A stretch of DNA of 42,038 nucleotides. Source: a virus. Both the position numbers and the translations under genes were made by a program. Shown piece after piece: positions 1 to 42,038 of the stretch. The notes beneath the pieces are model-generated. The model was not told the origin of the DNA, ran no database searches, and saw only the letters and a program-made list of their open reading frames with translations. The stretch spans positions 1 through 42,038 of IMG/VR virus record IMGVR_UViG_3300028569_002817, one strand, 5' to 3'. Position 1 is the first letter of the stretch, and each line of letters opens with the position of its first letter.

Positions 1-1833
1 TCACGGCACCCGCCTCTTCACCACCTGCACAGACAGCGCCGCCGAGGCGAGGTCCACCGTCGAAGCGCTCACGTTCCTCGCAGTGACACGCACACTGTTG
101 TTCGACCACACATGGCAATCCAGCACGAAGGCGATGCTGCTGGTGTCGAGCGACGCGTCTGCGAAGTCGCCCCGCCGCGCGCCAGGAACGGTCACGTCAA
201 TGTTCGCCGTTGCGCCTGCCGTGAGGCTCGGCAGATCCCAGGTGGTTTCCAGCGCCAGGCTGCGCGTCCCGATCGGAGCCGAGGGGCAGGCATAGAGCAC
301 CGCCGGCGCCGCCTCCGGCAGCCCGAACAGCCGCAACGCCTCGAGCTCGATCTGCCCGTCGAAGCCCACGATCCCGACCTGCGCGAAGGCCACGCCAGCA
401 CCCACGCGAATCGTCTGCCGCCGGTTCAGCGAGGCATCGGCCATCACCGCGCCGCCATTCCAGCCTTTCGCCGGCGCGTTCCACTGCATTGTGGTGCCGG
501 AGGCCAGCACGTCGCCGGCGATGTTCTCGCGGACGTTGGCCGCCCCATCGAACACCCGCACGAACAGCCGCCCGCCATCGGCCCCGCCCATCAGCCAGTG
601 TGCCAGGGCGAACTCCTTAGCCGAGGAGGTGTCGACCACGAAGGCCATGCCCCGATTGGCGTCCAGCAGCAGCCCGCGCGCGGTCGCGGCAATCCCGTCC
701 AGCCCGTTGAAGCACAGCCCCGCCAGGGTGGTCGCCGCCGTGGTCGAGGTCGCGAGCGTCGCCAGCTTTTCGACGCCGATCTCGGTGCCACTCTGCCGGA
801 AGGCTGCGGCGCGGAGATGCGGCACCGCCTCCAGCACCCGCAGCAGCCGCGAAGCCGGCGCGCGGTGACGGTTGATCACCGCGTTGCCGGCGCGGTCCGC
901 GGTCGAGGTGTAGTCCATCCGCACGGCATAGGTGTTTGCCCATGCCACCTCATATTCGCAGTCCGTGGCGCTTCCGGTGTGCCGTGCGACGATCGGCGAG
1001 CAGGCCTCCATGCGCAGCGCGCGCCCGATGATGGCGGTGCCGTCCGTTTCGTTCAGGAAGGGGATGGCGACGTTCGGGTCGAGCTGGCGCAACTCGAAAT
1101 TCGGCCCGTCGAAGACGTGCCGGTTGTGGTTGTTGTAGCCGCCCGCCCCGCGCGAGAAGCGGATGCCGTAGCGGTCGATGGTCGGGTTGATCCCGGTGGC
1201 GAGGGCGAAGTGCCCGCCATAGTAGCGAACCGAGGTGTTCCAGGCCGTGGCCGTCTCGGCGCGGATGTCGAGGCCGTAGCGATTGTTCAGGATGCGCAGC
1301 AGATGGAAGGTGCTGTCCTCGACGCCGCGGCCATCGCCCAGCGTGCGCATGCCGATCGTGAAGCCGGAGACCAGGCGCAGTTCGACGACCGAGGCATCGA
1401 TGTTGCGCACCAGGATGCCGATGTCCGCCTCGGAGGCCCAGTCAGATTGGGTCTGCCGCACCACCTGCAGCCCCGCATAGAGCTTCTCGCCGTTGCGTGT
1501 CGTGCCGCCATCGCCCAGCGTCAGCACAGTGGCCGGGGCATTGGCCGCGCCGGTGTAGCGGATGACGCCGCGCATGATCAGCCCGCGTGCGCCGCCACCG
1601 AGCGTGACCCCGCTGCCGACATTCCAGGTGCCGGGCGGGATGACAGCGAATTTCTGGTCCGCCGCGGCGCGGTCGAAGCAGGACTGGATGGCCGGGCGGT
1701 CGTTGGCCACGCCATCGCCTAGCCCGCCGAAATCGGTGGGAAGCACCGCCTCGCGGTCACGGAGATACTTCGCGAAGTCGTTCTTGTTGAGGTTGGCGTT
1801 GAGGACAAGCAGGTCGTCGATGCGTGCCGGCAT
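1..1833 (-). CDS. Tailspike / tail fibre protein with pectate-lyase-like beta-helix
   Basis: A 610-residue protein whose stop codon is the first three bases of the window and whose ATG is at 1833. The N-terminus holds the motif DFGGLGDGVANDRPAIQ (about residues 34-50), typical of the pectate-lyase-3 / glycosyl hydrolase 28 type right-handed beta-helix seen in phage tailspikes, where it binds or cleaves surface polysaccharide. Gly- and Asn-rich stretches such as RYYGGHFALATG fit a beta-helix. The C-terminal part, rich in small and beta-forming residues, may be a trimerisation or receptor domain. It lies 12 bases downstream of the tail-tip gene, the usual place for a fibre gene. The beta-helix call comes from motif recognition; substrate and enzymatic activity cannot be read from the sequence. 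Confidence 0.75.
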   Translation of the reverse strand: MPARIDDLLVLNANLNKNDFAKYLRDREAVLPTDFGGLGDGVANDRPAIQSCFDRAAADQKFAVIPPGTWNVGSGVTLGGGARGLIMRGVIRYTGAANAPATVLTLGDGGTTRNGEKLYAGLQVVRQTQSDWASEADIGILVRNIDASVVELRLVSGFTIGMRTLGDGRGVEDSTFHLLRILNNRYGLDIRAETATAWNTSVRYYGGHFALATGINPTIDRYGIRFSRGAGGYNNHNRHVFDGPNFELRQLDPNVAIPFLNETDGTAIIGRALRMEACSPIVARHTGSATDCEYEVAWANTYAVRMDYTSTADRAGNAVINRHRAPASRLLRVLEAVPHLRAAAFRQSGTEIGVEKLATLATSTTAATTLAGLCFNGLDGIAATARGLLLDANRGMAFVVDTSSAKEFALAHWLMGGADGGRLFVRVFDGAANVRENIAGDVLASGTTMQWNAPAKGWNGGAVMADASLNRRQTIRVGAGVAFAQVGIVGFDGQIELEALRLFGLPEAAPAVLYACPSAPIGTRSLALETTWDLPSLTAGATANIDVTVPGARRGDFADASLDTSSIAFVLDCHVWSNNSVRVTARNVSASTVDLASAALSVQVVKRRVP

Positions 1834-1845
1834 GGCATTCTCCGA

Positions 1846-3831
1846 TCAGAGGGCGGTGGCGGTGACCGGGCCGGCGAAGGCGGAGACGTTGCCCTCGGCC
1901 GAGACGCTGCGCAGCCAGTACCAACGGGTCTGGCCGGTGGTGAGGCTGGTGCGATCCCAGGGCAGCACGGTCGGCTCGCTGGCCAGCTTGGTCGCGGCGG
2001 ACAGGCTGGCGCTGCTGGCCTCGAACACCTGCAGTCGCACCCCGTCCGCGGGAAAGCCGCCCGACAGGCGAACCCCGCCCGCGATGCCGGTCGCGGCCAG
2101 GCCCGAGGCCGCAGTCGGTACCAGCGCCTCGCGCCAGCCCGACACCGCCCCGCTGCGGGCCTGCGCCCGCACGCGAAACGGGGTAGGCTCCGCGGTGGGG
2201 ATGGCGACGGCGGTGGCGCCGAAGCCGCCGGCATAGCCCTGCCAGATGGCTACGGAGGTGGGGCGGAACTCGATCTCGTAGCCGGCGAGATAGGCCGAGC
2301 CCACCGCCGACCAGGAGACGGCGATCGCCGTGAAAGCCACTGCCAGCGGCGTCTCCACCAGGATGGCGGCGGGTGCGGCGATCACGCCCGGGTTCGGCAG
2401 CACGACCGAGGGGCTCTCGCCGGTGGCGCGCTCGTCCACCGCCGGGTTCCAATCCCACACCGCCGGATCCTCCTCGGACAGCGTCAGGTCGATCCCGCCC
2501 TCCGACGACAGCCGCCAGCCCGTGATACGGGCGGGGAAGTCGCCGACCCGGTCGAGGGACACCGTCACCGCATCCCAGGGCCGCAACCGCAGCGCCGAGA
2601 GGTTCGCAGGGAAGGCGACCGCGCGCTGCCGCCGGTTCCGCTCGAGCTCTGCCTTCATCAGCCGCTGCACCGTCGCGGCGGAGGTCGTCAGCGGGAACTC
2701 CATGTCCCGGTAGATGACCTCGCCGCCGTCCTCGGTGACGTAATTCGCGGCCAGCAGCGGCGGCGCGTCGGTCGGCTGCCAGGCCTTCGCCGGATCGACG
2801 TAGACGCCGCGCACGCCGTTGAAGAGATCCCGCCGCGGCCTGCTGCCGCCGATGGTGACGTCGCCGCGCAAGTCGTCGCTGGTCAGCGTCGCAGCCGGCA
2901 GCGCCGGGCTGCCGGCCTGGATGTAGAAGCGCCCGCCCGAGACCACGAGCGCGCCAGCCATGGCCGAGACCAGCTTGCGGGTGATGGCGATCTTGCCCTC
3001 GCCAAGGGAGACGCGGCCGTTGGCGGTGTAGCGCCGCTCGGTGATGCCGGCGCGGGTGCCGACGAGCTCGTCGCAGGCGTTCGCCGCGGCGACCAGGGCG
3101 GGAATGTCGATGTCGTCCCAGGAGGCCTTCCAGCCCAGCGGCGAGGTAAGGTACCAGGCGAGGCACAGCGCCGGGTTGGCGGTCCAGCCGGTGGCGCCGG
3201 TGCGCGGATCAAGGATCGTGTCCAACCCCTCGACGAGCGCCGCCATGTTCGGCGGGCCGGAGGGGAAGGCCTCCGCGGTGATCTTGAGGCGGACCGCGAT
3301 GTGGGCGCGGCCGCGACCCCGATGGTCGGCGGTCCACTTGCCGCCGGTCTCGGCGATGAGGTTGGCGTTGGCCGTTTGGTCGGGATCCCCGAGGTGGCGA
3401 TCGATGCGCACCAAGCCGGCGAACTTCGGATCGGTGACGAGCGTGTCGCCCAGCCAGACCTCGCCGATGGCGCGCACGCGATGCGCCGCGAGCACCACCA
3501 CGGCATAGAAGTATCCATCCGCGCGGCTCTCGTCGTCGGTTGCCGAGTGGATGAAGACGATCGGGCCGCCAACCTTGCAGCGCCCGAAGACGATCGCGTG
3601 CTCGGTAATGGGCTGCCGGAAGGATTGCGTGCGGCCGGCGCCCGGTGCGGTCGGATCGTCGCCGGGGTTGGTCGGCGTGCGCGGGGCCGAGGGTGGGAAG
3701 GCCTCGCGCCCGACCGCGGTGACGACGAGCGCCACGCCGGCCCCGACCAGGGCCCCGATGATGCCGCCGCCGACCGCGGCCGAGGCCGCACCCGCCGCGA
3801 CCGCGGCCACCAGAGGAACAGCTGCGGGCAT
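1846..3831 (-). CDS. Tail tip attachment protein J-like / GTA TIM-barrel-like tail protein
   Basis: A 661-residue protein. It opens with a Gly/Ala-rich hydrophobic stretch (residues about 4-42), as in many J-like tip proteins. Then come the lines VFGRCKVGGPIVF and WLGDTLVTDP, and later the phage-tail-3 type segment with NPALCLAWYLTSPLG. The C-terminal third has fibronectin-III-like sequence (ISWSAVGSAYLAGYEIEFRP-type). J-like proteins form the tip of the siphovirus tail and contact the host receptor. The gene sits between the Cys-protease-like tail gene and the tailspike, the expected slot. It is shorter than lambda J (over 1100 residues), but similar to the shorter J-like proteins of alphaproteobacterial phages and gene transfer agents. 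Confidence 0.82.
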   Translation of the reverse strand: MPAAVPLVAAVAAGAASAAVGGGIIGALVGAGVALVVTAVGREAFPPSAPRTPTNPGDDPTAPGAGRTQSFRQPITEHAIVFGRCKVGGPIVFIHSATDDESRADGYFYAVVVLAAHRVRAIGEVWLGDTLVTDPKFAGLVRIDRHLGDPDQTANANLIAETGGKWTADHRGRGRAHIAVRLKITAEAFPSGPPNMAALVEGLDTILDPRTGATGWTANPALCLAWYLTSPLGWKASWDDIDIPALVAAANACDELVGTRAGITERRYTANGRVSLGEGKIAITRKLVSAMAGALVVSGGRFYIQAGSPALPAATLTSDDLRGDVTIGGSRPRRDLFNGVRGVYVDPAKAWQPTDAPPLLAANYVTEDGGEVIYRDMEFPLTTSAATVQRLMKAELERNRRQRAVAFPANLSALRLRPWDAVTVSLDRVGDFPARITGWRLSSEGGIDLTLSEEDPAVWDWNPAVDERATGESPSVVLPNPGVIAAPAAILVETPLAVAFTAIAVSWSAVGSAYLAGYEIEFRPTSVAIWQGYAGGFGATAVAIPTAEPTPFRVRAQARSGAVSGWREALVPTAASGLAATGIAGGVRLSGGFPADGVRLQVFEASSASLSAATKLASEPTVLPWDRTSLTTGQTRWYWLRSVSAEGNVSAFAGPVTATAL

Positions 3832-3832
3832 G

Positions 3833-4186
3833 TCAGCCGATCCTCCAGGCGGTGGTGCTGTCCAGGAGCGAGGCGCGGATCAGCCCGCGCGGCCCGACGA
3901 AGGCGGCCCGGCCGGCGTCCAGGACAACACCGAGGCGGGGCGGATCGCCCGCCAGCACCACGTCGCCTGGTCGCGCAAAGGCGGGCGGGATGCGGGGGAA
4001 CCCGGCACTGTCGGCCGAGGCCTCGAGCGAGGGCAGCACCCGGACCGCCGGCCGCGTCCCGGTCACCGCCTCGACAGCGGCCAGCGCGAACTCGGAACAA
4101 TTCCAGCGCCGGGCGTGGAAGGGGCGCGTCTCGGCCGCCGCGAGCAGGGCCGCGAGTCGCACCGGCCAGTCCGGGCGGCGGGTCAT
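3833..4186 (-). CDS. DUF6950-like / NlpC-P60-like tail assembly protein
   Basis: A 117-residue protein. The segment RRWNCSEFALAAVEAVTG (about residues 27-44) carries a candidate catalytic Cys at the start of a helix, as in NlpC/P60 and DUF6950 phage proteins. A later FARPGDVVLAGDPPRLGVVLDAG-type stretch resembles the beta-barrel part with a possible His replaced; no clear catalytic His is visible. In siphovirus tails this position (between the DUF2163-like gene and J) holds the K-like peptidase that cuts peptidoglycan during entry. It overlaps the upstream gene by 4 bases (ATGA) and ends 1 base before J. Structural role is likely; peptidase activity is uncertain because the His is not obvious. 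Confidence 0.62.
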   Translation of the reverse strand: MTRRPDWPVRLAALLAAAETRPFHARRWNCSEFALAAVEAVTGTRPAVRVLPSLEASADSAGFPRIPPAFARPGDVVLAGDPPRLGVVLDAGRAAFVGPRGLIRASLLDSTTAWRIG

Positions 4187-4761
4187 CCGGACGGGAGCTT
4201 GATCTCGGCTTCCTGCAGGGCGGGGACGAACTCGAAGAAGCGGTCGCCCGGGTACTCGGCCTGCTGGTCGGCATCGGTGTAGCGCCGGACCTCGGCGCGC
4301 TCGAGGTCGACGAGCCGGCTTTCGCAGGTGAGCGAGACGCGCGGCTCGGCGCCGTCCACCACCTCCATCGTGTCCATCAGCCCCGCCCAGAGCGGGAACG
4401 GATCAGCGACGAAGGCGCCCTCGGCATCCAGCAACGCGCCCCAGAGCCGGGCCGGGCGCAGCCGGAAGCTCCGCTCGGCGAGCGCGATGTCCACCACCTC
4501 CTGCGGCACCGGCGAGAGAGCCAGCGTCAGCCGCACGGCGCGGAGCTCGATCGTCTCCTCGATCTCCCCCACCGCGCCGATGTCGCCGACGCCCTCGAAC
4601 ACCTTCCCCGCCCAGTGCAGCGGGCCGAGCCCGGTCCAGGCCAGGAAGGCGCCGGAGGCGAAGTCGAGCTCGCAGAGAATGACAGGTGCCGCAACCGGGG
4701 CGGTGGCCGCGGCGGCGGCGTGAAGAGAGAGGCGCGGCGTGCCGTGGCTGCCTGACATCAC
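4183..4761 (-). CDS. DUF2163-like tail tip / hub protein
   Basis: A 192-residue protein. The pattern, an N-terminal strand pair ending in LCELDFASGAFLAWTGLGPLH-type sequence, a central LRPARLWGALLDAEGAFVADP segment and a C-terminal RRYTDADQQAEYPGDRFFEF-type stretch, matches the small minor tail proteins (DUF2163 and relatives) that sit between the distal tail protein and J in alphaproteobacterial prophages. It probably forms part of the tail-tip hub. It overlaps both neighbours by 4 bases, so the three tail-tip genes are likely translationally coupled. No enzymatic motif is seen. The family assignment is from pattern memory and needs a profile search. Confidence 0.6.
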   Translation of the reverse strand: MMSGSHGTPRLSLHAAAAATAPVAAPVILCELDFASGAFLAWTGLGPLHWAGKVFEGVGDIGAVGEIEETIELRAVRLTLALSPVPQEVVDIALAERSFRLRPARLWGALLDAEGAFVADPFPLWAGLMDTMEVVDGAEPRVSLTCESRLVDLERAEVRRYTDADQQAEYPGDRFFEFVPALQEAEIKLPSG

Positions 4762-5444
4762 AGCGCCTCCTCCATGCGGATGGTGATGGCCGTGAAGCGC
4801 CCTGGCCGGGTGGGATTGGAGGCCTCGTCGTCCGACACGAGCCGCATCGGCACCGAGGGCCGGGTCAGGACCAGCGGCTGGTTGACCAGCAGCGCGTCGC
4901 GGAGCGGCGGGGAGATCGGGATTGTCGCGGTGCCGGTGCCGCTGACCGTGACCGCCTGGTGAGCGATGTAGAGCCGCCCGGCCAGGCCGATCAGGTCACC
5001 CGCGCCGACGGCCACGGCGTTCGGCCACCAGCCCTGCGTCTGGATCGTCAGCGCCCCGCGGGGCGCACCGGCGGCCAGCGCCGGGTTGCCCGAGCCAACC
5101 ACCAGGCCGGTGCCGTCGGTGAAGATCGTGGCATCGCTGAAGGAGAACGGGCCGGTGGGCACATCGCCCTGCGTGCGCGGGTCGCCGGTGCGGAACTCGC
5201 GCCGCCAGTCCCAGATGCGGACCGTGTTCACCGACCCGGCCAGCGCGGCGAGCAGCCCTTCGAGCACGCCGGCCCGCACGCGATCGAGCGGGTCGAAGGT
5301 CAGCTGTGCCACCCAGCGAGCCCCCTCGCGCCGGAGCACCTGCGTGGCGCGGGTGACCGGCGAGACGAAACGCGTCGTGTTGTGCTGCAGGTAGAAGACC
5401 TGCCGCGTGGGCCGCAGCGTGTCGGGCCAGGCGTATTCGACCAT
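4758..5444 (-). CDS. Distal tail protein (phage minor tail, DUF2460/GTA-type)
   Basis: A 228-residue protein lacking enzymatic motifs. The opening EYAWPDTLRPTRQVFYLQHN and the VNTVRIWDWRREFRTGDPR core are typical of minor tail proteins placed between tape measure and J in alphaproteobacterial phages. It probably makes the distal ring to which the tip complex binds. It begins 6 bases after the tape measure stop and overlaps the next gene by 4 bases. Exact family is uncertain, but position and length support a distal tail or baseplate ring role. Confidence 0.6.
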   Translation of the reverse strand: MVEYAWPDTLRPTRQVFYLQHNTTRFVSPVTRATQVLRREGARWVAQLTFDPLDRVRAGVLEGLLAALAGSVNTVRIWDWRREFRTGDPRTQGDVPTGPFSFSDATIFTDGTGLVVGSGNPALAAGAPRGALTIQTQGWWPNAVAVGAGDLIGLAGRLYIAHQAVTVSGTGTATIPISPPLRDALLVNQPLVLTRPSVPMRLVSDDEASNPTRPGRFTAITIRMEEAL

Positions 5445-5450
5445 TCGCCA

Positions 5451-7595
5451 TTACCCCCGCACCGTTTCGTAGGCGCTGCCGCCGCGCCGCACCGCATCCA
5501 GCGTCATCGCCGAGGCCTGCCGGGCGATCTGCCCCGCCAGCAGCCGCAGCCGCGCCTCCACACCGGCATCCGCACCGCGCGCGTCGATGCTGATGGTCTG
5601 GTGGATCACGGGCCCGCCCGCCGGCGCGGTGCCATTCGGCAGCACCGTCCCGCCGCGATCCGGCACGAACCACTCGGGTCCACGCTCGCCGACGATGTAG
5701 GGCTGCCCCGCCGTGACCGGCCCGCCCTCGGCGCGGAACAGGCCGCTGATCCCCGCAAAGAGGCTCGACCCGAGGCTGGCCGCAAAGCCGCCCGCCGCCG
5801 TGCCCAGCGGCTCGGTCACGGTCTGGCGCAGGATGATGCGCGCCAGGTCGCGCGCCAGGCCCTGCAGGATCTTCGACAGCTTCTCGCCGTCGAGGATCGC
5901 GTCCTCGAAGGCGGACGAGAAAGCGAACCCCAGCTGGCCTGCCGCCCGCGCCGCGCGGTCCCCGGTGGCGGCCAGGCGCCGCTCCGCCGCCTCCAGATCC
6001 GCCAGCGCGGCGGTCGCGGCGCGCCCGATGGTCTCGGTCGGAACCGGATTGCCGGACCGCTCCGCGCGCTCGACCAGCTCCGCCAGGCGTTCGAGCTGGC
6101 GGATGTAGCGCTCGTAGGGGGTCTCGTTCGCCTCGATCAGCCGCTCGCGCTCGCGCAGCAAGACGTTCAGCTCGCGCTCGGCCGCGCCGCTCTCGCGGAC
6201 CGCGGCGGTGACGCGGGCCTGGGTGCCGGCCAGGCGCCGCAGGGCGGCGTCACGCTCCTGCAGCGCCAGGGTCTCGAGCCGGGTGCGCTCGACCGCGGTG
6301 ATGCCGCCCGCGGCCTCCGCCTCGCGCAAGCGGCGGACGCGCTCCTCGTACTCCCGGTTGATCCGGAAGCGGTCGTCGAGCTCTCGGGTGAGGTCCTGGA
6401 CGTCCTGCGTCGCGCGGCGCCGGCGGGCGTCTGCCGCCTGAGCGGCAGCGCTCTCCTGCTCGGTGCGCTGGCGTTCGCCGGCGGCGGCCTCGCCGCGGGT
6501 GATCTCCTCCGACAGCTCCTGGTACTGCCGGCGCAGCTCCTCCAGCCGCGCGGCGCGGTCCACGCCGGCCTGCTGCTGGGCGGCGCCGACCAGGCCACCA
6601 CGAATGCTGCCACGCCGGGGCTGCGACCGCAGGCTGTCGCGGCCGTCGCTCTCCGCCTCGAGCCGGGCAATCTGGGCGCGCAGGGCTTCGGCCTGGGCGC
6701 GGCGGTCGGCCTCCTGCTCGCTGGGCAGCAGCAGGCCGGAGCCGCGGCGCACCCCGTCCAACACGCGGGCGGCGCCGGAGAGCGCGCGCGCCAGCGCGTT
6801 GGACAGGCCGATCGCCTGGTCGAGCCGCGCCAGGAACTGGTCGGCCGCGGCGGTGAGCTGGCCAAAGGCGCGGCCGACCGAGAGGGGCGCGCGCTCGAAC
6901 TCGCCATTGAGCCGCTCGACGGCGCGCAGCAGCGCCGGGAACACCGTGTCGGCGGTGAGCTTGCCCTCGGAGCCGAGCTTGCGGAGCTCGCCGATGGAGA
7001 CGCCGAGCTCGCGGGCGAGCGCCTGCGCCAGCGTGGGCAGGCCTTCCAGGATGGAGCGCAGTTCGTCGCCCTGCAGCGTGCCCGAGGCAAGCGCCTGGGC
7101 GAGCTGCTGCGTGCTGGAGGCGATCTCCTGCTGGCTGGCGCCGGAGGCAATGGCGATGCGCTGGAGGCCGCCGACGAGGGTCGCGACCTGGTCGGAGGTG
7201 GCGCCGATCTCGCGCGCGGCGATCGAGAAGCGGGCGAAGGCGTCCACGCTCTCGCGCACGGCTACGCCGGTTTGCAGGCTGTCGCGATAGAGGCGGTCGT
7301 AGATCTCGCCGGCGCGCTCGACGGAACCCAGCGCGGTGTTCAGCCGGCCCATCGACTGGGTGAGCGCATCGCCCGCCACCACGACCGCGCGCAGCCCGGC
7401 GGCGAGGCCGGCAATCTGCACGCCGCGCACGGCGACGTCGAGCAGGTCGAGCGCGCGCGAGGCACGGTCGGCACCGCCCTGGATGCGCTCCAGGCTGCGC
7501 TGGCCGGTCTCGCCGACCTCGCGCAGCTCCTGCTTGACCCGGGCGGCATCGTCCAGCGACAGCCGGACCGAGACGCGGCGTGTGCTATCCGCCAT
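5451..7595 (-). CDS. Tail length tape measure protein
   Basis: A 714-residue protein. The N-terminal third holds the tape-measure N-terminal domain signature: QVATLVGGLQRIAIASGAS, then QGDELRSILEGLPTLAQAL, then GKLTADTVFPALL. The middle is long, charged and Arg/Glu/Ala-rich (about residues 280-560), fitting a coiled coil. The C-terminus has the lambda-type motif FRAEGGPVTAGQPYIVGERG followed by PEWFVP. The protein spans the tail lumen and sets its length; by the usual 1.5 angstrom per residue rule it would give a tail near 100 nm. The ATG at 7595 follows an AGGAGG ribosome binding site. It directly follows the tail chaperone pair, the standard order. Confidence 0.92.
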   Translation of the reverse strand: MADSTRRVSVRLSLDDAARVKQELREVGETGQRSLERIQGGADRASRALDLLDVAVRGVQIAGLAAGLRAVVVAGDALTQSMGRLNTALGSVERAGEIYDRLYRDSLQTGVAVRESVDAFARFSIAAREIGATSDQVATLVGGLQRIAIASGASQQEIASSTQQLAQALASGTLQGDELRSILEGLPTLAQALARELGVSIGELRKLGSEGKLTADTVFPALLRAVERLNGEFERAPLSVGRAFGQLTAAADQFLARLDQAIGLSNALARALSGAARVLDGVRRGSGLLLPSEQEADRRAQAEALRAQIARLEAESDGRDSLRSQPRRGSIRGGLVGAAQQQAGVDRAARLEELRRQYQELSEEITRGEAAAGERQRTEQESAAAQAADARRRRATQDVQDLTRELDDRFRINREYEERVRRLREAEAAGGITAVERTRLETLALQERDAALRRLAGTQARVTAAVRESGAAERELNVLLRERERLIEANETPYERYIRQLERLAELVERAERSGNPVPTETIGRAATAALADLEAAERRLAATGDRAARAAGQLGFAFSSAFEDAILDGEKLSKILQGLARDLARIILRQTVTEPLGTAAGGFAASLGSSLFAGISGLFRAEGGPVTAGQPYIVGERGPEWFVPDRGGTVLPNGTAPAGGPVIHQTISIDARGADAGVEARLRLLAGQIARQASAMTLDAVRRGGSAYETVRG

Positions 7596-7622
7596 GCATC
7601 ACGCCTCCTGCGTCAGGGGTGG

Positions 7623-8317
7623 TCAGGATCCGGGGGGATCAGTGCGGCGAGCTGCGCTGCCGGCGGCGAGGCCCATGCGCATGGCCAGGAGCAGCTCCGC
7701 CGCGGCCCAGCCGGTGGCGCCCATCTCGCGGGCGGTGGTCAGCGCGGCCGGCATGTCGAGGTCGAGGCCCGTCATCGTCGCCGTGGCGCAGGTGGTGCCG
7801 GCGGACCAGCACGCGGCGCCCTCGACGCTGGCCGGCGCGTGGGCGGCGTAGGGGCAGGCGAGGCCGCAGTCACGATCGAGGGCCGCGCAGCCGCGGCAGT
7901 AGTCAGGGCCCTGGGCGAAGTGCCATTCGGCCCGGGCCCTCAGCCGTTTCCCTCCAGCGCCACGGCGGCGACCGGGCCGGTGGCGCGATCCCAGAAGGCG
8001 GCGGCCATCTCGTCCATGTCCATCAGCCGCTCCACCGCCTCGGGCGAGAGCGGCAGCGGCTTGCCGGCGGCGTCGCCGACACCCTCCCAGGCTGTGACGG
8101 CGTGGCGGGCCAGCGCCTTGACCAGGAAGGCGAAGGCCAGGCCGCGGGCCATGTCGGGGTCGAGGTCGTCGGACGCGGCCCGCAGCGCGCCGAGGCGGCG
8201 GGCGGAGCCGGCCTGGGCCGCTGCCATGACCGCGGTGGTGACGGGGCGAATTTCCACGCGAACGCCGCGCGGCAGGTCGAGCCAGTACGGCTCGACGGGG
8301 AGGTCGAGGGTGAGCAT
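7623..8317 (-). CDS. Tail assembly chaperone, -1 frameshift product (gpGT-like)
   Basis: Predicted 231-residue fusion: 124 residues in the frame of the G-like protein, then a -1 slip at 7946-7952, then 107 residues to the TGA at 7623-7625. The downstream frame has no good start near its beginning, lies between the G-like gene and the tape measure gene, and is otherwise unexplained. In lambda and many siphoviruses, G and GT chaperone the tape measure protein during tail tube assembly. The T-like part has six Cys in about 35 residues (CRGC, DCGLAC, ACW, TTC), which may bind metal. The final segment TAREMGATGWAAAELLLAMR looks helical. The frameshift is inferred from sequence only. Confidence 0.72.
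7940..8317 (-). CDS. Tail assembly chaperone (gpG-like)
   Basis: A 125-residue zero-frame product. The ATG at 8317 (MLTLDLPVEPYW) is preferred to the one at 8329 because GGAG lies 6 bases upstream of it. The start MLTLDLP, the line VRVEIRPVTTAVMAAA, and the helical middle ARGLAFAFLVKALARHAV are typical of small G-like chaperones upstream of tape measure genes. It ends in VALEGNG-TGA two codons after a GGGAAAC slippery heptamer. The open frame continues upstream to 8575, but that part lies opposite the start of a real plus-strand gene and looks like chance openness. Confidence 0.75.
   Translation of the reverse strand: MLTLDLPVEPYWLDLPRGVRVEIRPVTTAVMAAAQAGSARRLGALRAASDDLDPDMARGLAFAFLVKALARHAVTAWEGVGDAAGKPLPLSPEAVERLMDMDEMAAAFWDRATGPVAAVALEGNG
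7946..7952 (-). other. -1 programmed frameshift slippery site GGGAAAC
   Basis: On the minus strand the codons GAG GGA AAC GGC TGA end the G-like frame. The heptamer G GGA AAC is in the exact X XXY YYZ phase for a -1 slip, two codons before the stop. After slipping, translation continues CGG CTG AGG into the T-like frame. Lambda uses the related GGGAAAG. GC-rich sequence follows and could form a stimulatory structure, which I did not fold. Confidence 0.75.
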
Positions 8318-8459
8318 GTGCTTCTCCATTAGCGTGATTCTCGGGTGGATCCACTCAAGCGAGAGCGGCAAAGGCGAGCGCGCCAGCGCCGGGCGCTTGA
8401 CCCGCAGCAACCCCGGCGCCGTGTGGGCGTTACAAGATCGCAACGCAGGGATGCAGGCC

Positions 8460-8912
8460 ATGGACGAGACGATCAAGCGGACGATCCTGGACCTCCTCGA
8501 TCGCCACAGGATCATGAGCGTTGCCACGCTGCGGCCGGACGGCTGGCCGCAGGCCACGACAGTCGGCTTCGTCAATGAAGGGCTGAGTATCTATTTCCTC
8601 TGCGGGCTCAACAGCCAGAAGGCGCAAAATTTGGTACGCGATGACCGGGTCTCGTTGACGATCAATGACGATCCCGCGGACATCATGCAGATCACCGGCC
8701 TTTCCATGGCCGGGCACGCCCGGCAGGTGGAGGACCATGCCGAGGGCGCCAGGCTCATTGCCCTCATGCCGCAAAGATATCCTGACGCCCCGCCCTTGCC
8801 GATGAAGATGCCGACCCCGGATCAGGTGCGTATCTTCCGAGTGACGCCCAGCGTCATCTCCGTGATCGACTACACCAAGGGCTTTGCCCACACCGATCTC
8901 GTCACCGCCTAG
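8460..8912 (+). CDS. Pyridoxamine 5'-phosphate oxidase-like FMN-binding protein
   Basis: A 150-residue protein with the split-barrel flavin fold: HRIMSVATLRPDGWPQATTV (about residues 15-34) and IYFLCGLNSQKAQNLVRDDR (about 44-63) are the usual signature of PNPOx-like proteins, followed by VSLTIND and a barrel strand MQITGLSMAGHA. These proteins bind FMN or related cofactors (F420, haem); the true substrate is not readable. The ATG at 8460 has AGGG 9 bases upstream; an ATG at 8451 is an alternative. It is on the plus strand inside a minus-strand tail operon, between chaperone and tail-tube genes, and is followed 7 bases later by a membrane protein gene, so the two probably form a moron operon. 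It has no known part in virion assembly. Confidence 0.8.
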   Translation: MDETIKRTILDLLDRHRIMSVATLRPDGWPQATTVGFVNEGLSIYFLCGLNSQKAQNLVRDDRVSLTINDDPADIMQITGLSMAGHARQVEDHAEGARLIALMPQRYPDAPPLPMKMPTPDQVRIFRVTPSVISVIDYTKGFAHTDLVTA

Positions 8913-8919
8913 GATCGGC

Positions 8920-9621
8920 GTGATCCTAACCTCTGGCGCGGTCTATTTCGCCATCGTCTTCCTGGCCGGGTTCGCCTTCGGCGCCCTGCGCACGCTCGCT
9001 ATCGCGCCTCTGCTGGGCGAGGCGATTGCCGTCCTGCTTGAGGCGCCCGTCATTCTGACGATCAGTTGGTTCGTGGCGATTTGGTGCGTGGGGCGCTTCG
9101 AGGTCTCGGCTGAACCACGCGCGCGCCTGGCGATGGGTGGCGTGGCCTTCGCGCTGCTCATGCTGGCCGAACTGGGCGTCGCGATGATCTTCTTCCATCG
9201 ATCCGTCGCTGAACATCTCGCGGGCTATCAATCGGCTGCTGGCGCCATAGGACTTGCCGCTCAGGTCGCCTTCGCCTGGGTTCCGTGGACGCTGACATGG
9301 CGAAGTTGGAACGCTCTGACGGTAGTGCGGGCCATTCACACAGTCATCTACGTCGTGATGGCCACGTCCATCTTCGTCGTTCTCTACGCCGGGATCACCG
9401 GCGCCAGGGGCGCGTGGCTATGGGTCGCCGCGGCACTCGTCGGCATCGAGAGCGTCGTCTTTTTGTGGAATGGGCTCAAGTGCCCGCTGACCGCCGTGGC
9501 CGCGAGGTACGGCGCTGGCGGAGGCGCTGACACTTTCCTGCCCGAGTGGATCACGCGCTACACGTTCTGCGTCTTCGGCCCCTTGATCCTGATTGCCGCC
9601 GCGCTGGTGGCGGTTCGCTAA
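8920..9621 (+). CDS. Hypothetical multi-pass membrane protein, possible two-unit fusion
   Basis: A 233-residue hydrophobic protein from a GTG at 8920 preceded by AGGA 5 bases upstream; an in-frame TTG at 8884 would overlap the preceding gene. There are about seven predicted membrane segments: AVYFAIVFLAGFAFGALR, EAPVILTISWFVAIWCVG, MGGVAFALLMLAELGVAMIF and IGLAAQVAFAW in the first half, then VIYVVMATSIFVVLYAG, AWLWVAAALVGIESVVFLW and CVFGPLILIAAALVAVR in the second. The second half also has WNGLKCPLTAVAARYG and FLPEWITRY, a pattern I associate with small stand-alone membrane proteins, so this may be two small proteins fused in frame near residue 125. No transport motif is seen. Function is unknown; it lies with the PNPOx-like gene. 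Confidence 0.7.
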   Translation: MILTSGAVYFAIVFLAGFAFGALRTLAIAPLLGEAIAVLLEAPVILTISWFVAIWCVGRFEVSAEPRARLAMGGVAFALLMLAELGVAMIFFHRSVAEHLAGYQSAAGAIGLAAQVAFAWVPWTLTWRSWNALTVVRAIHTVIYVVMATSIFVVLYAGITGARGAWLWVAAALVGIESVVFLWNGLKCPLTAVAARYGAGGGADTFLPEWITRYTFCVFGPLILIAAALVAVR

Positions 9622-9694
9622 GTTCAAAGGCGCGTGCGAAGAATCATTGATTGCGGGCTGCGATGGAGCACGTGGTAGATCGGGGAAAGCGGGC

Positions 9695-10648
9695 TCACGC
9701 ATACTCGGTCCCTGCCTGCTGGTTCCGCAGCACCGCCGTCATCATCCGCGTTGCCGTCGCGTTGAACGCGGCCCTGAAATCGAAGCTGGCCTCCACACCG
9801 GCCGGCCCCTCGATCGGCGTCTTGGCGAGTGCGAGATAGACCTCGTGCAGCGTGATGGTCAGGCTGCGGTTGGCATCGATTGTGAAGGCCATGGCGAATT
9901 CCGCCGAGGTGCCGGCCTGCGCCTGGGCCAGCAGCGTCGTGTTCTCGAAGCGCACCGTAATCTGGCCGGTGCACCGGGCGATGCCTGGATCCACGCCCTC
10001 GACGCGGCGATCGGCGCGGATGGTGCGCACCGCCTCCATGCCGTTGGCATAGGTGAGCCGCGCGCCGGTCACCTGCGCCAGCGCCACGCTGCTGCGGGTG
10101 ATCGACCCCTGCGCCTTGTTGAATGCCGTGTAGGCCGCGCTGGTCGGCGTGCCGCCTGAGGTGGCGCCGGTGCGCACGGATCCCTGGCCCAGTAGCCCGA
10201 AGGTCGCCGTTGCAGCGCCGGTCGGCGTGAAGTCCATCTCCAGCGTGTCGGCCCGCACGCCGGTGCAGACGTCGAAGCTGGGCACGTCCGGATAGCCGAT
10301 CTCCATCGCGTTGCTGGGCAGCGAGGCCGCGCCCGAGCCGAAGGTGTGGATGAAGTTGGTGGTGCCGGTGGTGGTCGGCGCACCGAGCAGCAGCCGCAGC
10401 CAGTGGCCGATGTTGATCAGGTCCACCGGCACCACCGCCTGGCCGGCGACGGTCACTGTGTCGAGGAAGGGCGCGGCCGGATCGCGGTTGCTGCCCACAC
10501 CGATGACGTCGGCATCCAGCAGCGGCTGCTCGGCGCCGAGATCGCAGGACAGGAATGGCATGCGCCGCCAGTTGCTGCCGGGGGCGGTGCCGTAGGTGGT
10601 CTCGGGCAGCATGAGCAGGCGGCAGTTCGCGCCAATGGCACGGGGCAT
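9695..10648 (-). CDS. Major tail tube protein
   Basis: A 317-residue protein. The start ANCRLLMLPETTYGTAPG is typical of phage tail tube proteins (phage tail tube 3 / TTP-like family), and the body is rich in Thr, Ala and Gly with beta-strand pattern (LRADTLEMDFTPTGAATATF-type). The second half, with LTYANGMEAVRTIRADRRVEG and QITVRFENTTLLAQAQAGTS, repeats the same type of barrel. It would polymerise around the tape measure protein. It lies between the tail completion gene (21 bases upstream) and, across the plus-strand moron, the tail chaperones. Confidence 0.82.
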   Translation of the reverse strand: MPRAIGANCRLLMLPETTYGTAPGSNWRRMPFLSCDLGAEQPLLDADVIGVGSNRDPAAPFLDTVTVAGQAVVPVDLINIGHWLRLLLGAPTTTGTTNFIHTFGSGAASLPSNAMEIGYPDVPSFDVCTGVRADTLEMDFTPTGAATATFGLLGQGSVRTGATSGGTPTSAAYTAFNKAQGSITRSSVALAQVTGARLTYANGMEAVRTIRADRRVEGVDPGIARCTGQITVRFENTTLLAQAQAGTSAEFAMAFTIDANRSLTITLHEVYLALAKTPIEGPAGVEASFDFRAAFNATATRMMTAVLRNQQAGTEYA

Positions 10649-10669
10649 GGGCTTTCTCCTGGAGGGGGA

Positions 10670-11116
10670 TCAGGCCAGCGGCGAGCCGGCAACGGTGAAC
10701 CAGAGGGTGATGGGAACAACGGCAGCACGGGCCGCGGCTGCACCTTCGAACTCGACATCTTCGAAGGACCCGCTGCCGGGCTGTGCCCACTCCACGGCGC
10801 CGCCCAGCGTCCGGTTGGTAGCGATCGCCGCGCCGACATCCACCAGCAGCGCATCGAGCAAGGCGTTGCGCGCAGCGGGCGTGGCACCGGCGACGGTGAT
10901 CTCGACCTCGGCACGATGCTCGATCTGCCAGGCGAGCGGCGAGAGGATGGGCGTCTCCTCCACCGTCTCACCGTCACGGACGACCACCAGCCCGCCGGCG
11001 GGGATGCGCTGCGGGATGGTCTCGCCGCGCAGCACCAGCGGCGCCGGGTTGCGGGCGGCCAGGGACGTGATGAGCCGGCTATGCAGCGCGGCGATGGCGA
11101 TCTCGCGCGCGCTCAT
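10670..11116 (-). CDS. Tail completion / terminator-like protein
   Basis: A 148-residue protein read from the ATG at 11116, which overlaps the upstream stop as ATGA; a longer frame to 11143 is less likely. The start SAREIAIAALHSRLI and the line LAWQIEHRAEVEITVAGAT, plus its place between the DUF6441 gene and the tail tube gene, match the small tail completion (Z/U-like) proteins of alphaproteobacterial siphoviruses, some of which are mislabelled acyl-CoA transferase in databases. It probably caps the tail tube or joins it to the head. The assignment rests mainly on order and length. Confidence 0.6.
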   Translation of the reverse strand: MSAREIAIAALHSRLITSLAARNPAPLVLRGETIPQRIPAGGLVVVRDGETVEETPILSPLAWQIEHRAEVEITVAGATPAARNALLDALLVDVGAAIATNRTLGGAVEWAQPGSGSFEDVEFEGAAAARAAVVPITLWFTVAGSPLA

Positions 11117-11838
11117 CCTGTCCGCCCGCTTTCGCGTTCCCATGCGGCGACGAAGCGCCCCGGCAGGCGTCGCAGCCCGCGCTCAGCCGCGCCGCGCACG
11201 TCGAGCCGCTTGGCGAGCTTCACCTGGGGCAGGAGGAGGAACATCGGCACCATCCCCTGCTCCAGCAGCCCGCGCGCCCAGGCCTCGCGCCCCTTGCGGT
11301 TGGCCGTGCCCACCTCTGTGACGCCGCCCGCCACCAGCCGCGTCCGCCGCCGCCGCCCGGTCTGCTCGCCCTGCCGCAGCGGCAGGCACCAAACGAAGCC
11401 CCGGCCCGACTTGAAGGGCCGCAGGAACGCCTGGCCGGAAGCGACCATCTGCGCGGGCGTCACCCGCATGCCCTTCTCGCCACGCCCGCGGCGTCCGCGC
11501 GCCGCATTGAAGCCGGTCGGGATGGCGAGGAACTTGCCGCCACCCTTGGCCCGGATCAGTGCGCCGCGCTCAAAGGCGTCGATGACGTTCGGCACCTTGG
11601 TGAAGACCAGCCCGGCCGGCCGCAGCGACTGTCCGCTCCGAGGGAAGATCATCGACCGCCATGCATTGGCGATGCCGCGCGCGTTGCCCGAGAAGGCGGT
11701 GGTGACCTGCCGGCGCAGCTCGGCCTTCACCTGATCGGTCTCAGCGCGGATGGCGGTCATGGCCGACCGCTCGCCGGCGCGCACCTCGTCGGCAAGCACC
11801 TTCCGGAGGTCGCCGGCGATGCTGGCGCCGAGCCGCAT
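11113..11838 (-). CDS. DUF6441 family phage protein
   Basis: A 241-residue basic protein. The start with a helical ERSAMTAIRAETDQVKAELR segment, then ARGIANAWRSMIFP, KVPNVIDAFERGALI and GGKFLAIPTG, is the pattern of DUF6441, found in prophages at the slot of HK97 gp10-like head-tail or tail proteins. The C-terminal half is Arg-rich (RGRRGRGEKG, GRRRRTR) with GMVPMFLLLPQVKLAKRLDV near the end. A minor role in head-tail connection is likely. It overlaps the downstream tail completion gene by 4 bases and is 3 bases from the holin candidate. Confidence 0.72.
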   Translation of the reverse strand: MRLGASIAGDLRKVLADEVRAGERSAMTAIRAETDQVKAELRRQVTTAFSGNARGIANAWRSMIFPRSGQSLRPAGLVFTKVPNVIDAFERGALIRAKGGGKFLAIPTGFNAARGRRGRGEKGMRVTPAQMVASGQAFLRPFKSGRGFVWCLPLRQGEQTGRRRRTRLVAGGVTEVGTANRKGREAWARGLLEQGMVPMFLLLPQVKLAKRLDVRGAAERGLRRLPGRFVAAWERESGRTG

Positions 11839-11841
11839 CGA

Positions 11842-12141
11842 TCAGCGCCCACCGAACTTGCGGCTGAGGATGCGCAGCAGCAGGTCGTGCAGCGCGGCAT
11901 AGCCGAGCGTGCCGGCCAGCCAGGCCACGGCGAACAGCCACCAGCCGTCCAGCTCGAAGGCATGGGCGATCAGCCAGGCGCCTGTGCCGAGGCTGCCGCC
12001 GGCCAGCGCGTGCAGCAGATAGGCGCGGGTCAGCAGTGGCCGGTCGGTGGAGGAGAAGCGCGCCATCGCCCCGAGCGCACCCAGGGCGCCGGCGAGTAGC
12101 GCCTCGCCGACGATGCTGCCGATGCGTTCGGGGTCGATCAT
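11842..12141 (-). CDS. Small membrane protein, holin candidate
   Basis: A 99-residue protein with three hydrophobic segments: VGEALLAGALGALGAMA, LLHALAGGSLGTGAWLIAHAF and WWLFAVAWLAGTLGYAALHDL. It ends in a basic tail (RILSRKFGG). Length, segment number and charged C-terminus fit class I phage holins, which form pores that let endolysin reach the cell wall. It lies in the head-tail joining region, as in several alphaproteobacterial prophages, 10 bases from its upstream neighbour. No endolysin gene is adjacent, which weakens the call; it could be another phage membrane protein. Confidence 0.55.
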   Translation of the reverse strand: MIDPERIGSIVGEALLAGALGALGAMARFSSTDRPLLTRAYLLHALAGGSLGTGAWLIAHAFELDGWWLFAVAWLAGTLGYAALHDLLLRILSRKFGGR

Positions 12142-12151
12142 GGCGGAGCTC

Positions 12152-12460
12152 CTATCGGCGGCAGAAGACGCGCCAGGCGATGCCGGCGGCGTCGCGCTCG
12201 GCGTGCTGGACGGTCAGGGTGTCGGCGCCGAGGGTGAAGGTGTCGTCCGCCTCGACGCTGAGCAGCACAGCAATGGCCACCGTGAGGACATCGCTGGCCT
12301 GGATAACGCTGGTGCCGAAGGCGTCGCCACGCCGATCCGGGGCCGAGCGAACCACGCGGAGCAGGACCGGAACCCCGGTCCCGCCCGCGCGATAGCTCGC
12401 CTCCGTGCCGATGTTCGGATCCGCGGCCAGCGCGTCCATGGCCGCGGCGAAGGCGCTCAT
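12152..12460 (-). CDS. Head-tail joining protein (putative)
   Basis: A 102-residue protein from the ATG at 12460, which overlaps the DUF2190 stop by 4 bases; the open frame extends upstream only as a shadow. It starts with SAFAAAMDALAADPNIG, then has LLRVVRSAPDRRGDAFG and the beta-rich end TFTLGADTLTVQHAERD. This resembles small head-tail joining proteins of lambda-type phages (gpFII-like size and order after the capsid and decoration genes). The call is by order and pattern. Confidence 0.55.
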   Translation of the reverse strand: MSAFAAAMDALAADPNIGTEASYRAGGTGVPVLLRVVRSAPDRRGDAFGTSVIQASDVLTVAIAVLLSVEADDTFTLGADTLTVQHAERDAAGIAWRVFCRR

Positions 12461-12804
12461 GTGCCGGACGCCGGAACCCGCAGCAGCACGGCACGGACGG
12501 TGGTGTCCGCGGCGAGTGCCGCCACCGTGGCCATCCCCACCTGGAAATTGCCGGTGGCGGTGGTGGTGAGGCGCCGGTTGGTGTTGTCCCAGAAGACGCG
12601 GGCGCCGGCGGTGATGGCCAGCGCCGGCTCCTTGGTGATGTCGAAGACGCCTTTGGTCTGGCATTCGATGACGGCGTTCTGGACGCCATCGACGGCGGCG
12701 ACACCGAACAGCGCGCCGACGAGGACACCCTGGCCGGAGGTGACGCCGCCCGCATATGGGACGGCCAGCGCCAGGCTGTCGCCCGGCTGAATGTAGTTGC
12801 GCAT
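12457..12804 (-). CDS. DUF2190 family capsid decoration-type protein
   Basis: A 115-residue protein. The start YIQPGDSLALAVPYAGGVTS, then GVLVGALFGVAAVDG and the later VFDITKEPALAITAGARVFW, is the standard pattern of DUF2190 proteins (RecA/RadA-annotated in old databases), which are trimeric decoration proteins near the capsid gene. It is separated from the capsid gene by a rho-independent terminator, so its expression may be lower than that of capsid. It overlaps the next gene by 4 bases. Confidence 0.82.
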   Translation of the reverse strand: MRNYIQPGDSLALAVPYAGGVTSGQGVLVGALFGVAAVDGVQNAVIECQTKGVFDITKEPALAITAGARVFWDNTNRRLTTTATGNFQVGMATVAALAADTTVRAVLLRVPASGT

Positions 12805-12827
12805 GACGGTGAGGTCTCCAGAAACGC

Positions 12828-12849
12828 AAAAGGCGCCCGAAAGGGCGCC
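12828..12849 (-). terminator. Rho-independent terminator after the capsid gene
   Basis: On the minus strand GGCGCCC, loop TTTC, GGGCGCC, then TTTTGCGTTT. Stem arms are at 12843-12849 and 12832-12838, and the T run reads into 12831-12828. It lies between the protease-capsid stop and the DUF2190 start. It would lower read-through into the head-tail and tail genes. Confidence 0.75.
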
Positions 12850-12887
12850 CTCTGCATGGGTTCACGATGGAAGGCGGAGAGCCGGGA

Positions 12888-14978
12888 TCAGGTGCCCGGG
12901 TTGAACCAGGCGCCGCGCCAGTCGATGGCGCCGACGCCGAAGTCGAAGATCACGCTGACCTCGACACCATCCACGCCCTGGACATTGCCCGTGGTGACCT
13001 GCGGCCCCTCGGCGCCGTTCAGGTAGCCGTAGACATAGACCGGTGCCGCCATCGGATCGGAGAACAGGTACCAGCGGTTGGAAGGGATCAGCGGCTCCAC
13101 CAGCGGCTGCACGAAGCCCGCATAGACGTTTGCGTTGCTGGTCTGCGTCGCCTGGACCGAGACCGTGAGCTGCCGGGCGGCGAGTTCCTGGTTCGGCCCG
13201 ACCAGGAGGCGCATCTGCGCGCCGACCGCGATGGGCAGGCCGTCGAGGGTCTTCTGGCGCATGACCGCGGCACGGCCCAGCGCCAGGTTCGGCAGGTCGA
13301 GCGCGGTGCCGGCGCCGGCCTTGTTGGCCCGCGCCGGTGCCGTGCCGAACACCGCCGCGGCACCGGTGGTGAGCGTGGGGCCGTCGCCGGCCGCGCTGTT
13401 CACGAGCGCGTAGGCCGTGGCGTTCTCGAAGTCCGCGACGCGCCGGCCGATCATGGAGGCGAAGTCGGTGAAGGCGCCCAAATCGTCGTTGACCAGCATC
13501 TGCCGGGTGACGCGGATGCGCCGGGCAAAGGTCTGCAGGAACACGAGCTCCTGGCTTTCCGACATGGTGCCGGCCTGGACCTCGCCGTTCTCCGACAGCG
13601 GCAGCAGGGTCGGGAAGTCGCCGACCCGCAGGTGGCGGTGCGGTTTGAAGTCGCGGAAGTCGCGCCGGAGGAACAGCGTCCGGTAGGTGGGTGCCGCGGG
13701 CGCGTAGGCCGCCAGCAGCATCTTGTTGGCCGCCGCCGAGAGCAGGGCCGGGAAGTCGGAGGTGGTGTGGAAGGCGCGCTCGGCCAGGATGGTCGGGTTG
13801 CGGGGCGGGTTGGGATCGCCCTTCGCGCGGAGCAGATGGCCGATCATGTCGGACGGGCGCCAGCCCATGAACTCCACATGGCGGCCGCCGCTGGGCGGCT
13901 GGTAGCCGGGCATCGAGCGGGCGGCGAGCGCTTCGGCCATGGCGTCGAGGACCTGCGCCGGATCATCATTGCCCGGGCCGGTCTCTGGCCGCGCCGGCAG
14001 GGACGGGCGAGCGGCACCGCTGGTGAAGACCTCCCACAGCCGGCCGCGCAGCACCTCGGGCGAGACGCGGTCGCGGATGGCGGCCTCACGCATGGTGTCG
14101 AGCATGTCGGCGGTGACCAGGCCGCGGGCAGCGGCGAGCACCGGCTCATAGCCGGCGATGCGCTCGACGGCTGCGCGCTCGGCCTCGGCACGGATGGCGT
14201 CGAGGTCGGGGGCCGGCGGAGCGGCGCGGGTCGGCTCGGGCGGGGCGGTGATGGTCACGGGGTTCTCCTGGGGCGTGGTTGCGATGGCCGGCGCGGGCGG
14301 CGCCGGCGTGGGATCCGGCGAAGCCGGCGTCGTCTCGGGCATGGTGGGTTCCTCAATCAGGGCGGGTTCGATGGCGGTGGCGGGGGTGCCCTGGTCCCCC
14401 TCGCCACGGATCACGGCGAGGCCGTCCACCGGGACGGGCACGATCGAGATCTCGTAGGGCTCCCAATCCACGGCGCGGTGGATGGTCTGGCCGGTGCTGG
14501 CGTCGGGCCGTGGGTCGTAGCGGTGCACCCGGTAACCGACGCTGACAGACTGCAGCGTGCCATCGGCCACGCGCTGCCAGACCGGCTCCACGTCATCGGC
14601 GCCACTGAACTGGAGCGTGGCGTAGCCGCGGCCGGCCTCGAGGCGGGCGGCGGTGACGCGGCCCAGTACGTCGCGCGTGCCAGCACGCCGGTGTGTGTCC
14701 AGCACGGGTGCGCGGCCAGAGCGCAGCGCGTCCATGCGGACCGCTGAGGGCGCCATGTCGAGCTCTTCGAGGATCGGCCCATAGGGCGGCACGAAGTTGC
14801 GGGCCCGGGCGCCGGTGGACCACACCACCTCGACCGTGCGCGCGGCGCGATTGACGGTGACGGGCGCGGCCAGCGCCCGACAGGCGGTGATCGACTGCCC
14901 AGCCGTGGGAAGTCGATCGGGCAAAGGCGTGGCCTCCGGCGCGGGGGATTCCCCGCTCGGTTCGATCGGCTCGGTCAT
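12888..14978 (-). CDS. Prohead protease / major capsid protein fusion
   Basis: A 696-residue protein of two parts. The first about 190 residues match the HK97-type prohead serine protease (U35-like): APVLDTHRRAGTRDVLGRVT has a candidate catalytic His, and GTLQSVSVGYRVHRYD a candidate Ser. A Pro/Ala-rich linker (about 205-260) and a helical delta-like region follow. The C-terminal part from about residue 400 is an HK97-fold capsid protein: TFARRIRVTRQMLVNDDLG, FENATAYALVNS, VGPNQELAARQLTVSV and SNRWYLFSDP. The protease part would cut the linker during maturation. Such natural fusions are known in alphaproteobacterial prophages. It is followed by a terminator. Confidence 0.88.
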   Translation of the reverse strand: MTEPIEPSGESPAPEATPLPDRLPTAGQSITACRALAAPVTVNRAARTVEVVWSTGARARNFVPPYGPILEELDMAPSAVRMDALRSGRAPVLDTHRRAGTRDVLGRVTAARLEAGRGYATLQFSGADDVEPVWQRVADGTLQSVSVGYRVHRYDPRPDASTGQTIHRAVDWEPYEISIVPVPVDGLAVIRGEGDQGTPATAIEPALIEEPTMPETTPASPDPTPAPPAPAIATTPQENPVTITAPPEPTRAAPPAPDLDAIRAEAERAAVERIAGYEPVLAAARGLVTADMLDTMREAAIRDRVSPEVLRGRLWEVFTSGAARPSLPARPETGPGNDDPAQVLDAMAEALAARSMPGYQPPSGGRHVEFMGWRPSDMIGHLLRAKGDPNPPRNPTILAERAFHTTSDFPALLSAAANKMLLAAYAPAAPTYRTLFLRRDFRDFKPHRHLRVGDFPTLLPLSENGEVQAGTMSESQELVFLQTFARRIRVTRQMLVNDDLGAFTDFASMIGRRVADFENATAYALVNSAAGDGPTLTTGAAAVFGTAPARANKAGAGTALDLPNLALGRAAVMRQKTLDGLPIAVGAQMRLLVGPNQELAARQLTVSVQATQTSNANVYAGFVQPLVEPLIPSNRWYLFSDPMAAPVYVYGYLNGAEGPQVTTGNVQGVDGVEVSVIFDFGVGAIDWRGAWFNPGT

Positions 14979-15004
14979 GAGATGTGCTCCTGGGGCGGCG
15001 CCGA

Positions 15005-16498
15005 TCAGGGCGCGGCGAAGCCCTGCGCGTTGACGTAGACCTGCGCGCCGGTGGTGATGCAGGCGACGTTCATCGCCGTGGCCGCGGTGCCGCGCAGCGG
15101 CGTGGGAAAGGTGATCTCCACGGGCGCGGCCATCGCCGCCGGCAGCAGCTGCCGCCAGATCACCGTGGCGCCGTCCTTGATCACCACCTCTGTCGCAATG
15201 GTCGCATGCGCGTTGCGGATGTCGATCGAGGTCACGTAGTTCCGGATGCCGGCCGCGGCCGCCGCCCGGAGCACCACGTCGGTGGTGGTGATGATCCCGC
15301 CCGCGGCGGCGGCGTACTGCCAGTCGGCCTCGGGGATGGCGTAGGGCTTTGTGACCAGCGCGCCGATCAGCGTCGCCAGCAGATCCACGCCACGCGCCGT
15401 GGTGACGGCGACCGGATTTGCCGAGTAGCCGGTGGCCGCCAGCACCGGCAGCGCGCCGCTGGTACCGCGGGCCTGGCCGCCCACGGGCGTGACGGCCGGC
15501 GGCACGGTGCTGAGGACATTCACGCCCAGCCCTTGGCCTGCCACCGACTGACCTCGACCGGCAGTGATCTCCGTCGTCAGCTCGGCGTAGTCTGCGATGG
15601 TGACGAACTGGACCTTGATGTCGGTGTTCGAGACGGGCGCGAGGTTGCGCGAGATCGAGGCCCAGCCGGTATTGAGGTAGGCGCCGGTGAAGGTCGAACC
15701 GACGAGGTCAAAGCTGTTCGCGTCGATCACCGTGATGGTGAAGGTGCCGTTGGCGCCTGGCACGCCCGAGACATCGGCGACGGTCACCACATCGTTCGTG
15801 GCAAAGCCATGCGCCGCGCGGGTGATGCGCACCGCGCCACCGCCGTTGTTCGCGACCGCCGAGACGCCGCTGATGAACTGCCGGTTCCGCACGCGGATGC
15901 GAAAGCGATACAGCGCATTGGGCTCCGGGATCTGCTGGTGCCGGACATAGGAGTTCGAGCGCGCTGCCGTGGTGTCGAGCAGCCGGCCGTGGAAGTAGCA
16001 TTCGTCGTTCGTCGGCTCGAGCTCCAGCACCGACCAGCCCGCGGGCGCGGTGGTCGGGATGGTGCTACCGGAGGTGCTGCCGAGGCGCGGGGCGCCCTCG
16101 CTCTGCACCTCGTAATTCGCGAGCGTGGCGCTGGCGCCGTCCAGCCGCCAGGCCGCCGCACTGCGGCCGTCCGGCTGCGCCGTGGTGGGGTCGATGCTGA
16201 CCAACTCGAGCCAGACGGACTGGCCGACGATGCGCTGGCTCATATTCACCGCCACCATGACCCGCAGCGGGATGGTGAAGGTGGTGCGCGTGGTCAGGCT
16301 GAGCTCGTCGTCCAGCGTGGTGCCGGTGGAGATGGTGACAGCGCCATCGGCAACGGTGTGGGTGATGCCGCCGCCGCTGGCTGCAACCTCCCAGCGTGCT
16401 GGGTTGATCTCGGTGCCGTTGAAGCTGTCGCGGAACTTCTTCTGCATGCTCTTGATCTTGAGCATGTCGTCGGTCCAGTCGTAGGCGCCTGCGATCAT
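15005..16498 (-). CDS. Virion structural protein (head-associated, unknown family)
   Basis: A 497-residue protein lacking enzymatic motifs. It begins AGAYDWTDDMLKIKSMQKKF and has a middle repeat-like segment AAHGFATNDVVTVADVSGVP followed by GTFTITVIDANSFDLVGST, resembling the beta-sandwich FCCH-type modules found in phage structural proteins. The C-terminal half has beta-rich sequence such as YVTSIDIRNAHATIATEVVI and VEITFPTPLRGTAATAMNVA, a pattern of a head fibre or decoration domain. It lies between portal (ATGA overlap) and the protease-capsid fusion. Head decoration or fibre is the best guess; no family name is certain. Confidence 0.6.
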   Translation of the reverse strand: MIAGAYDWTDDMLKIKSMQKKFRDSFNGTEINPARWEVAASGGGITHTVADGAVTISTGTTLDDELSLTTRTTFTIPLRVMVAVNMSQRIVGQSVWLELVSIDPTTAQPDGRSAAAWRLDGASATLANYEVQSEGAPRLGSTSGSTIPTTAPAGWSVLELEPTNDECYFHGRLLDTTAARSNSYVRHQQIPEPNALYRFRIRVRNRQFISGVSAVANNGGGAVRITRAAHGFATNDVVTVADVSGVPGANGTFTITVIDANSFDLVGSTFTGAYLNTGWASISRNLAPVSNTDIKVQFVTIADYAELTTEITAGRGQSVAGQGLGVNVLSTVPPAVTPVGGQARGTSGALPVLAATGYSANPVAVTTARGVDLLATLIGALVTKPYAIPEADWQYAAAAGGIITTTDVVLRAAAAAGIRNYVTSIDIRNAHATIATEVVIKDGATVIWRQLLPAAMAAPVEITFPTPLRGTAATAMNVACITTGAQVYVNAQGFAAP

Positions 16499-17982
16499 GG
16501 CTGTGCTCCTGGTGCAGCGCCCGCATCCGCACGCGGCGAAGCAGCGCCGGTTGCGGCGATTTCGACGGCGGCGAGCTGTGCGGCGTCCTGCGCGGCGCCG
16601 GACTTCGCGACGCGGCGCGGATCGCTGTCGAGCGAGAGACCTGCCTCGTCGAGCAGGGCATTGGCTTCGCGGATCATCTCAACCACCTGGCGGAAGTCGT
16701 AGCCGAAGGCGCCGACCGCTTCGGGCTGCGGCACGAAGCCGGCGCGGACCTGCGCGATCAGCGCCGTGGTATCCTTCAGCGGGTCGATCATCTCGTGCGC
16801 CGGCGGGACGTGCGACAGGCCCTCCGGGACCTCCGCGCCCCACAACCCGAGCAGCGCGCCCTGGGCGTGGAAGCGATCGGCGATGGGCCGCACAAGCATC
16901 GGGATCAGCATCCCGTATTGCACCTGCTCGCAGAGGCGACGGAACTCGATCTTGCCGGCGCGGAGGGACGAGTAGTTCGCCTGGGTGAGATCGCCGGCGA
17001 CCTGGTCGTAGGTGAGACCCGTACCGACGGCCGAGGCCTCGAGCGCCCGGCGCGCGAAGGCCGCATGCGATCCACCACCGCTCGGGTTCACCACCTCCAC
17101 GGATCCCATGCCGCGGCGATATAGGATCATGCCCGGCTCGAAGCTCTCCACCGTGCGGCCCTGGGCGTCTCGCAGCAGGCCCGATGCCGGGCCGGTCATG
17201 GCCTCGTCGCCGTCCTCCGAAACCACCGCGGCAAGGCACGCCTCGATCTTGGCCTTCATGAGGAGGGCGGCCTCGTAATCGCCGAGGTCGCGCAGGCGGG
17301 TCAGCACCGGCGCTAGCCACGAGACGTCGCGCAGCTGGCCAGGGCGGCGCTTGCGATAGATGTGCAGCACGTCGCGTGTCGGGACGCGCTGGCTGCTCAA
17401 CCAGGTGGCGCCGCCCGGCAGAACCCAGGAGGCACCCGGGTGCACGCGATGCAGCCAATAGCCGACTGGCTCACCGGCCTCACCGAGGCCGATGCCCTGC
17501 AGGGTGGGGACGCCCTCGATGACGCCCTGCCGCGCTGTGTCGAGATGGTCGCTTTCCAGCACCTGGAGGCGCAGCCCGATCGGGTTGGCCGGCGTGATGT
17601 CGGCCGGCAACAGGCGGACGAAGCATTCCCCGCTCTCGACCACGGCCCGCATGACCAGCGCCTGCAGGCCATAGAGATCGAGCCGGCCCTCGGCGTCGCA
17701 GGCGGTGCTGTCGGACCAGCGGCGCCAGGCCTCGGCATGCGGCTTATCCGGCCAGCGGGTGGTGATGCCAGCGCTGACGGCATTGCCGGTCCAGAGATCG
17801 ACGATGCGGGCGGCGTAGGGGTCGTTGCGCACGGCGTCGCGGGCGCGACGCGCGACGGTGGGGGCCGCGGCGCCGACCTCGGCCGTGGCGCTGCCGCCCG
17901 AAGCCGCCCAGGTCGAGGCGCGGCTGTCCTGGGCGGCGGCATAGCCACGGAGGGCGTGCCAGGCATCACGGAGGCGGCCCAT
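16495..17982 (-). CDS. Portal protein (lambda B-type)
   Basis: About 495 residues; ATG at 17982 shares its bases with the upstream stop (TGATG), and a GTG one codon earlier is an alternative. The line ARDAVRNDPYAARIVDLWTG (about residues 45-65) and AVSAGITTRWP are characteristic of the lambda-type portal, followed by VLESDHLDTARQG, GYWLHRVHPG, VLHIYRKRRPGQLRDVSWLA and the crown helices. The portal dodecamer forms the DNA entry vertex and binds the terminase. It is followed by an ATGA overlap with the next gene. Confidence 0.9.
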   Translation of the reverse strand: MGRLRDAWHALRGYAAAQDSRASTWAASGGSATAEVGAAAPTVARRARDAVRNDPYAARIVDLWTGNAVSAGITTRWPDKPHAEAWRRWSDSTACDAEGRLDLYGLQALVMRAVVESGECFVRLLPADITPANPIGLRLQVLESDHLDTARQGVIEGVPTLQGIGLGEAGEPVGYWLHRVHPGASWVLPGGATWLSSQRVPTRDVLHIYRKRRPGQLRDVSWLAPVLTRLRDLGDYEAALLMKAKIEACLAAVVSEDGDEAMTGPASGLLRDAQGRTVESFEPGMILYRRGMGSVEVVNPSGGGSHAAFARRALEASAVGTGLTYDQVAGDLTQANYSSLRAGKIEFRRLCEQVQYGMLIPMLVRPIADRFHAQGALLGLWGAEVPEGLSHVPPAHEMIDPLKDTTALIAQVRAGFVPQPEAVGAFGYDFRQVVEMIREANALLDEAGLSLDSDPRRVAKSGAAQDAAQLAAVEIAATGAASPRADAGAAPGAQP

Positions 17983-18218
17983 CACCTGCTGCCCTCACGC
18001 GAGAAGCTGGCGAAGGTAACGCTGGGCCGGCGCGCGGCAGCGTTCTCGGCCGCATGCAGAACCGACAGCGCGCGGCCGAGTTCATCCAGCGAGCGGTATT
18101 CCACCGTGCGGCCGTCGAAGGTCACGCGCGTGGTGCCGCCGGTGAAGGCAGACGCCAGGACGGCGGCGCGGGTGGCGGCGGGCTGCGCCAGCGCCCAGGC
18201 GAGGACGGTCGGGTTCAT
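17982..18218 (-). CDS. Head-tail joining protein (gpW-like)
   Basis: A 78-residue protein. The ATG at 18218 has GGAGG 5 bases upstream and is preferred to a start at 18242. The line TGGTTRVTFDGRTVEYRSLD, then ELGRALSVL, is the known signature of the small gpW-like proteins between TerL and portal in lambda-type phages; in lambda, gpW plugs the portal before tail joining. It begins right after TerL (11 bases) and its stop overlaps the portal start. Confidence 0.8.
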   Translation of the reverse strand: MNPTVLAWALAQPAATRAAVLASAFTGGTTRVTFDGRTVEYRSLDELGRALSVLHAAENAAARRPSVTFASFSREGSR

Positions 18219-18229
18219 CACGTCCTCCT

Positions 18230-20203
18230 TCAGCGAAGCCAACCGTTGCGGGGCGCGAGCCAGCCGCGTGGGCGTTGGGTGTCAGTCGCGACCTGCGGCG
18301 GCGATGGAGGAGCGACATTCCCGCCGGTGGGAATTTCGCCTGCTGGCAGCGACAGCGCATCCGCCATCCGCGCCCAGCGCGCGTCACCCCAGCCGTCCAT
18401 GCCGAGCGCAGCCGCAGCGGCCCGGGCATAGACCCGGCAGTCCAGCGCTTCGTTGCGCTCGCGCGTCTTGACCCATTCCAGCCTGCGGAAGCCGTTGCGG
18501 CCGGCGCGGGCAACGAATTGCTCGGCGGTGAGCTGGCGGCAGAATTCCTCGCCGGCCGCATGCAGCGGCAGGTGGACAAAGCCTGGCGGGAACGGATCGC
18601 CGCTTTCCGCCGTCGGCCGCTCCAGCTTCAGCCATCCATAGGTCTCGCCCTTCAGGAAAGACGACCCCACGGGCCAGACCCTCAGCCCGCCCAGCTTGCG
18701 GCCGTTCCGCCGCACCTCCGTCGCCGAGGGCTGGCCGATCGCGGCCCGCAGCCCGTCCTGGCCCTTCACGGCAATAGCGCGACCGGCACCTGCCCGTCGC
18801 ACGAAGCTGTAAACCTCGGCGGTGGTCATGCCATCGCCGCTGTCGATCGCCGTCATGGCCAGGCCAAGCCGGTGGCCGGAAGCGTGCCGCCAGGTTTCGC
18901 CGAGCAGGCCGCGCAGCTCGTCCCACACCGCAATCTCGAAGGGATTGCCCACGAGGATGCGGTGCTCGATCAGCCACGACTGGCGATCCTGCGCCCAAGC
19001 CCAGATGCTGGCCTCGATGCGGTCGCGCTGGACGTCGACGCCGGCGGTCAGCAGCAACCCCTCGGCTGCGACCGTGCCCGGCGCCCATTCCTCCCGCCGA
19101 TCGTAGAGCCGCTGCCAATCCGGCGCCTCGCCGCTCTCCTGCCAAGTCTCGCCCAGGACCGTGTTCTTGAACGTCTTAATCGCCCGGTCGTCGCCCTGGG
19201 CCGCCTCCCAATCCCGCACCGCTTGTGACCAAGAGAACCAGCCAACAGGCGAGTACAGCGCCGAGATGTGAAAGCCGATCGCGTGTGGATCCTGCGGGAT
19301 GGCGGTGGGGCGCCATTCGCCGCCAGCCAACATCATGGTCTTGTGCTGCTCGCCGATCGCCCCGTCGCAGGCCTCGCAGAGATAGCGGGCGCTGTCCGGC
19401 TCGCCTTTCTCCCAGACCAGCCGCTCGAAGCGCAGCCACTGCATCGCCGCGCAATGGGGGCAAGGCACGAAGAACCGCCGCTGGTCGCTGGCCAGGTATT
19501 CCCGCTCGATGCGCGACAGGCCGGAGATGGTGGGCGTCGAGACCAGCAGCGTCTTTCGCCGCCAGCCGAAGGTGCGAGCGCGGGCCTCGGCCAGCGCGAC
19601 CGGATCACCCTCGCCCTCGACGTCGCCTGGATAGGCATCGACCTCGTCGAGGAAAAGGAAGCGGGCCGACATGGAGCGCAGCCCCACCGCGCTGTTGGCA
19701 CCGGTCATCACCAGCTGGCCGCCAGGGAACTCCTTGCTGAGCTGGCGATTGCCGCTGTCGCGCGAGCGGGCGGGTGCGACCCGCTGGCGAATGGCGGGCG
19801 TCTCCTCCACCAGCGGGTCGATGCGCTGATCCGAGAAGCGTTTCGCCAGTTCCGTGGTCGGCTGCACCGCCAGCATCGGGCCCGGGGAGTGGTGGATCAC
19901 ATAGCCAATCCAATTGCTGCCGCAGGTGGTTGCGCCAACCTGCGCCCCCTTCATGAAGACCACCCGCCGCGCTGGATGCAGCGGCGAGAGCGCATCCATC
20001 ACCTCGCGCAGATACGGGGTGCGGGCGGTTCGGTAGGGGCCCGGCTCAGCGGAATCGCGCGAGCCGAGCATGCGGTGCTTGTCGGCCCAGTCCGAGACCA
20101 GCAGCGCGGGCTCGGGCGCCATGCCGTCGCGCCACGCCTGCAGGATCTCGGCGGCGCCATCGAAGTTGCCGAGCTCGGCGATGATGTTCTCGCCGGTCAT
20201 CAT
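18230..20203 (-). CDS. Terminase large subunit (GpA family)
   Basis: A 657-residue protein. The N-terminal ATPase has VVFMKGAQVGATTCGSNWIG (Walker A-like, about residues 83-102), and LFLDEVDAYPGDVEGEGDP as Walker B. A Cys pair FVPCPHCAAMQWL and CEACDG forms a zinc-binding insert common in the GpA family. The C-terminal nuclease region has TAGVDVQRDRIEASIWAWA (RNase H-like strand with acidic residue) and TAIDSGDGMTTAEV. It packages DNA with the small subunit. It overlaps the small subunit gene by 4 bases and heads the morphogenesis operon. Lambda-type cos cleavage is expected for the family, but no cos site was identified. Confidence 0.93.
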   Translation of the reverse strand: MMTGENIIAELGNFDGAAEILQAWRDGMAPEPALLVSDWADKHRMLGSRDSAEPGPYRTARTPYLREVMDALSPLHPARRVVFMKGAQVGATTCGSNWIGYVIHHSPGPMLAVQPTTELAKRFSDQRIDPLVEETPAIRQRVAPARSRDSGNRQLSKEFPGGQLVMTGANSAVGLRSMSARFLFLDEVDAYPGDVEGEGDPVALAEARARTFGWRRKTLLVSTPTISGLSRIEREYLASDQRRFFVPCPHCAAMQWLRFERLVWEKGEPDSARYLCEACDGAIGEQHKTMMLAGGEWRPTAIPQDPHAIGFHISALYSPVGWFSWSQAVRDWEAAQGDDRAIKTFKNTVLGETWQESGEAPDWQRLYDRREEWAPGTVAAEGLLLTAGVDVQRDRIEASIWAWAQDRQSWLIEHRILVGNPFEIAVWDELRGLLGETWRHASGHRLGLAMTAIDSGDGMTTAEVYSFVRRAGAGRAIAVKGQDGLRAAIGQPSATEVRRNGRKLGGLRVWPVGSSFLKGETYGWLKLERPTAESGDPFPPGFVHLPLHAAGEEFCRQLTAEQFVARAGRNGFRRLEWVKTRERNEALDCRVYARAAAAALGMDGWGDARWARMADALSLPAGEIPTGGNVAPPSPPQVATDTQRPRGWLAPRNGWLR

Positions 20204-20790
20204 GCGACCGCTACCCGCACATCGTTTCGTTCGGCCAGGTGCTGCCGCAGCCGGGCATCCATCAGCGTCTGCAGCCGATGGGCGTCGACGCCGAGCTCAG
20301 CTGCCAGTTCCGCGGCGACACGCGCTGGCCAGGCAAGAATGGCATCGCGCTCCTCCTTGGCGAGCCGGTGCACCAGCATGAGCGCGCGGGCCTTCTCGAC
20401 CAGCTGGCCACGACGCTCATCGAGCCGGAGCTTGCGCTCCTGCGCCTTGAGCATCTCGTTGGCGGTGCGCGCATTGTGGAAGCTGCTGCCACCCACGGAG
20501 GGCGTGGACAGCGGCTCCGGCAGGGGCGGCGCGACCATGGCCGGTCGTGGCGGGGCAGGCGGTGGTGAGGGCTGCGCCACTGCCGGCGCCACCATGGCCG
20601 CCGTCTTGCGCGCCGGATCGCTGCTCGCGGCCAGCCGTGCGCGCACCTTCTCGACATCCCAGCCGCCACCAGGCTCCTGCGCGATGCGGCCCGACTGAGC
20701 GGCCTTCTGCAGCGCGGTGTGCGAGATGCCAAGCCGGCGCGCCACCTCGCGCTGCGAGGGCACCAGTGCAGCGGAAGCGGCTGCGATCAT
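20200..20790 (-). CDS. Terminase small subunit (Nu1-like)
   Basis: 196 residues if the ATG at 20790 is used; a GTG at 20859 would give 219. The N-terminus PSQREVARRLGISHTALQKA is a helix-turn-helix as in Nu1-type DNA packaging proteins, followed by GGWDVEKVRARLAAS. A Pro/Ala linker precedes a helical C-terminal part (NEMLKAQERKLRLDERRGQL; ARALMLVHRLAKEERDAI; WPARVAAELAAELG) that would contact TerL. It stands directly upstream of TerL with an ATGA overlap. It is the first gene of the leftward morphogenesis operon. Confidence 0.78.
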   Translation of the reverse strand: MIAAASAALVPSQREVARRLGISHTALQKAAQSGRIAQEPGGGWDVEKVRARLAASSDPARKTAAMVAPAVAQPSPPPAPPRPAMVAPPLPEPLSTPSVGGSSFHNARTANEMLKAQERKLRLDERRGQLVEKARALMLVHRLAKEERDAILAWPARVAAELAAELGVDAHRLQTLMDARLRQHLAERNDVRVAVA

Positions 20791-20902
20791 GATTTGATCG
20801 AACGCCTCCGATCTTTGCAGTGTGATGCGCGCGAGATGCACTTGGCTCGTGCGCGCCACAGCGCGAATGGTCCGTCACGCGATGAGCAGGACGGAGACCA
20901 GC

Positions 20903-21127
20903 ATGACCAAGCACGAAGCCAACCAGCAGCGCAGCCTCGCAGCCTTCATGGCCAAGAAGGCTGAATTCGATGCGCTACTCGCCGAACTCACCCAGGCCAG
21001 CGAGAACCATTTCGGCGCCGACCCGGAGGAGGTGCTTTGGTGCGAAGCAGCTTGGCTTTCCGACGCCACCGCGAAGCTGAAGGACATCGCGGATCAGCAT
21101 TTCGGCCGCGGCGAATACGCCGCCTGA
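20903..21127 (+). CDS. Hypothetical protein, 74 residues
   Basis: Small acidic, mostly helical protein on the plus strand (MTKHEANQQRSLAAFMAKKA, then EFDALLAELTQASENHFG, then a C-terminal LSDATAKLKDIADQHFGRG). The ATG at 20903 has GGAG 8 bases upstream; an earlier in-frame ATG at 20883 is possible. It lies divergently from the terminase gene and 95 bases upstream of the DUF3489 gene, which starts with the same MTK. I have seen similar short proteins in alphaproteobacterial prophages and plasmids, but no function is known. Confidence 0.6.
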   Translation: MTKHEANQQRSLAAFMAKKAEFDALLAELTQASENHFGADPEEVLWCEAAWLSDATAKLKDIADQHFGRGEYAA

Positions 21128-21222
21128 CGCGGGCCAATCCCGCACGGCCCCGACCGGCAGCGCCGGCGGGGCTCCCGGCAGTAGGGGCCGATGACCGGCA
21201 CCCGGAACCGGAGACCACCACG

Positions 21223-22089
21223 ATGACCAAGCTTTCCGACAGCCAGCGCGAAATCCTCAGCGCCGCCGCACAGCACGAGATGAGCCTCGCCAGTGCGCCG
21301 AAGACCCTGCCGGCCGCGGCCCGCAACGCGGTGTTCCGCAGCCTGATCAAGAACAACCTGCTGACCGAGATCAACGCCCCGCGCGAGCATGTCGGGCTTG
21401 GCTGGCGCCAGGATGAGGACGGCACCTGGATCGTGGCGCGCATCACCGACGAGGGGCTGCGCGCCATTGGCATCGACCCGAATGAGGGCGACGCGCGGGA
21501 GGAGGACGAGCAGAGCGCCGAGGCCATCGCGCGCCGCAACGCCGAGCGCCGCGCCGCCATGGTGGCCGCCGCGCCGGTGGCCGACACGGCGCCCACGGGC
21601 GGGGAGGACGCCGCGGAGGAAGACGCCCCCGCGGAGGAAGCCGAACCCGCCCACGCCGCGCCGACGCCCGCCCCGCGCGCGAGCCTGCGCGACACCGCCG
21701 CGGCCATCCTCGCCGCCTGGGATGATCAGGCCGCTCGCTTCGGAACCCATGATGGCGACCTGATCGGAGCACTGGACGCGCCGATGGCGGCCCTGCGCAC
21801 GCTGCTCGCCGGCAAGCCTGCACGTACGCCGCGGGACGCCAACGTGCCGCGCAAGCCGCGCGAGGGCACGAAGCAGGAGCAGGTGCTGACCATGCTGCGC
21901 CGGCCGGAGGGCGCGACGGTCGCGCAGATCGCCGAAGCGACGGGATGGGCACAGCACACGGTGCGGGGCTTCTTCGCGGGGCTGAAGAAGAAGGGCCACG
22001 CGGTCGAGGTGATGGAGCGCGTCCGCCAAATCGGCCCGAACAAGGAAGGTGCACGGGGCTCCTTCACCGTCTACCGGGTCGCGGTCTGA
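21223..22089 (+). CDS. DUF3489 family protein
   Basis: A 288-residue protein. It starts MTKLSDSQREILSAAAQHEM. Then there is a Glu/Ala/Pro-rich linker (about residues 90-155). The C-terminus, PREGTKQEQVLTMLRRPEGA followed by TVAQIAEATGWAQHTVRGFF and KGHAVEVMERV, is the DUF3489 winged helix. The family occurs in alphaproteobacterial genomes and mobile elements and is thought to be DNA-binding, but its role is unknown. The ATG at 21223 follows GGAG (11-base spacing). A longer frame from 21037 is only an extension across the previous gene. It is on the opposite strand to the phage operons on both sides. Confidence 0.82.
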   Translation: MTKLSDSQREILSAAAQHEMSLASAPKTLPAAARNAVFRSLIKNNLLTEINAPREHVGLGWRQDEDGTWIVARITDEGLRAIGIDPNEGDAREEDEQSAEAIARRNAERRAAMVAAAPVADTAPTGGEDAAEEDAPAEEAEPAHAAPTPAPRASLRDTAAAILAAWDDQAARFGTHDGDLIGALDAPMAALRTLLAGKPARTPRDANVPRKPREGTKQEQVLTMLRRPEGATVAQIAEATGWAQHTVRGFFAGLKKKGHAVEVMERVRQIGPNKEGARGSFTVYRVAV

Positions 22090-22134
22090 GGAGGACCTGC
22101 CGGGGCACGCAGGTTCCGGCCTTGTTCCGCGAAA

Positions 22135-22195
22135 GGTGCAACAAGTTGCCCTTTTTAGGTGAATGTTCCCTCTTGTAGGGGCAACTTGTTGCACC
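22135..22195. repeat. 17-bp perfect inverted repeat, 27-base spacer
   Basis: Left arm GGTGCAACAAGTTGCCC (22135-22151) and right arm GGGCAACTTGTTGCACC (22179-22195) are exact reverse complements. Each arm is itself nearly palindromic (GCAAC, AA or TT, GTTGC). The spacer is AT-richer than the surroundings. It lies between two genes that converge (DUF3489, plus; methyltransferase, minus). There is no run of T after either arm, so a standard terminator is unlikely; two operator sites or a structural hairpin fit better. Confidence 0.85.
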
Positions 22196-22250
22196 CAGAA
22201 CAGTGGTAGAACGGTGCTTGTACGCAACGCTGAAGGGGACGCAGCACCCG

Positions 22251-23519
22251 TCATCGTGCCGCTGCCTGTGCGCCACGCGCTGCGGCCACGTCCCGGAACA
22301 CCCGGTCCTCACCCGCCAGCACCGCCGCCTTGCCGGTGAGGTTCTGCCAGCGCTGGATTGCGACATCGACATATCGCGGATCGATATCCACCGCGTGGCA
22401 AACCCGCCCCGTCGTCTCCGCAGCGATCAGTGTCGTGCCGCTGCCGAGGAACGGATCGTAGATCGCCTCGCCGGCCGCGCTGTTGTTGATGATCGGCCGG
22501 CGCATGCATTCCACCGGCTTCTGCGTGCCGTGCACCGTGGCGGCATCCTCGTCTCCGCCGTTGCTGATGGCCCAGAGCGTCGCCTGGTCCCGCGCACCCT
22601 GCCAATGGCCGGTCGCGCCCTTGCGCACCGCGTAGAGGCAGGGCTCATGCTGCCAATGGTAGTCGCCGCGCCCCAGCACGAAGCGCGACTTCGCCCAGAC
22701 AATCTGGCTGCGGATCACGAAGCCCACGGCCTCCAGGCTGTCGATCACCGTGCGGCTGTGCACGCCGGCGTGCCAGACATAGGCCACATCGCCAGGGAAC
22801 AGCGCCCAGGCCTGGCGCCAGTCAGCCCGGTCGTCATTCGCCACCTTGCCGGTGCGCATTGTGGCCGAGACGCCGGCCTCGTTCCGCCATTCCGGATCGT
22901 AGTTCACGCCATATGGCGGGTCAGTGATCATCAGATGCGGGGTCGTACCATCCAGCAGCCGCGCCACATCGGCGGCGCTGGTGGCATCGCCACAGAGCAG
23001 TCGGTGCGGACCCAGGTGCCAGAGGTCGCCGGTCCGCGTGACCGGCACGACCGGTGGCTCGGGCGCCGGCGCGTCGGGATTGCCAGCAGCAGTCGCTACG
23101 TCGCCCATTGCGTCGGCCAGCAGGCGATCCATCGCCGCCTGGTCGAAGCCGATCACACCGAGGTCGAATTCGTCGGCGCGCAGATCCCGCAGTTCGGCGG
23201 CGAGCAGGCTCTCGTCCCAGGTCGAGTTTAGCGCCAGCTGGTTGTCCGCCAGCCGGAAGGCCCGCGCCTGCGCCTCCGTCAGATGGCCGAGCCGGATGGC
23301 GGGAACCGCGTCGAGCCCCAGGGCCTTCGCAGCGAGCACACGGCCGTGGCCGGCAATCAGCACACCGGCATCATCCACCAGCACTGGCACATTGAAGCCG
23401 AACTCGGCGATGGACGCGGCTAGCTGCGCCACCTGCTCGCTCGGGTGCATGCGCGCATTGGCGGCATAGGCCGCGAGCGATGCCACTGGCATCATCTCCA
23501 TTTGAAGGTCAGGCCGCAT
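22251..23519 (-). CDS. DNA methyltransferase with N-terminal ParB domain (copy 1)
   Basis: 422 residues from the ATG at 23519; an ATG at 23501 is an alternative. The N-terminus is ParB/sulfiredoxin-like: YAANARMHPSEQVAQLAASI, VPVLVDDAGVLIAGHGRVLA and ARAFRLADNQLALNSTWDE. The C-terminal half is a beta-class amino-methyltransferase: motif IV LMITDPPYGVNYD comes before motif I YDPFLGSGTTLIA, and the target-region between them has NEAGVSATMRTGK and WHAGVHSRTVIDS. It should methylate adenine N6 or cytosine N4. It ends 160 bases after the DUF3489 gene on the opposite strand and overlaps copy 2 by 11 bases. No restriction partner is beside it, which fits a phage genome-modifying orphan enzyme. Confidence 0.88.
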   Translation of the reverse strand: MRPDLQMEMMPVASLAAYAANARMHPSEQVAQLAASIAEFGFNVPVLVDDAGVLIAGHGRVLAAKALGLDAVPAIRLGHLTEAQARAFRLADNQLALNSTWDESLLAAELRDLRADEFDLGVIGFDQAAMDRLLADAMGDVATAAGNPDAPAPEPPVVPVTRTGDLWHLGPHRLLCGDATSAADVARLLDGTTPHLMITDPPYGVNYDPEWRNEAGVSATMRTGKVANDDRADWRQAWALFPGDVAYVWHAGVHSRTVIDSLEAVGFVIRSQIVWAKSRFVLGRGDYHWQHEPCLYAVRKGATGHWQGARDQATLWAISNGGDEDAATVHGTQKPVECMRRPIINNSAAGEAIYDPFLGSGTTLIAAETTGRVCHAVDIDPRYVDVAIQRWQNLTGKAAVLAGEDRVFRDVAAARGAQAAAR

Positions 23520-24966
23520 CGGCAGTGACCTCCATGCGGGCTGTGGCGACAGCATCATAATCGCAGCCGTCATCGGCCAGCGTGACCGGCTGATCCGGAT
23601 GCAGCATGCGCCAACGGGCGATCGCCAGGTCGACATAGGCGGGCGCCAGTTCGATGGCGCGTACGCGGCGGCCGATGCGCTGACCCGCCAGGATTGTGGT
23701 GCCGGAGCCGCCGAAGGGCTCGAACACCACCTCGGCCTCGTCCGTGTAGGTGCGCATTAGGAATTCCGGCAGCACCACCGGGAACACCGCAGGGTGCTCC
23801 GTCTCGATGCCGCGGCCCTTGTGGCGGGTCAGGCGCAGCACGGTGTCGGGGATCCGGAAGTCCTGCACCGGCAGGCCCGCATGCTGGTATTCCGAGATGG
23901 TGCCATCCGCCGCGCGCAGGCCGCTGCCCTTGTTCGGCGTGCCGGCCCATTTGCAGGGCACGATCTTGTTCGCCTGCCGGGCCTGGCGATTGAAGTGGAA
24001 GACGAACTCGAAGGCCGGCGCCAGCCGGCCATTCCAGTCGCCGGGCAGGCCGGGCCCCTGGTCCCAGGCGTACAGCCCGAAGCGGCGCCAGCCGCGGGCG
24101 CGCATCCAGTCGAGCCAACCGGACCAATAGGGGATCCATTCGCTCTCGCGATGGATGAGGCCGAGGTTCACCAGCACCTGGCCGCCCGGCTGCATCGCTG
24201 CGTCGAGATGCTGGAACACGCCCTGCATCAGGGCATCCCAATCCGTGCCGCCGCCGGTCGTGTAGTCGCGCTGGTTTCCATAGGGCGGGGAGGTGAACAA
24301 CAGCGCGGCGCGGTTGTCACCCATCACGCGCGCCACGGTGGCGGCGTCGGTGCTGTCGCCGCAGAGCAGGCGGTGGTCGCCCAGCAGCCAGAGATCGCCG
24401 GGGCGGGTGACGGCCTGGCGCGGCGGCTCCGGATCGGCATCGGCGGGGTCCTCGGCGGGCGCCTCGTTGCCAGGGGCGTCGGCGCTGGCAGCGGCCGGGC
24501 TGGCAAGGGTCCCGTTGCCAGGGTCCGTTGCCACCGGCTCCATGCCGGCCAGCAGCCGATCGAGCTCGCCGGCATCGAATCCGGTGAGCGCCAGGTCGAG
24601 GCCGCCCATCTCCTGCAGCTTCGCCACCTCGGCGGCGAGCAGTGCCTCATCCCACCCCGCATTCAGCGCGATGCGGTTGTCGGCCAGCCGGTAAGCGGCC
24701 TTCTGTGCATCGGTCAGTCCGGCGCGGGTGATGGTGGGGACCGTCTCCAGGCCGAGGGATTTGGCGGCTTGCAACCGGCCATGGCCGGCGATGACCTCAC
24801 CGCGCTCATCGACCAGCACGGGCGCCACGAAGCCGAACTCGAGAATGCTGGCCGCGATCTGCGCTACCTGCTCGGCGGAATGCGTGCGCGCATTGCCGGC
24901 ATAGGGCAGGAGGGAGGCGACCGCGCGCGCCTCAACGGCGCTCGCAGACCATGGGGCCTGGGGCAT
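23509..24966 (-). CDS. DNA methyltransferase with N-terminal ParB domain (copy 2)
   Basis: 485 residues from the ATG at 24966 (MPQAPWSASA); a frame to 25023 has a His run and is less likely. The ParB part holds YAGNARTHSAEQVAQIAASI, VAPVLVDERGEVIAGHGRLQ and AAYRLADNRIALNAGWDE. The methyltransferase part has motif IV LLFTSPPYGNQRDY and motif I EVVFEPFGGSGTTILAG, again in beta order. SPPY in place of DPPY suggests cytosine-N4 methylation, though this is only a tendency. A Pro/Ala/Asp linker (about residues 160-200) joins the halves. It shares domain layout with copy 1, which it precedes, but its target region is unrelated (WIPYWSGWLDWMRARGW). Confidence 0.88.
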   Translation of the reverse strand: MPQAPWSASAVEARAVASLLPYAGNARTHSAEQVAQIAASILEFGFVAPVLVDERGEVIAGHGRLQAAKSLGLETVPTITRAGLTDAQKAAYRLADNRIALNAGWDEALLAAEVAKLQEMGGLDLALTGFDAGELDRLLAGMEPVATDPGNGTLASPAAASADAPGNEAPAEDPADADPEPPRQAVTRPGDLWLLGDHRLLCGDSTDAATVARVMGDNRAALLFTSPPYGNQRDYTTGGGTDWDALMQGVFQHLDAAMQPGGQVLVNLGLIHRESEWIPYWSGWLDWMRARGWRRFGLYAWDQGPGLPGDWNGRLAPAFEFVFHFNRQARQANKIVPCKWAGTPNKGSGLRAADGTISEYQHAGLPVQDFRIPDTVLRLTRHKGRGIETEHPAVFPVVLPEFLMRTYTDEAEVVFEPFGGSGTTILAGQRIGRRVRAIELAPAYVDLAIARWRMLHPDQPVTLADDGCDYDAVATARMEVTADAA

Positions 24967-25291
24967 GCGCACCTGCTGGAATCGATGGTGGTGGTGAGGA
25001 TTGCCGCCCGGCGAGGCTGGCAACGCGGCGCCGTGGCAACCTGGAAAAATGGCCTGGCGCTAGGAATGTTGCGCGCTTCCGCCCCCCGCATACAGCGGGG
25101 CCGGGAAGGAACCATCGGCTCGCGAGCCACTGTGGCTGAACAGCGGGTCAGTGTCTCGGGAGCCACTGGCGTCGGCCGCAATTCAACGACTGTCGAGAGA
25201 TTAGCCGATGTGAGTTTCAGGCATCAACGCGACATTCTTTCGCTGCTCTACGTTTGTCTTCGCTCTGCGTGCAGCGATGCAGTTCCCTGGT
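24967..25291. other. Intergenic region upstream of methyltransferase pair
   Basis: About 325 bases between the RhuM stop and the methyltransferase start. No convincing gene is visible. A short hairpin CCCCGC-ATACA-GCGGGG is at 25084-25100 and is not followed by a T run. A promoter for the methyltransferases should lie here on the minus strand, but I saw no strong -35/-10 pair. Confidence 0.4.
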
Positions 25292-26332
25292 TCAGTCTCC
25301 ACCAGGGAGCTTGCGCTTCCTCCCCTTCGCCGAGGTGGTCGCGGTATCAGCGATGCGCTTGAGTTCATCCACATCGGTGGTGGCGGCGGCTGTCGCACGC
25401 TCTGCCTGACGCCGTGCCTCCTCGAAGGCATCGTACCGTGTCTGCGCGATGGCTTGCGCCTGCTCAGCGGAGATCGACCCGAGCCCACGCAGGATTGGCA
25501 GGTCGTTGGACTTCAGGAAGGTGTCGAGCACCTGCTCCCAATCCGCGAGGTGCATGGTTTGCCTGCGGCTGGCGCGCAGCTCTGCGGTGTTCAGGAACGT
25601 CTCCACGATGAGATTGAGCTGGCTCACCTCCTGCTCATCCAGATAGTTCTTCGCGGTTGTCACATCGCCTTTACGAACGCGGCTGCCCTTCCAGGTGGTC
25701 AAGCCCATGTTCGCCAGGCCCGGATTTGAACGAGCGGCGATGATTTCAGCCGCTGTCTGGCCCGTCACCGAGAAGAGCATCTTGTTCTGGATGGTGGCGT
25801 AGAAGGTATGCGCCGCATTGCCTTTGGCATCGTAATCCACGCTGAGGGCGAGGATGTCGCGAACCTTCTGATAGAATCGCGCTTCCGATGCCCGGATGTC
25901 CCGAATGCGGGCAAGGAGTTCATCGAAGTAGTCGAAGCCTGGGTCCTTGAGGCGTTCGTCATTCATGACGAAGCCCTTCACCAGGTAGTCCTTCAGCGCC
26001 GTCGTGGCCCACTGCCGAAACTGGGTGCCGCGGACTGATCGAGCCCGAAAGCCAATCGCCAGAATGATGTCCAGGCTATACAGCTTCACATCGCGGCGAA
26101 CCGCCCGGCCACCCTCGGTTCGAACTTGTAAGTCCTGCTTACAAGTTGCCTCCTCCGAGAGCTCCCCCTCGGCAAGGATGTTGCGAATGTGAATGGTGAC
26201 GTTCTGCGGCGAGACCTGGAAGAGCTCGGCGATCTGCGCCTGGGTAAGCCATACCGTGCCGTCAATGGCTCGAAGCTGGATCTCCGTCAGGCCATCGGGT
26301 GTCCGATACAGAACGATCTCGCCTTTGGACAC
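25292..26332 (-). CDS. RhuM family protein
   Basis: A 346-residue protein from a GTG at 26332 (VSKGEIVLYRTPDG). The N-terminus has a helix-turn-helix (VWLTQAQIAELFQVSPQNVT, then IHIRNILAEGEL) and VKLYSLDIILAIGFRARS, FRQWATTALKDYLVKGFVMN, the classic RhuM signature. The rest has DYFDELLARIRDIRASEARF, HTFYATIQNKMLFSVTGQTA, MHLADWEQVLDTFLKSNDLP, and a Lys/Arg-rich C-terminus. RhuM was first seen as a Salmonella pathogenicity island gene; homologues are common on prophages and in accessory islands near defence genes, and their biochemical function is unknown. It is flanked by phage genes and has its own promoter, which suggests a moron. Confidence 0.88.
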   Translation of the reverse strand: MSKGEIVLYRTPDGLTEIQLRAIDGTVWLTQAQIAELFQVSPQNVTIHIRNILAEGELSEEATCKQDLQVRTEGGRAVRRDVKLYSLDIILAIGFRARSVRGTQFRQWATTALKDYLVKGFVMNDERLKDPGFDYFDELLARIRDIRASEARFYQKVRDILALSVDYDAKGNAAHTFYATIQNKMLFSVTGQTAAEIIAARSNPGLANMGLTTWKGSRVRKGDVTTAKNYLDEQEVSQLNLIVETFLNTAELRASRRQTMHLADWEQVLDTFLKSNDLPILRGLGSISAEQAQAIAQTRYDAFEEARRQAERATAAATTDVDELKRIADTATTSAKGRKRKLPGGD

Positions 26333-26380
26333 GCCGCAAACCCCTGATGAATCCCGCGAATCGAATCGCCCCTGAGGTGA

Positions 26381-26389
26381 AGTATAGCA
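26381..26389 (-). promoter_or_regulatory. Extended -10 promoter of the RhuM gene
   Basis: Minus strand TGC-TATACT (TATACT at 26386-26381, TGC at 26389-26387), a match to the extended -10 TGnTATAAT. It lies about 49 bases upstream of the GTG start. No good -35 hexamer is seen at 17 bases, as is common with extended -10 promoters. Confidence 0.5.
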
Positions 26390-26438
26390 TCGTGGAGCCA
26401 CGGACGCCGCAGAGTAGCCGTGGCAGAGGCCTGTTCAA

Positions 26439-26993
26439 TCAGCCCGCCAATGCCCGAGCATTCCGAACAAGCCCATAGTGGGCCGCAAGCACGCTGAGCG
26501 CAGCCACCAACATCCCCTGCGCTTGGGTCGCCGGCACGGTCCGGCCACCCCAGCCCTGCCGCATCGCCCATTCCCGGACCGAGCACTCCAGGCCGACGAC
26601 GTGCCACGCGCAGGAGCCCGCTGCGCTGTCATGGCCGCCGAGGGCATCCAGGGCCACCCCGATCTTGCGGCGTGCGTCCATGTGATGGTCGGACAGGGTG
26701 TCGGCCGTCTGGCCTGGCAGGCGGACAAGCACCGACTTCGACATGCCATCCAGGGCGGCGCTGCGAAACAGGGCACGGAAGTAGCCTGCCGCGTCGTGCA
26801 TCTGCTGGGTGATGGTGCCGTTCGCCAGCATCATGCCCAGCGTGTCCACGGCACGCCGATGCTGCACGGGCGTGCCCGTCTCAGGATCTGCGTCGCGGAT
26901 CGGGTCCGAGACGCCGCCATGCTGCAGGCGCCACTTCGAGGGCTTCGCGAGATCCTCGATTACCCGCTTCGGCTTGCGCTTACCGGCCATCAT
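26439..26993 (-). CDS. DUF6456-like phage protein
   Basis: A 184-residue protein from the ATG at 26993, with GGGGAG upstream. After a basic start (AGKRKPKRVIEDLAKPSKWR) it has MHDAAGYFRALFRSAALDG, DHHMDARRKIGVALDALGG, CAWHVVGLECSVREWAMRQG and GMLVAALSVLAAHYGL. This order (a helix with AGxxFR, a DARxKIxxALDALGG helix, a WHVVG strand-helix with a HTH-like REWA, and an LxVLAxHYG end) matches DUF6456, found in alphaproteobacterial chromosomes and phages and thought to bind DNA. Its stop lies 106 bases upstream of the RhuM start. The upstream part of the open frame is a shadow of the small gene at 26980-27210. Confidence 0.65.
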   Translation of the reverse strand: MMAGKRKPKRVIEDLAKPSKWRLQHGGVSDPIRDADPETGTPVQHRRAVDTLGMMLANGTITQQMHDAAGYFRALFRSAALDGMSKSVLVRLPGQTADTLSDHHMDARRKIGVALDALGGHDSAAGSCAWHVVGLECSVREWAMRQGWGGRTVPATQAQGMLVAALSVLAAHYGLVRNARALAG

Positions 26994-27210
26994 GATTCTC
27001 CCCGTTGCGACGCCCCCAGCGCCGGTTGGCTTCGTTGGTGATGGCCTGGCGCAGCCAGTCGTCCGTGATGTCGGCGACAGGCAGCGCGGCCACGCCGTTC
27101 CGATGCCAGGCGGCCGCGCGCATGGCATTGACCTCGGCGTCGGTGGACGAGCTACGAGTGCCGCGGTCGAGGCAGGACCGGGGCGGTTGCGGTGCGCCAT
27201 GCATCGTCAT
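26980..27210 (-). CDS. Hypothetical small phage protein, 76 residues
   Basis: The C-terminal half, MRAAAWHRNGVAALPVADI, then TDDWLRQAITNEANRRWGRR, matches a recurrent small protein of alphaproteobacterial phages beside the RuvC-like resolvase. It overlaps the resolvase stop by 4 bases and overlaps the next gene by 14 bases, so the three genes are likely one translational unit. Function is unknown. Confidence 0.65.
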   Translation of the reverse strand: MTMHGAPQPPRSCLDRGTRSSSTDAEVNAMRAAAWHRNGVAALPVADITDDWLRQAITNEANRRWGRRNGENHDGR

Positions 27211-27752
27211 GCGCGGCCTCCCGTGGGGTCGGTCGCCCAGAGCAGCAGCGCGATGGCATCGGCCTCGTTGTCATCGGCCGGCAGATAGCCGCGTGCACGG
27301 ATGGCCTGGATCATCGCCGCCTTGTCGGCATTGCCGCGGCCGGTGGCGTAGCGCTTGATCGTGCCGACGGGGACGCCCTCGTAGGGGACCTCGTGCTCCT
27401 CGCACCACGAGGTCAGCGTGGCGAGAAAACCGCCGTAAACGTGGCTGGCGTCGGTTCCGGCGTGCCGGCGCACCTCCTCGAACACCACGCGTCGGAGGCC
27501 GTGAGCGTGCATGGCGATTTCGACGAGCCAGTCGGTGAAGCGGAGATAGCGCATGCCGCCGCCCTCGAAGCGACCGGGCTTAAAGGTCATGGTGCCGGAG
27601 GTCGTCCCGCCATCCCCGAAGCGCAGGGCCCAGCCGGTGGTGGTGCCGAGATCGAGGGCCAGGATGCCGGGCTTACGCGGCCGGTAGAGGTTGGGATCGG
27701 GAAGGACGGTGCTTGCGCCGGGAGCGGGCATGGTGAGAGTCGCAAAATCCAT
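27207..27752 (-). CDS. RuvC-like Holliday junction resolvase (phage type)
   Basis: A 181-residue protein from the ATG at 27752, with GGAG upstream; the open frame goes further up through the repeat region but without a plausible start. RNase H-fold motifs: ILALDLGTTTGWALRFG (first catalytic Asp, about residues 32-48), RRVVFEEVRRHAGTDAS (Glu), and a C-terminal ADDNEADAIALLLWA (Asp pair). Also KRYATGRGNADKAAMIQAIR, the usual basic helix. It cleaves branched recombination intermediates before packaging. It is the last replication-type gene before the DUF6456 and methyltransferase region and lies downstream of the repeat cluster. Confidence 0.85.
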   Translation of the reverse strand: MDFATLTMPAPGASTVLPDPNLYRPRKPGILALDLGTTTGWALRFGDGGTTSGTMTFKPGRFEGGGMRYLRFTDWLVEIAMHAHGLRRVVFEEVRRHAGTDASHVYGGFLATLTSWCEEHEVPYEGVPVGTIKRYATGRGNADKAAMIQAIRARGYLPADDNEADAIALLLWATDPTGGRA

Positions 27753-27893
27753 GGTGGTCTCCGAAAGGGGATGATCCTGGTGAGGGCGGCGACGGCGCGG
27801 TTCTTGGCGTAGCTCGCCGTCGCTGCCCGGCTTGGGTGGATTGACCCTGGTGGGGGGTGGACCACGGGCCCGAACCAGCGCTCCCAGGGTGTA

Positions 27894-27940
27894 GTGTGCG
27901 CGCGTCTTTGGGACGCGCACGCACACCCCCCGTAGGGGGG
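27894..27940. repeat. Two adjacent hairpins upstream of the resolvase gene
   Basis: Hairpin 1: GTGTGCG-CGCGTC (27894-27906), loop TTTGG, GACGCGCACGCACAC (27912-27926); the arms pair with a 2-base bulge. Hairpin 2: CCCCCC-GTA-GGGGGG (27926-27940), touching the first. Neither is followed by a T run on either strand. They sit 140-190 bases upstream of the resolvase start and next to the repeat cluster. Confidence 0.7.
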
Positions 27941-27949
27941 TAGAAGAAA

Positions 27950-28143
27950 CCGAAACTGCCAAACTGCTCCAACGCACTGATTTTATTGGTAGAAAAGCAG
28001 TTTCGGGAGCAGTTTGGGCAGATTCGTTACGCCAAACTGTTTTTGTCTGGAACTCTCTGATTTGTTTGATGAAAAGCAGTTTGGCAGTTTCGGAAGGGGA
28101 GCAGTTTCGGTCCGAAACTGTGCAGTTTCGGGAGCAGTTTCGG
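27950..28143. repeat. Iteron-like cluster of CAGTTTCGG repeats, origin candidate
   Basis: Within 194 bases there are seven exact CAGTTTCGG (plus: 27998, 28085, 28102, 28123, 28135; minus: 27950, 28112) and four CAGTTTGG (plus: 28010, 28077; minus: 27959, 28032). The 19-mer GCAGTTTCGGGAGCAGTTT occurs twice (27997-28015, 28122-28140). CAGTTTCGG-T-CCGAAACTG at 28102-28120 is a perfect palindrome. Two AT-rich segments (ending in GAAAAGCAGTTT) form an imperfect direct repeat around 27978-28003 and 28058-28082. It lies between the primase-helicase gene and the resolvase gene. The layout is that of iterons with an AT-rich unwinding element. Confidence 0.8.
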
Positions 28144-28168
28144 TCAGTGCGTGGACGATATGAGCGGG

Positions 28169-30523
28169 TCATTCGCCGCCTTCCTCGGGGTCGTGCAGCA
28201 CCCACACTTCCGGGTTCTCGACCTCCAGCAGGGCCTCGCTTCGTGGGCAGAGAAAATGGCTGGGCAGGACAGGAAGCGTCGCCCGCATGATCTCGCCGGT
28301 CTCGGGATCGACCACCTCTTCATCGGTGGCGACCTCCATGTCCTTCACGACGAGGTAGCCCTTCTTGGACCTGGTGTAGGGCTGGCCGAGGTCGCGCGCG
28401 TCGCGACGAAACTTGATGTAGCCCTTCGTCGCCAGAACCGTGATGCGGTCGCCAATGGTGTCCTTGCCGCCCAGGCCGCGGCTGTTCTCGAATTTCGATG
28501 CGAAAGCGTTGGTGGTGCAGAGACGGCCCGCTTCGGCCTCCTCTGCGATCAGATGCAGGATGATGTCGTGGCGGCGCGTGCGCTCGGCATCGAGCTTACG
28601 GCCGATGTCTTTCCTGACCAGACGCTCCCCCTTCCGGTCGAGCTCGACCCAGGCGCCAGAGCGCTTGTCGACCAGCATCGGCTCGAGGCCTGGGCCATTG
28701 CGCAGCTCGACATGCAGTTCGCGCTCGGTCTGTTCCTCATCCGGCCGGAACAGGATCATCCCGGAGGTGTAGAAGCTGCGCAGCGCGCTGGCGCCGGACA
28801 GTGCCAGGAAGGGATCGTCCTTCACCTGCTGCTTGCTGAACTTCTTCGTGTGGTGGGCCAGGATGATGCCAGCCTCGGGGGCCACTTCATCGCGCAGGGC
28901 TTCGACACGGCCCTGTAGGAAGAACATCATCGCGCTGTTGTCGTTCTCACCTTCGCCCGCGGGCCCGCCGTCGAAGAGGTTGCGGATGGGGTCGATGCAG
29001 ATGATGTCGGGCGGCGCGTCGGGGAATGCGGCGCGGATGGCAGCCGCGACGAGAGGCACGCCCTGGTCATCGAGCAACATGCGCAGCTTCGGGGTGACGA
29101 CGAGGGTGTCGCGGGCGCGGGCCACAATCGCGGCGTCGAGCCGGAGTTGCTGCAGGCGCTCGCGCAGGTAGTGGTACTGGATCTCAGCCTGGAGATAGAA
29201 CACCCGCAGCGGGCGCGGTGCTGTGAAGCGCAGGAACGGTGCGCCGGCGGCGGCGTGCACCAGCAGGCTGATCAGGAAGTCGGATTTGCCAACCTTCGGC
29301 GCCCCGCCGAGCACCAGCATCCCACCCGGGGTCAGCAGGCGCGGCCCGATCAGGTCGTCGGGCATCGGAGAGGTGTTGTCGAGCAGCGAGCCGAGGGTGT
29401 GCGCCGTGATGGCGCTGGCCGGGGCCGCTGCGGCACGCAGGAGGGGCGGCCCGTTGCGGTCGACATGCAGCGCCCAGATGCTGTCCGCCTCGACTTTGAG
29501 GCGGTCCAGCGGCCAGGCCGGGCGGAGGCAGGCAGCGTTGTATTGGCAGATCGCCTCCCAGCCCTCGTCGCCGGTGATGCGGCCCTCGTGGACCATGCGG
29601 ACAAAGTGACCGATTGCGGCGCTGGCGCCCTGGAAGCGGGTCCAGGCGTCCTGAGCGCCCTCCCGTACCGGTGTGGTGAGGACGGAATCGAGTCCGGGGC
29701 GGGTGGCGCCTGGGGCGGCGGTGGGCGCCGCGAGCCCCGGCATGGTGGGCATGGCCGCCACTGCCGCGGCGAAGTCGGGGAGCTCGACCTCGACCCTGGG
29801 TCGGTGCTCCCGGATCGTGACGCGCCGCTGCACGCCGTGCTTCTGGTGGATCGTCCCGGGCACGCGGATCGGCTGGTGCGCGGAGCGGAAGTGCAGGTCG
29901 CCACCGACTCTCTCCGCGATCTCGCCCCGCAGCGTGCAGAGGCGCGCCAGGTCGTCGCCCTCGGCCGGCTCGGTGAGCCGCCACCAGGCATGGAGCTTGG
30001 CGGCACCCTCGGCGGTGCGGCCGCCGCTTTCGACCAGGAGGGTGGGCGGGCCCAGGTGGTGGACCAGGTGCGCCAGCTTGGCTGCGATGTCGCCGGCATC
30101 GAGGTCGACCACCACGGTCTGCATCTGCAGCACATGCTCGGCGCGAGCCTGGCCCTGCTCGGCGACGGTGCCTGGGATGACATAGACGGCGCTGCCTTCG
30201 CGCGCGGCCCAGGTGGCATACGCGCCGAGAGACGCGGCGGCGTGCCGATCGGCCGGCACCCAGATGTTGTGCGGCTTGGTGTCGAGGCCTTGGCCCTGGT
30301 CGACGAAGCCGCGGACGGGGATCAGCCCGTCGCAATAGCCGAACACTACGTCGAGGAAGGCGGCGATCTGCTCGATGTCCGGCGCGATGGGCCCAGCGGC
30401 CGTCGGCATCGGCTGCCCAGCACCGGAAAGTCGATCGAGGGCGATCTGCCCAGCGGCGGGAAGTTCGCTCACGCAGTCATCCGGCAGCGGCGCGGCATCG
30501 TTGAAGTCGCCCCATGCGGTCAT
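28169..30523 (-). CDS. Primase-helicase (RepB-like primase plus RepA-like AAA ATPase)
   Basis: A 784-residue protein from the ATG at 30523, overlapping the nuclease gene as ATGA. Residues about 35-270 match the RepB-like primase domain: VVVDLDAGDIAAKLAHLVHH (catalytic DxD), TLLVESGGRTAEGAAKLHAW, and HQPIRVPGTIHQKHG. Residues about 360-600 are a RecA-fold ATPase of the RepA/AAA_25 type: MLVLGGAPKVGKSDFLISLL (Walker A), PPDIICIDPIRNLFDGG (Walker B) and AGIILAHHTKKFSKQQV. The C-terminus has a winged-helix-like part (GDRITVLATKGYIKFRRDAR). It should prime and unwind phage DNA. The repeat cluster lies directly downstream of its stop. Confidence 0.87.
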   Translation of the reverse strand: MTAWGDFNDAAPLPDDCVSELPAAGQIALDRLSGAGQPMPTAAGPIAPDIEQIAAFLDVVFGYCDGLIPVRGFVDQGQGLDTKPHNIWVPADRHAAASLGAYATWAAREGSAVYVIPGTVAEQGQARAEHVLQMQTVVVDLDAGDIAAKLAHLVHHLGPPTLLVESGGRTAEGAAKLHAWWRLTEPAEGDDLARLCTLRGEIAERVGGDLHFRSAHQPIRVPGTIHQKHGVQRRVTIREHRPRVEVELPDFAAAVAAMPTMPGLAAPTAAPGATRPGLDSVLTTPVREGAQDAWTRFQGASAAIGHFVRMVHEGRITGDEGWEAICQYNAACLRPAWPLDRLKVEADSIWALHVDRNGPPLLRAAAAPASAITAHTLGSLLDNTSPMPDDLIGPRLLTPGGMLVLGGAPKVGKSDFLISLLVHAAAGAPFLRFTAPRPLRVFYLQAEIQYHYLRERLQQLRLDAAIVARARDTLVVTPKLRMLLDDQGVPLVAAAIRAAFPDAPPDIICIDPIRNLFDGGPAGEGENDNSAMMFFLQGRVEALRDEVAPEAGIILAHHTKKFSKQQVKDDPFLALSGASALRSFYTSGMILFRPDEEQTERELHVELRNGPGLEPMLVDKRSGAWVELDRKGERLVRKDIGRKLDAERTRRHDIILHLIAEEAEAGRLCTTNAFASKFENSRGLGGKDTIGDRITVLATKGYIKFRRDARDLGQPYTRSKKGYLVVKDMEVATDEEVVDPETGEIMRATLPVLPSHFLCPRSEALLEVENPEVWVLHDPEEGGE

Positions 30524-31287
30524 GCAGGCTGCGCCCAGCAGCGCGCGGCCCAGGGGCAGAAGCGGCACTCGAAATGGTCGGCCTGGGCTGCGACCCGGGG
30601 CAGCAGTTCGCCGGCATCGGTGGCTGCCAGGATGCGCACCGCCCGGTCCGACATGCGCTGCGCCAGCTCGGCGTTGAACGGCACCAGCTCGTGGTGCAGC
30701 TCCGCTGTGTCCTTGTTGATGGCGGTGAAGAGCGCCGGATTGTCCGCCACGCCCGGGACGCTGGCGTCCATATACGCCTGATAGACCGCGATCTGCGCCG
30801 CATAGATCGGTTTGGCTGCCGCGACACCCTTGCTCGACGTCTCGCGCCAGGCCTTGGCATTCATGGTCTTGCATTCCCATAGGGCCGGGAACGCCATGCC
30901 GGGGATGGTGGGGCCGCCGGCAAAGACGCCATCGACATGGCCGCGGATGCGACCGCCCGCGACCGAGAAGCCGAACTGCTCGCCATGCTCGCCACCGCCA
31001 CGGCGGGTGTAGAGATCGAAGCCGGCGGCGCGCAGCCAGGCGACGGCCACATCCTCCAGCGCGTGCCCGATCCCGAAGATGCGCAGCAGCCGCCCGTCGA
31101 AGTCGGCGCCCTCATCCTTCGGGACCTTCACGAACTCGAACTGCAAAGCCCGCTCGCAGGCATGGCCGAGGCGGGAGCCGCCCAGGTAGCTGCGTGGCGC
31201 TGCCGACTGATTGGTCGCGATCAGCGCCGCGTCGATGGCGGCATTCACATGCGTCGAGGTCTGGCTGCGGCTGTTGAAGTCGAGCAT
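30520..31287 (-). CDS. Cas4-like PD-(D/E)XK nuclease with Fe-S cluster
   Basis: A 255-residue protein. Nuclease motifs: GHVDGVFAG (Asp119), LWECKTMNAKAW (Glu138-x-Lys140) and AQIAVYQAYM (Gln165 to Tyr169, the QxxxY motif). Four Cys are placed as in Cas4/AddB-type Fe-S nucleases: Cys44 in RLGHACERAL, and Cys241, Cys244 and Cys250 in FECRFCPWAARCW. Such phage enzymes resect DNA ends for recombination. It shares ATGA overlap with the primase-helicase and TGATG with the DUF6511 gene, so it belongs to the replication operon. No cas1 or CRISPR array is in the window, so a role in spacer acquisition is not indicated. Confidence 0.87.
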   Translation of the reverse strand: MLDFNSRSQTSTHVNAAIDAALIATNQSAAPRSYLGGSRLGHACERALQFEFVKVPKDEGADFDGRLLRIFGIGHALEDVAVAWLRAAGFDLYTRRGGGEHGEQFGFSVAGGRIRGHVDGVFAGGPTIPGMAFPALWECKTMNAKAWRETSSKGVAAAKPIYAAQIAVYQAYMDASVPGVADNPALFTAINKDTAELHHELVPFNAELAQRMSDRAVRILAATDAGELLPRVAAQADHFECRFCPWAARCWAQPA

Positions 31288-31658
31288 CAGAAGGGCACCT
31301 CCGCCGCCGTGTCGTGGCGGGCGATCGCCTGCATCGCCTCCTGGAAGCCACCGACGGCGACCTCGATCAGCGTCAGCACTTGCGCCTCGCTCAGCTCCTG
31401 GAAGCGGGTGCCCCAGCCGATCTCGGCCATCGTCTCCGCAACGCGGCGCATGGCGGCGCGCATCGCGGCCTTCTCCTGCTCGGTGAGGTCAACCATGGCG
31501 GACGACCTCCCCGCCAAGCGCGACCAGAAGCCCTGGCAGCCGATGCAGCAGAAGCAGACCGAGGGCCGCGGCTTCTTCCGCGGCGCCGGGTCGAACCAGC
31601 CAAAGCCACGCGCCGGGCGGGAACAGACGGCGCAGGGCGGTTCCGGGGAGCGGGCCAT
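31287..31658 (-). CDS. DUF6511 family protein
   Basis: A 123-residue protein. The N-terminus, CAVCSRPARGFGWFDP then SVCFCCIGCQGFW, is a four- to six-Cys zinc-binding unit typical of DUF6511. The C-terminal part is helical: TEQEKAAMRAAMRRVAETMA, GWGTRFQELSEAQVLTLIEV. The family is found with phage replication genes and its role is unknown; single-stranded nucleic acid or protein binding is a reasonable guess. It ends overlapping the nuclease start and begins 3 bases after the helicase stop. Confidence 0.8.
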   Translation of the reverse strand: MARSPEPPCAVCSRPARGFGWFDPAPRKKPRPSVCFCCIGCQGFWSRLAGRSSAMVDLTEQEKAAMRAAMRRVAETMAEIGWGTRFQELSEAQVLTLIEVAVGGFQEAMQAIARHDTAAEVPF

Positions 31659-31661
31659 AGA

Positions 31662-33338
31662 TCATGCGGCCTGCCCCAGCGCCGCGGGCTGGGCGCTGCG
31701 CACGAGATGCTGGATGGCCTGGCGGTTGAACTTGAAGGTCAGCAGCGCCGAGGCCTGGTACCGGGTCATGCCGAGATCGGCCCGTGCCGCCGGGGGCAGA
31801 TGGATCAGCTGGCGTTCGGTCGGCGGCTCGCGCAGCCAGCGCCGGCTCTTGTGGGCACTCTCGTCAGTCTCGTGGGCGTTCAGCCAGTCGTCGGCCGCGG
31901 CCAGCGCCACCAGCCTCTCGCCAATCGACAACAGGCGCGGCCGCTCCTCCTTCGCCCCGCCGACCGCGTGCCAGGCCCCGTTCAGGAAGAAGATGCCCGC
32001 CCAGCCGTTGAAGCCATTGGCCAGCAGTGCGGCGTCATCGCCGAACAGGTCGCACCACTGGAAGGCGGAGCGACGGAGGAGATCGATCTCCGTCATGACG
32101 AAGTCGGTGAGCGGCGCCGTCTCGCGCCCGCGGGGCTCGAAGACGTGGCCGCAAATCGGGCACTCCATCACTGCGATCGGCACCTCGGCCTCGCAGGAGG
32201 GGCAGGTCTTGGTGGGCGGCTCACCCTCGCCGGGCTGGCTGTCGAGATCGACGTCCTGCTCCAGGCAGCCGTGGATCTGCGAGGAGGTGCCGAAGTCGAG
32301 CACGATGCAGTCGCGCTTGACGATGCCGGGATGCTCGACCGGATCGACGGTACGCAGCCCGCGGCCAACCATCTGGATCATCGTGCACTTGAACGAGCTG
32401 GGCCGGAGCAGGATGACGCAGGAGGTGGGGGGATGGTCCCATCCCTCGGTCAGCACCGCCACGTTGACGACGATGCGCGCCTCGCCCTTCGCATAGGCGG
32501 CCAGGACGGAGCGGCGCTCGCCCTCCGGCATGTCGCCGGTCACCATGACGGTGGGGACGCCGGCCGCATTGAAGGCGGCGGCGACGTGCTCGGCGTGTGC
32601 GACCGTCGAGCAGAAGGCCACGGTTTGGCGGCCGCCGGCCTTCTCCTGCCAGTGCTTCACCACGGCATCGGTGACCGGCACGGTGTCCATGACGCGGGCG
32701 ACCTCGCCCATATCGAAATCGTCGCCGCTGCGCCGCACCTCGCGAAGCTCGTCCTGCACGCCGACATCGATGATGAAGGTGCGGGGCGGCACCAGGTGGC
32801 CGGACGCGATCAGTTCGCCGAGCCGGATCTGGTCGGCGACGTTGGAGAAGACCTGGCGCAGTCCCACCTTGTCGCCGCGGTTCGGCGTGGCGGTGACACC
32901 ATAGATCCGGCAGTCCGGGTTGCGGTCGAGGGCGCAATCGATGATGCGGCGATAGCTGTCGGCAACGGCGTGGTGCGCCTCGTCGATCACCAGCAGGTCC
33001 AGCGCGGGCATCGCCTCGAGGTTCGCCTGGCGAGTCAGCGTCGGCACCATGGCGAAGGTGACCTGGCCGCCCCAGGACTTCTCGCCGGCATCCACCACCG
33101 AGGTGGAGACGCCCGGGTTCACGCGACGGAACTTCGCCAAGTTCTGCGCCGTGAGCTCATCCCGATGGGCGAGGACGGCAGCCTTGGCGGCGCTGCCGCC
33201 GATATGCTCGCCCACCGCCGCCGACAGCATGATCGTCTTGCCGGCGCCGGTCGGGGCGACGCCGAGGGTGTTGCCGTGCTCGCCGAGCGCACGAAGGCTG
33301 CGCTCGACGAAGAGCTTCTGGCGGGGGCGGAGCATCAT
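31662..33338 (-). CDS. DEAD/DEAH-box SF2 helicase
   Basis: A 558-residue protein from the ATG at 33338 (MMLRPRQKLFVERSLRALG); further upstream is Pro/Arg-rich shadow. Motifs in order: GVAPTGAGKTIML (Walker A), DLLVIDEAHHAVADSYRR (DEAH), IYGVTATPNRGDK (motif III), FCSTVAHAEHVAAAF, VVNVAVLTEGWDHP and MIQMVGRGLRTVD (motif VI). A zinc ribbon CPSCEAEVPIAVMECPICGH follows. It is a phage-type branch migration or origin helicase of the UvsW/RadD-like class. It lies downstream of the SSB-like gene, so it is part of the replication module. Confidence 0.88.
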   Translation of the reverse strand: MMLRPRQKLFVERSLRALGEHGNTLGVAPTGAGKTIMLSAAVGEHIGGSAAKAAVLAHRDELTAQNLAKFRRVNPGVSTSVVDAGEKSWGGQVTFAMVPTLTRQANLEAMPALDLLVIDEAHHAVADSYRRIIDCALDRNPDCRIYGVTATPNRGDKVGLRQVFSNVADQIRLGELIASGHLVPPRTFIIDVGVQDELREVRRSGDDFDMGEVARVMDTVPVTDAVVKHWQEKAGGRQTVAFCSTVAHAEHVAAAFNAAGVPTVMVTGDMPEGERRSVLAAYAKGEARIVVNVAVLTEGWDHPPTSCVILLRPSSFKCTMIQMVGRGLRTVDPVEHPGIVKRDCIVLDFGTSSQIHGCLEQDVDLDSQPGEGEPPTKTCPSCEAEVPIAVMECPICGHVFEPRGRETAPLTDFVMTEIDLLRRSAFQWCDLFGDDAALLANGFNGWAGIFFLNGAWHAVGGAKEERPRLLSIGERLVALAAADDWLNAHETDESAHKSRRWLREPPTERQLIHLPPAARADLGMTRYQASALLTFKFNRQAIQHLVRSAQPAALGQAA

Positions 33339-33354
33339 GCGGTGCGGCCCTCCC

Positions 33355-33999
33355 TCAGCGCGCCCAGGCGGGACGGTTGTCGCCGCCGGCCGCCGGCGGG
33401 GTGCGCGACACGGCGGCGGGGAAGGCGCCTTGGGTCGGGGCGGCGGGCGGCGGGGCGTAGGTCTGCGCCGGCGGCGCGTAGGCGGGCCCGGGCGCGCCCG
33501 TGTGCGGCCCCATCGCCGTGGCATAGGCCCGGTGGTCGGGCGTGACCGCCATGCGGATCTCGTTCTTCGGCTCGCCGTTGGCGTCCGTGCCGGTGTCGAT
33601 CTTGGCGAGGAACTCCAGCCCCTCGAGGTCGGCGAAGCCGCCGATCCGCCGCGCGGCCTGGGCCTGCGGCGAGGCGTCCTTGTCGGAGATGCCGCGGGCC
33701 GAGTTCAGCATGCCGCGTACGAAGCTGCGGCCCATGTTCCCCCAGTCCGGCCCCTTCGGGCTGTAGAGCCCGATCAGCGTGAAGATCTTCCGCTTGGCGT
33801 AGGGGCCTTCCAGCACGGTGAACTCGCCGTTGAGGTAGACGGCGCCGGTGCTGCCGCGCGTGGCGTAGCCACCTGTCCAGCCCTGGCTCGGATCGTCGAA
33901 GCCGCCGGGACGGATCGTCAGGCGCACCTTCGCGATGGTGCCCTTAGGGATCAGGTTCGGGTTCTGCGAGGCGTCGTTGTAGTCGTTCCAGGAAGCCAT
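33355..33999 (-). CDS. Single-stranded DNA-binding-like phage protein
   Basis: A 214-residue protein. The N-terminus ASWNDYNDASQNPNLIPKGT then AKVRLTIRPGGFDDPSQGWT and VYLNGEFTVLEGPYAKRKIF fits the OB-fold type proteins (SSB-like) in phage replication modules, next to the Sak4-like ATPase. After about residue 150 the sequence is Pro/Ala-rich (YAPPAQTYAPPPAAPTQG) and ends in RPAWAR, without the acidic tip typical of bacterial SSB. The role is inferred from order (helicase, SSB-like, recombinase-type ATPase) and pattern. The ATG at 33999 has a GAGGAGA site upstream. Confidence 0.55.
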   Translation of the reverse strand: MASWNDYNDASQNPNLIPKGTIAKVRLTIRPGGFDDPSQGWTGGYATRGSTGAVYLNGEFTVLEGPYAKRKIFTLIGLYSPKGPDWGNMGRSFVRGMLNSARGISDKDASPQAQAARRIGGFADLEGLEFLAKIDTGTDANGEPKNEIRMAVTPDHRAYATAMGPHTGAPGPAYAPPAQTYAPPPAAPTQGAFPAAVSRTPPAAGGDNRPAWAR

Positions 34000-34015
34000 G
34001 CGGGATCTCCTCGGA

Positions 34016-34918
34016 TCAGGTGTTCGGGGTGTCGGAGGGGGCGGCCAGCGCGAGCTGCGGCGGCGGCAGTGCCAGGCGTTCGGCGACGGGGCGCGCAGGG
34101 CCGCGGATCTTCTCGAACAGCCGGCCGAGATGCGGCTCCTCGACCAGGTCGAGCCGGCCGCTGCGGTCCTTCGCGGGATAGCCCCAGGGATTCAGCGTCT
34201 GGCAGATCAGCGAGCGGCGGAGCGCGCCGGCCTCGTCCTTGATCGCCGCCAGCGTGAGCACCTCATCGACGATGCCGGGCAGCTCGAGCCCGGTCTTGCT
34301 GCCGTCGATCTGCGGCACGAAGACCTTGCGGTTGAAGTCGTCGAGCTTCTCGTCGAGGATCCCGACGAAGATGATGTTCTTGCCGCGCGTGTGCTGCAGG
34401 TGCGTCAGCCAGGCGATCATCTCGCGGCCATGCAGACCGTAGGCGCCGCGGATGTCGGGCTTGCCGGTCTTCTCGGCGAAGGCCTCGGGCTGGCCGCGGC
34501 ACCACTGGAAGCAGAGCCGGCCGGCGACGGTGATGCTGTCGATGAACACCGTCTCGTAGCGGGTGAGCAGCGCGGGGTCGCCGAACTGCTCGCAGACGGC
34601 GGCGTAATGCGCCGGGGAATAGGGCTGGTCGTCGCGCAGCGCCGGATTCGGCCCGCCGATGAAGGCGGCGAAGTCGCGACATTCCTGCCAGGTGCGCGGG
34701 CGGATCGTGTCGCCGCCCCAGCCCTCGACCGCGAGATCACCGGCCTCGAGGTCCATGAAGAGCGTGGTGCTGGCGAGCAGGGTCCAGAGCAGGCTGGTCT
34801 TGCCTTGGCCGCTACCCCCAAAGATGCAGGCTTTGACACCGCGAGGCTCAGCCTGGCGCTCGTCGGCAGTGATAATCCGGAAGCCGCGCCCCGGCGCCTG
34901 CGCGAAAGGGGCGCTCAT
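34016..34918 (-). CDS. RecA-fold ATPase, Sak4/AAA_24-like
   Basis: A 300-residue protein. Walker A is FGGSGQGKTSLLWTLLA (about residues 33-49); LFMDLEAGDLAVEG and ETVFIDSITVAGRLCF (Walker B) follow; then AWLTHLQHTRGKNIIFVGIL. This is the AAA_24 / Sak4 group, single-strand annealing or strand-exchange ATPases that pair with SSB proteins in phage recombination. The neighbouring SSB-like gene 16 bases downstream supports that. It overlaps its upstream neighbour as ATGA. Confidence 0.8.
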   Translation of the reverse strand: MSAPFAQAPGRGFRIITADERQAEPRGVKACIFGGSGQGKTSLLWTLLASTTLFMDLEAGDLAVEGWGGDTIRPRTWQECRDFAAFIGGPNPALRDDQPYSPAHYAAVCEQFGDPALLTRYETVFIDSITVAGRLCFQWCRGQPEAFAEKTGKPDIRGAYGLHGREMIAWLTHLQHTRGKNIIFVGILDEKLDDFNRKVFVPQIDGSKTGLELPGIVDEVLTLAAIKDEAGALRRSLICQTLNPWGYPAKDRSGRLDLVEEPHLGRLFEKIRGPARPVAERLALPPPQLALAAPSDTPNT

Positions 34919-35211
34919 TCCGCGCTGTCCACGATGCGGGCGGCGGCGGCCGTCGCATTGACCGTGCCGACGGCGCCGGCGCGGCGCGCCAGGTCGTGGA
35001 TCTGCCGCAGCGCGTCGGCCTTGCGATGCAGGGCGACCGACTGGCGGAACAGCGCCTCCGCCGCGAAGGCCACGTCGTCGACCGTCGCCTGCGCGATCGG
35101 CTTGGTGATGACCGGGCTGCCGCCCGGGCCGGTCGGCACCTCGATGCTGTCGGGCAGCATCTTCAGCCAGAGCTTCTCACGCAGATGGTCGAGCGGGGTC
35201 CGCGGCGTCAT
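34915..35211 (-). CDS. Hypothetical phage protein
   Basis: 98 residues from the ATG at 35211, which has AGGAG 7 bases upstream; an ATG at 35280, overlapping the upstream stop as TGATG, would give 121. The text MTPRTPLDHLREKLWLKML, then IAQATVDDVAFAAEALFRQ, SVALHRKADALRQIHDLARR, is a helical protein found in similar phage clusters. I recognise no named family. It lies between the ATPase and a small unknown. Confidence 0.6.
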   Translation of the reverse strand: MTPRTPLDHLREKLWLKMLPDSIEVPTGPGGSPVITKPIAQATVDDVAFAAEALFRQSVALHRKADALRQIHDLARRAGAVGTVNATAAAARIVDSAE

Positions 35212-35279
35212 GCCGTTCTCCTGGTTGGGGGCGATGGAGTGGGTGCCGGGCGCGACGCCCGCGTCAGCGGTGAGCGCCA

Positions 35280-35636
35280 TCACGCGGCGACGCTCATCGG
35301 CTTGGCCGCCGCCAGGACCGAGGCCAGCGTGCCGGCGCGGCTGCGGGCGCGCGGCCGGGCGATGGCGAGGTAGATGAAGTCGCTTTCGCCCATGCGGCGC
35401 TGGACGAGGTGCACCAACCCGTCCTCGGCCAGCTGCAGGGCGCGTTCGGCGACGCGCAGAAGAGCGCGACGCTCGGCGTCCGGCACCGTCGAGGTGAGCG
35501 GCGAGGCGTCGACCGCCAGGAAGCCGCGGTGATAGACGATGCGGTCACCAGGCACGGCGGAGCCGAACCAGGCGCAGAACATCGTCTCGGTGAGCGGCGG
35601 CTCCGCAGAGCGAAAGCCAGTGATCGTGCTGTCCAT
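35280..35636 (-). CDS. Hypothetical phage protein
   Basis: A 118-residue protein: MDSTITGFRSAEPPLTETMF then CAWFGSAVPGDRIVYHRGFL, followed by ERRALLRVAERALQLAEDGL and VHLVQRRMGESDFIYLAIAR. The last part has a winged-helix-like pattern (helix, then a hydrophobic strand pair), so it may bind DNA; this is a weak inference. It is 33 bases from the sigma factor stop and is the first of the small unknowns of the early operon. Confidence 0.6.
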   Translation of the reverse strand: MDSTITGFRSAEPPLTETMFCAWFGSAVPGDRIVYHRGFLAVDASPLTSTVPDAERRALLRVAERALQLAEDGLVHLVQRRMGESDFIYLAIARPRARSRAGTLASVLAAAKPMSVAA

Positions 35637-35669
35637 GTTGAGTATTACCCAGCCTCCTGCAAATCCGTC

Positions 35670-36242
35670 TCACGCCGCCGCCGGGATGCCGGCGACGAGC
35701 AGGCGGAGCCGCAGCTCGCGCAGGTGGCGGTAGAGGGTGGCGCGCGACGTCGGGCTGGCCTTGGCCAGCTCGTGCGGGGAGCGCTCGGTCAGTTCGGCGC
35801 AGAGGGGGAGGGTCTCGGCCGGCAGGGTGCCCAGCGCGCGGTCGAGGTCGATGCGGCGCTCCACCGCCGCGAAGGCGTCGGTCGGCTGGCCAAGCCAGGC
35901 GCCGTAGCCATCCGCCTCGGCGACGCTGTCGCCGATGGTCAGGCCCTCGCTGCCGGGCTGAGGGTCATCCAGCGAGATCGGCGCCATGGTGGCGCGGCCG
36001 CGCAGGATGCGCTCGGTGAGGCGGATGGCGCGGTGGTCGAAGCAGGCGGCGGCGAAAGGACCGAGCTCGCCTCGGGCCGGATCGAAGCCCTTCAGCCGGG
36101 CGAAGAGGTCCGTCAGCAGGTCCTGGCGGAGATCTTCCTGCTCATGGCGGGGGATCCGGCAGGTGCGGATGATGCGCAGGGCGACGCGGTCGGCGCTACG
36201 CTGCAGGGCATTGGTTTCGGCGCGGGTGGGGGTGAAGGGCAT
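35670..36242 (-). CDS. Phage RNA polymerase sigma factor, ECF-like
   Basis: A 190-residue protein. Region 2 is seen at about residues 20-85: RIPRHEQEDLRQDLLTDLFA, then RLKGFDPARGELGPFAAACF and DHRAIRLTERILRG. Region 4 is seen from about residue 125: AVERRIDLDRALGTLPAETL, then ERSPHELAKASPTSRATLYR, HLRELRLRLL, with a helix-turn-helix. It would direct host RNA polymerase to a phage promoter class, probably late genes. It is the first gene of the leftward early module. A related -10/-35 set should lie upstream of TerS. Confidence 0.72.
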   Translation of the reverse strand: MPFTPTRAETNALQRSADRVALRIIRTCRIPRHEQEDLRQDLLTDLFARLKGFDPARGELGPFAAACFDHRAIRLTERILRGRATMAPISLDDPQPGSEGLTIGDSVAEADGYGAWLGQPTDAFAAVERRIDLDRALGTLPAETLPLCAELTERSPHELAKASPTSRATLYRHLRELRLRLLVAGIPAAA

Positions 36243-36350
36243 CGGCTGGTCCTGTCCATCGGGTGGCGATGGGCGGACGATGCCGATGGGCGGCGCGCGC
36301 TTGGTGGGAGCAGCGTGGGTCTAACGTGGGATGGTCATGCACCGCCGAAT

Positions 36351-37340
36351 TCAGGGGCGGATATCGATTTCCTCGGGCGTCAGCGCCAGGCGATAGCGGC
36401 TGGGCTGCCGTTTACCCTCGATGAGGTCGCGTGCGGCTTTGGCTTCGGCACCTTCCAGGCCCGCGGCCAGCCCATCCTTCAAAAGGCGAATGATGTCCCG
36501 CGGCTCCCGCGCGGCGGGCCGAATCTGGTCTCCGTAGATTGCGCGGTCGAGTTCATGGGTTTCGACGAACCCGCCATGGCGTTGCGCCGCCTCCGCCAGT
36601 TTCACCAGCAGCCGGAGCGGTTGGTCGCCCAATTGCCGTGGTCGGCGATCCAGAGCCACCGTTCGTCCGGCGCGGCCGATGATGAGGCGGACCTTCCCCG
36701 GCATGCCCGGCGCGAGCGCTGCAGGATCCAGCGCGAATCCTGCATCGCCGAGCGCCTCCATGGTCATCATGATGCGCAGCCCGGCCTCGGCGAGATGCTG
36801 ACGCTGCAATTCTGGGACGGCGCCCGGCAGGAGGAGCGTCGTTTCATCTGGCTCCACCCTGGTGCGGATCAGCGTCACAAGCCGCGGGGCGGCCGCGGAC
36901 ATCGGATCGAGCGCCAGCATCACCGATCGTCCACTGGGCAGGCGGCCGAGATCCCAGACGCCATCCGTCACCATCGCCACATCGCCGGAGAGGCCTGACG
37001 CAGCAGCAATCAGGCGGCACAGCACAGCCGCGTCGATCTCGAAGCTGCGGATCAGGTTTGGCGCCAGGGTGGTGTTGCTGCGGTGATCCTCGGGGCATTC
37101 GGCGACCAGCAGATCGCCGATGATCACGATATCCCGCCCTTCACAGCGGCCTTCGCAGGTCGAGCAAGGCGGCCAGGTTGTCGCCGGCGCGCGTTCCGTC
37201 AGCAGGCCTTCGGCCAGCAGGCGGTCGAACGCCCTGCCAAAATGCGGCTGTGCCTCACGCCCCCAAAGAACGGCGCCGTGCCCTCCCTCACTCCGCCGCA
37301 GCAGCAGCTTCGGCAGGCTGTCGTTCACGGCAGAATCCAT
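36351..37340 (-). CDS. Unknown protein with Cys4 cluster and C-terminal winged helix
   Basis: A 329-residue protein. Near the N-terminus GRAFDRLLAEGLL may be the end of a small winged helix. Cys59, Cys62, Cys66 and Cys82 (PPCSTCEGRC, then VAECPEDH) look like a zinc site. The middle (about 90-215) contains VAMVTDGVWDLGRLPSG and SVMLALDPMSA, alpha/beta in pattern. Residues 218-325 (VRLIIGRAGRTVALDR, then LVKLAEAAQRHGGFVETHEL, then DIIRLLKDGLAAGL, GKRQPSRYRLAL) match the OmpR-type winged helix. It overlaps the end of the upstream gene by 53 bases, so the two are probably coupled. No named family is known to me. It could be a DNA-binding sensor or regulator. Confidence 0.65.
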   Translation of the reverse strand: MDSAVNDSLPKLLLRRSEGGHGAVLWGREAQPHFGRAFDRLLAEGLLTERAPATTWPPCSTCEGRCEGRDIVIIGDLLVAECPEDHRSNTTLAPNLIRSFEIDAAVLCRLIAAASGLSGDVAMVTDGVWDLGRLPSGRSVMLALDPMSAAAPRLVTLIRTRVEPDETTLLLPGAVPELQRQHLAEAGLRIMMTMEALGDAGFALDPAALAPGMPGKVRLIIGRAGRTVALDRRPRQLGDQPLRLLVKLAEAAQRHGGFVETHELDRAIYGDQIRPAAREPRDIIRLLKDGLAAGLEGAEAKAARDLIEGKRQPSRYRLALTPEEIDIRP

Positions 37341-38532
37341 TCCGGCGAAGAAGCTCCATGACCCGCGCCTCGAAGCGCTGCCGCTTGAACACGGCGAGGG
37401 AGGGCGGCTTGATTTTGACGGTCACACGAGACGCACGGCTACGGCCATCTCCGAAGTGGATGCGGATGATGATGTGCCCGATCCGGTAGCGGCCCGTGCT
37501 GAACGAGACCCGATCGCCGAATTCATTGAGCCGGGTCAGCGCATTGCCACAAAAGTCCCGGGTCACGTTCTGCGCTTCGACCGCCACCTCGCCGCTGCGG
37601 GGGTCTGTGCCGATGCGGTCGATCTGCACTTCGACGATGTCCACCTGCTGGATGCCTGCATCGAAGGCGTGGTTCACCCGGAAGCCGAACCCCACGTTCT
37701 CGATGCGCTCCAGCGTGTAGAGGTCCTGGCAGTCCTCGCCGGCAAAGAAGCCTGGGCGCCTGAGCATATGCACAGCGAAGAACTCAGCCAGCTCCGCGCG
37801 CAGCGCCAGCCGGACGCCGCCGACACCCATGCGCCCAGTGCCCACATTGTAGGCAAGCACGGCATATTCGACGCTGCGATAGCTGATGACGTCCTCTTGG
37901 TCTCCATTGATCACCGGTACGACGGCCACAGGCGCCCCGTGGGTGACGACCAGGACTGTCTGGTCGCCATCTTCGTACCACCCGACGCGGCAGAAGGCGC
38001 CGCGGTGGTCGCGCTGGAACATCTCGGCTGCCGCGGCCTCGAAGGCCGCCCGTGAGGCGTCATCGAGGCGCGGCTCGATCCCTTCATCAAGACCGACATA
38101 CTCGGCCAGGGAGGATCGGGCCTGGCGTGCCAGCATGTCCGATGCAGCATCGAAGACGGGGCGGTGGTCCAGAAACGCGAGAAGGGCGAAGTGCTTCGGA
38201 TCGAGCGGGATTGGGTTGCCATCCGGATCGAGCGGCGCGGCGATGTTAATGTCGCGGGCGGCGGCACGCTCCTGAAGCAAGTGCATGCCGTTCTCAGTGC
38301 CGAGCTCAGCGATGTGGTGGAGGTCTGCCACGATGCCGCGCGGCAACGCATCCTCGGTACCTTCGAAGAAGACCTTCAGCCGATCCCGGACTTCCGCTTC
38401 GTCACCGTCGAAGTCAGCCAAGTCGAAGCCGCGCAATGCATCAGGCTGCCGCTCAAATAGCCGCCGGAATAGGCCGAGATTGACGGTCTTCAGGAACTTC
38501 GGATTGACAAATTTCTTGAGGTCCCTGGCCAT
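37288..38532 (-). CDS. Unknown 414-residue protein, partner of the winged-helix protein
   Basis: The ATG at 38532 (MARDLKKFVNPKFLKTVNLG) has a weak GAGAG site; a TTG at 38544 is the only further upstream option. Seen in order: LFRRLFERQPDALRGFDLAD, GIVADLHHIAELGTENGM, PLDPKHFALLAFLDHRPVFD, GAFCRVGWYEDGDQTVLVVT followed by HGAPVAVVPVI, ISYRSVEYAVLAYNVGTG, RRPGFFAGEDCQDLYTLERI, HIIIRIHFGDG, VTVKIKPPSLAVFKRQRFEA and RVMELLRRNGFC. It appears two-domain: a helical N-half and a beta-rich C-half. I have an impression of homologues next to the same partner in other genomes, but I know no function. No nuclease, helicase or kinase motif is seen. The overlap with the downstream gene suggests a two-component system. 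Confidence 0.7.
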   Translation of the reverse strand: MARDLKKFVNPKFLKTVNLGLFRRLFERQPDALRGFDLADFDGDEAEVRDRLKVFFEGTEDALPRGIVADLHHIAELGTENGMHLLQERAAARDINIAAPLDPDGNPIPLDPKHFALLAFLDHRPVFDAASDMLARQARSSLAEYVGLDEGIEPRLDDASRAAFEAAAAEMFQRDHRGAFCRVGWYEDGDQTVLVVTHGAPVAVVPVINGDQEDVISYRSVEYAVLAYNVGTGRMGVGGVRLALRAELAEFFAVHMLRRPGFFAGEDCQDLYTLERIENVGFGFRVNHAFDAGIQQVDIVEVQIDRIGTDPRSGEVAVEAQNVTRDFCGNALTRLNEFGDRVSFSTGRYRIGHIIIRIHFGDGRSRASRVTVKIKPPSLAVFKRQRFEARVMELLRRNGFCRERQPAEAAAAAE

Positions 38533-38852
38533 TCTCTCGCCCAATGATGTTCATTTTTCGTTCTATCAACCCACGCGTGCGTCTGTCGAATCGAATCTGC
38601 ACTCCGTGAGACGGATTCCCACGTGCCTGGGTAAATGGTGGGGGTGGCAATTGAACCCCTCCGCCCTGCGGGCAACCCCCACCTCCCGCCGCACCTCCGC
38701 GAGGTATGCAGCATCCTGGCCGCCGGCCTGCTGCGGCTGCGCAGCCGCGCTGCTGAGGAAGCTGCGCGCGAGACCTCTGACCAGGGAGAGCGTGGCCTAC
38801 ACTTCCCGGCCCCCCAGCGCCTGCATGCGAACCGGACCAACCGGAGACCCGC
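38533..38852. other. Divergent intergenic region with 12-bp inverted repeat
   Basis: About 320 bases between two divergent units. GGTGGGGGTGGC (38637-38648) and GCAACCCCCACC (38672-38683) form an inverted repeat with 11 of 12 matches and a 23-base spacer. AT-rich sequence near 38545-38570 could hold the leftward promoter. No gene is seen. A regulator of either unit might bind here. Confidence 0.55.
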
Positions 38853-39359
38853 ATGACACGCGCCACCAGATCGAAGGCCGGCACCACGCCGGCGCCGACC
38901 ATTCCCGCCATTCCGCCAGCCGACGTTCTGGGCCGGCTGACGGCCCTGAAGACCACCGCCACGCCGGACCTGAAGCAGCAATGGCGGGAGCTCTTCGCCG
39001 CCGAGCCGCCGCCCTACAACCGGCGCTTCCTGGAGAGCCGCCTGGCGTATCGGATCCAGGAACTGGCCTATGGCGGCCTGAAGCCCGAGACGGTCCAGCG
39101 CCTGGAAGCCCTGGGCGAGCAGCTCGACGGCGGCAATCCCGTCCTCCGGCGCATCCGAGGCGACGACAAGCCAATCACCGGCACGCGGCTGATCCGTGAG
39201 TACCAGGGCGTCGAGCACAGCGTCACCGTGCTGCACGAAGGGTACGAGTATCAGGGTCGCCCCTACCAGTCGCTCTCCTCCATCGCGCGGGCCATCACCG
39301 GCACGCGCTGGAATGGCTGGCTGTTCTTCGGCCTGAAGAACCGGAGGGGCACGGCATGA
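38853..39359 (+). CDS. DUF2924 family protein
   Basis: A 168-residue protein from the ATG at 38853 with GGAG upstream. It has the known DUF2924 order: PADVLGRLTALKTTATPDLK, QQWRELFAAEPPPYNRRFLE, SRLAYRIQELAYGGL, then GTRLIREYQGVEHSVTVLHE, GYEYQGRPYQSLSSIARAIT and GTRWNGWLFFGL. The C-terminal part is beta-rich with a Tyr/Trp pattern as in MraZ/SpoVT-type or RAMA-like modules that bind DNA. It overlaps the recombinase start as ATGA. The DUF2924-recombinase pair is a recurrent mobile cassette in alphaproteobacteria, where DUF2924 may guide the recombinase; its exact role is not known. Confidence 0.9.
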   Translation: MTRATRSKAGTTPAPTIPAIPPADVLGRLTALKTTATPDLKQQWRELFAAEPPPYNRRFLESRLAYRIQELAYGGLKPETVQRLEALGEQLDGGNPVLRRIRGDDKPITGTRLIREYQGVEHSVTVLHEGYEYQGRPYQSLSSIARAITGTRWNGWLFFGLKNRRGTA

Positions 39360-40708
39360 AGCGCAAGCCAGCCGCCGAGACTGCGATGCCGGCCACCGTG
39401 CGGAAGATCCGCGCCGCCGTGTACACGCGGAAGTCGAGCGAGGAAGGCCTCGACATGGAGTTCAACTCGCTCGACGCCCAGCGCGAGGCGTGTGAGGCCT
39501 ACATCACCAGCCAGCGGTCGGAGGGTTGGGTGCTGGTCCGCGATCGCTACGACGACGGAGGCGTTTCTGGCGGGACACTGGAACGTCCGGCGCTGCGGCG
39601 CCTCCTGGCCGATATCGAGCGCGGGCTGATCGACGTGGTGGTGGTCTACAAGATCGACCGGCTGTCGCGCGCGCTGATGGACTTCGCCAAGCTGGTGGAG
39701 GTGTTCGACGCGAACAGCGTGACCTTCGTGTCCGTGACGCAGAGCTTCAACACCACCACCAGCATGGGCCGGCTGACGCTGAACATCCTGCTCAGCTTTG
39801 CGCAGTTCGAGCGGGAGGTCATCGGCGAGCGCATCCGCGACAAGGTGGCGGCGTCACGGGCGCGCGGAATCTGGATGGGGGGCTTCCTGCCACTCGGCTA
39901 CGACGCCAAGGACCGCAAGCTGCTGGTGAACGAGGCGGAGGCGGCACTGGTGCGCCGGATCTTCGAAGGCTTCGTCGAGACGGAATCCGGTACGAAGCTG
40001 GTCCAGGCGCTGCGTGCCGAGGGCGCCACCACGAAGCGCGGCCGCGCCTTCACCAAGAGCGACGTCTACCGGGTGCTGAGCAACCGCACCTATCTCGGTG
40101 AGGCCATGCACAAAGGGAGGTCGCACCCGGGCGAGCACGCCGCCATCGTGCCCCAGCCGATGTGGGACGCGGCGCATGCCCTGCTGGCAATCAGCCCGAA
40201 GACACGCGCCAACCGCACCCGCTGCCAAACGCCTTCGCTGCTGCGCGGGCTGATCTTCGGCAGCGACGGGCGTGCCATGTCGCCCACCCACGCGCGGGGC
40301 CGGCGCGGCCAGCAGTACCGCTACTATGTGAGCCAGTCGGTGCTGAAGGGCAGCGCCGTGGACGGGCCGGCCATCGCCCGCATTTCCGCCGCAGAGATCG
40401 AGGGCGCGGTCATCGCGCAGGTCCGGGGGCTGCTGCGCCAGCCGGAGGTGGTGCTTGGGGCCTGGCGCGCGGCACGGGCCTCGGCGCCTGACATGACGGA
40501 AGACGAGGCCCGGCTGGCGCTGGAGCGGCTCGACCCGCTGTGGGAGGAGCTCTTCCCCGCGGAGCAGGCGCGCATCATCCGTCTCCTTGTCGATCGGGTG
40601 GACATCGGTTCAGGCGGCGCCGACGTGCGGCTTAAGCTGGAGGGGCTGGCCAGCCTGGCGCGGGACCTCGCGGCGCCACCGGCCGAAGCAGCGAGGGCCG
40701 CAGCATGA
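39356..40708 (+). CDS. Large serine recombinase
   Basis: A 450-residue protein. The catalytic domain starts AAVYTRKSSEEGLDMEFNS with Ser27 in the Y-x-R-x-S motif, followed by LDAQREACEAYI, RYDDGGVSGGTLERPALRRL, VVVYKIDRLSRALMDFAKLV and FAQFEREVIGERIRDKVAAS. The middle is the recombinase domain (FTKSDVYRVLSNRTYLGEAM) and a zinc-ribbon-like segment (TPSLLRGLIFGSDGRAMSP), though without the usual paired Cys. A coiled-coil-like C-terminus follows. It is close to the size of phage integrases of the large serine class, but this cassette is common on its own. The stop overlaps the next gene as ATGA. Substrate att sites cannot be seen. Confidence 0.92.
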   Translation: MKRKPAAETAMPATVRKIRAAVYTRKSSEEGLDMEFNSLDAQREACEAYITSQRSEGWVLVRDRYDDGGVSGGTLERPALRRLLADIERGLIDVVVVYKIDRLSRALMDFAKLVEVFDANSVTFVSVTQSFNTTTSMGRLTLNILLSFAQFEREVIGERIRDKVAASRARGIWMGGFLPLGYDAKDRKLLVNEAEAALVRRIFEGFVETESGTKLVQALRAEGATTKRGRAFTKSDVYRVLSNRTYLGEAMHKGRSHPGEHAAIVPQPMWDAAHALLAISPKTRANRTRCQTPSLLRGLIFGSDGRAMSPTHARGRRGQQYRYYVSQSVLKGSAVDGPAIARISAAEIEGAVIAQVRGLLRQPEVVLGAWRAARASAPDMTEDEARLALERLDPLWEELFPAEQARIIRLLVDRVDIGSGGADVRLKLEGLASLARDLAAPPAEAARAAA

Positions 40709-41094
40709 CGGGCGCTGCGCAGATGCTGACCGTGCGGGTTCCGCTGGCAATCCGGAAGCAGCGGGGCGGGCGGAAGCTGATGATCGCGCCTGCCAGCACC
40801 ACGAACCGGGGGTCCTCGGCTGGGGACACGACGTTGGTGAAGGCGGTGGCCCGGGCGTTCCGGTGGCGGCGGATGATGGAGACCGGGCGCTTCGCCACGA
40901 TCAACGAGCTGGCGGCAGCCGAGAAGATCAACTCCTCCTACGTCTCGCGCCTCCTCCGGCTCACGCTGCTGGCGCCGGATATCGTGGAGGCGATCCTGGA
41001 CGGGCGGCAGCCGGATGGGATGACGCTGCCGGGGCTGATGGAGCCGTTTCCGGCGGAGTGGGACCGGCAATTATCGGTCCCCCGGCGCATCTGA
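40705..41094 (+). CDS. Small HTH protein of the recombinase cassette
   Basis: A 129-residue protein. LMIAPASTTNRGSSAGDTTL is followed by VKAVARAFRWRRMMETGRFA, TINELAAAEKINSSYVSRLL (helix-turn-helix) and RLTLLAPDIVEAILDGRQPD, the recurrent third member of the DUF2924-recombinase cassette, sometimes labelled as phage-related or ParB-like HTH. It likely binds DNA near the recombination site or regulates the cassette. It overlaps the recombinase stop as ATGA. Confidence 0.8.
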   Translation: MTGAAQMLTVRVPLAIRKQRGGRKLMIAPASTTNRGSSAGDTTLVKAVARAFRWRRMMETGRFATINELAAAEKINSSYVSRLLRLTLLAPDIVEAILDGRQPDGMTLPGLMEPFPAEWDRQLSVPRRI

Positions 41095-41289
41095 ACCGGG
41101 TCGTAAGGGAAACGCCGCGCGTGCGGCCACTTGCTACCGTAAGGGGCGCATTGGCGGACCCGGCTCCGCCGAACGGTTGTGCAATCGAGGTTGCGCCCTT
41201 TGCAGGTAGACGCTCCCCCGGCAGAATGCGGATCGAACCAGCACGTCTTCTCGGGACCTCGGGAGGTGGTTCCTTGGGAGGGTGGCAGT

Positions 41290-41439
41290 ATGAGCGCAGA
41301 ATCGCTGGGAGACCGTCCAAGCTATGCACTGAGCCCACAAAGGCTCAAGCGCCAGGTGCCCCGTCCTGCCTGCAACTTTTCTAGTAACAACTGGCGCGAT
41401 TACGAGCCTCTTTCGTCAAGCCTCGATCGGCTGACATGA
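41290..41439 (+). CDS. Small ORF coupled to the SNF2 helicase, 49 residues
   Basis: MSAESLGDRPSYALSPQRLK then RQVPRPACNFSSNNWRDYEP and SSSLDRLT. A GGAGG site is 8 bases upstream of its ATG. Its TGA overlaps the helicase ATG as ATGA, which indicates translational coupling and argues against chance. No homology is known to me. The 195 bases between the recombinase cassette and this ORF hold no visible gene. Confidence 0.5.
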   Translation: MSAESLGDRPSYALSPQRLKRQVPRPACNFSSNNWRDYEPLSSSLDRLT

Positions 41440-42038
41440 GGGTTTCTGATCAGCACGCAAAGTATTTTTCGAAGGACCTGTCGCGTCGTGCGCCGGTCGG
41501 CATCGACCGCCTTTCTGCAGCGTTGTTTGACGCGGCAGTCGACCTTAATCCCCACCAGATCGAAGCCGCGCTTTTCGCGCTTAGGTCGCCACTCTCGAAG
41601 GGCGTGATTCTTGCCGACGAGGTGGGTCTCGGAAAGACCATCGAGGCCGGCATTGTCCTTTGCCAGCTTTGGGCGGAACGCAGGCGGCGGCTCCTCGTAA
41701 TCTGTCCCGCCTCAATCCGGAAACAGTGGGCTCTTGAGCTCGAGGAGAAATTTAATCTGCCTGCAGTCGTGCTCGACGCGCGCTCCTGGCGCGAGGCCCA
41801 GCGCCTCGGCCAGGAGCCGCTCACGCAACGCGCTGTTCTGGTCATGTCCTACCACTTCGCGAATAGCCAACGCGAAGCGCTGAAGCGCATTGCCTGGGAC
41901 ATCGTGGTCATCGATGAGGCACACAAGCTTCGCAACGCCTATCGGCCGAGCAACAAGGTCGGCCAGGGGATCCGCTGGGCTACGGAGGGCTGCCGCAAGG
42001 TTCTCCTGACTGCCACGCCGCTTCAGAACTCACTGCTG
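41436..42038 (+). CDS. SNF2-family helicase, 5' part (cut by window end)
   Basis: The first 201 codons of a longer gene; the frame is open to the window end. The N-terminus RVSDQHAKYFSKDLSRRAP, then GIDRLSAALFDAAVDLNPHQ and IEAALFALRSPLSKGVILAD, leads to Walker A EVGLGKTIEAGIVLCQLWAE, then VICPASIRKQWALELEEKF (motif Ia), DIVVIDEAHKLRNAY (DEAH) and VLLTATPLQNS (motif III). This is the SNF2-type helicase that in many bacteria heads a defence or modification operon with a DNA methyltransferase and DUF4391-type protein. Codon use is less GC-biased at third positions than in the phage genes (for example TAT TTT, AAA TTT), suggesting different ancestry. What follows cannot be seen. Confidence 0.85.
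   Translation, partial: MRVSDQHAKYFSKDLSRRAPVGIDRLSAALFDAAVDLNPHQIEAALFALRSPLSKGVILADEVGLGKTIEAGIVLCQLWAERRRRLLVICPASIRKQWALELEEKFNLPAVVLDARSWREAQRLGQEPLTQRAVLVMSYHFANSQREALKRIAWDIVVIDEAHKLRNAYRPSNKVGQGIRWATEGCRKVLLTATPLQNSLL

Follow-up and report, generated by a model that had tools for sequence, protein, structure and literature searches.

Two overlapping genes, here called P1 and P2, are the head of a phage early operon in a viral DNA record of 42,038 nt (IMG/VR IMGVR_UViG_3300028569_002817; positions 1 to 42,038, the whole stretch analysed, referred to below as the window). On balance we lean towards the view that the pair, which opens the early operon of a widespread alphaproteobacterial prophage, is an SOS-induced lytic regulatory cassette.

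Coupling and setting of the two genes

The genes of the operon and of the neighbouring cassette are as follows.

37288..38532, minus strand: P1, 414 aa, start ATG 38532; alpha-helical N-terminal part followed by two beta-rich domains, with a predicted RdgC/RexA/CENP-N-like fold
36351..37328, minus strand: P2, 325 aa, start GTG 37328 (alternative start ATG 37340, 329 aa); N-terminal winged-helix-like part, Cys4 cluster, receiver-like middle domain and C-terminal OmpR/PhoB winged helix
37288..37328, minus strand: overlap of P1 and P2, 41 bp (53 bp with ATG 37340)
35670..36242, minus strand: sigma-like gene, third of the operon, 190 aa; sigma region 2 and C-terminal HTH
38853..39359, plus strand: DUF2924 gene, part of the divergent integrase cassette
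39356..40708, plus strand: large serine recombinase, the integrase; 51% identity to the large subunit of the AcaML1 recombinase
40705..41094, plus strand: recombinase small-subunit-like gene, containing the likely prophage end at 41061-41063

Both frames lie where an earlier, sequence-only reading had placed them, P1 at 37288-38532 and P2 from ATG 37340. The 53-base overlap that it described holds for this ATG, but the family alignment puts the start of P2 most likely at GTG 37328, and the overlap is therefore 41 bp. Family-aligned starts give the same 41-bp overlap in 63 relatives and a 32-bp one in 42 others. On codon comparison with a relative (L004; NG86), purifying selection is acting on both genes, with dN/dS of 0.07 for P1 and 0.19 for P2; by these low values and the existence of relatives, the frames are more than chance open frames.

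Relatives of P1 were found in 47 viral loci and 80 genome loci. A survey of co-occurrence, in which rare pairing would have spoken against the proposal that the two genes form one module, bears that proposal out: of 133 loci with P1, drawn from viral contigs and from genomes of Alphaproteobacteria, 125 have P2 downstream of it. These counts do not represent independent events because the loci are not phylogenetically independent. All loci came from searches seeded with P1 or P2, and pairing was judged by P2 beside P1 and by a sample of 385 alphaproteobacterial genomes, in which full-length P2 is confined to genomes bearing P1 and anything else that the P2 profile matches is a segment of a response regulator or a fragment. 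Among the eight exceptions to the pairing, five run out of contig (L056, L063, L073, L119 and L133) and one, L048, has a truncated P1. The other two, L116 and L118, extend for kilobases downstream of P1; they keep P1 and its LexA box and lack P2 and the sigma-like gene. L116 has several kb downstream of P1 with no P2, and in L118, from a Hyphomonadaceae genome, P1 is fused in frame to a phage primase-helicase (L118:9980-13348) and the recombination genes are also absent. Both look like deletion remnants, with the L118 fusion probably a deletion junction; given these loci, P1 might act alone.

The same gene order is conserved around the pair when the frames of the window are compared with all loci, with neighbours kept in 90-116 of about 127 loci. 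On the integrase side these are DUF2924 (116 loci), the serine recombinase (107) and its small partner (101); the operon follows with P1 (127), P2 (118) and the sigma-like gene (114), and beyond it lie the gene at 35280-35636 (113), a Sak4-like annealase (100), the gene at 33355-33999 (96), a DUF6511 gene (94) and a Cas4-type exonuclease (90). The pair is thus flanked by a divergent serine-integrase cassette of AcaML1/WO type on one side, and by the sigma-like gene, annealase and exonuclease on the other. The sequence-only reading had assigned the pair to an accessory region beside a mobile recombinase cassette; it heads a conserved early operon instead, and the cassette is the integrase module of the phage itself. 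As that reading also stated, the pair encodes neither replication enzymes nor virion parts.

Prophages with the pair span Rhodobacterales, Acetobacterales, Hyphomicrobiales and other Alphaproteobacteria. Searches with tblastn gave no match to P1 or P2 in 50,697 deposited phage records or 72,556 plasmids, and this prophage lineage therefore looks essentially unstudied; a search of phages with the sigma-like protein likewise gave no match. The genome of Falsiroseomonas selenitidurans (G001) carries two divergent P1-P2 copies (G001:C51 and G001:C57), which suggests two prophages of one lineage in one cell.

Predicted folds and domains

P2 ends in a winged helix of the OmpR type, as had been noticed from the sequence. 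A profile of 82 members retrieved OmpR-family regulators from the PDB (best E 2.1e-5, BaeR), Pfam PF00486 matches 44 of the 82, and Foldseek aligns the P2 model (pLDDT 91.7) with BaeR and others. The reported Cys4 cluster is also present, residues 59, 62, 66 and 82 of the longer form being C55, C58, C62 and C78 in 325-aa numbering. Across the 82 sequences C55 and C78 are invariant and C58 occurs in 81; the third Cys stands at position 60 or 62 (74 CxxCxC, 7 CxxCxxxC and 1 deviant), and every member has at least four Cys in the region, a module that probably binds zinc. P2 shares with OmpR/PhoB response regulators both the winged helix and a receiver-like middle domain, but differs from them in that the phospho-acceptor Asp is not conserved (34 of 82) and in its extra N-terminal part, winged-helix-like with the Cys4 cluster. 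These features of sequence and model point to P2 as a DNA-binding transcription factor.

The fold of P1 is predicted from an AlphaFold2 model (pLDDT 82.7, pTM 0.73). Foldseek against the PDB matched Chl4/CENP-N chains (best E 7.2e-4) and RdgC (probability 0.99), in general with low TM-scores of 0.2-0.4, and among the PDB matches listed all those with probability >0.25 are RdgC or Chl4/CENP-N. In a viral library, a phage RdgC matches the model with probability 0.87. RdgC, RexA, Iml3 and Chl4 have a common fold (PMC11077077; PMC4080450), and RexA is related to the P1 matches in this way (PMC11077077), being itself absent among the 50 structure matches listed for P1. P1 thus probably resembles the RdgC/RexA/CENP-N fold. 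Comparison of P1 with RdgC (PF04381) gave no Pfam match and an hhalign probability of about 0.1%, which rules out membership of the RdgC sequence family; because the TM-scores are low and the profiles do not align, the relationship is a probable resemblance of fold. P1 is further set apart from RdgC, RexA and Chl4/Iml3 (CENP-N/L) by a longer alpha-helical N-terminal part.

Searches of Pfam, NCBIfam, PADLOC and PDB profiles gave no convincing family match for P1. Matches to NCBIfam 'Ppl antiphage' (E 0.16) and to EAD1 (1 of 46 members, E 0.012) were dismissed as chance, and a PDB profile match to the antibody-type chain 8rz0 (E 0.007) was judged spurious.

For the sigma-like protein, PF04542 (sigma region 2) is matched by 29 of 29 members (best E 1.1e-7), the window member falling below the curated cut-off, and for sigma region 4 there are only weak generic HTH matches. 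The GTA activators GafA and GafY-GafZ are likewise phage-derived regulators with a sigma-like part in Alphaproteobacteria, and the phage RDJLphi1 has been reported to carry a CtrA (OmpR-family) DNA-binding domain together with GafA (PMC6363796). Homology to these regulators gained no support from the sequences searched: profiles of P1, P2 and the sigma-like protein have no match in the initial 50 kb of RDJLphi1, a phage that reportedly carries GafA, or in the AcaML1 and WO stretches examined.

The LexA box, the outward elements and proposed prophage induction

Four sequence elements surround the operon.

38549..38563, minus strand: LexA (SOS) box, GAACGAAAAATGAAC, upstream of P1
38562..38590, minus strand: sigma70-like P1 promoter predicted from its sequence, TTCGAC (38590-38585), 17-nt spacer, GATAGA (38567-38562)
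38607..38633, plus strand: element A, TGAGACG-N14-TGGGTA, directed toward the integrase cassette
35646..35672, minus strand: element B, TGAGACG-N14-TGGGTA, directed toward the gene at 35280-35636 and the replication and recombination genes

The predicted -10 of the P1 promoter overlaps the LexA box. In 118 of 122 loci P1 is preceded, at a distance of 31-63 nt, by a motif of the form GAAC-N7-GAAC; the same-strand background is about 23 further copies in the 2.05 Mb of these loci. This motif is the reverse complement of GTTCN7GTTC, the LexA box of Caulobacter (PMC9578287), and, as a positive control, in each of the 7 host genomes examined it precedes the lexA match by no more than about 165 nt. 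LexA would presumably repress the P1 operon in vivo, and a host-type LexA box on the promoter in 118 of 122 loci points to lytic induction. For a CI-type repressor, neither Peptidase_S24 nor HTH_3 was found above cut-off in the window, which may represent an incomplete phage genome. Two more copies of GAAC-N7-GAAC stand in opposite orientation at 22113-22127 (minus) and 22198-22212 (plus), 85 bp from each other; the chance expectation for the window is 0.7 boxes.

A 27-bp consensus, TGRGACG-N14-TGRGTA, flanks the block of P1, P2 and the sigma-like gene and points outward on both sides. The loci contain 181 exact matches, all with a gap of 14 nt although gaps of 8-16 were allowed, and none turned up in sequence simulated to match 30 loci in dinucleotide content. 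Of these matches, 75 are directed at the integrase operon and 101 at the gene that follows the sigma-like one; the remaining five mostly sit at equivalent positions in loci for which the start list has no entry. When up to one mismatch is accepted, 109 of 119 loci have element A and 107 of 113 have element B. The lack of exact matches in the genomes G005 and G006 had suggested that the element is lost together with P2 and the sigma-like gene; this was rejected, as both genomes keep element A with one mismatch. Seven whole host genomes yielded seven exact matches, in five genomes; as all of them fall at the prophage (placed by contig ranges), the elements are taken to be phage-specific. They are candidate promoters of the sigma-like protein or candidate P2 sites.

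We propose the following course of events for a temperate, siphophage-type lineage of Alphaproteobacteria in which P1 and P2 come first in an SOS-inducible early operon. In the lysogen, host LexA on the box over the P1 promoter -10 would keep the operon off. DNA damage would remove LexA, so that P1, P2 and the sigma-like protein would be made together. P2 would act as a transcription factor, with its OmpR/PhoB-type winged helix behind a pseudo-receiver and a probably zinc-binding Cys4 module; P1, probably a DNA-embracing protein with the RdgC/RexA/CENP-N fold, would be produced in step with P2 through the gene overlap. DNA binding by P1 and an interaction between P1 and P2 are presumed here. 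Together with the sigma-like factor the two proteins would act on the outward elements, and switching these on would activate integrase and excision functions on one side and replication and recombination on the other, committing the prophage to lysis. In favour of this reading, RexA has been reported to push lambda toward lysis.

To our knowledge P1, P2 and the sigma-like protein are unlike the regulators of the Bacillus phage GIL01, the CTX prophage and the phage SPC32H. In these switches, as cited in PMC9437464, a host LexA box precedes lytic or antirepressor genes, as it does here, and according to that source host LexA triggers the lytic cycle in several other phages. The present box differs in the operon that it heads, which comprises P1, P2 and the sigma-like gene.

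If the proposal is true, it provides a directly testable model of lytic induction, built from host LexA, a relay of three genes and two outward elements specific to the phage. The RdgC/RexA/CENP-N fold, whose spread across phages, bacteria and kinetochores is poorly understood, would likewise gain a candidate member. A bolder version is tentative and we regard it as doubtful: P1 would found a new family of phage DNA clamps of this fold, working with the pseudo-response-regulator P2 and a phage sigma factor, host LexA would be the sole repressor of the prophage, and the cassette would relay DNA damage to outward promoters.

The main alternative, which we consider rather unlikely, is that P1 serves mainly in recombination or replication, restraining host RecA or shielding phage DNA as an RdgC-like DNA clamp alongside the Sak4-like annealase and Cas4-type exonuclease, with P2 a separate transcription factor that shares only the operon. 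The RdgC-like predicted fold, the recombination genes in the same operon, the in-frame fusion to a primase-helicase in L118 and the absence of RdgC from 7 of 7 hosts examined are all in keeping with such a role; it leaves the near-strict coupling of P1 and P2 and their conserved overlap unexplained, however, and the fusion is known from L118 alone, where the locus seems to have suffered a deletion. Less probable still is that P2 is a lysogeny regulator which keeps the outward elements repressed, assisted by P1 as co-repressor, and that its supply is tuned by the LexA box. P2 is predicted to bind DNA, the elements flank its operon and the window yielded no CI-type repressor, but sharing an SOS-induced promoter with the sigma-like gene would make such a repressor counteract induction.

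The sequence-only reading had suggested a defence or counter-defence role. A defence, exclusion or counter-defence module, such as Rex-like superinfection exclusion, now seems very improbable: P1 may have the fold of the lambda exclusion protein RexA and family libraries give the pair no annotated function, but PADLOC, Pfam and NCBIfam make no assignment (even up to E 10, neither P1 nor P2 matches any PADLOC family), plasmid searches gave no relatives, and the pair occupies a core rather than a variable position behind an SOS promoter. The partner of P1 is moreover a predicted soluble-type DNA-binding regulator, whereas that of RexA is the membrane protein RexB.

Prophage limits and other genes of the window

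The remainder of the window carries terminase, portal, head, tape-measure and tail genes, and the prophage is therefore regarded as of siphophage type. Its integrase cassette has the order of large and small recombinase subunits seen in AcaML1, and the recombinase is 37.5% identical to the phage WO integrase; in a profile search, P1 and P2 were absent from the AcaML1 and WO stretches examined. An invertible cassette between inverted repeats is not favoured, as the orientation is identical in all tabulated loci.

Beyond 41061-41063 the window no longer resembles its relatives in other Falsiroseomonas genomes. This boundary lies within the 3' end of the small-subunit gene (41058-41094), and the last codons of that gene therefore appear to be host-derived. 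A frame for an SNF2-type helicase with a DEVGLGKT motif (41436-42038, plus strand) runs off the end of the window and, because it lies beyond the point where similarity stops, is placed outside the prophage; the pair had been described as next to an SNF2 locus. Among the compared loci, this frame recurs at length and high identity only in L002, itself near-identical to the window throughout, and most likely represents the host flank of the insertion.

Rfam and tRNA scans of the window were empty. Two further genes on the minus strand were recorded: a ParB-like domain fused to a DNA methyltransferase (22251-23636), and a RhuM-family gene (25292-26401; PF13310) that also matches PADLOC candidate models PDC-S05 (E 6.6e-144).
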